Below are positions 1-64,000 of a DNA stretch of 64,000 nucleotides, piece after piece. The first letter of the stretch is position 1. Each line of letters opens with the position of its first letter. The notes beneath the pieces were generated by a model, which saw only the letters and a list, made by a program, of their open reading frames with translations, made no database searches and was not told the origin of the DNA. The position numbers and the translations under genes are program-made. Source of the stretch: an uncultured Verrucomicrobiota bacterium (lineage in GTDB: Bacteria; Verrucomicrobiota; Verrucomicrobiia; Limisphaerales; UBA9464); assembly GCA_903821635.1 (NCBI GenBank), contig CAIJLV010000163.1, forward strand, positions 1 through 64,000, in the 5' to 3' direction.

Positions 1-256
1 CGAACAACCGGGCGACATCCACCTGCACCGCCCCCGTGGTGATGCCCCAATGGGCCGCTTCACGAATGGCTTGGCGCAACTCGGCAGCGTGCAACAGGGC
101 CTTGGTGGGCATGCAACCGCGCAAAATGCACAGGCCGCCCAGTTCGGGGCCAGCCTCGACCAGCGCCGTGCGGGCGCCCCCGGCGGCCAGGCTTCGTCCC
201 GCGGCATAGCCCGCACTGCCCCCGCCGATCACCACGGCATCGAAATCGTTGTTCAC
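1..256 (-). CDS. Class I pyridine nucleotide-disulfide oxidoreductase, N-terminal part (cut by window edge)
   Basis: Reading the minus strand from a GTG at 256 gives an open frame to the window edge (about 85 codons). Residues 11-20 form the Rossmann GGGSAGYAAG loop that binds FAD. Residues 43-48 hold a CxxxxC pair in LCILRGCMPTK, the redox-active disulfide of the dihydrolipoamide dehydrogenase, glutathione reductase and mercuric reductase family. In this family electrons pass from NAD(P)H through FAD to the disulfide and on to a small substrate. The spacing matches CLNVGC-type motifs, although the flanking residues (ILR) are not those of typical lipoamide dehydrogenases, so the substrate cannot be named. 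GTG is chosen because the flavin loop follows at the usual distance; an in-frame TTG lies two codons upstream. The NAD-binding and dimerisation domains lie outside the window. Confidence 0.85.
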   Translation of the reverse strand, partial: MNNDFDAVVIGGGSAGYAAGRSLAAGGARTALVEAGPELGGLCILRGCMPTKALLHAAELRQAIREAAHWGITTGAVQVDVARLF

Positions 257-370
257 GGACAAACCGTGGCGCCGTAGTCGCCCTTTGTCAGGTCCGACTC
301 GCCCCCTTCTGACTCCAGCCGTGGATTCTCACTTTTCCCCCTCCCCTGCCTGCCGCAGGGTCGCCCCGAA

Positions 371-802
371 ATGAGTGCTTTGATTTATCCCCGTTCGGCC
401 AAGGAACAAATGGACGGCTGGAATTACCTACCCCGGTTCCTCGACAAGGTGCGGCTGCATTTGGCGGGGAAACTGCACGCGGACTACCAGCCGAATTTCG
501 CCTACAAGGGCTTCGATGCCGCTTGGCTCGAAGCCGCCGGTCTCCAGGCCGAGGCGTTCATCGCCGTGGTGCAGGGCACGCTTACCGACGGCGAAGTGTG
601 CGATTGGGTGCGGCAAAACGTGAAGAAATCACCCGCGGACAAGGCCAAATTCAACGCCTACCTGCTGAACCGCGGGCGCGAAGCAAACGATCCCGCCCTC
701 CGGGAGCGCCTCCAATTGCGCAAGGCTGAGGCCGGGTTGGCACACCGGGACGAGATTCAGACTTTTGTGGACTTCATCGACGCCGACGAAAAACGGAGCT
801 GA
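371..802 (+). CDS. DUF5069 domain protein
   Basis: The 143-residue product matches my memory of the DUF5069 family along its whole length: an N-terminal YPRS-x-x-E segment, [22 protein letters not shown] at about residues 14-35, a central WL-AAG segment and DGEVCDWV near residue 75. It has no signal peptide or membrane segment, so it is probably cytoplasmic. The function of the family is unknown to me; it recurs in Verrucomicrobiota and Planctomycetota. The gene lies 112 bases upstream of the superoxide dismutase on the same strand, which allows co-transcription but does not show a shared role. The ATG start gives the expected family length. Confidence 0.85.
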
Positions 803-914
803 GCTCGCGCGCCGTCGGGCGCTTGCCCAAGCGCAGCCGCACGTTAACGTCCCATCACCGCGTCCGCCACTGACGGCGCCGCGGCACCACTTAGCAAGCA
901 CTCCGACCTCACTT

Positions 915-1541
915 ATGGCTCACGAACTTCCCGCCCTGCCCTACGCCAAAGAAGCGCTCGAACCGCACATCGACGCGCTGACCATGGAGATTCACCACGG
1001 CCGCCACCACAAGGCCTACGTGGACAACCTGAACAAGGCCATCGCCGGCAACGCCGCGTTGGAAAGCAAGTCGCTCGAAGCCCTGATCGCCGAGCTCGCG
1101 AGCGTGCCCGACGCCATCCGTGGCCCCGTGCGCAACAACGGCGGCGGCCATTGGAACCACAGCTTTTTCTGGAAGCTCATGGGCCCCGGCCAAGGCGGCG
1201 CGCCCACCGGCGAGCTCGCCACCGCTATCAACGCCGCATTCGGCACGTTCGACGACTTCAAGGCCAAATTTGAAGCCGCCGGTCTGGGCCGTTTTGGCTC
1301 CGGCTGGGCTTGGCTCGTCGTCCATCAAGGCGCCCTCGCCATCGTCTCCACGCCGAACCAAGACAACCTGCTCATGGGCAAAGCCATCGCCGGCGCCGAA
1401 GGCCAAGCGATTCTCGGCGTGGACGTGTGGGAACACGCCTATTACTTGAAGTATCAGAACAAGCGCGCCGACTACCTGAAGGCGTTCTGGAACGTGGTCG
1501 ATTGGAACGCCGTCGCTGCGCTCTACGCCGCGGCCAAGTAA
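915..1541 (+). CDS. sodA: Superoxide dismutase, Mn-type
   Basis: This 208-residue Fe/Mn superoxide dismutase converts superoxide to oxygen and hydrogen peroxide. The four metal ligands are visible: His27 in MEIHHGRHH, His82 in [11 protein letters not shown], and Asp170 and His174 in DVWEHAYY. The Gly-rich GGGH segment and the Gln in NQD (about residue 149) are typical of Mn-selective enzymes; Fe enzymes usually carry Gln in the first segment, as in AAQVWNH. There is no signal peptide, so it should be cytoplasmic. The ATG at 915 starts exactly at the conserved N-terminus; an upstream in-frame extension from 765 lacks family similarity. A strong hairpin follows the stop codon at 1566. Metal preference is inferred from motif residues only. 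Confidence 0.95.
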
Positions 1542-1565
1542 CCCCCCCGGCCTTCCGCCGCTCCG

Positions 1566-1603
1566 CCACGCCGTCCGGACCACCGGACGGCGTGGTTATT
1601 ATT
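1566..1603 (+). terminator. Intrinsic terminator after sodA
   Basis: A perfect 13-bp stem (1566-1578 pairing with 1583-1595) with an ACCA loop is followed by TTATTATT. It lies 25 bases after the sodA stop and ends transcription before the convergent AraC-type gene. On the minus strand the stem is not followed by a T tract. Confidence 0.8.
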
Positions 1604-1636
1604 GGTGGCGATGGCCTGTGGAAGCCGCCGCCCGAG

Positions 1637-2476
1637 TCAGCCGGCCTTGCGAGCACGATATTCGCTGGGGCGCCAGCCGGTCCATTTCTTGAACGTATTG
1701 GAAAAAACGAAGGGATTCGCGTAGCCAACCTCCGTGGCGATGATTTCCAGCTTGTCCGGCGTCTCGGTCAGCAACCGAGCCGAGTGTCGAATCCGCAGGT
1801 AGGTGACCTGCTGCATGGGCGTGCGGCCCAATTGCCGCCGACAAAGCCGCCGCAGGTGCTCACCGGAACAATGCGCCCGCCGGGCCAGTTCGGTCAGCGT
1901 CCACGGATTGCCGGGCGCCGCCGCGACCGCTTCCCATAGCTTGGCCAAGCGGTCCTCGACGTGCCACGGTTGGGCGAATCGAACCACGTAGCCATGAATG
2001 AGCTCCACCCAGTGGTGCAAAGCCCACGGCTGATTGCCGCCGGACTGCTCGTGGAACAAGCCCTCAATCGCCATCCGAATCGGTTCCACCGGGAATTTGG
2101 CCAGCACCGGCGCAGAGGCATTGATGAGCGGCCCCTGCCCGGAGGCCGAATCGTAACGCACCCAAGCAAAACCCCAACGTTTGCCTGGCACCGCGTGAAA
2201 CGCGTGGAGGACATGCGGCGGGGCGAGACACGCCATGCCCGCCGTGCACCGTTGCCACCGGCCATCGAGCAAAATGCGACCTTCGCCCGCGAAACAGGCC
2301 AGAAAATAAGCGCCCGGCAGGTCGGTGCGCACCATTGAATAGGGCACCGCGGCATCGGCCAGACCGACGTGGGCCAACCCTTGTGACACCAAGGAGGGAC
2401 AGTCCGCCGCCCGCACGATGCGTTCGCGGGTGTGGGGACCGACCCGATGCGTTTCGATCAGCTCCGGATGCTTCAT
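1637..2476 (-). CDS. AraC-family transcriptional regulator
   Basis: The 279-residue product has an AraC-type N-terminal cupin-like ligand-binding half (about 1-150, with GEGRILLDGRWQ and a conserved-looking HVLHAFHAVPG segment). Its C-terminal half (about 190-279) has two helix-turn-helix motifs: LTELARRAHCSGEHLRRLCRRQLG and IATEVGYANPFVFSNTFKKWTG, ending in the family's P-x-x-Y-R. Such proteins activate sugar or stress genes on binding a small ligand. The frame stays open upstream to 2944, but that stretch does not resemble the family, and the ATG at 2476 gives a normal length. The target is unknown; the neighbour at 2715 is divergent and could be controlled from the shared region. Confidence 0.88.
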   Translation of the reverse strand: MKHPELIETHRVGPHTRERIVRAADCPSLVSQGLAHVGLADAAVPYSMVRTDLPGAYFLACFAGEGRILLDGRWQRCTAGMACLAPPHVLHAFHAVPGKRWGFAWVRYDSASGQGPLINASAPVLAKFPVEPIRMAIEGLFHEQSGGNQPWALHHWVELIHGYVVRFAQPWHVEDRLAKLWEAVAAAPGNPWTLTELARRAHCSGEHLRRLCRRQLGRTPMQQVTYLRIRHSARLLTETPDKLEIIATEVGYANPFVFSNTFKKWTGWRPSEYRARKAG

Positions 2477-2714
2477 GGCGGGATCGCCAAACAGTTTGGC
2501 CAGTCGCCGGTCGGAACACAATCCGCCGCCACTGATTTTCGCCCCCACAGCGCTTCGGTCAGGCGGGCGCGCTAGGCACTTTTTACCAACCCACCCGGTC
2601 GTCCGTGGGGACCGGAGGCGAAATTGGAAAAAACTGCCTGTTGACGGTTGGCACCCGCTCTGTCCCGTTGCAAGTGGCAGCCACGACCGGAGGATCTCGG
2701 GTTGCCATCGATCC

Positions 2715-3398
2715 ATGATCAAACCGCTCACGGGAGTGTTTTCAGCCGTTTTGCTCGGCGGTATGCTGGCTTCTACCCAAGCCGCGTCGTTTGTCGTCGG
2801 CGTTTGGGATTTCGACACTTTCGACTCGGACGCCGCCACCGGCACGCTGTTTACCACCGATGGCACTGGCCAGTTGGCCGCGGTAGGAAATGGAAGTTTT
2901 GAGTTCGGCTCTCCCGCCGGCTCTTCCGGCAGTGGCCCCGACAATTCGGCGTTGCACCTGCTGGCGCCAGCGGGCTCGGAGGCGGGCAGTCAGATCGGCG
3001 CCGACTTCGGCCTTTCGACCCTCGGTTTTCAGGACATCCAGATCACGTTCGACTTCCGGCATCCGCCGCTTTCCGACCTGCCGATTCGGTTCGAATACTC
3101 TATCGACGACGGCAATTTCTGGACTGAAGCCGCGCTGTATTCGCCAAGGGACGACGGCTCGTGGGCAAACAGCAACCTGATCAACCTCGGCTTTGAATTC
3201 GGCGCAGCCAACAACTCCAACCTCCGCTTCCGGGTCGTGGGCGACATGAGCTCCGCGCTGGGCACGGACACCGTGTTGTTGGAATTGGACGGCGTTACCG
3301 TCACTGGGCAGCCCTCAGCCGTGCCCGAACCGACGGCCGTGGTCATGGGCGTGGGCCTCGTCCTGTTGGCCGCCGGCCGGTGTTTCGTGCGCCGTTAA
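2715..3398 (+). CDS. PEP-CTERM sorted secreted protein
   Basis: The 227-residue product begins with a signal peptide (MIKPLTGVFSAVLLGGMLASTQA). It has a beta-rich body (about 25-195, FDF and FEYSIDDGNFW strands). At the end it carries a PEP-CTERM signal: VPEPTAVVMG, a hydrophobic stretch and a final FVRR. Known PEP-CTERM proteins are cut and anchored by an exosortase during export; no exosortase is in this window. The body resembles no enzyme I know. This tail differs in sequence from the three near-identical tails at 22.3, 23.5 and 27.1 kb. The start is set by the signal peptide; the long upstream open frame is not credible. Confidence 0.85.
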   Translation: MIKPLTGVFSAVLLGGMLASTQAASFVVGVWDFDTFDSDAATGTLFTTDGTGQLAAVGNGSFEFGSPAGSSGSGPDNSALHLLAPAGSEAGSQIGADFGLSTLGFQDIQITFDFRHPPLSDLPIRFEYSIDDGNFWTEAALYSPRDDGSWANSNLINLGFEFGAANNSNLRFRVVGDMSSALGTDTVLLELDGVTVTGQPSAVPEPTAVVMGVGLVLLAAGRCFVRR

Positions 3399-3443
3399 AC
3401 TCGGGCGCAAAGCCGCGACTAGCGCCACCGGGCCGCCTGCGAC

Positions 3444-4943
3444 ATGCTGACCGCTATGGCTGTTGCGCCCCTTTCCGGCTTATCCGTGCTCGTCTTGGAC
3501 GACGAACCCCTGATTCGCCGGCACCTCGTTGCCACTTTGGAACGTATGGGCGCGGACGTCACGGCCGCGGACACTTTCAAAGCGGCGCGCCAACTCGCCT
3601 CGGAGTTCAGCTTCGATTTCGCCCTGCTGGATGTAAACCTGCCCGATGGCCGGGGGACGGACCTGCTCCGCTCCAAGGCCTTCGGCTCCAATACGGGGGT
3701 CGTCATGATGACGGCCGAAGGCGGCATCACCGCCGCCGTGGAAGCGATCAAACTGGGTGCGCTGGACTATCTGGCCAAGCCGTTTGAACCCGAAGCGCTC
3801 GCGTTGGTGCTGGCCCGGGCGCGCCGCTCACGCCAAGCGGTCCGAGCCACCGAACACAAGCAGTCGGAGGCGCCGGAAAATCACTTTTGCTTCGGCGGCA
3901 CGCTGGCGGCCCTCGAAATTCAGCTCCGAAAAATTCTCCAAGCCGACGACCGACTGGAAGGCGCCGGGGCGGCCCTGCCACCGGTGCTCATCCAGGGCGA
4001 AACCGGCACTGGCAAGACGACGATTGCTCGCTGGATTCACACCCACGGGCCTCGGAGCCAAGGCCCACTGGTGGAGGCCAATTGCGCCTCCATCCCAGAA
4101 TCACTGGCCGAATCAGAACTCTTCGGCCACGAACGCGGGGCCTTCACGGATGCCCGCAACGCGCGGATCGGCCTGTTTGAAGCAGCCAACGGCGGCACCC
4201 TGTTCCTCGACGAACTACCGTCGCTTTCCCTCGCCCTCCAAGCCAAATTGCTCACCACCCTAGAAGATCGCCGCCTTCGCCGCGTGGGCGGGAGCCGGGA
4301 CCTACCGATTGATGTGCGGGTCATTGCTGCCTCCAACCACAATCTCAAGGAGCTCGTTCGCGAGGGCCGTTTTCGGGAGGACCTTTACCATCGGCTGGAT
4401 CTCTTCCGGGTGCAGTTGCCGGCCTTGCGGGAGCGTGGTCCCGATGTTCTGGAACTGGCGGACGCTCTCATCGCCCGACTCGCCCGGCGCCATCGCTTGC
4501 CGGCTAAAAAGATTTCGAGCACGGGCCAGCGGCGTCTGCTCGGTTACGGCTGGCCGGGCAATGTCCGCGAACTGGCCCACGAGTTGGAGCGGGCGCTGGT
4601 GTTCGAGGAGGGCGACGAGTTGAACTTTGACGCCCTGATTGGGACCGCCACTCCGGCCAACGCCGTGGCGGGCGTGACGACCGCCGTGCCGATGGATGAC
4701 TGGTTTAACGGTAGTTTTCGCTTTCCCGAGTCCGGCTTTTCCTTGGAAGACGCCATCCTGCGCCTGATCAACCACGCTCTCGACCAATCCCAAGGCAATG
4801 TTTCGGCGGCGGGCCGCCTGCTGGGCGTCTCCCGCGACTACCTCCGCTATCGCCTCGGGGGCTGGAAAGACGGTCCCAAGGCGGAACCAGCCCCCGAAAG
4901 CGGTCACGCTCCCGCCCCGCCAAGCCAACCACCCGCCCAATAG
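3444..4943 (+). CDS. NtrC-family sigma-54 activator response regulator
   Basis: The 499-residue protein has the classic three parts. The receiver (about 12-130) has DD at 19-20, the phospho-acceptor Asp63 in LLDVNLPDG and Lys112 in AKPFEP. The AAA+ domain (about 150-400) has Walker A GETGTGKTT near 185-193 and Walker B LFLDELP. The C-terminal Fis-type helix-turn-helix (about 440-480) has NVSAAGRLLGVSRDYLRYRL. The loop that contacts sigma-54 reads GAFTDA at 232-237 instead of the usual GAFTGA, so it is slightly divergent but probably functional. A receiver Asp means it needs a kinase; the NtrB-like kinase at 6944 is the obvious partner. An alternative ATG lies four codons downstream at 3456. 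Confidence 0.93.
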   Translation: MLTAMAVAPLSGLSVLVLDDEPLIRRHLVATLERMGADVTAADTFKAARQLASEFSFDFALLDVNLPDGRGTDLLRSKAFGSNTGVVMMTAEGGITAAVEAIKLGALDYLAKPFEPEALALVLARARRSRQAVRATEHKQSEAPENHFCFGGTLAALEIQLRKILQADDRLEGAGAALPPVLIQGETGTGKTTIARWIHTHGPRSQGPLVEANCASIPESLAESELFGHERGAFTDARNARIGLFEAANGGTLFLDELPSLSLALQAKLLTTLEDRRLRRVGGSRDLPIDVRVIAASNHNLKELVREGRFREDLYHRLDLFRVQLPALRERGPDVLELADALIARLARRHRLPAKKISSTGQRRLLGYGWPGNVRELAHELERALVFEEGDELNFDALIGTATPANAVAGVTTAVPMDDWFNGSFRFPESGFSLEDAILRLINHALDQSQGNVSAAGRLLGVSRDYLRYRLGGWKDGPKAEPAPESGHAPAPPSQPPAQ

Positions 4944-5166
4944 TCAGGTGGATTGGGGAAAGTTCCCCAAGGCGAATGGTTCCCTTTCCCCGCTGGGGAC
5001 AAAACCGGGCCAGCGGCGCTCGATTTCGGGTTCAAATTGCCCAATAAACCTCAACGAATCCGCCTCAGCGAGTTGGCACGGCGCCAGCAGGTCAATTCCC
5101 ACAAGGCGACTCCAGCCCCAGTCGGGCGGCCAGCGCCAGAACCATAAAACGTCCGTCTATACCGTT

Positions 5167-5634
5167 ATGAAGCTCACCAAAATCATCTGTCTCTCGACCC
5201 TCGCCTTGGCGCTCAGCTCCACGTTCAGTGCGCTCGCAGCCGACGCCGCCAAACCCGAAACCAGACCGCCGGCCCGCGGTGAGGGTTTCCGACCGGGCCG
5301 GAATACCGACGTGCCCAACCTCGGCATCCCCCCGAAACTGGAATTACCGGAAGACCTGAAGAAGCTGGTCGACCAGTTCCGCGCCCAAGCGCAGACCTTT
5401 GTCTCTTCCCAGAAGGAAATCGCCCAGCAGTTAAAAGGTGCCACGAGCGAGCAGAAGGAATTGCTCAAGGAACAGTTGAAGACGAATCGCGAGAAATTCC
5501 TCGAAGAAACCGCCGCCCTTCGGACCGATATCCGTGAGCGGGTGAAGGAACTCAAGGCCACGCTGCAAGAAAGCCGTCCGGTCGATGCCGGAGCTGGCGA
5601 AGCTCGCGGCAAGGGTCGGCGCGGCGGCAACTAA
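5167..5634 (+). CDS. Secreted coiled-coil protein of unknown function
   Basis: The 155-residue product has a signal peptide (cleavage probably after FSALAAD, near residue 25). A Pro/Arg-rich linker follows, then a charged helical stretch (about 60-140) rich in Glu, Lys, Gln and Leu with heptad-like spacing, and a short basic Gly/Arg tail (GKGRRGGN). It therefore looks like a periplasmic coiled-coil protein. I recognise no family. It lies between the NtrC-type regulator and its candidate kinase, in the same direction, and a strong terminator follows at 5691. The ATG at 5167 is chosen because the signal peptide starts there; the long upstream frame continuing from 4798 is unlikely. Confidence 0.7.
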   Translation: MKLTKIICLSTLALALSSTFSALAADAAKPETRPPARGEGFRPGRNTDVPNLGIPPKLELPEDLKKLVDQFRAQAQTFVSSQKEIAQQLKGATSEQKELLKEQLKTNREKFLEETAALRTDIRERVKELKATLQESRPVDAGAGEARGKGRRGGN

Positions 5635-5690
5635 GTTCAGAACTGGCTGACTGAACCCGAGACCCACACTTCGTCGGCCGATGAAGCCAT

Positions 5691-5721
5691 ACCGGCGCCC
5701 GCAGCGGGGCGCCGGTTTTTT
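5691..5721 (+). terminator. Strong intrinsic terminator
   Basis: A perfect 10-bp GC-rich stem (5691-5700 with 5707-5716) and a 6-base loop run into six T residues (5716-5721). It ends the transcript of the coiled-coil gene but lies only about 18 bases before the GTG of the next gene. Confidence 0.88.
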
Positions 5722-5739
5722 CTATCTCGCAACCTCCCC

Positions 5740-6867
5740 GTGCGCGCCCCCCGTTTCCTCGCCCTCGGCCTGTCCGCCAGCTTACTGCCGGCGCTGGCGG
5801 GACCGTTTCAACTGGGCCCCACCATGGGTGAGCCCAGCCCGTTTCTCCTGTGGGATCTCTCGACCACCGTGCGCCCCTCGTTCGGCTACAAGGACAATCC
5901 CACTCTGGCGCCCGCCGCCTTCCAGCAGGGCAGCTCGTTCGTGAATCTGGGGGCGGAACTCTTGCTCTTTCGGCTGCCGACCGGGGCCGACTCGTTCCAC
6001 CTGTTCTGGTCCGGCGACGACCGCCGTTATCTCAGCTCGGACTTGGTGGACACCGAACAGCTTTTCGTCACCCAAGCCACTTACAAACGCGCACTGGACG
6101 AGCGTTGGTCGGCCTCGCTGACGGCTCAGCACGTGTTCGTCAATCAAGTCATCGACCTCTCCAGTGAGGATCTGGGGCTTGGGATCGGCCAAGCATCCGG
6201 GCATTCGTTCACGCTGCGGCCGGGCCTGCGGTTTGATTTGGCGACGGACTGGTGGGTGGAACTCGAAGCCGATTACACCCGGCAACTTTACGGGGAACCG
6301 CTCGACGATTACTGGGAATACGTCCCGAAAATCGTAGTTGGCTACCGCCTACCCCAGCAATCCTCACTTGCGGCCAGCTTCACGCATACGTGGCGGCCCT
6401 TTGATGATTCGGCGCTTCTGACGCCATCCCGAGAATTGCTTCCCGGAACCAACACCCGCCTCCAAAACGACCGTTTGGAGCTCCGCTGGCGTCAGAATTG
6501 GAACGCGACCAAAACTTGGGTCACGACCCTCCGCACCTTCGCCGTTGCCACGCGCGACAACGGGCTCGGGTTCTTCGATTACCACCGCTGGGGGGCCACC
6601 GCCGCGGTTCAATGGAGGCACGGCCCCTGGACGCTGAAATTGTCCGGACGCTACAGCCGCTACGATTACGATGAACAATTGATCGCCCCGGATGAGGCGA
6701 CCACGCGGGTGCGCACCGAGGTTTCGGCCGAAGCGCGCACCGAATTCGCCCTCCGTAAAACCCTGCGCCTGGTCGCCGGGTTCGAACTCGAACACTCCCA
6801 AGGTAATGTCAGCCCGGATAACTTTACGGCCCAGACTGCCCAAGCCGGAGTCGAATGGGACTTCTAG
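5740..6867 (+). CDS. Outer-membrane beta-barrel-like protein
   Basis: The 375-residue product has an N-terminal signal peptide (MRAPRFLALGLSASLLPALA) and then many alternating amphipathic strands with aromatic girdles (such as WSASLTAQHVFV and WTLKLSGRYSRYDY). It ends in a terminal Phe (AGVEWDF), as typical of barrels assembled by the Bam machinery. Around 14-16 strands are plausible by eye. I cannot name the family; it resembles generic outer-membrane beta-barrel (OmpL47/putative porin-like) proteins of Gram-negatives. The start is GTG at 5740, because no ATG precedes the signal peptide. Its position between an NtrC regulator and an NtrB kinase suggests an envelope circuit. The close upstream terminator means its own promoter is hard to place. 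Confidence 0.7.
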   Translation: MRAPRFLALGLSASLLPALAGPFQLGPTMGEPSPFLLWDLSTTVRPSFGYKDNPTLAPAAFQQGSSFVNLGAELLLFRLPTGADSFHLFWSGDDRRYLSSDLVDTEQLFVTQATYKRALDERWSASLTAQHVFVNQVIDLSSEDLGLGIGQASGHSFTLRPGLRFDLATDWWVELEADYTRQLYGEPLDDYWEYVPKIVVGYRLPQQSSLAASFTHTWRPFDDSALLTPSRELLPGTNTRLQNDRLELRWRQNWNATKTWVTTLRTFAVATRDNGLGFFDYHRWGATAAVQWRHGPWTLKLSGRYSRYDYDEQLIAPDEATTRVRTEVSAEARTEFALRKTLRLVAGFELEHSQGNVSPDNFTAQTAQAGVEWDF

Positions 6868-6943
6868 GCCCCTGCCGACTGGGGATTGGACACCCCGCCC
6901 GGAAGCGGGGAGTCTCCGTTCTGGACCACTTCCGGTCCGGGCT

Positions 6944-8272
6944 TTGAAAACCTTCGTCCAATCCCGCGGGTTCGCGGTCCTCGCGGTGGCGACCGCCCTC
7001 GTGCTACTGGCTGGGGCGATCGCGTTCACGCAGGCCGAACTCCGCACCGAGCTCCGCCAGCAGTTAGCCCGGCGCGACGGCAACCTTTTCGCCACCTTAC
7101 TGCGCCGCCACCTCGCCGCCGACGAATCGCTCATTGATCCCGTGGCCGCCTTGCTCGAAACCGCCCACCTATCGGAATTGCCCGGACTCCGCACGCTTAG
7201 CCTCTACGACTCGCGGGGTGTTTTTACCGCGGCCATTCCGGCCACCGCTGAAGAAACCGCCTTGGCTGAAACCGCCCTGGCCACGGCCCGCACCGGGGCT
7301 ACCTACAGCCACCTGAATCTTTTCGCCGAACTCGCCCGCGAAACGATCCTGCCCGCCGACGAACGCGCGCCGCTGCTGGAGGTTGTCCTGCCGATTGAGG
7401 ACCCCTTGGGCGGCCGAGCCGGGTTCGCCCGGTTACTGCTCGACGGCGCGGGCCTCGCCCGCGAATACCGCGAACTCGACGATACCCTCCGCCGGCAGGC
7501 GGGGATCGCGTTTGCCTTGGCCGGCAGCGCCATGAGCTTGGCCTTGGGCTTTGCCTTCTACCGGATCAGTTCGATCAACCGCCGACTCCAAACGGCCAAT
7601 TCCGAGCTACTCCTCGCCGCCAAAACCGCCGCCATCGGCGCGGTGGCTTCGCACCTGATTCACGGGCTCAAAAATCCCCTCGCCGGACTCCAACATTTTG
7701 TCGCCGCTCAGGCCGGTCCCGACGACCGCAGTTGGTCTGATGCTGCCGAAACCACCCGCCGGATGCGCGGCCTGATCGACGGGGTGATGCATCTACTCCG
7801 TGACGATGCCTTCGCCGGGCAAGTGGACGTTTCCCTGCGCGACCTCCTCGCCTCGCTCCCTCCTCGACTGGATCCGCTCACCCACAGCCGGCGCGTGACC
7901 CTGCGCTGGGAACACACCGTGGACCCGCTTTTACCGGGGCATGCGGCCGGGCTGATCGCCCTGATAATCGAAAATCTCGTCACCAACGCCGTGCAGGCTT
8001 CGTCGGTCGGACAAGAAGTCTGCATCCGCACCCAACCCACGCCCTCCGGGTTTGAAATCCGGGTGACTGATCTCGGGCCCGGACTGCCGGACCACGTCCG
8101 CGAACACCTGTTCACTCCCGTGCAATCCACCAAGACCGGCGGCAGTGGCCTCGGACTCGCCTTGAGTCGCCAAATCGCCCTCAGTCTTGGCGCCTCCTTG
8201 GAGTTGGTGCGCTCGAGCAGCACCGGCACGGAATTCAACCTGAGCCTACCGTGCCTCGACACGGCGCGTTAA
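6944..8272 (+). CDS. NtrB-like membrane sensor histidine kinase
   Basis: The 442-residue kinase starts at TTG 6944, just before the first membrane helix (about 9-27). An extracytoplasmic sensor region of about 155 residues follows, then a second membrane helix (about 186-207). The phospho-acceptor region reads HGLKNPLAGL with His240. An ATPase domain follows: N box IENLVTNAVQA near 341, G1 VTDLGPGLP, and the F/G2 region LFTPVQSTKTGGSGLGLALS. The sequence around His240 fits NtrB/AtoS-type kinases, which usually drive sigma-54 activators, so the NtrC-type protein at 3444 is its likely substrate. The start codon is inferred; upstream in-frame residues overlap the barrel gene and do not look real. 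Confidence 0.88.
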   Translation: MKTFVQSRGFAVLAVATALVLLAGAIAFTQAELRTELRQQLARRDGNLFATLLRRHLAADESLIDPVAALLETAHLSELPGLRTLSLYDSRGVFTAAIPATAEETALAETALATARTGATYSHLNLFAELARETILPADERAPLLEVVLPIEDPLGGRAGFARLLLDGAGLAREYRELDDTLRRQAGIAFALAGSAMSLALGFAFYRISSINRRLQTANSELLLAAKTAAIGAVASHLIHGLKNPLAGLQHFVAAQAGPDDRSWSDAAETTRRMRGLIDGVMHLLRDDAFAGQVDVSLRDLLASLPPRLDPLTHSRRVTLRWEHTVDPLLPGHAAGLIALIIENLVTNAVQASSVGQEVCIRTQPTPSGFEIRVTDLGPGLPDHVREHLFTPVQSTKTGGSGLGLALSRQIALSLGASLELVRSSSTGTEFNLSLPCLDTAR

Positions 8273-8392
8273 GACTTCGGGCATCCATGGGGCCCGTCCA
8301 AATCTCGCGGCCCGCCTCACTTATTTCATTCGTAACCCCACTGCCTCCGCGATTGCCCCAAAAGCTTTCCGGCTCTAATTTGGAATCCTCGC

Positions 8393-10582
8393 ATGATCCG
8401 TCTCCCTTGCGTCTTGGGTTTGGCGTTTGCCCTGCTGGCCCTGCCCGTGAATGTCACGGCCGCCCGTTGGCGGTGGTCGAACCCCCTGCCCCACGGCAAC
8501 AACGTCAACGATTTCGCCTACCGCACGAACCGGGGTTACGTGCAGGTTTGCGATCAAGGCCAAGTCTATACCAGCACCGACTCCCTGGCCTGGACCCGGC
8601 ATGACCTCGGCTTCCGTGAGCAACTTCGGGCCGGGCTTTTTTTCGGCGATCGCTTCGTGGCGACTGGAGAGTCTGGGCGCGTGCTGTGGAGCGACGATCT
8701 GGTCGCCTTCAAAACCCTCAACCTCGGCACCCCAAACTGGCTCGAAGGCTTGGCCGCCTCCAGCACCCGCCTCGTCGCCGTGGGCGACCACGCCGCCCTC
8801 TATGTCAGCGACACCGGCACCAACTGGACTCTGCAACCGCTGCCGGCAGCCCAGCAGGCGTGGTTCCGCGGCGCCGCCTGGGGCGGCACCGCGCCGGGGC
8901 TCTTCGTGGTCGTCGGAGAAAATAGCACGATTCTAACCAGCGCGGACGGACTCACTTGGACCAAACGCGCCGTCAGTTCCGGTAACGGCGCCCACCTCAA
9001 CCGCGTGATCTGGGCCGGGGGTGGTTTTGTCGCGGTGGGCGACAGCGGGACCGTGGTTTTCGGCAACGCCGCGGGCACCTCGTGGGTTCGGCAGCAGGCT
9101 TCCGGCGCCTCCGGCGACCTAAACGCGGCCGCGGCCGCCAGCAATGCCGCCCGCTTAGTCGTGGGGGATCAGGAAGCACGCCTCGCCGTCTTGCTGGCCA
9201 ATTCAGTGGTTTGGATCTCCCAGAACTCAGCCTCTTTCAGCGCGCCGGTCCCGACCGCGAACTTTCTCAGCGCCGTCTGGGATGGGGAATACTTCCTACT
9301 CGGCGGCCGGTCCGGCCTCTTGGTTTACGGTCAACCCACGGGTATTCCGGGGATCGTTTCCTGGACCCCGTATACCAGTCCCAGCCGCAACTGGCTGTTT
9401 GACCTCACCACCGCGACAGCCCTCGGCACCAACCTCAGCGTCACCGCCACCGGTTCCAGTCTGCTTTACACGACCAACCGCACGACCAACACCTTCTACG
9501 TCGCGGCCGGTGACCGGGCGACGCTCCTGAATTCCGACGAGGGCGTCACTTGGTCGAGTTCACTGGCCCCGGCCTCGGCCACGAACCAGACGTATTTCGG
9601 CGTGGGCGGCAACGACCGTGGACTGGTCGCCGTGGGCAGTGCCGGCACGCTTTCATTCAGTCCCGTGGCTTACTCATCACTGCTTTCGACCAATCGTTTT
9701 ACCAACGGAATCGCGAGCACTGAAGTGGTGCTGACCAACTGGTTCAACACGCTCGGGCTGGCTTGGTATGCGGCCACGGCGGGCACGACCAATGATCTAC
9801 AGGCCGTGGCCGCCTCCGGCTCCTGCTATGTGATCGGTGGGGCCAACGGCTTCCTCGCCACCAGCGAGAACGGCACCGATTGGACGCCCCAAACTTCAGG
9901 CACGACCCGCTACCTCAGCGGACTCGAGACGTATGCCGACGGGTTTGTGGTCGTCGGCGACGCCGGCACAATTCTTACGTCGCCGGAGGGGATCACTTGG
10001 ACTCCACGCCCGTCCGGCACCAGCAACTGGCTTTACCGCGTGCGCTCCGCCAACGGCCAGTTGGTCGCTGTGGGCCAGAACGGCACCATCGCCACGAGCA
10101 CGAACGCCACAACTTGGACGCTAGCCAACACCGGCGTGACGAACTGGTTAAACGACGTTGATTTCATCGGCGGCCAGTGGTTCGCCGTCGGCAACCAAGG
10201 CACCCTCCTCACCAGCCCCGACGGCAGCACTTGGACACCCGATCCGACCTTACTCACGGGCAAATCGCTCTACACGCTCGCGACCCTGCGGGGACAATTG
10301 GTCACCGCCGGGGTCGAGGGCGTAATCCTGCGCGCCCAAATTGCCCCCTTTCCCACCCCGGTCCGCGTGGCGAATTACCCGAAGTCCGCCGCTGAATCAC
10401 TGTTCCTCTTGCTCGGGTCGCCAGATCAAACCTTCGATCTGGAACGCGCCACGGACCTGCTTTCGTGGCAACCGGAAGCCGCCCTCGAAATCACCGATCC
10501 CAGCGGGGCGCTGCTTTACCTCAGCCCGCAGACAAATGACGTTGATCGGCAATGGTTCCGGGCGGTTGAAACCACACCCTAA
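8393..10582 (+). CDS. Secreted BNR/YCF48-like propeller protein
   Basis: The 729-residue product has a signal peptide (MIRLPCVLGLAFALLALPVNVTA). It then has many repeats of about 40 residues built on an Asp-box-like core: LTSADGLTWT, ATSENGTDWT, LTSPEGITWT, ATSTNATTWT and LTSPDGSTWT, each preceded by FVAVGDxGTI-type strands. Such repeats form beta-propellers in the sialidase/YCF48 superfamily. No catalytic residues of sialidases are visible, so a binding or structural role is more likely. The last 49 residues start FDLERATDLLSW and end near QWFRAVETTP, a terminal module also seen in three other secreted proteins in this window. The ATG at 8393 directly precedes the signal peptide. Confidence 0.85.
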   Translation: MIRLPCVLGLAFALLALPVNVTAARWRWSNPLPHGNNVNDFAYRTNRGYVQVCDQGQVYTSTDSLAWTRHDLGFREQLRAGLFFGDRFVATGESGRVLWSDDLVAFKTLNLGTPNWLEGLAASSTRLVAVGDHAALYVSDTGTNWTLQPLPAAQQAWFRGAAWGGTAPGLFVVVGENSTILTSADGLTWTKRAVSSGNGAHLNRVIWAGGGFVAVGDSGTVVFGNAAGTSWVRQQASGASGDLNAAAAASNAARLVVGDQEARLAVLLANSVVWISQNSASFSAPVPTANFLSAVWDGEYFLLGGRSGLLVYGQPTGIPGIVSWTPYTSPSRNWLFDLTTATALGTNLSVTATGSSLLYTTNRTTNTFYVAAGDRATLLNSDEGVTWSSSLAPASATNQTYFGVGGNDRGLVAVGSAGTLSFSPVAYSSLLSTNRFTNGIASTEVVLTNWFNTLGLAWYAATAGTTNDLQAVAASGSCYVIGGANGFLATSENGTDWTPQTSGTTRYLSGLETYADGFVVVGDAGTILTSPEGITWTPRPSGTSNWLYRVRSANGQLVAVGQNGTIATSTNATTWTLANTGVTNWLNDVDFIGGQWFAVGNQGTLLTSPDGSTWTPDPTLLTGKSLYTLATLRGQLVTAGVEGVILRAQIAPFPTPVRVANYPKSAAESLFLLLGSPDQTFDLERATDLLSWQPEAALEITDPSGALLYLSPQTNDVDRQWFRAVETTP

Positions 10583-10610
10583 ACCGGGCGGCCCGGTGAC
10601 TTCCTAGGGC

Positions 10611-10651
10611 TAAAAACAAACTGGCCTCGCTCCTTGAAGGCGAGGCCAGTT
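10611..10651 (-). terminator. Terminator of the rRNA methyltransferase gene
   Basis: A 12-bp stem (10619-10630 with 10640-10651, 9-base loop) is followed on the minus strand by TTTGTTTTTA. It ends the minus transcript that stops at 10685. On the plus strand it could also stop readthrough from 10582, though without a clear T tract. Confidence 0.8.
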
Positions 10652-10684
10652 GAGTAATTACGAGGGATCGCCGGTCGCTCCAGA

Positions 10685-12961
10685 CTAAGCCTTACGGCGC
10701 CACCCAGCCACAAACATACCATTACCGAGCGTATCCTGCGGCCAGAGCGTCAAGGCCGTGACCGGCACGCTTCCCGGCTTGAACGGATTCTCCAGCGGCA
10801 GCGGTTCCAATTCCGGATGCTGCTCGGTCAACGCCGCCGCGACTTCCCACGTTTCTGCCCGACTGAGCGTGCAGACCGCATAGAACAGCCGGCCGCCCAC
10901 CTTCAAAGCCGAGGCGGCGTTATGCAGGATCTGTTTTTGGATCACGGCCAGCTCCGACACATCCTGCGGCGTCACGGTCCAGCGGGAGTGCGGGTTGCGT
11001 CCCCACGTGCCAATCCCAGAACACGGGGCGTCCACCAGAATGCCGTCGAACTGCGTATTGGTCGGCAGGTTGGCCGAACCATCCCACGCCCGCGACCGGT
11101 AGTTGAAACAGCCCGCGCGGCCGGCCCGCAATTTGAGGCGATCCAACCGCCATTCGGAACGGTCCGTGGCCCAGATCAATCCCTTGCCGTCCATCAAATC
11201 GGACAGGTGCAGCGTCTTGCCGCCTTCGCCAGCGCAGGTGTCCCACCAGATTTCGTCGGCCTTCGGGGCGCAGAGCAAGCCCACCGCTTGCGACGCGATG
11301 TCCTGAATTTCAAAGGCGCCGGCCTGAAAGATTTGGTGGCGGAACAAATCCTCTTCCCCGGTGTAACGGAAGGACTGGGGAAACCGGTCGAAGCCGGAAG
11401 GATCGCAATTACCGAGCACGTTCTTGAGGTCGGAAACCGCCCCTTTGCGGGCCCGCAGCCAAAGTGAAGGCTCCGTCTGCAACGCGCGCACCCACTCCCC
11501 GGTGAGGCTCAGGTGAGCGCCAATCCATTCGGGCACCGCCCGGCGAAGCAACTCGGTGTCGCTGACCTCCGCAGGGTTGAGCGCGAAACGGTTGGCCAAC
11601 TCCAAGGCGCCTTCGATCCGCTGCGGTAGCGGAGCATTCTCCGGCAACCAGTTCAGCCAGCGGAAGTAACTGAACACGGCGCGACTGATCCAAGCACTGT
11701 CGCCCCGGGTCAGCCGTTTACGCCGGGAGAGAGTTTGGCGCAGGAGCAGGTCGGCCGGAATCCGGGGGGTAGCCTTCTCAATCACCATCACGGCCAGATC
11801 CAGATTGGAACGACCGGAATCAGCGTCGAGTGACCCGCCTTCAAAACCAGCCTCTTCGGCTTCGCGGGGTGGACCTTCACGGCGATCGGGGCGGGCCTCA
11901 TACCCCGTGGAGGGCGCCGGCCGCGCCGGACCACGGCGGTCAGAATCGTCACGGAATCGGCGCTCCGGCGGCGCGCCAAAGGAACGCTCTGGACGCGATT
12001 CCCGGAATGCCGGCCGCGCGCCCCCATCTCTCGGGGATGGGAAATTGCCCTGAAAACCACCCTGAAAACGGTCGTCTGGCCGGCGGAACGAGCGTTCCGG
12101 TCCCGCACCATAAGCGGGCCGAGGAGCGTCTGAACGGGGAGCCCCACCGTAGCCACCGCCCGCAGCGCCGCGACCAGAACTATCGCCCCCGCGGTAGCCG
12201 CGACTGTCGTCGCCGCCACGGGAATAGCCGCCGCCAGAATAGCCTTCACCCGCGTTGCCGCCGCCGGCGTTCCCGCGCCCGGCATACCCCCGGCCGGTGT
12301 GGTCTCCGGCGGAATCACCCCGCCCCGCATAACCGCTGCCGCCGGAATAACCTCCAGCGTAGCCGCCGCTGGATCCGCCCCGATACCCGTCGCCGCGATC
12401 CGAGTCTGAACTCGGGGGGCGGCCGACAAAGAAGGGACGTTCCCCGGCCTTGATGGCGTCGCGCTCCAAACGACCGGGACGCGGCGGGCGGGGCGCATCA
12501 AAATCTTTCCGGGAACCATCAGGCCGAAAGCTCACCCGCGGCCGGAACGCCCGGCCGGCGCCATCATCAGACCGAGGAGCGCGATTATCATATCCGCCGG
12601 GGGCTTGCCCGGGGCCGGAACCACCATATTCACGGGCAGGAGGGCGATCATAGGGACGTTGCGGACGCTCATAACCGGGAGCTGGACCCCGCGCCGGCCC
12701 CTGCGAGAAATCTCGGGCTGGACCTCGGTCGGGACCGCGGGAAAAATCCCGCGCAGGACCACGGTCGGGGCCACGCGTGAAGTCTCGGGCGGGGCCACGG
12801 TCGGGGCCGCGGGAGAAATCCCGGGCCGGACCACGATCCGGACCACGGGAAAAATCTCGGGCTGGGCCCCGGGCCGGACCGCGGTCGGGATTGTAGGCCA
12901 CCGGTCCGCGCCGTTGCGGATCACGGTCGCGGGGAGCGGAGGAGTCGGAAAATGGCGTCAT
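10685..12961 (-). CDS. RsmB/NOP2-type rRNA cytosine-5 methyltransferase with long repeat-rich N-terminal tail
   Basis: The 758-residue protein has a catalytic C-terminal half (about 395-758) and a very long low-complexity N-terminus. The SAM-dependent fold shows motif I DTCAGEGGKT, motif IV DAPCSGIGTWGRNP near residue 645, and motif VI YAVCTLSRAE, whose Cys is the usual nucleophile. RsmB-type enzymes methylate C967 of 16S rRNA; the exact target here is inferred. Residues 32-91 are five 12-residue repeats (GPARDFSRGPDR). Residues about 190-290 are Gly/Ser/Tyr/Arg-rich like RGG boxes of RNA-binding proteins. The start ATG overlaps the TPR gene stop by four bases (ATGA), so translation is probably coupled. 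Family members normally have about 430 residues. Confidence 0.88.
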   Translation of the reverse strand: MTPFSDSSAPRDRDPQRRGPVAYNPDRGPARGPARDFSRGPDRGPARDFSRGPDRGPARDFTRGPDRGPARDFSRGPDRGPARDFSQGPARGPAPGYERPQRPYDRPPAREYGGSGPGQAPGGYDNRAPRSDDGAGRAFRPRVSFRPDGSRKDFDAPRPPRPGRLERDAIKAGERPFFVGRPPSSDSDRGDGYRGGSSGGYAGGYSGGSGYAGRGDSAGDHTGRGYAGRGNAGGGNAGEGYSGGGYSRGGDDSRGYRGGDSSGRGAAGGGYGGAPRSDAPRPAYGAGPERSFRRPDDRFQGGFQGNFPSPRDGGARPAFRESRPERSFGAPPERRFRDDSDRRGPARPAPSTGYEARPDRREGPPREAEEAGFEGGSLDADSGRSNLDLAVMVIEKATPRIPADLLLRQTLSRRKRLTRGDSAWISRAVFSYFRWLNWLPENAPLPQRIEGALELANRFALNPAEVSDTELLRRAVPEWIGAHLSLTGEWVRALQTEPSLWLRARKGAVSDLKNVLGNCDPSGFDRFPQSFRYTGEEDLFRHQIFQAGAFEIQDIASQAVGLLCAPKADEIWWDTCAGEGGKTLHLSDLMDGKGLIWATDRSEWRLDRLKLRAGRAGCFNYRSRAWDGSANLPTNTQFDGILVDAPCSGIGTWGRNPHSRWTVTPQDVSELAVIQKQILHNAASALKVGGRLFYAVCTLSRAETWEVAAALTEQHPELEPLPLENPFKPGSVPVTALTLWPQDTLGNGMFVAGWRRKA
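12689..12868. repeat. 36-bp tandem repeats inside the methyltransferase gene
   Basis: Five contiguous 36-bp units encode the 12-residue units GPARDFSRGPDR (one unit has Thr for Ser; the last is degenerate). No spacers separate them. Unit number probably varies between strains by slippage, always in frame. Confidence 0.9.
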
Positions 12962-13824
12962 AGTTTTGGCTGACTGGATTCGTTTTTCGGGAGTTGAAGC
13001 AAGACGGCGTGAACCCGGGCGACCTCGCCCATATAATTCCCCGGTTGCGCCAAGCTGGCGGCTTTCAAAATGTGTTCCTTCGTTTTGGCGGCATCGCCCT
13101 TGGCCTCGAAGTAAAGACCGACGTAGAGATGGGCGTAGAATTCGTGCTCGCGGAGCTCCGCGGCCGTGGGTTCGCCGGCTTTGGCGGCCGCCATGACGTC
13201 CGCCACCGTGCCTTGGCCGGCAAACAACCGCTGCACTTCGCGCATGGGGACGCGGCGATCCTTTTCGATCTTGATCAAGGTCTTCTGGGCCGTGTCAAAA
13301 TTCTCGGCCCGGGCGACACACAGGAAATGCCAGACGGCATTCTCCACGTCTTCCGCGTTCACCGTCTGGTGCAATTCAAACTGCTTCCGGCCATCGGCAA
13401 ACCGGCCGGCGTAGTAGAGCGCAATGCCGCGTTGCCAGTTCTGCGGGGCAAACTTCGGGGCGAGTTGGTTGGCTTGCTCGAAGTCAGCAACCGCCGCCTC
13501 GATTTTTCCGGCCCGGAAAAGTAACATGGCGCGGTCTTGGTGCAAAACGGCGGAATCGGGCTCCAGTTTGAGCGCGGAATCGAGGTCGTTGAGGGCGCCC
13601 CGGCCGTCCTTGAGCAGCAACCGCATCTGGGCCCGGAGGTTGAGCAGACGGGCTTCCTTGGGCTGGCCGCTGATGGCTTGGGAAATCAGCTCCAAAGCCG
13701 CTTCGCGCTGGCCGTTTTTCCACGCCTCCAAAGCCTTTTCACGCGCCTCATCGGGCTGAAGCTCAGCCGCGGCGAGCGCGAGGCTGCCCGTGAGGGCGAG
13801 GGTGAAAAACCAGCGAGAAATCAT
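12958..13824 (-). CDS. Exported TPR repeat protein
   Basis: The 288-residue product has a signal peptide (MISRWFFTLALTGSLALAAA) and about four to five tetratricopeptide repeats between residues 25 and 180. Examples are AREKALEAWKNGQREAALEL, ALNDLDSALKLEPDSAVLHQ and AAVADFEQANQLAPKFA. TPR arrays bind other proteins; the overall form recalls the lipoprotein NlpI, but there is no lipobox Cys. It is the first gene of a pair, with its stop overlapping the methyltransferase start by four bases. A shared function with an rRNA-modifying enzyme is not evident, since this protein should act outside the cytoplasm. The partner is unknown. Confidence 0.8.
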   Translation of the reverse strand: MISRWFFTLALTGSLALAAAELQPDEAREKALEAWKNGQREAALELISQAISGQPKEARLLNLRAQMRLLLKDGRGALNDLDSALKLEPDSAVLHQDRAMLLFRAGKIEAAVADFEQANQLAPKFAPQNWQRGIALYYAGRFADGRKQFELHQTVNAEDVENAVWHFLCVARAENFDTAQKTLIKIEKDRRVPMREVQRLFAGQGTVADVMAAAKAGEPTAAELREHEFYAHLYVGLYFEAKGDAAKTKEHILKAASLAQPGNYMGEVARVHAVLLQLPKNESSQPKL

Positions 13825-13905
13825 CGGTCGAATATGAGAGAGATAGTGCCCGACGGGCGCGAGACAATTCTCGGACCCGCCCGTGACCCGCCAAATTCGC
13901 CCCCG

Positions 13906-14664
13906 TTAGCGATACGGCTGATGCAGTTTGACCGCCTCGGCCTTGTGGCGGGACCGGATGTTGAGCAGTTCCACCCCCACGGCAAACGCCATCGCAAAGT
14001 AGATGTAACCCTTGTTGACGTGCTGGTGAAAGCCCTCGGCTACGAGCATCGTGCCGATCAAGATTAGGAAGGACAGGGCCAGCATCTTAATGGTCGGATG
14101 ACGGTCTACGAACGAGCTGATCTGGTTCACAAACAGCAGCATGACGATCATGGCGAGAATCACCGCGGCGATCATCACGCCCAGTTGTTTGACCATCCCG
14201 ACGGCGGTAATCACGGAATCGAGGGAAAAGACGATGTCGAGCAGCAGGATTTGCACGATGACACTGGCGAAGGTAGGGGCCAGGGCGTTGGTTTTTTCGC
14301 CGTCTTCACCTTCCAATTTGTGGTGGATTTCCCAAACGCTTTTCCAGAGCAGGAAAAGCCCGCCGACAATCAGCACCAAATCTTTGCCGGAAATCGCCAG
14401 ATCGACCGAGCGCCCCAGCAGGGAAAACGACCGCTGGAGGAACGGTTGGTCCATCTTGACGACCCACGCCAAGCTGGCGAGGAGCAGTATTCGGGTGATC
14501 AGCGCCAGCGCGAGGCCAGTCTTACGAGCGCGCTCCTGCTCGGCGGCGGGCAGCTTGCCGCTCAGAATCGAGATGAAGATGAGATTGTCGATCCCCAGCA
14601 CCACTTCGAGCGCGGTGAGGGTGGCGAGACTGATCCAGACGTCCGGATCGGAAAACCATTGCAT
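13906..14664 (-). CDS. TerC-family integral membrane protein
   Basis: The 252-residue protein has about seven membrane helices and the TerC signatures: EVVLGIDNLIFI at about 20-31 and LLLDIVFSLDSVITAVGM in the middle. In this family the acidic residues inside membrane helices are thought to move metal ions, and several members export manganese during co-translocational metalation. The central cytoplasmic loop is short and charged (HHKLEGEDGEK). The start at 14664 (MQWFSDPDVW) places the first helix as in relatives; an ATG six codons upstream at 14682 is also possible. The gene stands alone on its strand, 81 bases upstream of the TPR gene, and no metal riboswitch is visible upstream. Confidence 0.92.
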   Translation of the reverse strand: MQWFSDPDVWISLATLTALEVVLGIDNLIFISILSGKLPAAEQERARKTGLALALITRILLLASLAWVVKMDQPFLQRSFSLLGRSVDLAISGKDLVLIVGGLFLLWKSVWEIHHKLEGEDGEKTNALAPTFASVIVQILLLDIVFSLDSVITAVGMVKQLGVMIAAVILAMIVMLLFVNQISSFVDRHPTIKMLALSFLILIGTMLVAEGFHQHVNKGYIYFAMAFAVGVELLNIRSRHKAEAVKLHQPYR

Positions 14665-14816
14665 GCGCGCGGACCATAACAACGAACCGGCCGGTCGCCA
14701 ATGGAACGTAGGAACGGATTTGACCGGCGCATTTTTTACCGAGCCAGCCGGGTAAGCGGCCGGATCGCCATCCCGACGGTCAGGCCCTCAAAACTGCCGC
14801 CAAACGGGCCGCCGCT

Positions 14817-15215
14817 TCATCGGCCACCAGCGCTGAGGGGCGGTTCCGACTCGCGCCCGGTGGTCAATTTGACCCGGCGTCGCCATTCCTCGGCTGAAAT
14901 TTCCAAGGGTTTGGCCTGACAGTGATTCTCAGAGCCGGGAAAGTTCCAGAGGTTCGGGAAATCGCGGCATTGTTGGGGTTTAACCGGATTCACCTGGCAG
15001 TCATTGCCGTCGAGAAAGACGCAGGCCCCATTGGCCTGATCCGTCAGGGCCAACCCGCGGCGGTATGCATCGAGCCGGGTGAAGCGGGCTATGAATTCGG
15101 GTTCATCCAAGCCCAAATGTGCCGCGAGACGGGTGATTTCCGTTTCGCTTAATTTCACCTGCCCGGGCCACCGGCAACAGGCCGTGCAGCGGTCGCATTC
15201 GAGGAAGATCGGCAC
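14817..15215 (-). CDS. YkgJ-family cysteine-cluster protein
   Basis: The 132-residue product has the family's N-terminal cluster CDRCTACC (Cys 7, 10, 13, 14) and later cysteines in ACVFLDGNDCQV and PQQCRDFP, with another in ENHCQ. YkgJ-type proteins (PF03692) are thought to chelate zinc or an iron-sulfur centre; their roles are largely unknown. It has no signal peptide. The ATG at 15215 directly precedes the first cluster and gives the normal family length. It is divergent from the secreted Ig-like gene at 15317, with about 100 bases between them. Confidence 0.85.
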   Translation of the reverse strand: MPIFLECDRCTACCRWPGQVKLSETEITRLAAHLGLDEPEFIARFTRLDAYRRGLALTDQANGACVFLDGNDCQVNPVKPQQCRDFPNLWNFPGSENHCQAKPLEISAEEWRRRVKLTTGRESEPPLSAGGR

Positions 15216-15316
15216 GCCCCAAGGGAAACTGGGCGGCGGCGGGAAGCAATGCCGGGAACGTGGAGCGCAATTCTAGCGTTGTTCGGGCCGGCTGAGCTTG
15301 GTTGGCTTTTGCAGTC

Positions 15317-17365
15317 ATGATTCTACCTAACTGGCCTTGGGTCCGCTGGCTGACCGCGGTTGCACTCCTTCTGCCGGATGGCTTGGCCCAAGCGGGCATC
15401 ACGAGTTATGGCGCGTTCAAGGGGCGGAATTATTTCCAAGCCTCCGCCGCCCCGCCCACCGCGAGTCTGGAAGAATCCCACTTCGCCTTCTTTTTCGCTC
15501 AAGGGGCAGCCCAAGACGACATCGTTTTGGCCACCGCGACGCCGCACGGCAGCACGGTTCCCATGTTCATGGTCGCGAGTGAACTTGATCCGGAGCGGGT
15601 CGAGGCGGAATCGTTTTACAACACCGAAGCCGCGTTGAACGCCGCCGTGCCGAACGAGCCGGTCACGTTTTCCATCTTTGACTCCACGTTCCAAGATTAC
15701 ACCGCCTCGCTGACACTGGCTGGCGATGGGTATCCGGCGCCGACCGGCCTCAGCAATTTCGCCGCTGCCCAGCAAATTGATGCCCGCGCGGCGTTTTCCC
15801 TCCACTGGACGTCGCCGGTTGGCCTCACGGCCGATGACTTCATCGTGCTGCAGCTCGAAAACAGCGAAGGCCCCTTGTGGGCGTCCCAATTTCCCGGACT
15901 ACCCGGGGCTCTCGCTGGAACCGCCACCTCGTTTTCGATCCCAGCCAGCCTGCTCATCGGCCAGGACTTGTCGCTCAACCTCACCTTTGTAAACGTGACC
16001 CAGCAGGACACCACCTCGATTAGCGGCGCCACCGGGCTGAGCGGCTACGTCAGCTCCATCGACATCCCGCTGAAACTTGCCAGCGGTGGCACCGGTGGCG
16101 ACACCACCCCGCCCCGCCTGCTGAGTTCGACGCCCGCTTCGCCCGCGACTGGCGTGCCCACCAGCACCTCGCTGACGCTCCATTTCAGTGAAGCCATGCA
16201 AGCGGGCCAACAGGTCAACTGGTTCAACGTCCCGAACACGGACGCCATCACCTACTCGTGGAGTCAAGACGGCGAGACGCTTACATGCTCCCTGCCCGGC
16301 GGCTTCCCCGCCAATGCCTCGATCATTTGGGCGCTGGACCCAGACTCGTTCAAGGATCTGGCCGGCAATTCCCTGACGGGCGCTGCCCTCGGCGGCGTGT
16401 TCGCCACGGCGGGCAGCGGTGGTTCCAATCCCTGCGAGGGCGGCCTCAACGAACGAACCAACCTGTTCTTCGTTTCCAAGGAAATCTCGTATCAACAGAC
16501 CTCCGCCTCCGCCCCGGTCGAGCACGGGGACCCGGTGGCTAGTTTCGGGACCTTCTTTACGCCCGCGGCCGGCACCCCGGTCACGGCCGCCTCGGTGCAG
16601 TTGCCGGGGGGTGAGGTGAAGAACCTGACCAGCCTGTTCGGAAACTACTTCCTGAGCGCCGAGGCCACGTCGGAGGCCGCGCTCATTGCCGCGTATCCGG
16701 TGGGATCCTACACCGGCACGCTCACCGCCGGCAGCAACACCGGCAGCGTCACCTTGCCGGCCGTCGCTGCCCCGCCGGTGCCGCAGGTCGCCAACTACGC
16801 CGCCGCGCAGGCCGTGGATCCGACGGCTGCGTTCACGCTCCAGTGGGGAGCCTTCACCGGGGCTGCCGGCAACGACCGGCTACAGCTCACCGTGGCGGAC
16901 GACACGGGCAAGACGGTCTTCCAAGCCCCAGACGAATGCGCCCAGCCGCCGGTCGTGCTGGCCAGTTCCGCGACGGCGGTGACGTTACCGGCCAACCTCT
17001 TGGCCGCGGGCAAGACCTATCAGGCTGAGTTGCGTTTCATGAAGCTGGGCGATTTCGTGACCCAGTCCGTGCCCGCCTTTCAGGGCGCCGCCAGCAGTTC
17101 CAAGCTCACCCGGCTCACCCTAAAAACCACCGGCGGCGTGCTCGACACCGTGCTCATCACGGCCTACCGGCTGCCGGCGGACGGGCGGTTCGAGGTGGAA
17201 GTCAAAGCCGCGGCCAGCCAGACCGTGTTCCTAGAAGCTTGGGTGAACTTCAACGCGTGGGAACCGGTGAACGGCGGCGTCGCCGGCGCGAATGGCCAGC
17301 TCACGTTGAAGGACCAGCGCTTGCAGGTGCCCGACGCGCAGGCGTATCGCGTGCGCACCCAGTGA
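15317..17365 (+). CDS. Secreted protein with SbsA-like Ig domain and shared C-terminal module
   Basis: The 682-residue product has a signal peptide (MILPNWPWVRWLTAVALLLP to about GLAQA). Near residues 260-370 it has a Big_5/SbsA Ig-like domain that starts with TTPPRLLSSTPASPATGVP and contains LTLHFSEAM. Two related segments (about 140-245 and 490-600), each starting P-x-x-xNFAAAQ or VANYAAAQAVD, look like an internal duplication: both have AFSLHW or AFTLQW and DDFIVLQL or NDRLQLTV. The last 46 residues (VFLEAWVNFNAWEP to AYRVRTQ) match the terminal module of three other secreted proteins here. It is probably a surface or matrix protein. ATG 15317 is chosen over TTG 15302 because the signal peptide follows it directly. 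Confidence 0.75.
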   Translation: MILPNWPWVRWLTAVALLLPDGLAQAGITSYGAFKGRNYFQASAAPPTASLEESHFAFFFAQGAAQDDIVLATATPHGSTVPMFMVASELDPERVEAESFYNTEAALNAAVPNEPVTFSIFDSTFQDYTASLTLAGDGYPAPTGLSNFAAAQQIDARAAFSLHWTSPVGLTADDFIVLQLENSEGPLWASQFPGLPGALAGTATSFSIPASLLIGQDLSLNLTFVNVTQQDTTSISGATGLSGYVSSIDIPLKLASGGTGGDTTPPRLLSSTPASPATGVPTSTSLTLHFSEAMQAGQQVNWFNVPNTDAITYSWSQDGETLTCSLPGGFPANASIIWALDPDSFKDLAGNSLTGAALGGVFATAGSGGSNPCEGGLNERTNLFFVSKEISYQQTSASAPVEHGDPVASFGTFFTPAAGTPVTAASVQLPGGEVKNLTSLFGNYFLSAEATSEAALIAAYPVGSYTGTLTAGSNTGSVTLPAVAAPPVPQVANYAAAQAVDPTAAFTLQWGAFTGAAGNDRLQLTVADDTGKTVFQAPDECAQPPVVLASSATAVTLPANLLAAGKTYQAELRFMKLGDFVTQSVPAFQGAASSSKLTRLTLKTTGGVLDTVLITAYRLPADGRFEVEVKAAASQTVFLEAWVNFNAWEPVNGGVAGANGQLTLKDQRLQVPDAQAYRVRTQ

Positions 17366-17464
17366 CGGAACAGTCAGTCCCGGCGCCCCCGAGCGGCCTG
17401 TGGGCTGCCGCTCGCGGAGTCTGGCCTTGTTCGGCCTCCGACACCGGAGGAAACGGTGGGGCAA

Positions 17465-18118
17465 TCAGTTGGACGCCTTGAGCCACAGGCCGACCGCTTC
17501 CGTGCGGTTCTTGACGCCCAACTTCTCGAACACGTTCGCCAGGTAATTCTTCACGGTGCCCTCGGTGAGTTGCAGGGCATCGGCAACCTCCTTGTTGGTG
17601 CGCCCTTCGGCGACCAGGGTCAGCACCCGGCGCTCTTGGACGGAAAGCGATTCCAATCGCCTGGGCCCGTTCCCGTGGGGCGCCGGTTGCCGCACGGCGG
17701 CGGCCAACGCGCCCGCGCTGACCGGATCCAGCGCCGTCCCCCCCGCGGCCACTTTGCGCAACGCCGCCGGTAGATCCGCGCCATCCACGTCCTTGAGCAG
17801 GTAACCGTCCGCCCCCGCCGCGATCGCGGCGACCACCGAGGCGTCCTCCGCATAGGAAGTGAGAAAAACCACGGCGGGCGCGGGCGTGAGTTCCTTGAGC
17901 CGGCGGCAGACGTCGAGTCCGCTGGCGTCGGGCAGCCGCAGGTCCAGCAGCACCAGCGTGGGCTGCAACTGGCGCGCAAAGGCGAGGGCCTGGCTTCCGG
18001 TCGCGGCTTCGCCCACGACCTCGATGCCCCGCGCGTTGCTCAAGACGGAACGCAGGCCCACGCGGACGACATGGTGATCGTCCACGAGCAGCACGCGGAG
18101 GGTGGGCGTGGAATTCAT
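17465..18118 (-). CDS. NarL/FixJ-family response regulator
   Basis: The 217-residue regulator has a receiver domain with DD at 13-14, the phosphorylation site Asp59 in LLDLRLPDASG and Lys109 in YLLKDVDG. A LuxR-type helix-turn-helix follows at about 150-215 (LSVQERRVLTLVAEGRTNKEVADALQLTEGTVKNYLANVFEKLG). Phosphorylation normally makes such proteins dimerise on inverted repeats. Its ATG overlaps the stop of the upstream kinase gene by four bases (ATGA at 18118-18115), so kinase and regulator are made together and almost certainly form one two-component pair. The dyads at 20842-20905 upstream of the operon are candidate binding sites. Confidence 0.95.
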   Translation of the reverse strand: MNSTPTLRVLLVDDHHVVRVGLRSVLSNARGIEVVGEAATGSQALAFARQLQPTLVLLDLRLPDASGLDVCRRLKELTPAPAVVFLTSYAEDASVVAAIAAGADGYLLKDVDGADLPAALRKVAAGGTALDPVSAGALAAAVRQPAPHGNGPRRLESLSVQERRVLTLVAEGRTNKEVADALQLTEGTVKNYLANVFEKLGVKNRTEAVGLWLKASN

Positions 18119-20799
18119 GGGTTTGTGGGTTGGGGAAAGGTGACGACGACGCGGGTGCCGGCTCCGGGAGTGGAATGGATTTCACACCGTCCGCCGAGTT
18201 CGGCCGCGCGCTCGCGGAAGCTGCGCAGACCGCACCCGCCATTGGTCGCCTTGGCCGGCACGTCGAAGCCCCGGCCGTCATCCCGGATTGCCAAGGTCCA
18301 GTCGCTCCCACCGCCTGGTGCCCCCTCCCCTCGGCTGTCGATGTCCAGTTCCACCCACACGTTTTTCGCGTCCGCATGGCGGAGCACATTGGAGAGCCCT
18401 TCGCGCACCAGTTGGAGCACTTGGATCGCCGTCTTGGCCGGCAGCGACTCCGCGGCGGGCGAGACGTTGAGATGGAAGGCCAGCGCCGTGGTCCGGCGCA
18501 ACCGAGCCACCAAGGCTTCCAGGGCGCCGCGGGCCGACTGCCCCTGCCAGGCCTCGGGCTCCAGTTCGAGCACGAACTGCCGCAGTTCGGTCATCGCGGC
18601 CTGCAGGGTCGCCAACGTATGGGTCAGCTCCGCTTCGGCGCGGGCCGGATCGGTCCTGACCAGCGTGCGCGCCTGCCCGAGTTCGAGGCCGACGGCGTAG
18701 AGGTTCTGGATGGTTCCGTCGTGGAGGTCGCGGCTGAGCCGGGCGCGTTCGTTGGTCACGGCGGCCAGTTCGGCATTCAGTTCGCGCAAATTTTCGGCGA
18801 CGGCGGTTTCCGTCAGCCGGGCGCGCACCTGTCCCGCAACGAAGCCGGCCAGCAGTAACGTGAAGGCTCCGCCCGCCAAGGCCACTAGCCAGGGCGCGCG
18901 CCGGTGGTGATGACGGTCAAATTCCGGGGTCGTCCAGACCTCGCAGAAAAAGCGCCCCTGATACAGTTTGGCTTCCGGTCGGAAATGAAACCACGGGTGA
19001 TCCGGTTGGGCGGTCTGGCGCCAGAGCTTCTGGCTGTCAAACAGCGGGAAGACCACTTGCTTGGGGTCCTGGCCGAAAGTGATTCGCATGCCCGAATCCG
19101 GCGCCTGCTGGCCATATGCCTCGGCGAACAACCGGTCAAAATTGACCACACAAACCAGCACTCCGCGCCGGCTGCCCCGCGGGGGCGAGGGGTCGCGCCC
19201 CAGCACCGGCAACAGGATGGGCAGCCCAACCACCGAAGTTTCCGGATGGTCCCGCAGCGCCACGGCCGGCGGCGGGACGGACCACGGCAAGGAACCCAGC
19301 GCCGCCGCCGAGACCATGGCGGCGATCACGTCGTTGGTGGGACCATTGCCCGGCACGGCCAGCAAATCCTGGCCCAGATAGTTCCCGGGCGTTGGCTCCA
19401 GGCCCGCCCAGTCCGGACCGAAACGGCCAAACACGAGGGGCAACGCCGCGTTGGTCAGTTCGCCCAACTGCGCGTTGCGCTCGGGGACGGGCAGCGCCGG
19501 CTTGATCCGGTAACTGTCGCCGTATTGCCCGCGCCAGCGGGTTTCGTGGGCGACGCGGTCTTCCGGCCACACCAGCTCCGCAAAACCGGTGAACTGCACC
19601 GCTGGAAAATCGACGCCCAAGTTCACGGCGGCCAGGCTCCGGTTCCAGTCCTCTAGGCTGGGCTGCGGCTGGGAAAACACACTTTCCCGCACCAGTTGCA
19701 GCGCCAGCAGCAGGCGCACGAAGTGACCGTCCACCTCCTGCTGGATCCGTTGCGATTCGGCCGCAAACTGGTGCCCGGCGTTGACCGTGACCCAGACGAC
19801 CGTCGCCGGCGTGGCCAGCAACGTCAGCACCGTGCCCACCGCCAGCACCGTCCACACCGCGGCAAAGGCCCGGACGCGGTGGTGCGGACCGGGGAGCAGG
19901 ACCCGACCGGCCCAGCCGACCAGCCACGGCACCAGCCACAGGAGCGCCAGGAATGCGGCCACCCACTGGAGCCGTTCCCGCCGGGCCGCCTGCTCCGGGG
20001 CAAACTGCCGCCCGCTGCGGAGCGCGCCCCCCCGGCCGGCCCCGTGCAAGGCCGCGACCTCGTGGTCGGACAGGTTCCGCGCATAGACGGCGTAGTCATC
20101 CACCTGCCGCCGATAGGGCAGCTCCCCCCCACCGGCGCCGATGAAATGCAGTTGACCGCCCGGCGGCCGCGCCAGGGGTGAGTCGGGTGGAAAACGATGC
20201 TCGGCCGCCAATTGGCCGTCCACAAACAGGCGCAAGTGGCTGGGGTTGCCGACCGCCGCCAAGTGGGTCCAGCGTTTCAATTCAAAGGGCCCGTTTGCGG
20301 ACAGGCGAAATTTTCCGCCGTCCGGCCCGAGGGTGACTGCCGGCCGCCGGCCCAGCACGCCCAGCATCCAGTCATTGTCCCGCATCCCGCCAGCCAGGCT
20401 GGCCCAAGCCGCCTCGCCGGCGGGGAACGACTCCAGCCGGAACCAGCCGGCCAGCGTCCAGACGGGCCCCACCTGCCAGCTCCCCAGGTCCATGAATTCG
20501 TCCGCCCCGGGCCGCCCGTCGGACTGGTAGGCGGCGTCCCCATCCACCCTCACCACTTGGGCGCCGGCCCGCCGGGGAGCAAAACGTCCGCCCAGACCCG
20601 CCGCGTGATCCCCGGTCCAGAATCCAGCCCAATCCACCGGCACCCCGCCGGGTTGCCCCCGTAGCCACGCCCAATCTCCCCCCCACGCCAGCGCGGCCAG
20701 CAGCAGCAGCAGCAGCCCGGTCACGCCCCACCGGACGCGGCGGAGCCACCGGACCACCGGGCGGGCGACCGGCACGGGAGCGGAAGCGGGGAGTGACAT
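18115..20799 (-). CDS. Sensor histidine kinase with LamG, CHASE and HisKA_3 domains
   Basis: The 894-residue membrane kinase has an unusual order. A membrane helix (about 25-45) is followed by a LamG/concanavalin-like jelly roll (about 90-245, with WTLAGWFRLE, WTHLAAVGNPSHLRLFVDGQ and VDDYAVYARNLSDHEVAALH). Two more helices (about 270-330) lead to a CHASE-like extracytoplasmic domain (about 335-620, with FAELVWPEDRVAHETRW). A helix at about 636-656 follows. The HisKA_3 region has LSRDLHDGTIQNLYAVGLEL with His693, and the C-terminal ATPase domain has IRDDGRGFD and GLRSFRERAAELGG. LamG domains often bind glycans, so a polysaccharide or matrix signal is plausible but unproven. The start at 20799 precedes the first helix; the frame is open upstream to 21063 without family similarity. 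Confidence 0.9.
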   Translation of the reverse strand: MSLPASAPVPVARPVVRWLRRVRWGVTGLLLLLLAALAWGGDWAWLRGQPGGVPVDWAGFWTGDHAAGLGGRFAPRRAGAQVVRVDGDAAYQSDGRPGADEFMDLGSWQVGPVWTLAGWFRLESFPAGEAAWASLAGGMRDNDWMLGVLGRRPAVTLGPDGGKFRLSANGPFELKRWTHLAAVGNPSHLRLFVDGQLAAEHRFPPDSPLARPPGGQLHFIGAGGGELPYRRQVDDYAVYARNLSDHEVAALHGAGRGGALRSGRQFAPEQAARRERLQWVAAFLALLWLVPWLVGWAGRVLLPGPHHRVRAFAAVWTVLAVGTVLTLLATPATVVWVTVNAGHQFAAESQRIQQEVDGHFVRLLLALQLVRESVFSQPQPSLEDWNRSLAAVNLGVDFPAVQFTGFAELVWPEDRVAHETRWRGQYGDSYRIKPALPVPERNAQLGELTNAALPLVFGRFGPDWAGLEPTPGNYLGQDLLAVPGNGPTNDVIAAMVSAAALGSLPWSVPPPAVALRDHPETSVVGLPILLPVLGRDPSPPRGSRRGVLVCVVNFDRLFAEAYGQQAPDSGMRITFGQDPKQVVFPLFDSQKLWRQTAQPDHPWFHFRPEAKLYQGRFFCEVWTTPEFDRHHHRRAPWLVALAGGAFTLLLAGFVAGQVRARLTETAVAENLRELNAELAAVTNERARLSRDLHDGTIQNLYAVGLELGQARTLVRTDPARAEAELTHTLATLQAAMTELRQFVLELEPEAWQGQSARGALEALVARLRRTTALAFHLNVSPAAESLPAKTAIQVLQLVREGLSNVLRHADAKNVWVELDIDSRGEGAPGGGSDWTLAIRDDGRGFDVPAKATNGGCGLRSFRERAAELGGRCEIHSTPGAGTRVVVTFPQPTNP

Positions 20800-20841
20800 G
20801 CGGGCAACAAACCGGCCACGGGACGGCTGCGCCTTACTCTG

Positions 20842-20862
20842 GGCAGCGCCGCCGGCGCTGCC
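20842..20862. promoter_or_regulatory. Inverted repeat upstream of the kinase operon
   Basis: Two 9-bp arms, GGCAGCGCC (20842-20850) and GGCGCTGCC (20854-20862), are separated by three bases. The pair lies 43 bases upstream of the kinase start. It has no T tract on either strand, so an operator or a leader hairpin is more likely than a terminator. Confidence 0.5.
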
Positions 20863-20866
20863 AATG

Positions 20867-20905
20867 GTGCCGAACGGCACCATCACCAACCGTGCCGTTC
20901 GGCAC
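20867..20905. promoter_or_regulatory. Paired palindromic operator candidate
   Basis: GTGCCGAACGGCAC (20867-20880) and GTGCCGTTCGGCAC (20892-20905) are exact reverse complements of each other. Each is itself a 6-bp dyad around AA or TT, and the centres are 25 bases apart. Two identical half-symmetric sites at this spacing are typical of a cooperatively bound dimeric regulator; the NarL-type protein encoded by this operon is the natural candidate. Confidence 0.6.
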
Positions 20906-21214
20906 TGGCCACTAGTGTCCAAAGAATCGCCGAAGGCCACTACCGCACCCCGGCCCCGCCGTGGTATGAACTGGGCTTGGTGCAACCGCCTGACCCAGCA
21001 ACCCGTTTCGCCGCCGACGCGCCAGTAGGAGACGAGGTCACGAGTCTCACTCTTTCCGGGCAAGTCAGAGCCTCCTCACGTCGGCTCCTACTGACTCAGT
21101 CGGGCAGCCACCGAACCCGGAGCAACCGCAAACCACGCTTCCCGTATCCGAGGCGCCGCCCGTGCGCCGACCGCAACCACAACCACCCGGAACCGATGGC
21201 CCATCCCTTGACCC

Positions 21215-22435
21215 ATGAAAACTCAGCCCATGATGAAACTGAACTTTAGCCCCACCCGGAGGGAAACCCGGCTCGCACTAGCGCTATCCGCCGCCTGCGG
21301 CCTCAGCCAACCCGCCCTCTTCGCCGCCTCGCTAACTCCACTGGGTAAATTGCCAGGGGCTTTCGGTAGCTACGCCAACGGCGTTTCAAGCGACGGCAGC
21401 GCGGTGGTGGGCTTCAGCAGTTCCGGCGATGGCAATCAAGCGTTTCGGTGGACGTATGAGGGGGGCATGGTCGGCCTGGGTTATCTAACGGGTGGAAGTG
21501 CCAGCGATGCTCGAGGTGTGTCCGGGGATGGTAGCACGGTAGTGGGCTTGGGTAATTCCAACAGCGGCATTGAGGCGTTTCGGTGGACGGATGGCGGCGC
21601 CATGGTGGGGCTCGGCGATCTCCTAGGCGGAGGTATCTTCAGCCTCGCCTATGGCGTGTCCAGCGATGGCAACACGATCGTGGGCTACAGCGGTTCCACC
21701 AGTGGCACTGAGGCGTTCCGATGGACGAGTGACGGCGGCATGGTTGGGTTGGGATCCCTGCCCGGCGAATTCTTTTTTAGCGTTGCTTACGGCGTGTCCA
21801 GCGATGGCAGCACGGTAGTGGGAAGAAGCAGTTCTACCAGCGGTGATCAAGCGTTTCGGTGGACGAGTGGCGGCGGCATGGTGGGCTTAGGCGACCTCAT
21901 GGGGGGATCGTTCTATAGCGAAGCAAGGGCTGTTTCCGGAGATGGCAACGTGGTGGTGGGCTACGGCACTACTAGCAGCGGCGACTATCAGGCGTTTCGG
22001 TGGACGGATGGCGGCGGCATGGTGGGTTTGGGCTACCTCCCCGGGGGGGCTGCCTATAGCTACGGCAGAGGGATTTCTGGCGACGGCAGCATCGTGGTAG
22101 GCTCGAGCACGTCCAGCAGCGGTAGCCAAGCGTTTGTCTGGAGCCAAACCGGGGGCATGCAGTCGCTGTTCAGCCTGCTGCTTGCCGCTGGGACCGAGCC
22201 CGCCATGGACGGTTGGTCCATGCTGAGTGATGCGACCGGCGTCTCCGCCGACGGCCGCTACGTGGTCGGCTACGGCTCCCGTAATGGCAACACCGAAGCC
22301 TTCCTCGCGGACCTTGGTGCCGCCGAAGTGCCGGAAGCCTCCACCTGGGCCGCCCTCGCCGTCGTCTCTCTCGCCGGCCTCTGGCAGGTGCGGCGGCACG
22401 CTGGACGAGCCGCCGCGACGACGTCCACGAAATGA
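21215..22435 (+). CDS. HAF-repeat PEP-CTERM surface protein
   Basis: The 406-residue product has a signal peptide (about 1-38, ending SQPALFAAS), then about seven repeats of roughly 45-47 residues. Each reads like GVSSDGSxVVGxSxSxSGxxAFRWTxxGGMVGLGxLxGG, the form known as the HAF family of extracellular repeats. Repeat DNA is also conserved (for example at 21652 and 21792). A PEP-CTERM tail follows: VPEASTWAALAVVSLAGLWQ, then RRHAGRA. HAF-repeat proteins are presumed surface proteins of unknown ligand. The gene reads away from the LamG kinase operon and shares its upstream region. ATGs at 21230 and 21233 are alternative starts. Confidence 0.88.
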   Translation: MKTQPMMKLNFSPTRRETRLALALSAACGLSQPALFAASLTPLGKLPGAFGSYANGVSSDGSAVVGFSSSGDGNQAFRWTYEGGMVGLGYLTGGSASDARGVSGDGSTVVGLGNSNSGIEAFRWTDGGAMVGLGDLLGGGIFSLAYGVSSDGNTIVGYSGSTSGTEAFRWTSDGGMVGLGSLPGEFFFSVAYGVSSDGSTVVGRSSSTSGDQAFRWTSGGGMVGLGDLMGGSFYSEARAVSGDGNVVVGYGTTSSGDYQAFRWTDGGGMVGLGYLPGGAAYSYGRGISGDGSIVVGSSTSSSGSQAFVWSQTGGMQSLFSLLLAAGTEPAMDGWSMLSDATGVSADGRYVVGYGSRNGNTEAFLADLGAAEVPEASTWAALAVVSLAGLWQVRRHAGRAAATTSTK

Positions 22436-22481
22436 TGGTGCGCCCCCGCTTCCTTGCCCGCCTGAACATCCATCTGACTTC

Positions 22482-23594
22482 ATGAAACCCAAGCTGATCA
22501 GCCTACAAACTCTGTCCTGCGTCGCCCTCCTCACGACCGGGCTGCTGCCGCTGCGGGTGTCCGCCTTGTCCTACACCATCACCGACCTAGGGGCTTTGGG
22601 CAGCGGGACAAGCTCTAGCCGGGCCTTGAATGACAATGGAGTCGTCGTGGGTGAATCCCGCACGGCGGCATCCGAGTATCATGCCTTTGTTGTTTCCGGA
22701 GGCAGTCTCACCGACCTGGGCACATTGGGTGGTGATTTTAGCACCGCGGCAGCCATCAATAACGGAGGAACCATCGCGGGCACTTCGCGGTCGGGCGATG
22801 GGAACATTCGCGCGTTCACTTATTCCGGAGGGAGCATGACCGCGCTTGGCACGCTGGGCGGGGATCGAAGTTGGGCTTACGGCATCAACGACGGCGGCAC
22901 AGTGGTGGGTTTTTCGACGCTGGCATCCGGCGGTTTCACGGCCTTCCGCTACAGTGGTGGTTCGATGATAGATCTCGGCGGACTTGCCCTAGGAATTAGC
23001 AGCGAGGCCCGCGCTGTTAACGCTGCCGGGACGGTCGCCGGTTGGTCATATGCTCCGGGTGGAGGATTGCACGCGGTGAAATGGGAAAGCGGAGGCATCG
23101 CGGATCTGGGAACCTTGGGCGGCCTCACCAGCCAGGCTATGGCCATCAACGATAGCGGCCAGGTTGCGGGGGTTGCAGATGATCTAGCAGGAACTCCACA
23201 CGCGTTCCGACATAGCAGCGGCAGCATGACCGACCTCGGCGTTCTGTCGGGTGGCAGTTACAGTGTGGCTCTTGGAATCAACAACGCCGGCTCGGTCGTT
23301 GGGTTTGCCAATGTATCTGGAGGCGCCCAACGCGCGTTTTTGAGTTTCGACGGCGGTCCTGGCACCGACCTGAACGGCTTTCTCCCAAGTCTGAGCGGCT
23401 GGGTGCTCAATGTGGCATACGACATCAATGAAGCGGGACAAATCACCGGTTCCGGAATGAACCCACTGGGTCAATCGCATGCCTTTCTCCTGACGCCAGT
23501 GAAAGAACCAGTCCCGGAAGCCTCGACCTGGGCCGCCCTCGTCGCCGTCGCCCTCGCCGGCCTCTGGCAGGTGCGGCGGCAACATCGTGGCTGA
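22482..23594 (+). CDS. HAF-repeat PEP-CTERM surface protein, second copy
   Basis: The 370-residue product has a signal peptide (MKPKLISLQTLSCVALLTTG to about VSALS). It then has about seven HAF units of roughly 40-44 residues with cores such as MTDLGVLSGGSYSVALGINN and GGTIAGTS. It ends in a PEP-CTERM tail (VPEASTWAALVAVALAGLWQ, then VRRQHRG). The repeats belong to the same family as the upstream gene but differ clearly from them (DLGxLGG with AIN, rather than GLGxLxGG with GVS), so this is an old duplication or a separate recruitment. The tail DNA is nearly identical to that of the upstream gene. The gap to that gene is 46 bases, so the two probably form one transcript. Confidence 0.88.
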   Translation: MKPKLISLQTLSCVALLTTGLLPLRVSALSYTITDLGALGSGTSSSRALNDNGVVVGESRTAASEYHAFVVSGGSLTDLGTLGGDFSTAAAINNGGTIAGTSRSGDGNIRAFTYSGGSMTALGTLGGDRSWAYGINDGGTVVGFSTLASGGFTAFRYSGGSMIDLGGLALGISSEARAVNAAGTVAGWSYAPGGGLHAVKWESGGIADLGTLGGLTSQAMAINDSGQVAGVADDLAGTPHAFRHSSGSMTDLGVLSGGSYSVALGINNAGSVVGFANVSGGAQRAFLSFDGGPGTDLNGFLPSLSGWVLNVAYDINEAGQITGSGMNPLGQSHAFLLTPVKEPVPEASTWAALVAVALAGLWQVRRQHRG

Positions 23595-23661
23595 GACAAT
23601 CTGGTTCCACCCGCCTTTCCCGAGGTCGTTTCTCAACCCGTCACTTCACCGACTGAAAACC

Positions 23662-25662
23662 ATGCGTCCCTCCCTCCGCAGTCTCCCTTCGCTCCTTTTC
23701 GCGTTGGGGCTTGTGCTCGCCGGCCCGCCTTCCGCCACGGCCCAAGTGCCGCAACTCCTCAACCACCAGGGCCGGGTGGCCGTGGGGGGGGTGAACTTCA
23801 ATGGCTCGGGCCAGTTCAAGTTCGCGCTCGTCAATGCTGCCGGCTCGCAGAGCTACTGGAGCAACGATGGCACCAGCGTCGCGGGCGGTGAACCCACGGC
23901 GGCGGTGACACTGAACGTCAGCCGTGGCCTTTACTCCGTGCTTCTGGGCGAGGCGTCGCTGCCCAACATGTCACCGGTGCCGGCTACCGTCTTCAGCCAG
24001 TCGGCGGTGTTTTTGCGGGTGTGGTTCAATGACGGCACGCATGGTTTCCAACTGCTGACGCCCGACCAGCGCATCGCCGCCGTAGGCTACGCGATGATCG
24101 CAGAAGGCGTAGCCGACGGAACGATCACCACCGACAAACTCGCGGACGGGCACGTGACCGCAGCCAAGCTGGGGGCGGGCGCCGCCTTGGGCAATCTCGC
24201 GTCTGGTTCCATCGACAACAGCCTGCTCGCCAATAGCGCGGTCAGCGTGACGGCCGGTTCCGGCCTCACCGGCGGTGGCTTTGTGCCGCTGGGCGGCAAT
24301 ACAACCCTCCACCTTGCCGACGGTGGCGTTACGTCGGCCAAGCTGGCGCCTAATGCCGTAGGAATCGGCCAGTTGGACACCGGGTCGGTCAGTTCGGTGC
24401 TCGCGACCAAATCTTATGTGGATGCCAATGTCAGCAGTCTCAACGCGAGTGTTAGCGGACTGAGCGCCGCGGCGTTTGCCTGGGAAACGGTTTCCTATCT
24501 TTCGCACCCTAGCGGCAAACAGGCGCAGGCCAACCGCGGTTACCTGGTGGATGGACCCTACTTTGGTCCGAGTGGCGGCGGATTTCCGGTGACACTGCCC
24601 GCGTCGCCCAGCGTGGGCAACATTGTGCGCGTGACGGGCATCGGCTCGGGCGGTTGGCGGCTGCTGCAGAACGCGGGGCAAACCATCAACGCGGGCGCGT
24701 TTGCCCGCGCCCGGCAGCATTTGACCCAGCGCTCAACACTGGTGTTCCGGGCGGTGGCCGGCTCCGCCGATGGGCTGAAATTGGTCGGCGTGGTCAACGG
24801 CGGACAGATTCACACCTCGGGTGACGCAGGGATTACGTGGACTGCCCGTGAATCTGCCCGCACTTGGTCGGCTGTCGCTTCGTCATCGGATGGCACCAAA
24901 CTGGTGGCGTTGTTCAACGGAGGCCTTTGCACCTCGGCCGATTCGGGGGTGAACTGGACCTTGCGCGCGCCTAACTCCGCTTTCTCCGGCGTCGCTTCCT
25001 CGGCCGACGGGATCACGCTTACGGCGGTGTATGACGGCGGGTCATTCGTCTCGGCCAATTCGGGAGTGAGTTGGATTCCGGGGGGGGCGATTTCCGGAGC
25101 CGGCCTCACGGTTGCCTGCTCGGCGGACGGGACCAAATTGGCGGCCTCCGGTTCCGCGGGATTTTTTCTTTCGGCCAACACGGGGGCCACTTGGTCGTTC
25201 AAGGATTCCGGCTCCTACGGGGCAGCGATGTCTGCGGATGGCTTGACGCTGTTGCGCGGAGGAAGCCTCTACATGCAGGTTTCTTTTAACGGTGGATCAC
25301 TTGGGTTGGCGCGTGACCCGAGATTTAGTTTCTTGCCCTCCAACCCGAATTGGTCGGCGGTAGCCTGTTCAGCGGACGGTTCCGCCATGGTCGCCAATAG
25401 CAACGGGCTCATGTTCACCTCGTGGGATTCGGGTTGGACTTGGAATTACACCCAGGGCGCAGCCAACGCCGCTTTCTGCTCGGCGGATGGGGCACGGCTA
25501 GTGATGGCGCGGGCCGACGGTGTCTACACCAGCTCCGCTTACACCACCGTCGGAACTGCAGGCGCCCTGATCGGCAGTCAGAACTCAGCCATCGAACTCC
25601 AATACGTTGGCAACGGGGTTTGGCAGCCGCTGAGCTTCAACGGTCCCATCAACCGCCAATGA
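23662..25662 (+). CDS. Secreted stalk/propeller protein (tail-fibre-like N-terminus, BNR-like C-terminus)
   Basis: The 666-residue product has a signal peptide (about 1-28, ending PPSATAQ) and a domain of about 130 residues starting QLLNHQGRVAVGGVNFNGSG and ending LLTPDQRIAAVGYAM. This is a form common at the start of large secreted proteins of this phylum. A stalk-like region follows with TITTDKLADGHVTAAKL and GVTSAKLAPNAVGIGQL, like fibre shafts. From about residue 375 come repeats with Asp-box cores (TSGDAGITWT, TSADSGVNWT, SANSGVSWI, SANTGATWS, SWDSGWTWN) as in BNR propellers. No enzyme residues are evident. Its stop overlaps the next start by four bases, so it begins a coupled three-gene set. 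Start chosen at the signal peptide. Confidence 0.8.
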   Translation: MRPSLRSLPSLLFALGLVLAGPPSATAQVPQLLNHQGRVAVGGVNFNGSGQFKFALVNAAGSQSYWSNDGTSVAGGEPTAAVTLNVSRGLYSVLLGEASLPNMSPVPATVFSQSAVFLRVWFNDGTHGFQLLTPDQRIAAVGYAMIAEGVADGTITTDKLADGHVTAAKLGAGAALGNLASGSIDNSLLANSAVSVTAGSGLTGGGFVPLGGNTTLHLADGGVTSAKLAPNAVGIGQLDTGSVSSVLATKSYVDANVSSLNASVSGLSAAAFAWETVSYLSHPSGKQAQANRGYLVDGPYFGPSGGGFPVTLPASPSVGNIVRVTGIGSGGWRLLQNAGQTINAGAFARARQHLTQRSTLVFRAVAGSADGLKLVGVVNGGQIHTSGDAGITWTARESARTWSAVASSSDGTKLVALFNGGLCTSADSGVNWTLRAPNSAFSGVASSADGITLTAVYDGGSFVSANSGVSWIPGGAISGAGLTVACSADGTKLAASGSAGFFLSANTGATWSFKDSGSYGAAMSADGLTLLRGGSLYMQVSFNGGSLGLARDPRFSFLPSNPNWSAVACSADGSAMVANSNGLMFTSWDSGWTWNYTQGAANAAFCSADGARLVMARADGVYTSSAYTTVGTAGALIGSQNSAIELQYVGNGVWQPLSFNGPINRQ

Positions 25663-26489
25663 ACGAGGCATCCATGCATCACCCCAGCAGATCTCTGCCA
25701 GACGGCCGGACAGGGCTGGTTGGACTCACCGCCCATCCGGTTTGGATGGTCCTTCAAGCCATTGTGGCGTTGCTGCCGGTCGGCTCACTTTGGGCGGAAT
25801 CGCGTTCCAGTGCCGACTATTTGCTGCGGCACGAAACTTTCGCTCTGGGCGGGCCGCGGGCTACCAGCGCCGACTACGCGCTGGCGGCCGAGGTCGGCGC
25901 TGAAAGGGGGGCGAGTTCCGCTGCCGACTACCGGTTGCACCGCGGTTTCGTCGGCCAGCTCAGCGAACCGCCGGTGGCTGAAACCGACCTCGCCTACCTG
26001 GGCGCCGGCACGCGTCTTAAGGTGAGTTTCGCCTGGCTGCTCCGGAACGACCACGATGCGGAGGGGGATGCGCTGACCTTGGCGGGTTTTGACGCGGTCA
26101 GTGCGGAGGGCGGCAGCGTCAGCGCCGAAGGCGGGTGGCTCGTTTACCAAGCCCCGCCCGCCTTTGCCGGAACCGACACGCTCACCTACCGGCTAGCCGA
26201 CGCGAGCGGTGAAGAGACCGCGGGCTTTGTGTTCATCCAGGCCCGGCCGGTCACCGGCGGTATTTCCTTCAACATTGTTGCCGCTGAGGTCTTGGCGGGC
26301 GGTCCGGTGCGGGTGCGCTGTGTGGGCATCCCTGGCCGCAGCTACGCGGTGCAGGCGAGCGACAGTCTGATTGCTCCCAATTGGACCACGCTCAGCACCC
26401 CTGCCGCCGCGGCCAACGGCCGCTTCGAAGCCATCGACGCCGATGCCGCCCTGCACTCCACCCGTTACTACCGGACCCTTGAGCCATGA
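25659..26489 (+). CDS. Secreted Ig/cadherin-like protein with shared C-terminal module
   Basis: The 276-residue product has a hydrophobic N-terminal signal (about 30-48, ending SLWA). Repeated SSADYLLRHETFALGGPRAT / TSADYALAAEVG / SAADYRLHRGFVG segments follow, then a cadherin-like or Ig_17-like domain (about 105-190, RNDHDAEGDALTLAGFDAV to AGTDTLTYRLAD). The last 48 residues (YAVQASDSLIAPNW to RYYRTLEP) are the terminal module shared with three other secreted proteins here. It overlaps the gene before by four bases (ATGA at 25659-25662) and the gene after by four (26486-26489), so translation is coupled on both sides. An internal ATG at 25674 is a possible start. Confidence 0.75.
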   Translation: MNEASMHHPSRSLPDGRTGLVGLTAHPVWMVLQAIVALLPVGSLWAESRSSADYLLRHETFALGGPRATSADYALAAEVGAERGASSAADYRLHRGFVGQLSEPPVAETDLAYLGAGTRLKVSFAWLLRNDHDAEGDALTLAGFDAVSAEGGSVSAEGGWLVYQAPPAFAGTDTLTYRLADASGEETAGFVFIQARPVTGGISFNIVAAEVLAGGPVRVRCVGIPGRSYAVQASDSLIAPNWTTLSTPAAAANGRFEAIDADAALHSTRYYRTLEP

Positions 26490-27190
26490 ACTGTGTGAAC
26501 ATATTCCAGCGGTCGGTGCTGCTCGGCGGGTTATCCACGCTGACCATGGGCTTTGCCTTGGTCGCCGAGGTTCACACCTTCAGCGGTCTTGATGTGCTGG
26601 TCCCCGATGGCAACAGCAGTGGGGTGGCGGAAACCCGGCTCGTCAGTTCACCCCTCACCAGTCTGTCCTCGCTCAGTGTGTCGCTCAGCTTCACCGGCGC
26701 CGATCTAGACGGCATGGCTTCGGGTGACCTCTTCGTGTCGTTGGTGCATGACACCGGTTTTTCCGTGCTCCTCAACCGGATTGGCCGGACGGCGATGGAG
26801 CCGGGCGGCTACCTGGGCACGGGACTGGATGTCACGCTTGCCGACATGGCTCCGAACGGCGACGTGCATGGGCATGGCCAAGCCAGCCTCGTGGGCGGCA
26901 TCCTGACTGGTCAATGGGCACCCGACGGACGTATCACCGACCCGGCGTCCGTCCTCGATACCGATGTGCGGACCGCCCTGCTGGGCTCGTTCCAGGGCGT
27001 GAACCCTAATGGCGAATGGACCCTGTTCCTTGCCGATCTCGAAAGCGGGGGCGTCGCCAAACTTACCGGCTGGGAACTGGAGTTCACCGGCGCCAGCAGT
27101 CCCGTGCCGGAAGCCTCCACTTGGGCCGCACTAGGCGTCGTCGCCCTCGCCGGCCTCTGGCAGGTGCGGCAGCATGGGCGGAAAGCCTGA
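26486..27190 (+). CDS. PEP-CTERM protein with proprotein-convertase P domain
   Basis: The 234-residue product has a signal peptide (about 1-28), a body of about 160 residues and a PEP-CTERM tail (VPEASTWAALGVVALAGLWQ, then VRQHGRKA). The body resembles the P/Homo B beta-barrel of subtilisin-like convertases: an early LSVSLSFTGADLDGMASGDL, then SLVHDTGF, and near the end NPNGEWTLFLADLESGG followed by GWELEF. There is no protease domain, so the P domain stands alone, as in several secreted proteins of Gram-negatives. It is the last gene of the coupled set and overlaps the previous gene by four bases. Confidence 0.85.
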   Translation: MNCVNIFQRSVLLGGLSTLTMGFALVAEVHTFSGLDVLVPDGNSSGVAETRLVSSPLTSLSSLSVSLSFTGADLDGMASGDLFVSLVHDTGFSVLLNRIGRTAMEPGGYLGTGLDVTLADMAPNGDVHGHGQASLVGGILTGQWAPDGRITDPASVLDTDVRTALLGSFQGVNPNGEWTLFLADLESGGVAKLTGWELEFTGASSPVPEASTWAALGVVALAGLWQVRQHGRKA

Positions 27191-27390
27191 GCGGCCCTGA
27201 ACTCCATTTTTGGTTCTGGGAGTCACGTCACCGTCTCGCTGCCGGGTGCCTGTTTTCAGGGGCGGCGGGGCTGGGGTCAGCGCCGGGAGGGCCGGCATTC
27301 CTGCCCGCCCGCGAGCGCAATCGGCGCGAGCAGTGCGGCGGACTGGAAAGTCCACGCGCCCGTCCGGCAGTTCCCCGGGCCAGTGTCTGC

Positions 27391-27447
27391 TTACGCGCCG
27401 CAGCACTTTTTGAACTTCTTCTCGCTGCCGCACGGGTCATCTTCGGA
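27391..27447 (-). pseudogene. Fragment: SEC-C metal-binding tail
   Basis: On the minus strand codons from 27447 to the TAA at 27391 read SEDDPCGSEKKFKKCCGA. This resembles the C-terminus of SecA and other SEC-C proteins (usual form DPCPCGSGKKFKKCC), with one Cys-Pro pair missing. The frame extends upstream only to a TGA at 27622-27624 and has no ATG. It looks like the broken end of a gene, not a functional one. The plus strand overlapping its upstream part codes for another fragment, so the two cannot both be intact. Confidence 0.5.
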
Positions 27448-27741
27448 ACCAATCCCGGGGACGATACCGGCGACCACACCGGGTTTGGAATGAACGTTGG
27501 CCCGCTCAATTTCATTCTGGGCACAGCGTTGGCGCCAACCCAGATCGTGGTCACCGAGATGTTCCCCTTCCTGATTGATGATGGCTTGGGTAACACTATG
27601 TTTACCTCGGGGGACCGGCTGTCATTGAACCTCATGCCCGAAACGTCGGTGCCGGAAAGCGACCCCATGACCGCGGTGGTCTTTCTGGCCGCTGCTCTCG
27701 CCGGAGTTGGGTCCCGCCGCCGCTGGAATGGGCGGCGGTGA
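27440..27741 (+). pseudogene. Fragment: 3' end of a PEP-CTERM gene
   Basis: The plus-strand frame ending at 27741 shows protein-like sequence from about 27440 (FGMNVGPLNFILGTAL, VVTEMFPFLIDDGLGN, FTSGDRLSLNLMPETS). It closes with a PEP-CTERM-like tail: VPESDPMTAVVFLAAALAGV, then GSRRRWNGRR. No signal peptide or start can be joined to it; the frame upstream to 27016 overlaps the P-domain gene in another frame and reads as nonsense. I take it as the surviving 3' part of a truncated secreted-protein gene. The stretch 27191-27390 shows nothing. Confidence 0.5.
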
Positions 27742-27898
27742 GCGCTGCGCCGTTGGCCACCCAACACAGGCGGCTTTGAGCCGAGAGTCGGTCCGCGGCC
27801 GAGGCCGTCGGGGGCCGCCTTCGGCTCACCCGGATTGGAGGCTGGACACTTCCCGCTTCCCCCGCTGCGGCCGCCGCCTACCTTCCGCGTCGCCACTT

Positions 27899-29359
27899 AT
27901 GGGAGCTTCCCGTCTGCAACTTTTCAACACGCTCACGCGCCGCGTCGAGCCCTTCGAACCGCTTTTCCCCGACGCCCGCGACGCCGCAGGCCGGCCCGCC
28001 ATCGGCATGTATTGCTGCGGCCCCACGGTCTATGACTTCGGCCACATCGGAAATTTCCGCACGTTCGTCTTCGCCGATCTCGTCCGCCGTTACCTGGAGT
28101 TCCGCGGCTTCGCCGTGAATCACGTCATGAACATCACGGACGTGGAGGACAAGATCATCCGCCGCGTCCGCGAATCGGGCAAAACGCTCCGCGAGTTCAC
28201 CGGCCACTACGAGGCCGAATTCCTGCGCGACCTCGACGCCCTCGGCTGCCTCCGGCCGCATCACCTGCCACGCGCCACCGAGTTCATGCCGCAGATCATC
28301 GCGCTGATCCAGAAGCTCGAACAACGCGGCCTCGCCTACCGTGCGGCCGATGGCTCGGTCTATTTCAGCATCGAGAAATATCGCGGCTGCGGCTGCCGCT
28401 ACGGCCAACTCGTGAACCTGAACTTCGACGCCATGCGCGTCGGCGAGCGCGTGGCCAATGACGAATACGACAAGGAATCCCTCGCCGACTTCGCGCTGTG
28501 GAAGGCCCGCGTGCCGGACGATGGCGACGTGTTCTGGGACAGCCCGTGGGGCCAAGGCCGCCCTGGCTGGCACATCGAATGCAGCGCCATGAGCATGGCC
28601 ATTCTTGGCGCCAGCTTCGACCTGCACCTCGGCGGCGAGGACCTCGCCTTTCCGCATCACGAGGACGAGATCGCCCAGAGCGAAGGCGCCGGCGTGCAGA
28701 CGCCGGGGCGGCCCTTCGTAAAGCACTGGCTGCACGGCGCGCACCTGCTCGTCGAGGGCAAGAAGATGAGCAAATCGCTCGGAAACTTCTTCACCGTGCG
28801 CGACCTGTTCGCCAAGGGCTACACCGGCCGCGAAATCCGCACCCTGCTGCTCAGCGCGCACTTCCGCGAGACGTTCAACTTCACGCTCGCGGGCTTGGAT
28901 GGCGCCCGTGCGCAGCTCGCCCGCATTGATGAGTGCCTCGGCAAACTGCGCGATTTGGCGACCCAAGCGCCCTCGCCTGGGTCCGTCGGCCAGGCGCCCT
29001 CGCCGGAACTGGTCGCGGCCTTCACCACCGCGATGGACGAGGACCTCAACGTTTCCAAGGCGTGGGGCGTCGTGTTCGACTGGGTGCGCGACACCAACCG
29101 GGCGCTGGCGGAAGGCCAATTCACTCCCGCCCACTCCGCCATCGCGCTGGCGGAGTGGACCCGACTGGATGCCGTGTTCGGTCTCGGCGCCAAAGCCACC
29201 GACGAGGCACCCGCGGAAATCGTCGCCCTAGCCCACGAACGCGTCGCCGCCAAGCAGGCGAAGGACTTCGCCCGCGCCGACGCGATCCGAAACGAGCTAA
29301 AGGCCCAAGGCTGGCTGGTGGAAGACACGGCCAAGGGGCCAAAGTTGAAACGGGCTTAG
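27899..29359 (+). CDS. cysS: Cysteinyl-tRNA synthetase
   Basis: The 486-residue class I enzyme charges tRNA-Cys with cysteine. The HIGH-type motif is FGHIGNF with HIGN near residues 49-52. The zinc and substrate region starts with MYCCGPTVYD (Cys39 or Cys40) and continues with GWHIECSAM and FPHHEDEIAQSE, which hold the other zinc ligands. KMSKS appears as KKMSKSLGNF near 288-292. The C-terminal helical and DALR-like region ends FARADAIRNELKAQGWLVED, as in relatives. A small Cys-containing insert, CGCRYGQ, sits near 165. The ATG at 27899 gives the family length; the upstream open frame is ignored. An 8-bp gap-free YcxB-like neighbour follows closely. Confidence 0.97.
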   Translation: MGASRLQLFNTLTRRVEPFEPLFPDARDAAGRPAIGMYCCGPTVYDFGHIGNFRTFVFADLVRRYLEFRGFAVNHVMNITDVEDKIIRRVRESGKTLREFTGHYEAEFLRDLDALGCLRPHHLPRATEFMPQIIALIQKLEQRGLAYRAADGSVYFSIEKYRGCGCRYGQLVNLNFDAMRVGERVANDEYDKESLADFALWKARVPDDGDVFWDSPWGQGRPGWHIECSAMSMAILGASFDLHLGGEDLAFPHHEDEIAQSEGAGVQTPGRPFVKHWLHGAHLLVEGKKMSKSLGNFFTVRDLFAKGYTGREIRTLLLSAHFRETFNFTLAGLDGARAQLARIDECLGKLRDLATQAPSPGSVGQAPSPELVAAFTTAMDEDLNVSKAWGVVFDWVRDTNRALAEGQFTPAHSAIALAEWTRLDAVFGLGAKATDEAPAEIVALAHERVAAKQAKDFARADAIRNELKAQGWLVEDTAKGPKLKRA

Positions 29360-29368
29360 GCGCAGTTC

Positions 29369-29872
29369 ATGCGGATTCAATACCAGAACGACGACGCGGA
29401 CCTGTGGGCCGTTTTTGGTCATCAACCGCTCAAAACTTGGACGGCCAAACTCGTCTGGCTGTCGATCTTGGCCATCCTGTTGGCCGCCATGCTCGGGCCG
29501 TTACTGACGAGGACTCCAAGCCAGGCCAACTCGCCGAACGGCCGCTTGAGCCAAGCGGCTCTGTTTCTACCCCTGATTGTTATCCCCATCGCCGTCATTT
29601 TGACGGTCAAGAAGGCGGGCAAGCGGCTTGCTCCGGTCACGCTGACACTCACCGAGGAGGGGATCATGGTGGAATCCGGGCACAGCCGTGGTATCACGGC
29701 ATGGTCCGGGTTTGACCGCGTGCTCCGCACCGAAAAACGCCTGTTCATTCTGCTCACGCACAAGGGGGCGCACGTCCTTCCGCGCCGTGCGTTTCCAACC
29801 CAAGAAGCGTTCGAGCTCTGCTTCAAAACTTGCCAAGCACGCATGGCGGCGGCTCGGACGCTCCCCCACTGA
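29369..29872 (+). CDS. YcxB-like membrane protein
   Basis: The 167-residue product has two membrane helices (about 27-46 and 66-82) and a C-terminal cytoplasmic domain with LTLTEEGIMVESGHSRGITAW and a final FPTQEAFELCFKTC. This matches the YcxB-like C-terminal domain (PF14317) of small membrane proteins of unknown role. It starts 9 bases after cysS on the same strand and may be translated from the same mRNA, though no functional link to the synthetase is known. Confidence 0.75.
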   Translation: MRIQYQNDDADLWAVFGHQPLKTWTAKLVWLSILAILLAAMLGPLLTRTPSQANSPNGRLSQAALFLPLIVIPIAVILTVKKAGKRLAPVTLTLTEEGIMVESGHSRGITAWSGFDRVLRTEKRLFILLTHKGAHVLPRRAFPTQEAFELCFKTCQARMAAARTLPH

Positions 29873-29898
29873 AGGGCGTCGCCCGTGTCGTGGTCGGC

Positions 29899-32496
29899 TC
29901 ACCCCTCGCGCCGGAGAATTTCCAACGGCGGTTCGTCGGCGATGCCGCGACTGGTGGCCAAGCCCACCAGCACAGTCACCGTGGTGACGCTGCACCACGC
30001 CCCGGCCAGCGGCACGAACGACACCGCGTAGTCGGCCTTGAACGCGAACCTCGCCAGCGCCCAACTGGAGGCGACCGACAAGACGATTCCCGTCAGGGCC
30101 GCGAGTGAACCGAGCACAAAATATTCCGCAAAGAGGATGCGCCGAATCTGCGCCCGGGTGGCGCCCAGGGTGCGAAGCAAAATACTCTCCTGCACCCGCT
30201 GCCAGCGGCCGGTCAACACGGCGCCGGCGAGCACGATCAGACCAGTGGCCACGGTGAACAACGCCATGAACCGGATGACGAAGCCGACCTTGGTTAAAAT
30301 ACCGTCGAGCGTCTGGAGCACGAGCGTGAGGTCGATGGCGCTGACATTGGGAAACGCCCGCACCAACTCCTGCTGCATTCGAGCTGACTCCGCGGCGTTG
30401 GCCACGCGGGTGGCCACGACGTGCATCGCCGGCGCGGCTTCCAAGGCCCCGCCGGGGAACACGACGAAGAAGTTCGGCCGCACTTGGCGCCAGTCCACCT
30501 TGCGCAGGCTCGCGACCCGCGTGGTGAGCGGAAGGCCTTGGACGTCCCACACCAAGGCATCGCCTACGCCCACCTTGAGTTCCTTCGCCAAACCCTCCTC
30601 GAGCGAGATCGGAATGGCGCCGGTTTCAAATTGAGCCGCCGCCGCTTCGTTTCCGACGGGAAACTGGGCCACGAACGTGCCCGCCACCACTTCCTCGCTG
30701 GCGGTGAGATGGGTGCGCCACGTCGACCGAAATTCGCGCCGCAACACCCAGGACGGAATGCTGTCCGTTTGGTTCGTCGCCAGTTGTTCGATGCCCACGC
30801 CCTTCACCAAGGAGAGCCGCATGGTGACGATCGGAGCTTCCTCCAGCACCGGGAGCCCCTGATCGCGCAGCAGGGTGGCCACCCCGGCGCGCTGGTCGGA
30901 CTGAATGTCGAAGAGGATCGCGTTGGGTTGATTAGAATGGTTCGGCGGAAACAACTGCGTGAGCAACACGTCGCGCGTGAGCTGGAGGGTGAGAATCAGG
31001 AACGTGCCGAGCCCGATGGCGACGAGCAGCAGGCCCGTGCGGTTTTGGGGGCGATGCAAATTCGCGAGGCCCTGGCGCCAGGCAAAGGGCAGCGACGCAG
31101 GCGTCAACCGACGGGCCAGCCACGCAAGGAGACGGGCCATTCCGGCCAGAATCAGAAAAGCCAGCCCCAGCCCGCCAGCGAAGGCCAGTCCCTCCCACCA
31201 CCGCTGCGTTTGGAGCGAGGCAAAACCAGCGACTCCGAGCCCGATCAGGGCAAACAAGCCCCAGCGGAGCGGATCGTGTCGCGGAGTTTCGTAGGCGGCG
31301 CGGATCGCGGCGAGTGGCGGCACGCGGCGCACGTCGAGTAGCGGCAGCAGGGCAAACAGCAGACAGAGCGCAAAGCCAGTGGCGGCGGCGATGAGCGCCG
31401 CCCACCAATCAAAGTGCGACTCAAACGCAAACGGCACGAAACTGCGCACCGCGGCCGGCAGTTGGTGGGCGACTCCAGCGCCGAGGGCGATGCCACCGAG
31501 GGTGCCCACCACGCCGAGGGCGAGGCCCTGCACGAGGTAGATCGCAAACGTCTGCGGCAACGAGCAGCCGAGGCAGCGCAACACGGCGACATTCGTCAGC
31601 TTTTGACGCACATGCACATGGATCGCGCTGGCGATGCCGACGGCGCCCAGTAACAGCGCGATCAGGGCCACGAGGTTCAGGAAGCGATACAGATTTTCGA
31701 GCGCCCGCCCGAGATCCTGTTGGCGCTCCTTGACGGTGTCGACGCTTAGCCGGAGGCGTTCCAGTGCGGGCTTGAGGTCGGCGCGCACTTTTTCCGGATC
31801 AACGCCCGGCGGCAGCCGGAACAAGAGTCGGTAACGGGCCAGGCTTTTGGGACCGACGAGGCCAGTGGCCGGCAGGTCCGCAGCGCTGAGATAGACGCGT
31901 GGAGCGATGGTGGAAAACGCCACGGTGTCCCCCGGCACCCGCCGCAAGGCGCCCAGAATGCGGAAGCTGGCCGCCCCCAGCTTCACGGTGTCGCCCGGCC
32001 GCGCCCCAAATTGCAGCAGGACACCTTCTTCGATCAGAACGCCCCCTCCCTTGCGAAACTCGGCGCTGGCTTCAGGCGGCTCGGTTTCCAGTTCCCCGTA
32101 GAAGGGAAAGTTGCCGGCGAGCGCGCGGGCATTCACCAACCGCGTGCCGTTGGTGAGCGCCAGCATGGTGGAAAAACTGGTTTCCCGCGCCTGTTCGCCA
32201 CCGACTTGAACAAAGAGGGCTTCCATCTCCGCGTTCAGCGGTATGCGCGACGCGAGCACGAGGTCGGCTCCGAGCAGCGCCTTGGCCTGTTGGGCGATGG
32301 CCAGTTGTAGGTTGCGCCCGATGGAACCGATGCCCACGAGGGCGGCGATCCCGAGCGAGATGCTGCTGGAAAAAAGCAGCAGCCGGCGGCGCGAGGTGCG
32401 GGAATCACGCCAAGCCATCAGCCAAGTCCAACGGGAGAAAAATGCGGCCACCCAAGTCACGCGGCGGAGGTTAGCGGCGAAATCTTGAATGACCAA
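29899..32496 (-). CDS. FtsX-type ABC transporter permease (YbbP-like)
   Basis: The 865-residue membrane protein has the double-FtsX form of YbbP-like permeases: an N-terminal helix after RRRLLLFSSSISLGIAALVG, a large MacB-like periplasmic domain, and a first block of three helices near 270-400. A second half follows with a further periplasmic domain, then a final block of helices (ending LARFAFKADYAVSFVPL and LVGLATSRGIADEPPLEILR). Such permeases work with a LolD/YbbA-like ATPase, in lipid, toxin or lipoprotein handling; no ATPase is adjacent, so the partner must be elsewhere. The start could instead be the ATG at 32418 (MAWRDSRTSRRR), which is closer to the usual N-terminus. Its 3' end faces the YcxB-like gene. 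Confidence 0.85.
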   Translation of the reverse strand: MVIQDFAANLRRVTWVAAFFSRWTWLMAWRDSRTSRRRLLLFSSSISLGIAALVGIGSIGRNLQLAIAQQAKALLGADLVLASRIPLNAEMEALFVQVGGEQARETSFSTMLALTNGTRLVNARALAGNFPFYGELETEPPEASAEFRKGGGVLIEEGVLLQFGARPGDTVKLGAASFRILGALRRVPGDTVAFSTIAPRVYLSAADLPATGLVGPKSLARYRLLFRLPPGVDPEKVRADLKPALERLRLSVDTVKERQQDLGRALENLYRFLNLVALIALLLGAVGIASAIHVHVRQKLTNVAVLRCLGCSLPQTFAIYLVQGLALGVVGTLGGIALGAGVAHQLPAAVRSFVPFAFESHFDWWAALIAAATGFALCLLFALLPLLDVRRVPPLAAIRAAYETPRHDPLRWGLFALIGLGVAGFASLQTQRWWEGLAFAGGLGLAFLILAGMARLLAWLARRLTPASLPFAWRQGLANLHRPQNRTGLLLVAIGLGTFLILTLQLTRDVLLTQLFPPNHSNQPNAILFDIQSDQRAGVATLLRDQGLPVLEEAPIVTMRLSLVKGVGIEQLATNQTDSIPSWVLRREFRSTWRTHLTASEEVVAGTFVAQFPVGNEAAAAQFETGAIPISLEEGLAKELKVGVGDALVWDVQGLPLTTRVASLRKVDWRQVRPNFFVVFPGGALEAAPAMHVVATRVANAAESARMQQELVRAFPNVSAIDLTLVLQTLDGILTKVGFVIRFMALFTVATGLIVLAGAVLTGRWQRVQESILLRTLGATRAQIRRILFAEYFVLGSLAALTGIVLSVASSWALARFAFKADYAVSFVPLAGAWCSVTTVTVLVGLATSRGIADEPPLEILRREG

Positions 32497-32852
32497 CCTC
32501 CGATCCCCCCACCGAGATCGCCGCCGCGGCTAAGCCCCTGGCGGGTTGGGCGCCGCTTGGCGGCGGCAGAAAGGGCGGAAAAAATTCGCTTAACTTTCGG
32601 GTCCAATTGGCCGCTTTATCTAGTGGAACCCAGCACCCGAGTCGGCTTCTGCATTCACGCGTGAAGACGGCAGGCGGCGGGGGCTGGGGGGCGAGCTTGA
32701 ATTTAATATCAATCGCGGCGCACCCATTCGGAGGGGGGATTCATCACGGTCTTGAAAGGCCAACTCTGACGCATGCGGAAATTGCATTTCACGAGCTTAA
32801 CCCGCACCCAGCCCCGGATCGCACCGCTCTGGGCAATCCGCGCATACCCGCC
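32497..32852. other. Intergenic region before the binding-protein/kinase operon
   Basis: This 356-base stretch lies between the divergent permease and the substrate-binding lipoprotein. The plus frame is open from 32607, but the peptide it encodes looks unlike any protein. I see no tRNA, repeat or clear promoter; the AT-richer segment at about 32580-32630 is the best place to seek one. Confidence 0.4.
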
Positions 32853-33862
32853 ATGGCCCGGCCCCATCTTGTAATCCGCCTCCGCCGGCAACTGCTATGG
32901 CTGCTGATCGGGGTCGCCCTCAGCATGGGCTGCACCCCTGAGCCGCCCTTCAGCTTGCGGGTCGGCCTCAACGCTTGGCCCGGCTACGAGTTTCTTTACC
33001 TGGCCCAGGAAAAGGGCTTTTTCCGGGAGGCGGGTCTGGAAGTTCGCCTCGTGGAGTTTTCCTCGCTGTCCGACTGCCGGCGGGCCTACGAACGGGGGCA
33101 GATCAACGCCATGGGAACCACGGTGATCGAGGTGCTGATGGTCTATGACCAGTCCCACCGTTCGCCCCAGATTGTGCGGGTCCTTGATTATTCGGACGGG
33201 GCAGACGTGATCGTCACCCGCGCCGGACTGACCAACGGTGCCAGCTTGGGTAATGCCCGCATCGGAGTGGAGCTGGCGTCGCTCGGCGTTTATATCCTGG
33301 CCCGCGGTCTGGAAAAAAACGGGCTTACCCTCGCGCAGGTCAACCCGGTGTCCATGGACCAGCTTTCGATGGAGGCGGCGTTCCGTCGGGGGGACCTCGA
33401 CGGGGTCGTCACCTACCCGCCCGTTTCCGTCAAACTCCTCCGCGAAACCAACGCCCATTCATTTTTTTCCACCGCTGAGATTCCTGGTGAAGTCGTGGAT
33501 GTGCTGGCGGTCGAGGCTGAGGTTAGCCTTCAACAGCCCGGAGCGGTCGCCCAATTCTTACACGCTTTTGGCCGGGCGGTGACCTATGCCCAAGCAAATC
33601 CGGCGGATGCCTATCAGATCATGGCCGCCCGGGAACAACTCACGCCGGAGGAATTTACCCAAGCCTTGGCCAGCGGCGTCAAAATCCTCAGTGAAGCCGA
33701 TCAGGCCGCCTTTTTCAGAGCCGGCGGCAAGCTCGAATCCGTGATCGAGACTTCGGACCGAATCCTTCGCCAGAGTGGGCAAATCAACGGCCCGCACCGC
33801 CGCCGCCAAATCGTCAACTCGGCCTTCGTCAACTCGGCCTTCGTCAAGCCGGCCGCCGCGCC

Positions 33863-33866
<4 letters not shown>
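32853..33866 (+). CDS. NMT1/SsuA-like substrate-binding lipoprotein
   Basis: The 337-residue product has a lipoprotein signal with lipobox LSMGC (Cys27) and an NMT1/THI5/SsuA-type binding domain. It starts LRVGLNAWPGYEFLYLAQEK, followed by FFREAGLEVRLVEF, and later shows LDGVVTYPPVS. Relatives bind nitrate, sulfonates, taurine or pyrimidines for ABC import. No permease or ATPase is nearby. Instead the stop overlaps the start of a hybrid kinase by four bases, so it more likely serves as the ligand sensor of that kinase. The C-terminus carries a 15-bp repeat coding for NSAFV units. The start is set by the signal peptide. Confidence 0.87.
33811..33855. repeat. 15-bp tandem repeat at the 3' end of the binding-protein gene
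   Basis: Three units starting TCGTCAACTCGGCCT follow one another (33811, 33826, 33841; the third is diverged). They encode the NSAFVNSAFV segment just before the terminal KPAAAP and keep the frame. Confidence 0.8.
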
Positions 33867-36964
<3,098 letters not shown>

Positions 36965-36972
36965 GGGCTCCG

Positions 36973-36993
36973 GGCCCAGTTGGGCCGTTTTTA
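36973..36993 (+). terminator. Probable terminator after the hybrid kinase
   Basis: A short GGCCC-AGTT-GGGCC hairpin about 10 bases after the stop is followed by GTTTTTAA. The stem is only five bases, so efficiency is uncertain. Confidence 0.5.
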
Positions 36994-37156
36994 ACTTCAC
37001 CGAGCTCCGACCCTTTCCGGAGCCGCGTGGCCACGCATTCTCTCGGGCGGAAGCGGTTGTTCCGCGGCAATCCAGCCGGTGAATCCCCCCCAACCAGCGA
37101 CCCAGTTGCCCCACCACCGAGACCCCCTCCTTGGGGGCAGGGCGGGGCGGTCCGTG

Positions 37157-38683
37157 TTAGCGACCGCCAAGGATCTGTTCCACCTTCGCCTTCACGGCCG
37201 GGTCCATCTTGATGAGCGGCGGCCAAGGGCGTTTGAAGCCTTCGCCGGGGAGCTTTCGGGTCGCGTCGAAACCCATCTTGCTGCCCATGGCGAGCTCACT
37301 GGTGGCGTGGTCGAGGACGTCGGCTGGGCCCTTGGTCAGCATGGAATCACGCTGCGGATCGGTGTCGGCGAAGAGGTGGAAGAGGACTTGGCTGGTGTTG
37401 TGCACGTCCACATGGGCGTCCACCACGATGATGTATTTGGTGAACATCATCTGCCCCATGCCCCAGAGGCCGTGCATGATCTTGTAGGCCTGCATGGGGT
37501 AGGTCTTCTTGATGGAGACGACGACGAGGTTGTGGAACGTGCCTTCGGCCGGGAGGGAGATGTCCACGATCTCCGGGAAGTTCATCTGGAAAATCGGGAG
37601 GAAGAGCTTCACGGAGGCGGCCCCGATGTAGAAGTCCTCCATCGGCGGGATGCCCACGATGGTGGCGGGATACACGGCGTCCTTCCGGTGGGTGATGGCG
37701 GTGACGTGGAAGACGGGATACGGCTCGGGCAGGGTGTAGTAGCCGGTGTGGTCGCCGAAGGGGCCTTCGTCGCGCAACGGTTCGGTGGGGTCCACGTAGC
37801 CTTCGATGACGAAGTCAGCATTGGCCGGAACCTGGAGGTCGCTGGTCTCGCACTTCACCAGTTCGACGGATTTCTTCCGCAGATAACCGGCGAGCATGAA
37901 TTCATCGAGTCCGTCCGGCAGCGGCGCGGTGGCGGCAAAGGGAAACATGGGATCGCCGCCCAAGAAGATGGCGACGGGCATGCGTTCGCCCCGCTCGTAG
38001 TAACGGCGGCCGTGGCGCGCGGCGACCTTCTGGAGTTGCCAATGCACCCCCGTGGTGCGGTCGTCGTAAACTTGGATGCGATACATGCCGAGGTTGCGAT
38101 CGCCGGTGTCGGGGTCCTGAGTGACGACGCAGGGCAAGGTGACAAAGCGGCCACCGTCGAGCGGCCAGCACTTCAGAATGGGCAGATCCGCGAGCGTGGG
38201 CGGATTGGGATTGGTCCCCTTCTGCCAGTCGGGCGCAGCCGGCCAAGGGGCCGTGTGGCTGGCGGGCGCGTCGTAGCGGTGGATGACCTCCTTGCACGGG
38301 CCGGACTTCATCAACTTGGGTTTGGCGTGGCGGAGTTCGAGCGCGGTGCCGAGCAGTTTGATGGCTTCCTTGAAGCCGGTGGGTGGCTTGGCCTTCATCA
38401 GGGCCCCGAGTTCCTTCGCCACTTCGTCCACGGTTTCCGCGCCCATGCTCAGGGCCATGCGTTTCCAGGAGCCGAGCGTGTTGATGGCGACGGGAAACGG
38501 GGAAACGACACCGTTGATGGTGGGCTTTTCAAAGAGCAAGGCCTGACCGCCGCCCGGGAGTTTCATTTCGCGGTCGGCGATCTCAGTGAGTTCCAACTCG
38601 GTGGCGACGGGCTGCGAAATGCGCTTCAACTCGCCCGCACGGTCGAGGTGTTCCACAAAGTCCCGAAAGGATTCAAACGCCAT
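37157..38683 (-). CDS. UbiD-family prenylated-FMN decarboxylase
   Basis: The 508-residue product is a UbiD-type (de)carboxylase, probably one that acts in menaquinone or ubiquinone-type quinone synthesis. Family segments are seen in order: RDFVEHLDRAGELKRI at the start; LPILKCWPLDGGRF and VTQDPDTGDRNLGMYRIQVY near 165-205; IFLGGDPMFPFAATAPLPDG; EGYVDPTEPLRDEGPFGD followed by HTGYY; and FPEIVDISLPAEG. The N, R and acidic residues that position prenylated FMN and the metal lie in these. UbiX, which makes the cofactor, is not in the window. It is divergent from the small membrane gene at 38756. The exact substrate is unresolved. Confidence 0.92.
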   Translation of the reverse strand: MAFESFRDFVEHLDRAGELKRISQPVATELELTEIADREMKLPGGGQALLFEKPTINGVVSPFPVAINTLGSWKRMALSMGAETVDEVAKELGALMKAKPPTGFKEAIKLLGTALELRHAKPKLMKSGPCKEVIHRYDAPASHTAPWPAAPDWQKGTNPNPPTLADLPILKCWPLDGGRFVTLPCVVTQDPDTGDRNLGMYRIQVYDDRTTGVHWQLQKVAARHGRRYYERGERMPVAIFLGGDPMFPFAATAPLPDGLDEFMLAGYLRKKSVELVKCETSDLQVPANADFVIEGYVDPTEPLRDEGPFGDHTGYYTLPEPYPVFHVTAITHRKDAVYPATIVGIPPMEDFYIGAASVKLFLPIFQMNFPEIVDISLPAEGTFHNLVVVSIKKTYPMQAYKIMHGLWGMGQMMFTKYIIVVDAHVDVHNTSQVLFHLFADTDPQRDSMLTKGPADVLDHATSELAMGSKMGFDATRKLPGEGFKRPWPPLIKMDPAVKAKVEQILGGR

Positions 38684-38755
38684 GACCTCACGCTACCACG
38701 GGCGTCAGACGGGGCAAACGCTGGCGGTGCGGCGGAAACTTATTAGACTTTCACC

Positions 38756-39040
38756 ATGACACCGTTCGATCTCTGGCGCCGACGGCTCGGGATAGTTTTT
38801 GTCGGCGGCTCGCTGCTCCTAGTGGTGCTAGGCCTCACTGTGTTGGCCACGCGCTTGAGCGGTTTGGTTTTCATCCTCTATTGGCTCGCCTGCGCCGTCT
38901 TGGCCGTGCTCGCGCTAGGCACAGCCCTGCTGGACCTGATCATCGTGAATGCCCGGGCACGCGAGGAACGCAAGGTGCTGGCCCACGAAGCCGCCGAACG
39001 AATTCGAACCGCCCTCCAACGTGAACCGCCCCAGCCGTAA
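38756..39040 (+). CDS. Small two-helix membrane protein
   Basis: The 94-residue product has two hydrophobic helices (about 11-31 and 37-60), then a cytoplasmic charged helix (NARAREERKVLAHEAAERIR). I recognise no family. It stands alone between the divergent decarboxylase gene and the convergent glycosyltransferase gene. Coding status rests on the ordered hydrophobic pattern, an ATG start and plausible codon use. Confidence 0.6.
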   Translation: MTPFDLWRRRLGIVFVGGSLLLVVLGLTVLATRLSGLVFILYWLACAVLAVLALGTALLDLIIVNARAREERKVLAHEAAERIRTALQREPPQP

Positions 39041-39064
39041 TCGGTTAGGCGAGTTCACCTAAAA

Positions 39065-40285
39065 TTACACGCGCGACTCGGTGAACGCCACCGCGCGCCC
39101 AGTGACGACCCGCCAGTCGAGCTCACGGGCGACACGGGCACTAGCCGCCAACCCAATGGCCCGCCGCTGGGCCGCCGGTTGCGCGAGCGCCCCGAGCACG
39201 CGGTCGGCGAACGACCCGCCATCAAAACCGCTGAACCGGATCGCGGGTTCGTCCGCGAAATAGCGGCTGAGATTTTCCAGCGGCGTGCTGACCACCGGCA
39301 GGCCGCAGCCCAGATATTCCACGGCCTTGGCCACAAAAGCGCAGTGCGTGCCGTTGGATTCCTCATACGGCACGATCCCGACATCCGCCGATTGCAACTG
39401 GCGGGCCACTTCGGCGTAAGGCACGAAGCCCGTCAGTTCGAGTTTGATTCTAGGCGTGTTTGCCCGAACCGCCGCGGCAAAACGCTGCAAGCCGGGGGTT
39501 TCGCGGCCTACGAACCGGAAGGTCACCTCTGGCCGCGCCGCCGCGACCCGGCTCAACGCGGCGCGCGCGATCGGCCCGAGGTGATGCTCATCGAAGGAAC
39601 CGTGCATCACCACCACTGGAGCGCGCCCCAGCGCATCAGCTTTCACCCCAGCGGCCCCAAGGGGTTGAAAAAGACTCGCATCATAGCCGTATTGGATCGT
39701 GCGAATCCGTTCGGCGGGAAAACCAGCAGCCGCAAAACGCTCCGCCAGCGGGGTGGAAACAGTGAGCACACCTTCGACGTCATAGCGCCGGGGCAGGCTG
39801 AGTTCGTAACCCGTGAGCGCCTGCACCACCGGTCGGGGCATGACCCAGCCGGGCCATGTCTCCATAAACCCGGTGAGGTAATCGAGAAAGTTGAGGACCA
39901 CCGGCGTGCGCAACTGCCGGCGCAAACGTCCAGCCGCCACCGAGGAAATGGTGTGCTGAGCAAACAGCACGTCAAACTGGAAGGCCTCCCTTCGTTCCCG
40001 TTGCGCCACCAGCAACATGCGCCGGACATGCGCCGCCAAGGCGGAGGGGTAGAGCAGATATTTCAGGTTTCGCAGCCGCGTGTAACGGCCCATTTCCCAA
40101 CGGGTGAAGGGATGGATCGCCACGTTAAAGCGGCCGGCGACCTCGCCAGAGCCAGGAAACGCCGGACCAAAAATATGCACCGAGTGGCCACGCCGAACGA
40201 ATTCCTCGACCAAGTAAATCGCCTCGGCCGAGCCCCCGCCGCTGGGCGGGAAAAACGGTTCGTGAGTGAGGAACGCAACGCGCAT
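39065..40285 (-). CDS. Glycosyltransferase, GT4-type
   Basis: The 406-residue protein has the two-domain GT-B form of family 4 retaining glycosyltransferases. The N-terminal acceptor domain begins MRVAFLTHEPFFPPSGGGSA with the Gly-rich loop. The C-terminal nucleotide-sugar domain has VVMHGSFDEHHLGPIARA, FRFVGRETP, TGFVPYAEVARQLQSADVGIVP and the E-x7-E-like YEESNGTHCAFVAKAVEYLGCG region. It probably adds a sugar in cell-surface polysaccharide or glycolipid synthesis. The M20 peptidase gene ends 64 bases upstream on the same strand, and the two may share a transcript. Confidence 0.9.
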   Translation of the reverse strand: MRVAFLTHEPFFPPSGGGSAEAIYLVEEFVRRGHSVHIFGPAFPGSGEVAGRFNVAIHPFTRWEMGRYTRLRNLKYLLYPSALAAHVRRMLLVAQRERREAFQFDVLFAQHTISSVAAGRLRRQLRTPVVLNFLDYLTGFMETWPGWVMPRPVVQALTGYELSLPRRYDVEGVLTVSTPLAERFAAAGFPAERIRTIQYGYDASLFQPLGAAGVKADALGRAPVVVMHGSFDEHHLGPIARAALSRVAAARPEVTFRFVGRETPGLQRFAAAVRANTPRIKLELTGFVPYAEVARQLQSADVGIVPYEESNGTHCAFVAKAVEYLGCGLPVVSTPLENLSRYFADEPAIRFSGFDGGSFADRVLGALAQPAAQRRAIGLAASARVARELDWRVVTGRAVAFTESRV

Positions 40286-40348
40286 GGGATCCTGATTAAG
40301 CCAGTGAACGCCGCTACCCCCGCCGGTTCAACCGCCAGGTCGGGGGCT

Positions 40349-41491
40349 TCATTCGAGATTTCTTAGGAATTTCTCCAGCACCTTGGCCCCCCGTTCCAAG
40401 CTGGTGAGGCTGATCCATTCGTCACTGGTATGAGCTTGAGCGATGTCGCCCGGGCCAAATACCACGCTCGGCGTGCCGCCTTCGGCGAGCGGCGCCGCGT
40501 CACAAAAATAATGCACCCCGCGGGTCTGCTGGCGGCCGGCCGCACGGCAGAGCGCCTGCACCAGCGGCAGCGCGGGATCCGTCTGCAGCGGATGGCAGGG
40601 CGAAAGACGCAAATTATCGAAGGTGGCCTTCAGGCCGCGGGCGCGCAGCAGGGCGGCGATTTCGCGGCGCACCCCCGTCTCGGTTTCTCCAGGCAGGGTC
40701 CGGCGATCAATGGCGATGATACACTCGTTGGGGACGATATTGGGTTGGGTGCCACCGCGAATGGCTCCGACATTGATGGTGGGCGCGCCGAGCAGCGGAT
40801 GTGACCGTTGGTTTAACTGAGCGCGATATTCGGTCTCCAGCACTTCAACCACGCGCGCCATGGCCAGCACGGCATTCCGGCCCAACTGGGGCGTGGCTCC
40901 ATGCGCACTGCGACCGAGAGTTTTGAGCTGCAGCCAGACGTCACCCTTGTGCGCAGTGACGACTTCGAGGCGGGTCGGTTCGCCCACGATGGCCAGCTCT
41001 GCGCGGTCACCCTGGGTGGCGTAATGACGCGAACCCAGTTGGCCGTTTTCCTCGTCCACCAAGCCGAGGAAGACAATTTCAGTCTGCGCCGGTCGCCGCC
41101 CCGACATCGCTACCGCAAGCACCGCCGAAAGCATCGCGGCGACACACCCCTTGGTGTCGCAAGCCCCCCGGCCATAGACCCGACCGCGGGCAACGCGGGG
41201 CTGCAACAAGTCATCCAGTGCGGGCAAACCAACCGTATCCAAGTGGGGCGCCAAGAGCACCCGGTGCCGGGGTCGCCCCTGGGGGGAAAGGCGAAGCAAC
41301 ACGTTGGCTCGACCGGGCGCCACGGCTTGCAGTTCGACCGCCAACCCTGCCCGCCGGCCGATTTGCCCCACGAGTTCGACCATTTGGGCTTCGCCGGCGC
41401 GCGGGTCACCCGCCGGCAGGAAGGCCGGGTTCACGCTGGGCACTGCAATCAGGTCCAGCAGCAGACGAACGTTGGAGGAATAGGCGGCCAC
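40349..41491 (-). CDS. M20-family metallopeptidase (ArgE/DapE-like)
   Basis: The 380-residue product matches M20 di-zinc deacylases: LLAPHLDTVG holds the first ligand His and Asp; YGRGACDTKGC holds the bridging Asp; LGLVDEENGQLGS holds the catalytic Glu and Glu ligand; IVGEPTRLEV follows. A dimerisation domain contains GRSAHGATP, and the C-terminus has GDIAQAHTSDEW with the last ligand His. Acetylornithine deacetylase (ArgE) or succinyl-diaminopimelate desuccinylase (DapE) is likely; the substrate cannot be fixed. No arginine or lysine pathway gene is adjacent. It lies upstream of a glycosyltransferase on the same strand. Confidence 0.88.
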   Translation of the reverse strand: MAAYSSNVRLLLDLIAVPSVNPAFLPAGDPRAGEAQMVELVGQIGRRAGLAVELQAVAPGRANVLLRLSPQGRPRHRVLLAPHLDTVGLPALDDLLQPRVARGRVYGRGACDTKGCVAAMLSAVLAVAMSGRRPAQTEIVFLGLVDEENGQLGSRHYATQGDRAELAIVGEPTRLEVVTAHKGDVWLQLKTLGRSAHGATPQLGRNAVLAMARVVEVLETEYRAQLNQRSHPLLGAPTINVGAIRGGTQPNIVPNECIIAIDRRTLPGETETGVRREIAALLRARGLKATFDNLRLSPCHPLQTDPALPLVQALCRAAGRQQTRGVHYFCDAAPLAEGGTPSVVFGPGDIAQAHTSDEWISLTSLERGAKVLEKFLRNLE

Positions 41492-41604
41492 GGCGAGCTG
41501 AGGCTAGGAACGAACCGGCTTTCAGTCGAGCCGGCAGCCGACTTCCCTGCGAATCGTGACCGCACCAGCCCAACGGCCTCCGAGCACGACTCAAAAGGGC
41601 GCCT

Positions 41605-41642
41605 TAAAATGCCGAACGGCCCACCAGCGAGGCGGGCCGTTC
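41605..41642 (-). terminator. Candidate terminator of efp
   Basis: GAACGGCCC (41614-41622) pairs with GGGCCGTTC (41634-41642); on the minus strand the hairpin follows the efp stop by about 53 bases and is followed by GGCATTTTAA. The T stretch is short and slightly distant. Confidence 0.5.
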
Positions 41643-41694
41643 AGAGTCATGAGGCGCGGGACAAGGAGTCACCGCCGCTGGATCAAAGGCACGC

Positions 41695-42255
41695 TCAGGC
41701 GCGTTCCATATATTTCCCGGTCCGCGTGTCCACCTTGATCTTTTCGCCGGTCTTGATGAACAGCGGGGCTTGGATGATCAGGCCCGTCTCCAAGGTGATC
41801 GACTTCTGGACGTTGTTGGCAGAATCGCCGCGGAGTCCTTCGGGAGCCTCTTGGACCTTGAGCACAACGCTCGCCGGAACTTCAACCACCACAACCTTAT
41901 CCTCCACGGACGTAAGCGTGACGGAGCCGTTTTCGACGAGGTAGTTCTTGGATTCACCGACCAACTCGGCGGCCACCGTAACTTCTTCGAAGGTATCCGG
42001 ATCCGAGAACACGTAGTCATCGCCGGTCATGTAGCTGAAGTCCATGCGCCGAGTGTTGAGCGGCACGGTTTCGAGCTTTTCGTAAGAGGTCCAGCGGACA
42101 TCCATGGACTTGCCGGTGCGGATGCTCCGAATAATGCCCTGCACGAACGCGCGGAGGTTACCCGGCGTGCGGTGGGTGACCTCTAGGACCACACAGACAT
42201 CGTTGTTGTGAAGGATCGCCTGTCCTTTGCGGACTTCATTCGCGTTGACGGACAT
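41695..42255 (-). CDS. efp: Elongation factor P with atypical loop tip
   Basis: The 186-residue product aligns throughout with EF-P: the KOW-like N-terminal domain (SVNANEVRKGQAILHNNDVC), the OB domains (RRMDFSYMTGDDYVFSDP, EAPEGLRGDSANNVQKSITL) and the end IKTGEKIKVDTRTGKYMERA. EF-P rescues ribosomes stalled at polyproline. At the loop that reaches the peptidyl-transferase centre it has RTPGNLRAF (residues 29-37). Asn33 occupies the position of Lys34 of the E. coli protein, and no Lys or Arg is at the tip. So this is probably an unmodified or differently modified EF-P subclass. Start ATG at 42255 gives family length. Confidence 0.95.
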   Translation of the reverse strand: MSVNANEVRKGQAILHNNDVCVVLEVTHRTPGNLRAFVQGIIRSIRTGKSMDVRWTSYEKLETVPLNTRRMDFSYMTGDDYVFSDPDTFEEVTVAAELVGESKNYLVENGSVTLTSVEDKVVVVEVPASVVLKVQEAPEGLRGDSANNVQKSITLETGLIIQAPLFIKTGEKIKVDTRTGKYMERA

Positions 42256-42363
42256 AAAAAAAGAATTCCTGCGCCAGTTTTCCGGCGGAAATGAGCCCGC
42301 AAGTTAGCGAGCGAAGAGGTCGTGGCAAGCCCCCAGTTGGGCGCGGTTAAATTGAGTGGGCGG

Positions 42364-43071
42364 TCACTTGCCCCCGCTGAAAAGGCGCTGCAGTAGGTCG
42401 GGTTGAGCGTTTAGGACGCGGAAGACCAGCCACGCACAGACCGCAATCACGACCGCCACCAGCAGCAGCGCGAGCGCCATGAAAGTGCGCGTTTTTCGCT
42501 GAAATTCCACCCGTTCCTGAGCTTGGTGCGCGGACCAGATCGCCATCTGTTCATCCACCAGTTGACGCGCTTTGGCGGGATTCACCAACTCATGCAGACG
42601 CCAGCCCGCGGGCGGGTCAGAACCAAGGAAGGCCGCGGCCGAGGCGCCGACCGTTTCCGCGGCCGCCGGGGCAAACACAGTCAGCCAGAACGGGGCGTCT
42701 TCTTGGGTCCAAAGCCGATGGATTCCTTGGTTGCGCGCGACGATCTGGATTCGCCGCCATAAAACGGACCGCCATTCATCCGCCTGGTCAGTCGCTCGTC
42801 CGGCGACCGCCTCCGTGTGCAGCAAACCATCGGCCCCTTCCACCAGCAAACCGATCGCCGCCACGAGCGCCCCCGTCTCGTCGGGCACGACTTGGAATTC
42901 GCCCAAAAACTGCTCCAACTCTTCCCACGGCAGCCCGGCCTCGATCCAAAGGGCCTGCAAGGCCGGCAGGTCTTCCACGGTCGCACGCCGGGCGCTGGGG
43001 ACGAAGGCTTCCACGCGGCAGAGGATAGGTAGGGTAAACCTGCGCCGCCAAGCGGTATCCACCCGGAGCAA
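42364..43071 (-). CDS. GNAT-like domain protein with C-terminal membrane anchor
   Basis: The 235-residue product has a GNAT-like N-terminal part (about 25-150: RRATVEDLPALQALWIEAGL, PDETGALVAAIGLLVEGADG, ARNQGIHRLWTQEDAP). It has an amphipathic middle and a single C-terminal membrane helix (about 200-222, TFMALALLLVAVVIAVCAWL). The topology puts the domain in the cytoplasm, tethered to the membrane. The acetyl-CoA loop is not clearly recognisable, so acetyltransferase activity is uncertain. The start at 43071 is the longest; a GTG at 43014, directly before the GNAT fold, is equally plausible. Confidence 0.65.
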   Translation of the reverse strand: MLRVDTAWRRRFTLPILCRVEAFVPSARRATVEDLPALQALWIEAGLPWEELEQFLGEFQVVPDETGALVAAIGLLVEGADGLLHTEAVAGRATDQADEWRSVLWRRIQIVARNQGIHRLWTQEDAPFWLTVFAPAAAETVGASAAAFLGSDPPAGWRLHELVNPAKARQLVDEQMAIWSAHQAQERVEFQRKTRTFMALALLLVAVVIAVCAWLVFRVLNAQPDLLQRLFSGGK

Positions 43072-43126
43072 ACCAGCTTCCGGGTTAGTTCTTTCCTAAT
43101 TCGCCGCGCCGGGCAGCTTTCGAAGC

Positions 43127-43675
43127 GTGGTTCGGAACTGGCTTGTAGTCGTGCTTGTGGTGGTGGCGTTGAACGCCTCCGCGTGGCTGTTTTGGCGGCA
43201 GCGTCAGGAGCACCGTTACGACCCGGAAATTCGCGCCGCCGCGGCCCGCTATGGGGTAGCCCCTGCCTTGGTCAAGGCCGTGGTCTGGAAGGAAAGTCGG
43301 TTTTCCCCGCACGCCCGGGGCAAAGCCGGCGAACTCGGCTTGATGCAGTTGATGGACGCGGCCGCTTTTGAATGGGCCGGTTCCCAACGCCTGACCCACT
43401 TCACGCACGAGCACGTCTTGAATCCGGCGACCAACACGCTGGCCGGCACCTATTATTTAGGCAAAGTCCTGCGCCGCTACACTCGCACAGACAACCCGCT
43501 GCCCTACGGACTCGCCGATTACAACGCCGGCCGGGCCCGGGTGCTCCGCTGGATGGCCGGGGCCGCCGCCACCAACAGCGCCGCCTTTCTCGCCCAAGTG
43601 GACATCGCCAGCACCCGGGCCTACATCGCCGAAGTCAGCGAGCGTTACCGCCACTACCACGCTTCGTTTCGCTAA
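43127..43675 (+). CDS. Membrane-anchored lytic transglycosylase (SLT domain)
   Basis: The 182-residue product has an N-terminal membrane helix (about 4-22) and a lysozyme-like SLT domain. The helix with catalytic Glu56 reads VVWKESRFSPHARGKAGELG, followed by GLMQLMDAAA and later NTLAGTYYLGKVL and YGLADYNAGRARV. Such enzymes cut the glycan strands of peptidoglycan by forming 1,6-anhydro-MurNAc, often at growth or secretion sites. The GTG start at 43127 directly precedes the membrane helix. A YdcF-type gene follows after 10 bases, so the two probably share a transcript and an envelope role. Confidence 0.88.
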   Translation: MVRNWLVVVLVVVALNASAWLFWRQRQEHRYDPEIRAAAARYGVAPALVKAVVWKESRFSPHARGKAGELGLMQLMDAAAFEWAGSQRLTHFTHEHVLNPATNTLAGTYYLGKVLRRYTRTDNPLPYGLADYNAGRARVLRWMAGAAATNSAAFLAQVDIASTRAYIAEVSERYRHYHASFR

Positions 43676-43685
43676 ACTTTCCTGC

Positions 43686-44462
43686 ATGAGCCTCGCCGCC
43701 CTCGTTGAAGCCCTCCTCCAACCCGTCGGGTTCATCTGGGCAATCTGCCTGTTCGTCACCGTGGCCGCCTTGGCGCAACGCCGCCGCCGCCTCGCGACCT
43801 TAACTGGCGGCATCGTCCTGCTACTCCACCTGCTGGGAGGGACCAATCTCCCGGCCGGCCTCGTTGCCGGACTGGAACGCCCCTATGATTCGCTAACCCA
43901 CCCACTCCCGGCGCCCGGGGCCGATGCGGTGGTGATGCTCGGCGGCAGCCACGCGTATTCACGTCGAGCCTTGGTCGGTTGGGACGCCGGCGAACCCAGT
44001 GACCGAATTTTTGCGGCGGTCGAATTGGTCCGCCGCGGGATCGCTCCCACTTTGGTGCTGGGCGGGGCTGCCTACAAAATCAACGGCTTTGATCGACCGG
44101 ACTCCGAACCGCTCATTCGCTGGCTTAAGGATTGGCGGGCACCCGTCGGCGAAATCATTCCGCTGGGCATCTGCCGCGACACCCACGACGAAGCCGTGAA
44201 GACCGCTGCACTCGTCGCACAACGCCACTGGAAACACGTGCTGGTTGTTACTTCCGGATACCATCTGCGCCGCGCCGAAGGGGTTTTTCGCCGGGTCGGT
44301 GTGCCCTGCACGATGGTCGGTGCCGAATTCACCGGACTCGAACTCTGGGGCGAAGGGCTACAGGTCAAGTGGGTGCCGGATCACCTCGGACTCCGACTGT
44401 TTCAACATTGGCTGCATGAAGAATTTGGCTGGGTCTACTACCGCCTCAAGGGGTGGATCTAG
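43686..44462 (+). CDS. YdcF/ElyC-family envelope protein (DUF218)
   Basis: The 258-residue product has N-terminal membrane helices (about 15-33 and 40-56) followed by the DUF218 domain: DAVVMLGGS near 80, APTLVLGGAAY, CRDTHDEAVKTAALV, VLVVTSGYHLRRAEGVF. YdcF, SanA and ElyC proteins act in envelope integrity and peptidoglycan precursor traffic; the reaction is not settled. Immediately downstream of a lytic transglycosylase, it is probably part of cell-wall handling. Confidence 0.85.
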   Translation: MSLAALVEALLQPVGFIWAICLFVTVAALAQRRRRLATLTGGIVLLLHLLGGTNLPAGLVAGLERPYDSLTHPLPAPGADAVVMLGGSHAYSRRALVGWDAGEPSDRIFAAVELVRRGIAPTLVLGGAAYKINGFDRPDSEPLIRWLKDWRAPVGEIIPLGICRDTHDEAVKTAALVAQRHWKHVLVVTSGYHLRRAEGVFRRVGVPCTMVGAEFTGLELWGEGLQVKWVPDHLGLRLFQHWLHEEFGWVYYRLKGWI

Positions 44463-44620
44463 CAGCCTCATCATCCGTCGGCACCAACGGCTGCCCTAGC
44501 CTTGGTCGGTGGGTGGGCGATCCCCTATGCCCTTGAATCGCGTCGCGAATCATCCTGTGAGTTGACCTCAAGGACGGACTGGGATAGCAGAAGAACCTCA
44601 ACCACAACTCCAGTTTCCCG

Positions 44621-44824
44621 ATGGCTATGAAGACTCGCCTTGCCCTCGGCGCGCTCGCGTTGATCGCGCTCAGCCTCCTCGCCTCCGGCTGCTCCAGCGG
44701 CCTGCTATGCAACTGCCGCTACGGCCCCAATGACTACGATTTGGAAGGCGTGAAAACCGCCCTTGTCCGAATCAACAACACCAACTATCCCGCCCTCCTG
44801 CGCGGCCAAATTCCTGAGCGATAG
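44621..44824 (+). CDS. Small lipoprotein of unknown function
   Basis: The 67-residue product has a lipoprotein signal with lipobox LLASGC (Cys24) and a short mature part of about 40 residues (Tyr/Asn-rich YGPNDYDLEGVKTALVRIN, then NYPALLRG). I recognise no family. The ATG at 44621 or the one two codons later could start it. It lies 100 bases upstream of tRNA-Phe, in the same direction. Confidence 0.6.
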   Translation: MAMKTRLALGALALIALSLLASGCSSGLLCNCRYGPNDYDLEGVKTALVRINNTNYPALLRGQIPER

Positions 44825-44924
44825 TCCGGTCAAACGCTTAACCGTTAGTAATTGGCCCAGCGGAATCCTCTAAAATGCCTTGCACTGAGCCGCCTTCATC
44901 GTCTTTATCTCGGCCCGCCTTTTT

Positions 44925-44997
44925 GGCTGTGTAGCTCAGTTGGTAGAGCAGCGGATTGAAAATCCGCGTGTCGCCGGTTCGATTCCGGCCGCAGCCA
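44925..44997 (+). tRNA. tRNA-Phe (GAA)
   Basis: The 73-base cloverleaf has acceptor arms GGCTGTG and CGCAGCC, D arm GCTC/GAGC, anticodon stem GCGGA/TCCGC around TTGAAAA (anticodon GAA), and T arm GCCGG/CCGGC around TTCGATT. The discriminator is A; CCA is not fully encoded (the following bases read CAT). Confidence 0.97.
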
Positions 44998-45280
44998 CAT
45001 TTTCTTCATTTTACCCGAACTTGATAACTTGAACCCACTTGGTTCAACGCGTCTGTTTCGGCCGTGAAAACTTTGGCTGCGATTGTTACTATGGTGGGCA
45101 ATCTGGCGATCCGACTTACCGCTCAGCGTCCCTTTGGTGGAGGCTGGCCAGCCTCCGCTCCGCTTAGCCCCCGCCTTCGACATCGGCAGGGTTCGCCCTG
45201 TGAGACTCAGCGTGGCGCCTATTTGAGCAACCCATCCCGCCCTAGCTCCCCATGCTTATTGCCCGCATGAAATTGCCCAC

Positions 45281-46243
45281 ATGAATCCGGTTCCGCCCCA
45301 TATCCTTGTCGTTGAGGATGACGTCACCCAAGCGCTGCTGACGCGGCGGCGGCTCCAAGGCCGGGGCTATCAGGTTACCCTCGCGCAAGACGGGCACGAG
45401 GCGATGAGCATTGTTGGTAAAGGCCAATGCCAACTGGTGATTAGCGACATCAACATGCCGGCAGTAGACGGCTACACCCTCTGTTCGCACATCAAATCAA
45501 ATCCCCGGTTGCACAACATCCCGGTGATTTTGCTCTCCACGCTGAGTTCGACGGAACACATTCTCCAAGGCCTGAACGCACAGGCCGACTTCTTTCTCGC
45601 GAAGCCGGTCAACCCCCAGATGCTCTTTGATCGCATTGAGCAGATGTTGGCCACTCCGCCACCAACCGAAGAGGAACCACCCGGCAAACCCATCGAAATC
45701 GTCATCGACGGAGTCTCCAATTGGGTCACTGCCAACCGCCGCCAACTCCTCACCCTCTTAGTCGCCAGCTACGACAACGTGGTCGCCCAAAACCGGGAAC
45801 TCGGACTCGCCCAGCAACGCCTCCGAGCTTCGGAGGCCAATCACCGAGCACTCCTCCGCGAAGCAAACGACGCCCTGATTGTCATCGAACCTCAGGGCAC
45901 AGTTCGGTTTGCCAATCCAGCCGCCGAAAATTTGTTCCGCGGAACGGCGGCTCAGATCCAGCAAATGCTGGCCGACTTGGGCCCGCGAGCCGGTGAAACT
46001 CGGGAAGTCTCAATCCTGAACTCTGACCGGACCGTGGCCGCCCAGATGCGCACTTCGCCAACCGTCTGGGACGGGCAACCTGCGCTGCTTGTCACCCTCA
46101 ACGACATCTCCAACCTCAAGACCGCTGTGGCCCGGATTCAAGAGTTAGAGGCGCGCCTCACCGAATCGGAAAACCAATCCAGCGGAACCATGCGCTTGGA
46201 CAGTCTCGCCGCCTGCCTCACCGCGACTGCAGCCAATCCGTAG
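45281..46243 (+). CDS. Response regulator with PAS domain, no known output domain
   Basis: The 320-residue protein has a receiver (about 6-125, DD at 13-14, phospho-Asp in LVISDINMPAVDG near residue 56, Lys in LAKPVNP). A helical linker then leads to a PAS-like domain (about 190-270, LREANDALIVIEPQGTVRFA) and a C-terminal coiled coil (LKTAVARIQELEARLTESEN). No DNA-binding, GGDEF or kinase part is present, so it probably relays or adapts within a larger signalling set. Such receiver-PAS proteins often precede kinases or methyl-accepting-type proteins; here the next gene is an SDR oxidoreductase, so context gives no partner. Confidence 0.88.
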   Translation: MNPVPPHILVVEDDVTQALLTRRRLQGRGYQVTLAQDGHEAMSIVGKGQCQLVISDINMPAVDGYTLCSHIKSNPRLHNIPVILLSTLSSTEHILQGLNAQADFFLAKPVNPQMLFDRIEQMLATPPPTEEEPPGKPIEIVIDGVSNWVTANRRQLLTLLVASYDNVVAQNRELGLAQQRLRASEANHRALLREANDALIVIEPQGTVRFANPAAENLFRGTAAQIQQMLADLGPRAGETREVSILNSDRTVAAQMRTSPTVWDGQPALLVTLNDISNLKTAVARIQELEARLTESENQSSGTMRLDSLAACLTATAANP

Positions 46244-46360
46244 CTGCCCCGCCCTGAATTCGTCGACCTCAGCCGGTCGCCCACGGCGTCAGCCCCAAAC
46301 TGGCCGACGCAAGCTGACAAAGCTACTGACGGCGTAAGCAGGGCACGCCAAGCTACCGCC

Positions 46361-47140
46361 ATGTTTTCACTCACAGGCAAGACGGCCCTCGTCACCGGTG
46401 CCGGCTCCGGCATTGGCGCCGCCATTGCTGAACTCTTCGCGCGGGCTGGAGCCTACGTGGTGGCCGCCGACGTGAACGAAATCGGCGGGCAACGCACGAT
46501 CGAAACCGTCCGTGCTGAAGGCGGCCAAGCTGAGTTCGTCCTCTTGGACGTCACCAACGAGGAGACCTGCACCGCGCTGGCCAACCGCCTGCTTCTAAAT
46601 CGCGGTCCCTTGGATGTGTTGGTCAACAATGCTGGCATCGGCCACGTCGGCACCCTTATCACGACCACAGCCACGGACTTCGACCGCATTCTCAACGTTA
46701 ACGTCCGGGGTGTCTTCAACGTCACTAAGGCCTTTCTGCCCGCCATGGTCGTGCGCGGTGCGGGTTCAGTGATCAATCTCGCTTCCTCCGCGGGACTGGA
46801 AGGGCTCAAAGACCGTTTCGCCTACGCCACAAGCAAACATGCCGTCGTCGGCATGACCCGCTGCCTAGCGTTGGATCACGCCAAGTCAGGCGTGCGCGTG
46901 AACTGCATCTGCCCGGGTCGAGTAGAAACGCCCTTCGTCAAATCCCGGCTCGCTGAATATGCGGATACCGAGGCTGCCTACAGGGAAATGTGCTCAACCC
47001 AAGCCAACGGCCGCATGGCCAAACCAGAGGAAATCGCCGCCCTCGCACTTTACCTAGCGGCAGACGAAAGCAGTTTCGTTACGGGCGCAGCGTTTCCGAT
47101 TGACGGAGGAATGACTGCGGGCTCGGGGAAATTGAGCTGA
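46361..47140 (+). CDS. Short-chain dehydrogenase/reductase
   Basis: The 259-residue classical SDR has the cofactor loop TGAGSGIG at 13-20, VNNAGIG near 87, the catalytic Ser of VINLASSAGL and YATSK (Tyr and Lys) near 155-159. It ends FVTGAAFPIDGGMTAGSG. An acidic residue follows the second strand (AADVNE), which favours NAD over NADP. The substrate is unknown. The gene stands alone, with tRNA-Pro convergent right behind it (10 bases from stop to the tRNA 3' end). Confidence 0.93.
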   Translation: MFSLTGKTALVTGAGSGIGAAIAELFARAGAYVVAADVNEIGGQRTIETVRAEGGQAEFVLLDVTNEETCTALANRLLLNRGPLDVLVNNAGIGHVGTLITTTATDFDRILNVNVRGVFNVTKAFLPAMVVRGAGSVINLASSAGLEGLKDRFAYATSKHAVVGMTRCLALDHAKSGVRVNCICPGRVETPFVKSRLAEYADTEAAYREMCSTQANGRMAKPEEIAALALYLAADESSFVTGAAFPIDGGMTAGSGKLS

Positions 47141-47150
47141 AAAAGAAAAG

Positions 47151-47227
47151 TGGTCGGGACGACAGGATTTGAACCTGCGACATCTTGGTCCCAAACCAAG
47201 CGCTCTACCAGGCTGAGCCACGTCCCG
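47151..47227 (-). tRNA. tRNA-Pro (TGG)
   Basis: The minus-strand 77-base cloverleaf including an encoded CCA has acceptor arms CGGGACG/CGTCCCG, anticodon stem CTTGG/CCAAG around TTTGGGA (anticodon TGG) and T arm GCAGG/CCTGT around TTCAAAT. A T-rich stretch (CTTTTCTTTTTC) follows its 3' end and may end transcription. Confidence 0.97.
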
Positions 47228-47517
47228 AACCGGGCATGACGATGTGGCACGCGGCCCTTAACCGCAAACCCTATTTCACGAATCATCGGTTCGAAGGTGG
47301 AAATCGCTACCATCGGCCTTTGCGAACCGCCGCGATTGGGTTCCGCTGCGTCGATCCGAATCAGGACAAACTGTCAAACCGACGCCCAACCGGGCAGAAT
47401 TTCGAACGCTTTTAATTCACGACCGATCTCTGGTTGCAGACCGGAAGCGAGCCTCAGCGGAACACGAATTCGTTTTCAACCTCGGCTCAGGGATGAAGCC
47501 TCGCTAAAAACCCCGCC

Positions 47518-48531
47518 GTGCCCGCTGAAATTTTGTCTACGCACACCCCCGCCCTCTTCGCCACCGCCGTCGAACAGGCGGCGGCGCGGTTGCGCACCGG
47601 CGAAGTGGTCGCCGTGCCCACTGAGACTGTTTACGGGCTCGCCGCCAACGCCCTAGACTCGGCCGCAGTCGCCCGTATTTACGCCGCCAAGGGCCGCCCC
47701 AGTTACAACCCCATCATCGTCCACGTGGCTTCCCGCCCGATGGCACGGGCGTGCGCGGCCGTTTGGCCGTCACTCGCGGACCGCTTGGCCGCCGCCTTCT
47801 GGCCCGGGCCCCTCACACTCGTTGTGCCCAAAGCCGAGGTTATTCCTGAGATCGTCACCGCCGGCGGAAATACAGTCGGCGTTCGCTGGCCCCAACACCC
47901 CTTCATGCAGGCACTGATCCGGGCCTGCGACTTTCCGTTAGCCGCCCCCAGCGCAAACCTCACGAACCAGCTTTCGCCGACCAACGCCACCCATGTTTTT
48001 CGGCAACTCGGGGATCGAGTGCCCCTGATCGTCGACGGCGGCGACTGCAATGTGGGCATCGAAAGCACTGTGGTGGACGTGACGGGCGCCGCCCCTCGAA
48101 TCCTCCGGCCCGGTATGATCACGGAACCCTCCCTCCTCGCCGCGGCGGCACTCGCCGCCGGTCGAGCACCGACTCCTGAAGCGGACGCAGGCGCGCTGCG
48201 CAGCCCCGGTTTATTAAAGAAGCACTATTCTCCGCAGGCGCGGGTCGTGCTTCGGAGTTGGCGTGATGAATCCGAGCTGACCGATCAATTGGTCCGCTTG
48301 AACGCCTCGCCAGAGCGGACTTTTGTGCTCGCCCACACTCGAATCCCTTTGAGCGGCCGATTGCCCCATGTGCTGATCATTCCCGACGATCCCGAGGCTT
48401 TTGCTCGAGGACTCTACGCCGAATTACACCGGTGTGACGAACTGGGCGCCGAATGGATTGTTGTCGAAGAACTCCCGGACACCCCCGCATGGAGTGGCCT
48501 CACCGACCGACTGCGCCGGGCCGCGGCTTAA
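47518..48531 (+). CDS. L-threonylcarbamoyladenylate synthase (Sua5/YwlC type)
   Basis: The 337-residue protein makes threonylcarbamoyl-AMP from threonine, bicarbonate and ATP for the t6A37 modification of ANN-reading tRNAs. The YrdC domain (about 10-205) has VVAVPTETVYGLAANA, KGRPSYNPIIVHV, FWPGPLTLVV, VGVRWPQHP, PLAAPSANLTNQLSPT and IESTVVDVTG. The Sua5 C-terminal domain (about 230-337) follows a linker with SPGLLKKHYSPQA, which distinguishes Sua5 from short TsaC. The start is GTG at 47518. It lies downstream of convergent tRNA-Pro, with about 290 bases between that show nothing. Confidence 0.93.
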   Translation: MPAEILSTHTPALFATAVEQAAARLRTGEVVAVPTETVYGLAANALDSAAVARIYAAKGRPSYNPIIVHVASRPMARACAAVWPSLADRLAAAFWPGPLTLVVPKAEVIPEIVTAGGNTVGVRWPQHPFMQALIRACDFPLAAPSANLTNQLSPTNATHVFRQLGDRVPLIVDGGDCNVGIESTVVDVTGAAPRILRPGMITEPSLLAAAALAAGRAPTPEADAGALRSPGLLKKHYSPQARVVLRSWRDESELTDQLVRLNASPERTFVLAHTRIPLSGRLPHVLIIPDDPEAFARGLYAELHRCDELGAEWIVVEELPDTPAWSGLTDRLRRAAA

Positions 48532-48658
48532 GTTGGGAATCAGGCTGAAAGTGGAATTGGGGGAAAGCTAACTTAATTTTTTTGGAAACCACGTGAGCTT
48601 TCTGTTGCACGCCGGCCGCGACTCAAGCATACCAGCACCGCGTTTTACGCGACCCGAT

Positions 48659-48744
48659 GCCGGTGTGGCGAAATGGCAGACGCGCTAGACTCAAAATCTG
48701 GTTCTCGAAAGGGAGTGGGGGTTCAAGTCCCTCCACCGGCACCA
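48659..48744 (+). tRNA. tRNA-Leu (CAA)
   Basis: The 86-base class II tRNA has acceptor arms GCCGGTG/CACCGGC, anticodon stem CTAGA/TCTGG around CTCAAAA (anticodon CAA), a long variable arm, T loop TTCAAGT and encoded CCA at 48742-48744. Confidence 0.95.
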
Positions 48745-49267
48745 ATATCCAAATCACGGTTGCGCCAAAACACTGTCCCACTGCCCTCCAGTGGCGCTTA
48801 AATCGGCTTACCTCTTCAGGCCGTTTTTGTTTAACAGCCCGTTTTTCGAATTCTGCCGCAGGCTGGGAAGCCTTCGCCCCGAGGGGACACCCTCGCTTTC
48901 AGTCGCCCGAAACCAATCCCTTGCGGGTCAAAGTGCCCACACACGCTTCTGCTGTTCGTCTCCCCTACTCGATGGGGCGTCGACGGATTAGCAGTTGGTT
49001 TCTATTGGGTTTTGTTGAAGTTCCGACGCTCAGTCCAACTGAACGGCCTAAATCGCAAACCCACGGCTGGCTGATAACACGGTCGCTTCTTTAGTGCCCC
49101 TCACGATTACACTACACTAAGCACGGTCATTGAGCCTATTTTTCACCGTGCTGACGCGAGAAAATAATACAATCCAGATAGATTTCTCCTCCAGCCTGTT
49201 TACAGTGATTGGCGATTTAAGTTTGGCACTCACCAAGCAAGGCATCTACACTCACCGCTAACCTATT
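48745..49267. other. AT-richer intergenic stretch between tRNA-Leu and an HTH gene
   Basis: This 523-base stretch has no convincing gene. Its GC content falls well below the neighbours, most clearly after about 49100. It contains one inverted repeat, AGCACGGT/ACCGTGCT at 49121-49128 and 49146-49153. No repeat of the tRNA 3' end, integrase or transposase is seen. Confidence 0.5.
49121..49153. promoter_or_regulatory. Inverted repeat upstream of the HTH gene
   Basis: Two perfect 8-bp arms, AGCACGGT and ACCGTGCT, are 17 bases apart and lie 115 bases before the start of the HTH gene. They may be an autoregulatory operator; the long loop makes a terminator unlikely. Confidence 0.4.
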
Positions 49268-49690
49268 ATGGATATTGAAAAGATCATCGAAGAACAGAAG
49301 CTAGAGCTCACGCGCAAGCTGGAGTTGTTGACGAGCAACAACTTGACCCAACTGCTTGAGGAAAAACGCGCCTTAAAAGAAAAACTCTCCGAAGTTGACG
49401 CCAAAATTTCCCAACTTGGAAGTCAGCTTGGAATTGATGTTGGTGACGAAGCTAAAGCAGACAAAAAGGAACGCGGTTCGCGCATGAGCAGCACCGATAT
49501 CAGGAAGCGCATCTTGGCAATACTGAGCAGCAATCCCGATGGCCTAGGTCAGAAGCAGATCAGCGATCTTTCCGGGGTGTCCTACCCCTCGGTCATTAAC
49601 TTTATCAAAGATAACGCGTCCATTCTGACGGCCACTGGCAAACTCAAGACCAAGAAGATTTTCTTGAAAGCCGAAGCGCTCGCGGAATAA
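49268..49690 (+). CDS. Coiled-coil protein with winged-helix-like domain
   Basis: The 140-residue product has an N-terminal helical coiled coil (about 4-52, rich in Glu, Lys and Leu: KIIEEQKLELTRKLELL, LLEEKRALKEKLSEV). Its C-terminal half (about 75-135) is helix-turn-helix-like: SSTDIRKRILAILSSNPDGL, GQKQISDLSGVSYPSVINFI and KLKTKKIFLKAE, like a winged helix. I cannot name the family. Codon use and GC content are lower than in all neighbours (about 42% GC in its first 60 bases by count), so it may have been acquired. A perfect terminator ends it. Confidence 0.75.
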   Translation: MDIEKIIEEQKLELTRKLELLTSNNLTQLLEEKRALKEKLSEVDAKISQLGSQLGIDVGDEAKADKKERGSRMSSTDIRKRILAILSSNPDGLGQKQISDLSGVSYPSVINFIKDNASILTATGKLKTKKIFLKAEALAE

Positions 49691-49728
49691 CGATAACAGT
49701 TGAGCCGGCAAATACTCGGAACTACTGC

Positions 49729-49765
49729 AAACACCCTTGGATTTGATCCAAGGGTGTTTTGTTTA
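49729..49765 (+). terminator. Terminator after the HTH gene
   Basis: A perfect 14-bp stem (49729-49742 with 49746-49759) with a TTG loop is followed by TTGTTT. It is 38 bases after the stop codon. Confidence 0.9.
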
Positions 49766-49926
49766 TCAACGACTGCAAGATCGCTAAACCACAGCTTGGA
49801 AAGAACCAGAGCCTGCGAAAGCGCCACGTTTGGCTCAACGGCAGGCCAGACTACGGCCCAATACATGTTCGCTCATGAGACCAACGCCCGTCCTTCTTAC
49901 TTGGAGGTAGGCCCAAGGGGCATGGC

Positions 49927-51486
49927 TCACCAGTCGGTAGGCTGGTAGTCCTTGAGAAATTTGCCCCAGACATGTTCACCCGTATTGAAGCCGGCGATGA
50001 TGGGGTCAACGATGCGCGCCGCGCCATCCACGATATCCAAGGGTGGGTGGAAACGATGCTGTTCGACCTTGCGGGCCGCAATCTGGACCGGGTCCTCGTC
50101 CGTCACCCAACCGGTATCCACAGCGTTCATGTGGATCCCGCTCGCGTGGTAATCCGCAGCCGAGGTGCGCGTCATCATGTTGAGTGCCGCCTTCGCCATG
50201 TTGGTGTGCGGATGGCGCGTCGTCTTAAACTTGCGGTAAAACTGACCTTCGACCGCCGAGACGTTGACAATGTGTTTGTCGCGCTCCGGCGTCCGTTGCA
50301 TCAACGACTTTAGGCGCGCATTAAGCACGAATGGGGCGACGGCATTCACCAACTGAACCTCCAACAGTTCGACCGCCGGCACCTCGTCCAACATTAGGCG
50401 CCATGAATTGCGCTCCCGCAGGTCCACTTGCTGCAAGTCTTGGTCGAGCCGACCTTCCGGAAACAAATCTTGCTGGGCCGCAAGCTCCTCCGGCAGCAGC
50501 GGCACTTGCGACAACGCCGCCGCGTGGGTCAAACCAGCGACCTCCGCGAGGCGGCGTTCTAGCACGGCCGGTTTGGCCTCGCCTTCGGGCAGGAGATGGT
50601 AACCGCGCAAACCTTCGTAAGCCCCCAGAAGCTTGCGCGCCCTAGCCGGCAGATCGTCGGCCGAAGCCGTCTCTACGGCCATCATGTGATGATAGAAATC
50701 GGGCGGCCGGCGCACGGTCTGGCAGGCATTGTTGATAATGAAATCCAGCCGGTCTCGCGTGGCGAGCAAGTGGCGGCAGAAGGCTTCGACGCTCGGGGTG
50801 TGGCGCAGATCCAGCCCGAAGATTTCCAATCGGTGGCCCCATTCCTCGAAATCCGGTTCCGCCGCATACCGGGCCGCCGAATCACGCGGAAAACGCGTGC
50901 TCACGATCAAATTGGCACCAGCCCGCAGTAGCTTGATACCGGCCTGATAGCCAATCTTCACCCGCCCACCGGTCAGCAGCGCGACCCGCCCGCGCAGATC
51001 GGCCGTCTCAGTTCGCTTATGGAAGTTAAGCTCGGCACAAGTCGGGCAAAGCTGGTCGTAAAACGGATGAACCTTGGAATAGTCCTGCTTACAGATGTAG
51101 CAGTTTTGCGGCTCCACGACCTCTCGAAACTCCGGATCGTCCTCGATTTCCCGAGGTTCAATCGCCGGCGGCGGCGGCAGGTTCGGGGTAGTGAATACGG
51201 ATTGTCGGCGCAACTTGCGAATGCCCGTGTCAGCCAGCACCGATTCGTCGCGCTTCAGCTTGTCGGCCTTGCGTTGGCGCTGAGTCGCTTTGACCAATCG
51301 GCGGCGCTCGCCCACGTCTGGACAAAATATCTGGCCTGCGGCGTTGACCAATCGGGCTCGGTCAGCGGGCGGAAGGTTCGCGAGCAGGGCGCGATCCTGG
51401 GCCACTGCCTCCAGCGCGGCGGCGGCGGCCAGCAACTGTTCTACGGAAGGGCGCGCGTTCGAATCCATGGCGAGTGACGACGACAT
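49927..51486 (-). CDS. SDR-type oxidoreductase with zinc-ribbon-like insert
   Basis: The 519-residue protein has an N-terminal helical segment (about 1-120) and then a CxxC-x20-CxxC zinc-ribbon-like motif (CYICKQDY and [12 protein letters not shown], near 146-175). An SDR fold follows from about 180 ([19 protein letters not shown] with a TGG..xxxG loop, [26 protein letters not shown]). After an insert of about 90 residues the SDR fold resumes at [26 protein letters not shown] and [10 protein letters not shown]. The usual Tyr-x-x-x-Lys is replaced by HTNMAK, so the catalytic Tyr is missing at its normal place. Start ATG 51486 has a good AAGGGG ribosome site; 51468 is an alternative. Function unknown. 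Confidence 0.8.
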
Positions 51487-51672
51487 CAATCCCCTTGTCA
51501 TCGCAGCGGAACGGGGGTGCCGACCAGCCTGAAACTCCGCCAACCGCGGCCGCAAGGGCAATGCCCACCCTTGAAATGACGCCGCGCATTGCACCGTCAG
51601 GAAGCGAATGTCCTCCGCTTTTCCCCCGCGTGCTGCGTGGACCCTGAGACCGCCGCGGATTAGTCTTCACCG

Positions 51673-53529
51673 ATGTCACGACATTCGCGGAACGCCCGGG
51701 CCGGCCTTGAACTGCCGAAGGCCAAGCTCGACCGGGAGTCCCTGGGTGAGGCGCTCCAGTTGTTTCGTTATCTACGGCCGTATCGCGGGCGTTTTATCGC
51801 GGCCCTCGTCTCATTGTTTACGGCGAGTTTGCTGAGCCTCGCGTTCCCTTACCTCGCCGGCCACATCGTGGATGCCGCGGTTTCGCCCCAACCCAGCGGC
51901 CTGCTCGCCAACGTCAACCGCATCACGCTGTTGTTGCTCGGGGTGCTCGCGCTGCAGGCGGGCTGCCAGTTCTTCCATTCGCTGTCGTTCGCCACCGTCG
52001 GGCAACGCAGCCTCGTGGACCTGCGCCGCGAGACTTACGCCCGACTCATCTCGCTGCCGATGACCTTCTTCGCTCAGCGCCGCGTAGGGGAACTCGCCAG
52101 CCGATTGTCGGCGGATCTCATCCAGATTGAGGACACTCTAGTCGGTATCCTCCCCCAATTCCTCCGCCAATCCACCCTCCTCCTCGGGGGCATCGCCCTG
52201 ATCGCCGCCACCTCGCTTGAACTCACTGGCCTGATGCTCGTCAGCCTGCCAGTGCTGACCGCAGTCACCGTCACTTTTGGGCGCCGCACCCGAAAGCTGG
52301 CCCGGGAAGCCCAAGATCGCCTCGCCGATACCGCCACCGTGGTGGAAGAAACCCTGCAGGGGATCATGAACGTGAAGGCGTTCACCAACGAGCGCTACGA
52401 ACTCGGCCGCTACCATGACGGACTGAAACTGTTCCTTGCGACCACGCTGCGAAGCGCCCGACTGCGGGCCGCCTTCATCGCCTTCATCGTCTTCTCGCTA
52501 TTCGGCTCGATCGTGCTCGTCCTGTGGTCCGGCGCTCGCCTGTTGCAGGCCGGCGAAATCACCTTCGGCGAGCTCACCCGCTTCATTCTGTGCAACACGT
52601 TTGTAGCCGGTGCAATGGGACAGTTTGCCGAACTCTACAGCCAGATCCAGAAGACGGTTGGGGCCACCCAGCGCGTGCGGGAATTGCTCCGTGAAACCGG
52701 CGAAATCGACCTCGCCCCGACGGTCCCTTCCCCGATGCCCCGACTGAAGGGCGACGTGCGCTTCGAACAGGTTCGCTTCACCTATCCCAGCCGGGCCGAA
52801 GTGGAGGTGCTGCACGGAATCAATCTGATCGCACAGCCCGGCCAAAAAATCGCCCTCGTCGGCCCCAGCGGCGCCGGCAAATCCACCCTCATTTCCCTGC
52901 TGCTCCGGCTTTACGATCCCACGACCGGATGCGTGCGCATCGATGGGCGCGACGCGCGCCAATACCCCCTCACGGCGCTCCGCGAGCAGATGGCTCTCGT
53001 GCCGCAGGAGGTGCTGCTCTTCGGCGGCAGCATCGCGGAGAACATCGCCTACGGACGCCCCGGCGCCTCCCTAGCCGACATCGAGGTGGCCGCCCGCCAA
53101 GCCAATGCCCACGATTTCATTAAAAAATTCCCTGAAGGCTACGAAACCCTCGTCGGCGACCGCGGCATCAAGCTGTCCGGCGGCCAACGCCAACGCGTCG
53201 CCATTGCGCGGGCGCTGCTCCGCAATCCGGCCATCCTCATTCTCGACGAAGCGACCAGTTCGTTAGATTCCGAAAGCGAACGACTCATCCAAGCAGCCCT
53301 CGAAATCCTGATGCGGGGCCGCACTACGTTCATCATCGCCCATCGCCTCGCCACGGTCCGGCACGCCGATCAGATTCTCGTTATTGCCGCCGGACAAGTC
53401 GCCGAAGCCGGCACCCATGCCGAATTGTCCGCGCTTGAGGGCGGCATCTATCGCCGGTTGGCAAACCTCCAGTTCCGGGAAGAGGCGTGGACCGTGGCGG
53501 GCACTGGCAACGAACCGCCGCAGCCCTGA
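51673..53529 (+). CDS. ABC exporter, MsbA-like half transporter
   Basis: The 618-residue protein fuses a six-helix exporter domain (about 25-335) to an ATPase domain (about 365-600). The ATPase domain has Walker A GPSGAGKST at 397-405, the Q loop VPQEVLLFGG, signature LSGGQRQR at 501-508, Walker B ILILDEATSSLD, and a switch His in IIAHRLATV. Half transporters of this type work as homodimers; relatives flip lipid A or peptides outward. The exact substrate is unknown. It diverges from the zinc-ribbon SDR gene with about 190 bases between, so the two could share control. Confidence 0.92.
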   Translation: MSRHSRNARAGLELPKAKLDRESLGEALQLFRYLRPYRGRFIAALVSLFTASLLSLAFPYLAGHIVDAAVSPQPSGLLANVNRITLLLLGVLALQAGCQFFHSLSFATVGQRSLVDLRRETYARLISLPMTFFAQRRVGELASRLSADLIQIEDTLVGILPQFLRQSTLLLGGIALIAATSLELTGLMLVSLPVLTAVTVTFGRRTRKLAREAQDRLADTATVVEETLQGIMNVKAFTNERYELGRYHDGLKLFLATTLRSARLRAAFIAFIVFSLFGSIVLVLWSGARLLQAGEITFGELTRFILCNTFVAGAMGQFAELYSQIQKTVGATQRVRELLRETGEIDLAPTVPSPMPRLKGDVRFEQVRFTYPSRAEVEVLHGINLIAQPGQKIALVGPSGAGKSTLISLLLRLYDPTTGCVRIDGRDARQYPLTALREQMALVPQEVLLFGGSIAENIAYGRPGASLADIEVAARQANAHDFIKKFPEGYETLVGDRGIKLSGGQRQRVAIARALLRNPAILILDEATSSLDSESERLIQAALEILMRGRTTFIIAHRLATVRHADQILVIAAGQVAEAGTHAELSALEGGIYRRLANLQFREEAWTVAGTGNEPPQP

Positions 53530-53683
53530 GTTGGCAAGTGAACCTAGGGCGGCCCAGATTTTGAAGGTATCGGCGCTCACGCAAGAGTCGCCCCGCCAAC
53601 GCGCCTCTTGGTCCCCCGCCGCTCGACAGCTCGGGTGAACTATTCGAGTTTCGTTGCATTCAATTGCCTACCCTCCATTCGCC

Positions 53684-55711
53684 ATGAACCAGCTCCTCAG
53701 CGCTTCGGTGATCGGGCTCGCTCTGACTGCCGGGGCCTGCGCCCAATCAATCGCCCGAGTGTGGGACGAACAGATTCTCTCCGCCATCCGCATTGATCGG
53801 CCGCACCCCCCGGTGCATGCGCGCAATCTCTTTCACCTGTCGGCGGCGATGTATGACGCTTGGGCCGCCTACGACGCCACGGCCACGGGCTTGCTTTACC
53901 ACGCCAAACACACCGCGCCCGACGTGGTCGCAGCCCGCACCGAGGCGATCAGTTACGCCGCCTACCGACTGTTGCGGCAGCGTTATGCGCTGTCGCACAA
54001 TGCCCCCGCTACCCTGTCCCTGCTCGACGCCCGGTTCTCTGCCCTCGGCTTTGACAAGCGCGAACTGAGCCTTGACCCGACGACTCCCGCCGGCGTGGGC
54101 AACGCCGTGTTCGCCACGCTCGCCGCGTATGTGGCCGAAGACGGTGCCCGACAAAATTTCGCCTATGCCGACCGACCGCCACTCGAAGGCGGCTACCAGT
54201 CAGCCAACGCCTTGCCCTTGGCCATCGCGATCCCCGGCACGCTGGCGTTCAACGTCAACCGCTGGCAGGCCCTCGCCCTGACCGAAGCGACCACTCAAAA
54301 CGGCATCCCGACGGACTCGATTCAAACGTTTCAAGGGGCCCATTGGCTCGACGTTCGCCCGTTCGCGCTCACGCGGGACAACGCGTCCCAGCCTTGGATT
54401 GATCCCGGGCCGCCGTCCGCCCACGCCACTGCGACTCATGCCCAGTTTACGGAGGAGGTGGTGGCGGTGCTGCGTTACGCCAGCCAACTCAGCCCCGACG
54501 ACGGCGTGCTCCTTGAGCTTTCGCCGGGGCATTTCGGCCACAATTCGCTCGGCCAAAACGACGGCACCGGACATCCCCTGAACCCCAGCACGGGCCAGCC
54601 CTACGCGCCTAACGTGGTCAAGCGCGGCGATTTTGCCCGCGTGCTGGCCGAGTTCTGGGCGGACGGCCCCAGCTCCGAAACGCCGCCCGGGCACTGGAAC
54701 GCGCTCGCCAACTACGTCAGCGATTCCGCCGGCCGGTCCCAGCGCATTGGCGGCACGGGGCCCGTAGTGGATGACTTGGAATGGGACGTGAAACTCTATT
54801 TTGCGCTCAATTCCGCCCTGCACGACGCGGCCTGCGCCGCTTGGTCGCTTAAGCGCCATTACGACGGCTGGCGTCCGGTCACCGCGGTTCGCTTCATGGG
54901 CCAGCTCGGCCAAGGCACTGAGCCGACCGCCCCCCGTTATCATCCCCACGGTTTGCCGCTGATTCCTGGGCTGATTGAGCTGGTCACGGCGGAAACCGCC
55001 GCCACCGGCCAACGGCACGCCGGTTTTCCCGCGGGCGCCCTCGTGGTCCACTCTTGGCCGGGACAGCCCCGTGATCCCGCCATCCAAGCCTCGGGCGTGC
55101 GTTGGATTCGACCGGAGAACTGGTTACCCTATCAAAAGCGCACCTTTGTCACCCCCGCGTTTCCGGGCTACGTCTCCGGTCACAGCACGTTCAGTCGAGC
55201 CGCGGCAGAGGTGCTCGCGGCCTTCACTGGCTCGCCGTTTTTTCCCGGTGGCCTCGGCACGTTCACGGCACCGAAAGACAGTTATCTGGGCGCTGAAAAG
55301 GGCCCCTCAGAAACAGTCCAGCTCCAGTGGGCAACCTATTTCGACGCGGCCGATCAATCCGGAATTTCCCGACTCTGGGGCGGCATCCACCCGCCGGCCG
55401 ACGACTTCGCGGGCCGGCACGTGGGCGCGGAAGTCGGCCGGCGGGCATGGGCGCTCACCCGGCGCTATTTCGAGGGCACCATTCATCGCGTCGGCGCGCC
55501 GATGACGTGGGCGCGCTTGGCCGAGGGCGGCATTCTTACCCGTTGCGAAACCGTCCGGGGCCAAACGTATCAACTGCAAGCCACCGCCGACCTAAAGGTG
55601 CCCTTTGCTGATGAACCCGGGGGCTCGTTCCAAGCCGTAGATTCACCGACCTTGCAGACCCACCCCACTGCGGCCGCGGGGCGCTTCTTCCGTCTGCTCA
55701 CGTTACCCTGA
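53684..55711 (+). CDS. Secreted PAP2 / vanadium-haloperoxidase-like enzyme with shared C-terminal module
   Basis: The 675-residue product has a signal peptide (MNQLLSASVIGLALTAGACA) and the complete three-part vanadate/phosphate-binding signature of the PAP2/vanadium haloperoxidase superfamily. The parts are K-x6-R-P (K390, R397, P398; KRHYDGWRP), SGHS with His500 (GYVSGHSTFS), and SR-x5-H-x3-D with His569 (SRLWGGIHPPADD). It could be a haloperoxidase or an acid phosphatase; sequence alone does not decide. The last 47 residues, YQLQATADLKVP to RFFRLLTLP, are the terminal module shared with three other secreted proteins here. The start is at the signal peptide. Confidence 0.9.
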   Translation: MNQLLSASVIGLALTAGACAQSIARVWDEQILSAIRIDRPHPPVHARNLFHLSAAMYDAWAAYDATATGLLYHAKHTAPDVVAARTEAISYAAYRLLRQRYALSHNAPATLSLLDARFSALGFDKRELSLDPTTPAGVGNAVFATLAAYVAEDGARQNFAYADRPPLEGGYQSANALPLAIAIPGTLAFNVNRWQALALTEATTQNGIPTDSIQTFQGAHWLDVRPFALTRDNASQPWIDPGPPSAHATATHAQFTEEVVAVLRYASQLSPDDGVLLELSPGHFGHNSLGQNDGTGHPLNPSTGQPYAPNVVKRGDFARVLAEFWADGPSSETPPGHWNALANYVSDSAGRSQRIGGTGPVVDDLEWDVKLYFALNSALHDAACAAWSLKRHYDGWRPVTAVRFMGQLGQGTEPTAPRYHPHGLPLIPGLIELVTAETAATGQRHAGFPAGALVVHSWPGQPRDPAIQASGVRWIRPENWLPYQKRTFVTPAFPGYVSGHSTFSRAAAEVLAAFTGSPFFPGGLGTFTAPKDSYLGAEKGPSETVQLQWATYFDAADQSGISRLWGGIHPPADDFAGRHVGAEVGRRAWALTRRYFEGTIHRVGAPMTWARLAEGGILTRCETVRGQTYQLQATADLKVPFADEPGGSFQAVDSPTLQTHPTAAAGRFFRLLTLP

Positions 55712-55895
55712 GTCAAAACACCCTTGGCTGCGGCGAAGTGGCGAACCCTACACCCGAAACTGGCCTTACGGTTTCCCCATGCACAAGTGCTTGCAACGAG
55801 CCCACCCGCCGTCCCCGCCGGAGTGACCGTGGGGCTGGCCAGCGCCCGGGCCTTTGCGTTTGACCGCGGCCCCAATCTTCGCCGAAATCAACGCC

Positions 55896-56753
55896 ATGAA
55901 CCTCCGTTCGTTCCTCGCGGCCGCCTCGTTCGCCGTTGCCACGCTGCTCACAGGCTGTAGCACCGGCGGCACCCGCAACGTGCTGGTCGCCAGCCACTCC
56001 TCCGCCCACCCAGGGGCGGCCGATCAATGCTGCGCCGCCGGCTGCGACACCAAGGCGACCGAGGCCGTTTACGAACTGCGCATTTACCACATCGCGCCGG
56101 GCAAAGCGGAGGGCCTCCACAACCGCTTCCGCAACCACACGCTCAAGCTCTTCAAGAAGCACGGCATCGAGAGCATCGGCTACTGGATGCCGGTCGACGA
56201 AAAAGATCAGCGCCTGCACTTCTTGCTCCGCTACCCGAGCCGCGAGGCCCGCGAAACCTCGTGGAAGGCCTTCGTGGCCGATCCCGCTTGGAAATCCGCC
56301 TACAAGGCGAGCGAGGCCAACGGCAAGCTGGTGGAGAAGGCCGAAAATCCGTTCTTCGTCGAAACCGACTACTCGCCCAAGGTGAAGAAGGGCAATGTGT
56401 CCAAGGGCGGCGTCTGGGAATTGCGCGACTACACCACGCCGGCGGGCCGCCTAGAGCACCTCGATGCGCGTTTTCGTGACCACACGATCACGCTTTTCGC
56501 CAAACACGGGATGGGGAATCAAGGCTACTTCCACCTGATGAACGACCAAGCTGGGGCCGGCACCCGCCTCGTCTATTTCCTGACCCACAAGTCGCAGGCC
56601 GCCGCCAAGGCGTCCTTCAGCGCTTTCGGCCAAGACCCCGCTTGGAAATCCGCCCGCGAAGCCAGCGAGCGAGCCGCAGGCGGTTCCCTGACGGTTCAAG
56701 GTGGCGTGAAGTCCGTCTTTCTAATGCCGACCGACTACTCGCCGACGAAGTAA
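55896..56753 (+). CDS. NIPSNAP-domain lipoprotein (two domains)
   Basis: The 285-residue product has a lipoprotein signal with lipobox LLTGC (about Cys20) and a Cys-rich linker (DQCCAAGCDT). Two NIPSNAP/ferredoxin-like domains follow, starting VYELRIYHIAPGKAEGLHNR (about 58) and VWELRDYTTPAGRLEHLDAR (about 172). NIPSNAP domains fold as dimeric alpha-beta barrels; their function in bacteria is poorly known. It is followed after three bases by a SET-domain gene, suggesting a shared transcript. The start is set by the lipoprotein signal. Confidence 0.88.
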   Translation: MNLRSFLAAASFAVATLLTGCSTGGTRNVLVASHSSAHPGAADQCCAAGCDTKATEAVYELRIYHIAPGKAEGLHNRFRNHTLKLFKKHGIESIGYWMPVDEKDQRLHFLLRYPSREARETSWKAFVADPAWKSAYKASEANGKLVEKAENPFFVETDYSPKVKKGNVSKGGVWELRDYTTPAGRLEHLDARFRDHTITLFAKHGMGNQGYFHLMNDQAGAGTRLVYFLTHKSQAAAKASFSAFGQDPAWKSAREASERAAGGSLTVQGGVKSVFLMPTDYSPTK

Positions 56754-56756
56754 GCC

Positions 56757-57200
56757 ATGCTCCTTGTCCGCACCCACGTCGCCCCAAGTCCGATTCACGG
56801 CTTGGGGCTTTTTGCGTCCGAGGCCATTCCACGCGGCACGCCCATTTGGCGCTTCCACGAAGGTTTTGATCACGCCTATACCCGCGCCGAGTTCGCCGAA
56901 CTGCCGGCGCCCGCCCGGGAACATCTCCGCTGGTTCAGTTACTTCGACGCCGCCCTAGATGCCCTCATTAAGAGCGGTGACCTGAGTTGCTTCATGAACC
57001 ACGCCGACGCGCCGAACACCGGGGCCGGTCCCGCTTGGAGTGAACCGGTCGTCACGGTCGCGCTCCGCGACGTCGCGGTCGGCGAAGAACTCACCTGCGA
57101 CTACCACGCCTTCGACGGCGACGTCGCGTGGAAGTTTGGGCGTGTGCCAGCGGAAGCTCAGTTGGGCGCACGCCACCCGACGGAAGCGCTGGAGGGTTGA
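56757..57200 (+). CDS. SET-domain protein
   Basis: The 147-residue product shows the SET core. HGLGLFASEAIPRGTPIWRF is at the start; SCFMNHADAPNTG holds the conserved N-H of the SAM and lysine site; VAVGEELTCDYHAF near 110 holds the catalytic Tyr. The fold is pseudoknotted in solved SET proteins. SET enzymes methylate lysine; targets in bacteria are unclear. It lacks the C-terminal Cys-rich post-SET region. It follows the NIPSNAP gene by three bases. Confidence 0.85.
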   Translation: MLLVRTHVAPSPIHGLGLFASEAIPRGTPIWRFHEGFDHAYTRAEFAELPAPAREHLRWFSYFDAALDALIKSGDLSCFMNHADAPNTGAGPAWSEPVVTVALRDVAVGEELTCDYHAFDGDVAWKFGRVPAEAQLGARHPTEALEG

Positions 57201-57433
57201 AGCAAAAAAGACGGCGCGACGGCACCCGGATCAATTGCGCTGGCGGTTTCCGCGCCCGCGACTTCGGTTCCCGCATTTCACCCCGCTCAACGTCGTTCGT
57301 TGGGTGGGACAACTGGACTCCCGCGGACGTCACGGCCGGAACCGTGACCGAACCGAAGCCCCCACTTACGGGCTTGGCGAACGCGACGCGGTTCCCGCAA
57401 CGTGCGCCGCCGCTTGATCGAAGACTCGCCACC

Positions 57434-58198
57434 ATGACCCCCACCGAAGCCGCCGCCCTTCTCGACCGTTTCCAATGCGGTGAACTCGACCGCGACGCCG
57501 TGCTGCGCGCCTTTCAGGCCGAACCCTTGCAGGATCTCGGTTTCGCCGTCGTGGACACGCACCGCACACTCCGGAAAGGCTTTCCCGAGGTAATCTTCGG
57601 CGCGGGCAAGACGCCGGGCCAAGTTGTCGCGATCGCCGAGCAAATTGTCACCGCCAACGACCGCGTGCTCATCACTCGCATCACGCCCGAACACGCAACG
57701 CGCTTCCGCGAACAATTCGAGCAAGGCATCCACCATGAGGCGGCCCGCTGCCTGACGCTGGAGCGGAAACCCCTCCCAAAGCGCCCCGGCTACATTGCCG
57801 TGGTGGGCGCGGGCACCAGCGATCTGCCGGTCGCCGAGGAGGCGGCCCTCACCGCCGAATTCATGGGCAATGAGGTTCGGCGCATCTACGACGTGGGCGT
57901 CGCCGGCATCCACCGCCTGTTCCGGCGGCTCGACGAAATTCAATCGGCGAACGTGGTCATCTGCGTGGCGGGCATGGAGGCGGCGCTACCCAGCGTGCTG
58001 GGCGGCCTGATCGCGAAGCCACTCATCGGCGTGCCGACAAGCGTGGGTTACGGCGCCCACTTCGGCGGTCTGACGGCGTTGCTCGGCATGTTGAATTCCT
58101 GCGCCAGCGGCCTGACCGTGGTGAATATTGATAACGGCTTCGGCGCGGGCTACGCCGCGAGTCAGATCAACGAGCTCGCCAGCCGCCCTGCCGTTTGA
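57434..58198 (+). CDS. larB: Nickel-pincer cofactor biosynthesis protein LarB
   Basis: The 254-residue product is a LarB-type enzyme (AIR carboxylase fold), which carboxylates and hydrolyses nicotinic acid adenine dinucleotide at the start of nickel-pincer cofactor synthesis. The helical N-terminus is followed by FAVVDTHRTLRKGFPEVIFG near 40. A nucleotide-binding core (GYIAVVGAGTSDLPVAEEAA near 118) and the segment GVPTSVGYGAHFGGLTALLG are seen, with NSCASGLTVVNIDNGFGAGY near the end. LarC and LarE are not in the window, so the pathway is only partly visible. Start ATG 57434 gives the usual length. Confidence 0.93.
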   Translation: MTPTEAAALLDRFQCGELDRDAVLRAFQAEPLQDLGFAVVDTHRTLRKGFPEVIFGAGKTPGQVVAIAEQIVTANDRVLITRITPEHATRFREQFEQGIHHEAARCLTLERKPLPKRPGYIAVVGAGTSDLPVAEEAALTAEFMGNEVRRIYDVGVAGIHRLFRRLDEIQSANVVICVAGMEAALPSVLGGLIAKPLIGVPTSVGYGAHFGGLTALLGMLNSCASGLTVVNIDNGFGAGYAASQINELASRPAV

Positions 58199-58252
58199 AG
58201 GCGGGCGCGGACGAAAAGGAAGGCGCACTTAAACGCGCGACCACGGTTTCGC

Positions 58253-58795
58253 TCAGGCCACCAGGCCTGCATGCGTTTCCGCCCAGCGGGCCATCAGCCA
58301 GAGCAGATCGCTGAGCCGGTTCAGGAAGATGATGATCTCCGGATTCCGCAATTGCCCGGCTTCGTGCAAAGCCACGACGCGGCGTTCCGCCCGACGGGCC
58401 GTCGTCCGGGCGACGTCCAGCGCTGCGGCGGACAGATTGGCCCCCGGAGTCGCCCAGCCCTTGAAGGAAATCTGCTGCGCTTCGATCACCGCCACGAGTT
58501 CATCGAGCCGAGCCGTCATTTCCGGCGTGACCAGTTTGAAGCCATCTTTCACGTAGCGTTCGAGATCGTCCACCCCGGTCGCCAATTCCCCCATCGCGAT
58601 GACGAGTTCATGTTGGATGAGCAGCAAGTTGTCCCGCAGGAACGGGGTCGTGGCCTGCGCGCGGGCGAGCCCCAGAGCGGCGTTCAACTCATCCACGCTG
58701 CCGTAGGATTCCACGCGTGGATGGCATTTCGAAACGCGGCGATTATACATCAAGCCGGTGAAGCCGGCGTCTCCGGTGCGGGTGGCAATGCTCAT
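58253..58795 (-). CDS. Cob(I)alamin adenosyltransferase, PduO type
   Basis: The 180-residue product moves the adenosyl group of ATP to cob(I)alamin to form coenzyme B12. The family's N-terminal ATP loop reads TRTGDAGFTGL at about 5-15, followed by VESYGSVDELNAALGLARA. The helix near the active site has LSAAALDVARTTARRAERRV with its conserved Arg pair, and the C-terminal NRLSDLLWLMARW is intact. It is therefore the five-helix PduO (MMAB-like) form, not CobA/BtuR. The start at 58795 (MSIATRTGD) matches the family. No B12 riboswitch is apparent upstream. Confidence 0.94.
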   Translation of the reverse strand: MSIATRTGDAGFTGLMYNRRVSKCHPRVESYGSVDELNAALGLARAQATTPFLRDNLLLIQHELVIAMGELATGVDDLERYVKDGFKLVTPEMTARLDELVAVIEAQQISFKGWATPGANLSAAALDVARTTARRAERRVVALHEAGQLRNPEIIIFLNRLSDLLWLMARWAETHAGLVA

Positions 58796-58862
58796 TGGGC
58801 GCTGAGATTGGGTCGGATTCAGGTTTGTGCAACTGACGCCGCGTGGTTTCCTCCCCGGACCC

Positions 58863-61289
58863 ATGAAACGACCCCTGCTCTGGCCGGCGCTGTGTTTCGC
58901 GCTGGGCGTGGCCTTGGGGGAAGGCTTGGGGGCGCCGCTGGGACCGCTGTTCGGCGGGGCGGGCCTGGGCCTGTTGGCGGCGGGGCTGTTACCTCGACTC
59001 CGTTATGAGCTCCTGCTCGCCGTCAGCTTGGTCGGCGGCTGGATTCAACACGGACTGCACCAGTCGTCGCCGGCGCCGCACGATCTGCGCCGGCAGGTGG
59101 GCACGAACGCGACGTTCGCGACTCTCCGCTGCGAAATCCGCGATACCCCAGCCCTCAAACTGGTGGAACGCCGGGGCCAACTCTCCGGCCGCACCCTCTT
59201 TCGGGTGCGGGTTTATGAGTGCGAGCAAGCGGGCCTTTGGCGGCCGGCGACCGGCGACGTGGCAGTCAGTCTCAAAGGGCCCGTGCCACCGGAATTTTTC
59301 CGCACCCAACGGCTCGAACTGCGTGGGGTATTGCAGCGACCGCCCGGGCCGGCGGCGCCAGGTCTGTTCGACTACGCCACCCATCTGCGGCACCAAGGTT
59401 GCTGGTTCACACTCCTCGCCGACGGTCCCCACGACTGGCGCTTGGCGCCGGACTCGGTCGACGCCCCCCCGCTGAGCGAGCGTTTCTTGCCGTGGGCCCA
59501 AACTACACTCGCCCGCGGATTGCCGGATGACGAAGCCACCCGCTTGCTCTGGGCGATGGCGTTGGGCTGGAAGACGGCCTTGGACGGCGAAGTGGACACC
59601 GTCTTCATGAAGTCGGGAACCATGCACGTGTTCGCGATCAGCGGACTTCACATCGCCCTGATCGCTGGGGTGATCGTCGCGCTGCTCCGCGCCGCCCGGA
59701 TGCCGCGCCGCGGCTGCGGGCTCGTGGCCATTCCCTTATTGTGGTTTTACGTGGCGGCGACCGGCTGGCAGACGTCGGCCATCCGCTCGGCACTGATGAG
59801 CACGGTAGTCATCGGGAGTTGGGCCTTGGAGCGTCCCGGCGACTTGTTCAACTCCCTAGCCTTGGCGTTGCTGACCGTGCTCGTGTGGGCGCCGGGACAA
59901 TTGTTCCAAGCCAGCTTCCAACTCTCGTTTGGCGTGGTCGCCGGCATGGCGCTGTTGGTGCCGCTGATGGAACCGCGCCTACTGCAATTACTGCGGTTCG
60001 ATCCCGACCCGTTTCTGCCCGACGAACTGCGCCCACGCTGGCAACGCTGGCTGGAATTGCCGCTCCGCCGCTTGGCCCTGCTGCTAGCGGCCAGTTTGGC
60101 GGCCCAAATCGCCTCACTCCCGCTCACGGTGCATTACTTCAACCTGCTGAATCCCGTGAGCTTGTTGGCCAACCTCGTCGTCGTGCCGCTGTCCGCCCTG
60201 ACCCTGGCCGCCAACGTCGCCTCGCTCGCTGTCGGTGGTTGGTGGCCGTGGCTCGGGGAAACGTTTAACGCCAGCGCGTGGCTGTGGATGCGGGGCATGG
60301 TATGGGTCAGCCGGCTTGCCGCCGAAGTCCCGGCCGGCGTCTGGTATGTCGCCGCGCCGCCGTGGCCTTGGTGGATTCCGTATTTCGCCGTCGTGCTCGC
60401 CTTGACGTCGGGGTGGGCTTTCCGTGAGGAAATCCGCAAAGGGTTCGCCCTCGCCGTGGGCTTGGTCGTTGCCGCCGCCTTGTGGGCCGGTTTACAAGCC
60501 CGCTCGCAAACCACGCTCACTCTGCTCGCCGGGGGCAAGGCCATGGTGTTCGACGGCCCTGCACGGAGCCAAGATTTGCTCGTGGACACGGGTAGCGAGG
60601 CCGCCGCCACGGCCCTGGTGGTGCCCTTTCTGCACAGCTCAGGCTGGAATTCCATCCCCCAACTGCTCGTCTCCCACGGCGACCTGCAACACGTCGGCGG
60701 CAGCGAGGTCGTGCTCCGTGAACTGCCCGTGCGAACTTTGGCCTTGGCCGCCACCAATGCCCGTTCGCCCGCCTTCCGCCAATTGCTGACGCTCGCCGCC
60801 GAACAGTGCTTGCCCCTGCAGTTGGCCCACAGTGGCGCGGCCCTCGCCGGTTGGGACATTTTGCATCCGCCGGCCGGTGCCCGCTTTGCCCGCGCGGACG
60901 ACACGGCCGTGGTCTTGCGCCGCGATTTCGGCGGCTGCCGCATCTTGCTGCTGTCCGACCTCGGACGACTGGGCCAACAGGCGTTGCGAGAGCGGCCGAC
61001 GGAGTTGATCGCGGACATCGTGGTCGCCGGGCTTCCGCGCGAAGCGGAACCACTGCAGGAGGAACTTTTGGCACGCATCAACCCGCAGTTGGTCGTGATC
61101 GCCTCCGCCGAATACCCCGCGCCCGAGCGGGTCAAGCCGGCCACCCGGGCACGGCTGCGGCAGACGGGCCGACGCCTCCTGTTCACCGAAGATTGCGGGA
61201 CACTTCAGTTCCATCCTGGGCCCGCGGGAATGCGCGTAACCGCGATGGACGGGACCACGATCTTGCTTCCGCCGCGGTCCAATCCCTGA
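58863..61289 (+). CDS. comEC: ComEC/Rec2-family competence protein
   Basis: The 808-residue protein has the three ComEC parts. The N-terminal DUF4131 region with helices (about 1-150) comes first. The central competence domain (about 215-480) has FMKSGTMHVFAISGLHIALI and SAIRSALMSTVVIGSW. The C-terminal metallo-beta-lactamase domain (about 560-800) has LLVDTGSEAAATALVVPFL and LLVSHGDLQHVGGSEVV. It forms the channel for single-stranded DNA during natural uptake. The metal motif is HGDLQH in place of the usual HxDxDH, so metal binding or DNA-degrading activity may be altered. ATG 58863 precedes the first helix. Confidence 0.92.
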   Translation: MKRPLLWPALCFALGVALGEGLGAPLGPLFGGAGLGLLAAGLLPRLRYELLLAVSLVGGWIQHGLHQSSPAPHDLRRQVGTNATFATLRCEIRDTPALKLVERRGQLSGRTLFRVRVYECEQAGLWRPATGDVAVSLKGPVPPEFFRTQRLELRGVLQRPPGPAAPGLFDYATHLRHQGCWFTLLADGPHDWRLAPDSVDAPPLSERFLPWAQTTLARGLPDDEATRLLWAMALGWKTALDGEVDTVFMKSGTMHVFAISGLHIALIAGVIVALLRAARMPRRGCGLVAIPLLWFYVAATGWQTSAIRSALMSTVVIGSWALERPGDLFNSLALALLTVLVWAPGQLFQASFQLSFGVVAGMALLVPLMEPRLLQLLRFDPDPFLPDELRPRWQRWLELPLRRLALLLAASLAAQIASLPLTVHYFNLLNPVSLLANLVVVPLSALTLAANVASLAVGGWWPWLGETFNASAWLWMRGMVWVSRLAAEVPAGVWYVAAPPWPWWIPYFAVVLALTSGWAFREEIRKGFALAVGLVVAAALWAGLQARSQTTLTLLAGGKAMVFDGPARSQDLLVDTGSEAAATALVVPFLHSSGWNSIPQLLVSHGDLQHVGGSEVVLRELPVRTLALAATNARSPAFRQLLTLAAEQCLPLQLAHSGAALAGWDILHPPAGARFARADDTAVVLRRDFGGCRILLLSDLGRLGQQALRERPTELIADIVVAGLPREAEPLQEELLARINPQLVVIASAEYPAPERVKPATRARLRQTGRRLLFTEDCGTLQFHPGPAGMRVTAMDGTTILLPPRSNP

Positions 61290-61406
61290 CCGCGGCGCAG
61301 CCCAGCCGGCGGTAACACGGGACGGAAAACTCATGGACGGCAGCCCAGTGCTTGCGCGAGTTTCCGAGCGCTCTAACATAGCGGAGCTTTTCAGTCCGAT
61401 TTGACC

Positions 61407-62651
61407 ATGAACCCGCCGCAAAAGGTTTATTACTTCGATAACAACGCCACCACCCGCATCGCGCCGGAGGTGGTCGACGCCATGATCCCCTTCCTCCGGG
61501 AAATGTGGGGCAATCCTTCCAGCGCCTACGCCTTTGGCGCCCAAGTCCACGGCCATGTGGAAGCCGCCCGGGCCAAGGTTGCGGCGTTGGTCGGGGCCGA
61601 TCCGAAGGAAATCATCTTCACCTCCTGCGGCACCGAGTCGAACAACTCCGCGATTCACAGTGCGCTGATCAGCTCGGGAAAGCGCCACGTTATCACCACG
61701 GCAGTCGAGCACAGCGCCAACATCAATTTCGGCGAATATCTTCAGAAACAGGGCTTTGAAGTCACCTACCTGCCCGTTGAAAGCGACGGTTCGCTGGACC
61801 TCCACCTGCTGGAGAAGTCGATCCGGCCAGACACGGCGATCGTCTCGGTGATGTATGCGAACAACGAGACGGGGGTGATCTTTCCGATCGAAGAAGTCGC
61901 CGCCATTTGCCGCAGCAAGGGCACCCTCTGCCACACCGACGCCGTGCAGGTGCCCGGCAAACTGAAACTCGACGCCCATCAACTGGGCGTGGATTTTCTC
62001 TCCCTCAGCGCGCACAAGCTGCACGCGCCGAAGGGAATCGGCCTGCTTTACGTCAAACGCCGCACCAAATACACGCCCTACATCATCGGCGGCCACCAAG
62101 AAAAAGGCCGGCGCGGCGGCACGGAAAGCGTCGCCAACATCATTGCCTTCGGCCGCGCAGCCGAACTGGCCATGGCCACCTTGGACGAAGAAAATACCCG
62201 CGTTCGGGCGCTACGGGACCGGTTGGAGACCTTCATCCTCACGAATATTCCGAACACGGTCCGCAATGGCGCCAAGGAGCCGCGCCTGCCGAACACGGTC
62301 AACATCGGCTTCGACTTTGTGGAGGCCGAGGCCGTCCTCCTCCTGCTCGACCAGATCGGCATTTGCGCCAGCTCCGGCAGCGCTTGCACCACCGGATCCT
62401 TGGACCCGTCCCACGTGCTGTCGGCGATGGGTGTAAAGCCGATGCGCGCCCGCGGATCGGTTCGGTTCAGCCTCGGCATCTACAACACGGATGCCGAAGT
62501 GGATTACCTGATCCAACACCTGCCGCCGATCATCCAAAAGCTACGCGACATCTCGCCGCTCAACCCGGCGCACCAGGACAACGACCGCTATGACATCGCG
62601 GGCGCCCGGGCGAAGCACGAGCAGGATCTAGCCATGGCCAAGACGGAATAG
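61407..62651 (+). CDS. Cysteine desulfurase, NifS/IscS type
   Basis: The 414-residue PLP enzyme takes sulfur from cysteine for Fe-S clusters or tRNA thiolation. It starts VYYFDNNATTRIAPEVVDAM and shows CGTESNNSAIHSAL near 72, NNETGVIFPIEEVA with the PLP-contacting residues, CHTDAVQVPGKL and SLSAHKLHAPKGIGLLYV with the PLP Lys. The active-site Cys is in the loop CASSGSACTTG, a group I NifS-like loop. The C-terminus is longer than usual by an Asp/Glu-rich end (AHQDNDRYDIAGARAKHEQD). The ATG at 61407 is preferred over a TTG six bases before. No IscU or NifU gene is next to it. Confidence 0.94.
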   Translation: MNPPQKVYYFDNNATTRIAPEVVDAMIPFLREMWGNPSSAYAFGAQVHGHVEAARAKVAALVGADPKEIIFTSCGTESNNSAIHSALISSGKRHVITTAVEHSANINFGEYLQKQGFEVTYLPVESDGSLDLHLLEKSIRPDTAIVSVMYANNETGVIFPIEEVAAICRSKGTLCHTDAVQVPGKLKLDAHQLGVDFLSLSAHKLHAPKGIGLLYVKRRTKYTPYIIGGHQEKGRRGGTESVANIIAFGRAAELAMATLDEENTRVRALRDRLETFILTNIPNTVRNGAKEPRLPNTVNIGFDFVEAEAVLLLLDQIGICASSGSACTTGSLDPSHVLSAMGVKPMRARGSVRFSLGIYNTDAEVDYLIQHLPPIIQKLRDISPLNPAHQDNDRYDIAGARAKHEQDLAMAKTE

Positions 62652-62823
62652 TCGGTTTCGGGGGCGAGTCGGCGGAAGTCACGCCCGACAACCTGCGCAG
62701 TGGCCCCGTTTGCCCTCTGGCGGGTGATGCAGAGGCGGCATCCGAAGGCGACTGCACTTCGGATGCCAGAATAATTGATTGGGGAGCCGTTCTACAGACC
62801 CATAGCCTTCCCCAGCACCACCC

Positions 62824-63615
62824 ATGGCGAAAAAACTGGAGCCCCTAAGCGGGATTCATGACTCGGAATTCCCGAGCGGCCAGCGGCGGCCAGCGGGCCT
62901 GTTCGTCAGCACGCTTTGGAGCGTGGTCCGGCGGGCCGGCAGCGCCTCCGAGCCAGAGTCCGCCGCCGCCTTGGAGCGCCTGTGCCGGCAGTATTGGCAA
63001 CCGCTCTACATCTTCGCACGCCGTAAAGGGCACTCGGAACATGACGCCCAGGACCTGACTCAGGGCTTCTTGGCGGAACTACTGGCGAAGAATGGCTTCG
63101 CCCGGGCCGAACCGGCGCGGGGCCGCTTCCGCACCTTTTTGCTGGGAGCGTTTTGCAATTACCTAGCCAACCAGTGCCGGGACCAGCTCGCCCAGAAACG
63201 CGGCGGCGGACAGGTCGTGGCTTCGCTGGAGGACGAAGCGGCCGAACCTTCGGGGCAACAGCTCAGCGACGGCCAAACGCCGGAGTTCCACTACGAACGA
63301 AGCTGGGCCCTTGCCCTGCTCGAACGGGTGCTTGATCGACTGCGTGAGGAATACTCCCAGGCCGGACGAAGGGAACTGTTCGAGGCGCTCCAGCCCAGTC
63401 TCACGGGCTCCGCCGGCCAGCCCGGTTACGCCGAACTGGGACGTTCCCTCGGCCTGAGCGAAGGCACCTTGGCCGTGGCCATGCACCGGATGCGGCGGCG
63501 CTACGGCGAATTGCTGCAGGAAGAGATCGCGGCCACGGTGGCGACGGCGGAGGAGGCCGGCGAGGAGCTGCGGCACCTGCTCCGGATCGTCTCCACCGCC
63601 CCGCCCACGCCCTGA
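62824..63615 (+). CDS. ECF RNA polymerase sigma factor
   Basis: The 263-residue sigma factor has region 2 at about 48-120 (RLCRQYWQPLYIFARRKGHS, then DAQDLTQGFLAELLAKNGF) and region 4 at about 185-240 (YAELGRSLGLSEGTLAVAMHRMRRRYGELL). This long form, with STLWSVVRRA near the N-terminus, is common in Verrucomicrobiota and Planctomycetota. It is usually found beside a Ser/Thr kinase, as here (45 bases downstream), which may control it in place of a membrane anti-sigma factor. No anti-sigma gene is visible. The start is the ATG at 62824; the upstream 170 bases show nothing. Confidence 0.92.
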   Translation: MAKKLEPLSGIHDSEFPSGQRRPAGLFVSTLWSVVRRAGSASEPESAAALERLCRQYWQPLYIFARRKGHSEHDAQDLTQGFLAELLAKNGFARAEPARGRFRTFLLGAFCNYLANQCRDQLAQKRGGGQVVASLEDEAAEPSGQQLSDGQTPEFHYERSWALALLERVLDRLREEYSQAGRRELFEALQPSLTGSAGQPGYAELGRSLGLSEGTLAVAMHRMRRRYGELLQEEIAATVATAEEAGEELRHLLRIVSTAPPTP

Positions 63616-63660
63616 AGGTGTAAGGTTGGCCCGTTTTCCGGTTAGAACCTCTCGGACAGC

Positions 63661-64000
63661 ATGCCGTCAAACGCTCCCACCTCATCCAGCCCCACCGCCT
63701 GCAAAGTCTGTGGCACGCCGCTCGTGGCTCAACTGGGCGGGCAATGCCCCCGGTGCCTGCTGGGCTTGGCCGAGGAATTCGCCCACCCCGCAGGAACAAT
63801 CACCGCGGCGGCCGGGCCGGGAGGATTCCCAGTCCGACGGTTCGGCGACTACGAACTCTTGGTGGAGATCGCCCGGGGCGGCATGGGTGTCGTTTACCGG
63901 GCCCGGCAGCGCAGCCTGAACCGCGAAGTCGCCCTGAAGATGATCCTCGCCGGCGAGTTGGCCGGACCCGAGGCGCTGCGGATGTTCCAGCGCGAGGCGC
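63661..64000 (+). CDS. Ser/Thr protein kinase, N-terminal part (cut by window edge)
   Basis: The visible 113 residues contain an N-terminal zinc-ribbon-like pair, CKVCGTPL and CPRCLLGL (about 14-36). The kinase domain starts at [20 protein letters not shown] near 63, with the Gly loop, and has the ATP-binding Lys in VALKMIL. This is the PknB-like form that follows ECF sigma genes in this phylum. The rest lies outside the window. The ATG at 63661 is chosen because it precedes the first Cys pair. Confidence 0.9.

Follow-up and report, generated by a model that had tools for sequence, protein, structure and literature searches.

A C-terminal module exchanged with PEP-CTERM tails on secreted proteins of Verrucomicrobiota

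Introduction

Four secreted proteins encoded within a 64,000-nucleotide stretch of DNA from an uncultured Verrucomicrobiota bacterium (contig CAIJLV010000163.1; the whole stretch is hereafter called the window) have differing bodies and similar endings, which raises the question of what this common ending is and what it does for the proteins that carry it. Verrucomicrobiota are abundant bacteria that degrade polysaccharides and possess large secretomes. The literature that was found is silent on how those of their proteins that lack a PEP-CTERM tail reach, or stay at, the cell surface. The PEP-CTERM tail of the PEP-CTERM/exosortase system (TIGR02595, PF07589, PF09721) is composed of a short motif, a transmembrane helix and a basic end, and is probably cleaved (Haft et al. 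2006, PMC1569441). An earlier, sequence-only reading of the window had proposed that the four endings represent a second C-terminal sorting or anchoring module, or a small beta-sandwich cap.

Results

Four window proteins and the statistical support for a common ending

The four carrier proteins, all on the forward strand, were defined by translation and Pfam analysis. The first (8393–10582) consists of a signal peptide, a BNR-like (DUF6242-like) propeller body and the module (10358–10579; A2 profile E 2e-11); the second (15317–17365) combines a Big_5 domain with the module (17156–17362; E 1e-13). The third (25659–26489) is Big_9/cadherin-like and is closed by the most consensus-like copy within the window (26271–26486; E 2e-28), while the fourth (53684–55711) is a haloperoxidase-like protein with a DUF6851/VCPO/PAP2 body and a divergent copy of the module (55502–55708; E 1e-9). 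No Pfam match was obtained at the C-termini of these four proteins. They do end alike on differing bodies, as had been claimed (FDLERATDLL...WFR, VFLEAWVNFN...AYR, YAVQASDSLI...YYR and YQLQATADLK...FFR, respectively); the proposed length of 46–49 residues, however, was too short, as the module measures about 60–75 residues, with profile matches beginning at 10358, 17156, 26271 and 55502. Similarly, the Trp said to follow the first strand is near-invariant across the family (95%), but is missing in the copy at 55568, i.e. that of the haloperoxidase-like protein. The sole PEP-CTERM tail of the window belongs to the open frame at 2343–3398 (forward strand, VPEPTAVVMGVGLVLLAAGRCFVRR), which served for comparison and is free of the module, in agreement with the claim that PEP-CTERM occurs only on other secreted proteins.

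When the four window tails are aligned alone the result is poor, with one G and one R as the only invariant columns, as might be expected if beta-rich C-termini merely resembled each other by chance. This alignment being too weak, a profile was made instead from 36 modules that belong to other Verrucomicrobiota, with no window sequence among them, and the 629 open frames of the window (minimum length 60 aa) were all searched with it. The top four frames were exactly those with the copies at 26271 (E 3.5e-16), 17156 (E 3.1e-5), 55502 (E 7.6e-3) and 10358 (E 9.5e-3), the fifth-ranked frame scoring 0.24, while the best E-values among controls were 1.3 (reversed frames), 0.13 (shuffled frames) and 0.13 (4000 shuffled C-termini). 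This ranking, together with about 78 copies across the bacterium's own genome, refutes chance resemblance, the probability of which we consider negligible. The four window modules are thus genuine members of one family, although those of the proteins at 8393 and 53684 are, taken singly, only moderately significant by profile; membership of the latter finds further support in its 13 orthologues, which have endings of the same type.

Size, placement and distribution of the family

The tail at 26.3 kb was searched against 19 related genomes, which yielded many similar C-termini and an alignment of 32 rows. In the own genome 78 matches were detected (profile, E < 0.05), two of them on the same contig just past the window (69392 and 74084). 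Seventy of the 78 finish no more than 25 residues before the stop codon and two longer variants likewise reach the C-terminus, whereas four copies come after the signal region at the N-terminus and another two have about 90–100 residues behind them. Of the roughly 102 copies in loci of other genomes, 94 stand at the C-terminus, so that a profile of the module does fetch further C-termini, as the sequence-only reading had anticipated. Its expectation that matches would cluster at the C-termini of secreted proteins was borne out for most copies, and a crude score gave signal-peptide-like N-termini to 60 of the 72 carriers, compared with 69 of the 152 control frames; the exceptions are six copies placed directly behind a signal peptide (L029, L074, L091, L127, L141 and L168) and a few internal or tandem ones (L161 being tandem).

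The bodies of the own-genome carriers are unrelated, and include Ig, cadherin-like, trypsin, matrixin, redoxin, haloperoxidase, LTD and PQQ propeller domains. Three individual carriers may be mentioned. The protein at L091 (G000:C175, about 33.8 kb) displays a signal peptide, the module and then a part that weakly matches pyruvate phosphate dikinase and PEP-utiliser domains, which is odd for an exported protein; L106 (G000:C237:2741-2923) is a 171-aa protein comprising hardly more than one membrane segment and the module; and in the subtilase-like L168 (frame residues about 60–474) the module is located between the signal peptide and the prodomain, in a reading frame that seems broken near its C-terminal end.

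The relatives possess 22–95 copies per genome, with the exception of one of the 19, which has none. When about 85,000 species were scanned with the consensus protein, at least 36 loci were confirmed, which lean toward that consensus as a consequence (e.g. NFPQRFYR), and among the matches listed all derive from Verrucomicrobiota or from unnamed/PVC bins. In a sample of 79 Verrucomicrobiota genomes matches at 1e-6 were present in 24. The 116 pattern matches in viral contigs included no relative of the module. The module accordingly looks restricted to the phylum, as the sequence-only reading had suggested.

Sequence and predicted fold of the module

The module consensus is GGxLRLRFTGVPGRTYRLEASTDLxxxxWTPLGTVTAGxxGTLEFTDPxAxxxARFYRVV, which corresponds to the family pattern G-R-T-Y-x-[LV]-[EQ]-[AS]-[ST]-x-[DN]-L...W-T-x-L...F-x-D...R-[FY]-[YF]-R-[VA]. 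Besides the Trp, the Arg of RFYR (95%), Glu/Gln (83%), Tyr, Gly and Leu (79% each) are conserved. No Pfam or NCBIfam model covers the module, and no description of such a domain was found in the literature searched. AlphaFold2 modelling (40 sequences) of the isolated 26.3-kb copy produced six strands with a pLDDT of 90.4 and a pTM of 0.79, in line with the small beta-sandwich that had been suggested, while the divergent 55.6-kb copy modelled poorly (pLDDT 62), its first strands and last strand agreeing with those of the 26.3-kb copy. The module is one mobile domain with a predicted six-stranded, Ig/FN3-like beta-sandwich fold.

In general terms the predicted fold resembles Fibronectin type III (PF00041) and other Ig-like sandwiches, for which Foldseek reached an E-value of 0.05 at best. 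VIA-align gave Z-scores of 6–7 to FN3 domains (e.g. 3d1m, 68 residues at 2.3 A), within the range of a common arrangement, and these middling scores for the predicted structure would reflect a common fold and say nothing on function. Moreover, PF00041 was absent from the Pfam matches of the 32 aligned modules (one weak fn3_4 match being the only fn3 hit) and from the own genome at 1e-5. Unlike the seven strands of FN3, six are predicted for the module, which would stop where the last FN3 strand is expected to follow. A viral fold library contained nothing below E 0.07.

The best PDB profile match, albeit weak and partial, was to the discoidin-type domain of a Paenibacillus chitosanase/glucanase (E 5e-4, positions 11–57), reflecting local likeness to F5/8 type C/discoidin domains (CBM32) around the Y-x-[IV]-Q-x-S...W-T-T of the module. 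Along with weak Pfam matches to F5_F8_type_C_2 (E 0.013, five of 32 modules) and several weak Foldseek hits to carbohydrate-binding domains, this raises the question of whether the module is itself a carbohydrate-binding domain, of the F5/8 type C (CBM32) or another Ig-like type, that fixes secreted enzymes to polysaccharide. The module has about half the length of CBM32, and the match reaches an E-value of just about 5e-4 to 1e-3. We regard a carbohydrate-binding role of this kind as quite improbable: no Foldseek hit was significant (best E 0.05), a conserved exposed aromatic cluster was not demonstrated, and the redoxin, haloperoxidase and choice-of-anchor carriers have no obvious glycan substrate.

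Exchange with PEP-CTERM tails and gene adjacency

Five pairs of adjacent paralogues were identified in which one member ends in a PEP-CTERM tail and the other in the module on a common body (L194, L198, L256, L289 and L293, the last of these in the window's own genome). The paired bodies are 30–38% identical (E 2e-25 to 5e-46) and their homology ends at or near the tail junction, here marked by a slash: ...YYVQFNA/VPEPSEYA against ...TRFLFQA/GDTISKAV (in full, ...TPSETYYVQFNA/VPEPSEYAAM against ...TESAVTRFLFQA/GDTISKAVHG). Both members of the L293 and L194 pairs exceed the 55-bit cut-off of the NCBIfam choice-of-anchor M model (NF038134), with 107 and 72 bits in one pair and 128 and 91 bits in the other; the L198 and L289 bodies are HpiC1-like, the module-bearing member of L289 falling under the cut-off. 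It is thereby shown that the module is exchanged with the PEP-CTERM tail at the same place on the same bodies. As 'choice-of-anchor' names the body, which carries PEP-CTERM or the module here, the module would be a further tail for such bodies.

Additionally, the genes adjoin each other. Eighty regions around PEP-CTERM genes (79 distinct), picked by E-value and not by their neighbours, contain 22 module genes where 5.5 would be expected (p 1e-7), or 12 (p 0.01) when two sets of orthologous gene pairs are each counted once. In these two conserved pairs, each found in about six loci (L220, L247, L270, L274 and L277; and L228, L234, L238, L242, L250 and L290), a PEP-CTERM gene is followed by a module gene; the two genes are separated by a few bases or overlap. 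In the fetched loci no protein ends in both tails, consistent with the earlier claim that module proteins are free of PEP-CTERM. One further candidate for tail exchange, L295, whose body is homologous to several PEP-CTERM proteins, was dropped since one frame spans the PEP-CTERM gene and the next module gene. This single 664-aa frame (L295:2457-4448, G006:C2) has a second signal-peptide-like stretch mid-way, reflecting a lost stop codon or an assembly error.

Like PEP-CTERM in the exosortase system (PMC1569441), the module occurs in many copies per genome at the C-termini of unrelated proteins with signal peptides, and the two are swapped on the same bodies. They differ in their nature: the module is a predicted folded sandwich of about 65–75 residues without the PEP motif, transmembrane helix or basic cluster of PEP-CTERM, module tails close with R-[FY]-[YF]-R-V-x-P and contain no hydrophobic segment, and in NCBIfam searches no module matches TIGR02595.

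Orthologues of the haloperoxidase-like carrier

All 13 orthologues of the haloperoxidase-like protein in relatives finish with a tail of this type, their bodies being 50–77% identical and their last 75 residues 17–53%. The tails of L212 and L215 (marginally also L207, L210 and L213) no longer score clearly, and were recognised by position and ending. The presence of the tail is constrained, while its sequence drifts much faster than that of the body.

These features bear on the possibility that the module is a passive structural cap guarding secreted multidomain proteins at their free end, in which case module carriers would be released and their PEP-CTERM sisters anchored. A stand-alone fold that is predicted with confidence, rapid sequence change with only core positions (W, R, Y, G) being kept, the occurrence at either end and in tandem, and the lack of an anchor segment are all in keeping with a cap. 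We nevertheless find it somewhat unlikely, as the tail is retained in 13 of 13 orthologues, some carriers are single-domain enzymes, for which a cap is unnecessary, and a cap leaves both the adjacency to PEP-CTERM genes and the restriction to one phylum unexplained.

Exosortase and secretion systems across genomes

Exosortase (PF09721) was detected in all 18 module-bearing relatives and was absent from the one module-free relative. In the 79-genome sample 23 of the 24 module genomes also possess PEP-CTERM, 22 genomes have PEP-CTERM only and 33 have neither (Fisher 1.4e-6, phylogeny uncontrolled), whereas the copy numbers of the two tails are uncorrelated (rho 0.14). Independence of the module from exosortase was therefore not upheld, its presence being nested in PEP-CTERM genomes despite unrelated copy numbers; based on this nesting, the module seems to be an addition in lineages already using exosortase.

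Co-occurrence with one particular secretion system, which had been put forward as a check, did not emerge, given that secretins are ubiquitous in the relatives and the type IX tail is unmatched in the own genome. The type IX C-terminal domain (TIGR04183, Por_Secre_tail) is, like the module, an Ig-like beta-sandwich that ends many secreted proteins of one phylum and diverges fast; the module has another motif and, unlike the type IX domain, N-terminal copies. TIGR04183 had no match in the own genome (G000) and exceeded its cut-off in one relative (19 genomes), and PF14349 (SprA) had none in any genome searched, controls included, this search thus being without a positive control.

Recognition for export across the outer membrane, most simply by the type II secretion system, has also been considered. 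The type II system recognises its substrates by structure, at no fixed end of the protein, which agrees with the N-terminal copies of the module. Furthermore, each of the 19 relatives has two to eight secretin genes, the fewest (two) being present where modules are absent. Yet secretins occur everywhere, the module-free genome included, their number does not track that of modules (rho 0.09) and a direct link to the module is absent, and we deem this role unlikely.

Discussion

The exchange of tails between sister genes is a direct observation, from which we infer the function of the module: as these genes differ only in their tail, it would do the work of a sorting or anchoring tail at the C-terminus, though it has neither a transmembrane segment nor a cleavage motif. 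We tentatively favour the view that it is a folded tail that targets secreted proteins to, or holds them at, the cell surface as an alternative to PEP-CTERM. Besides the tail exchange, this view draws on the many mostly C-terminal copies on unrelated bodies, the frequent signal-peptide-like N-termini of their carriers, the retention of the tail in the haloperoxidase orthologues, the adjacency to PEP-CTERM genes and the confident model of the 26.3-kb copy. Following Sec export the module would fold and stay uncleaved on its carrier, which it would target to, or hold in, the outer compartment of the PEP-CTERM sisters (the cell surface or the exopolysaccharide matrix). Docking would be through the fold and non-covalent, and a cut-and-transfer reaction appears less probable than fold recognition in view of the six N-terminal copies and the lack of any hydrophobic segment or cleavage motif.

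Against this explanation, the N-terminal copies, the tandem L161 and L106 show that the module need not be C-terminal, and the poor model of the divergent 55.6-kb copy also counts against it. The proposal of a second sorting or anchoring module is thus supported by the sister genes, whereas the six copies behind a signal peptide, a rare placement, oppose a cleaved, strictly C-terminal signal. The exchange of tails would equally agree with a sub-functionalisation in which PEP-CTERM forms are anchored and module forms released. Glycan binding could itself be the docking step of targeting or retention. The analysis brought up neither a partner protein of the module nor a receptor or processing enzyme for it. 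A more far-reaching version of surface targeting, which is possible though doubtful, is a phylum-specific sorting system in which an Ig-like tail that folds, stays uncleaved and has no relation to the signals of sortase, exosortase or type IX would be read by a receptor dedicated to it at the surface or in the matrix, on some 60–90 proteins per genome, parallel to PEP-CTERM/exosortase, with genes switching between tails.

The module is a new domain family, and exchangeable C-terminal tails of surface proteins are of an already known kind. A model for the module, which is present in 22–95 proteins per relative genome and has no Pfam or NCBIfam counterpart, would annotate many proteins together. 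Furthermore, the natural tail-swap pairs, in which one body occurs both with the module and with a sorting tail that is already known, make its role in Verrucomicrobiota directly testable.
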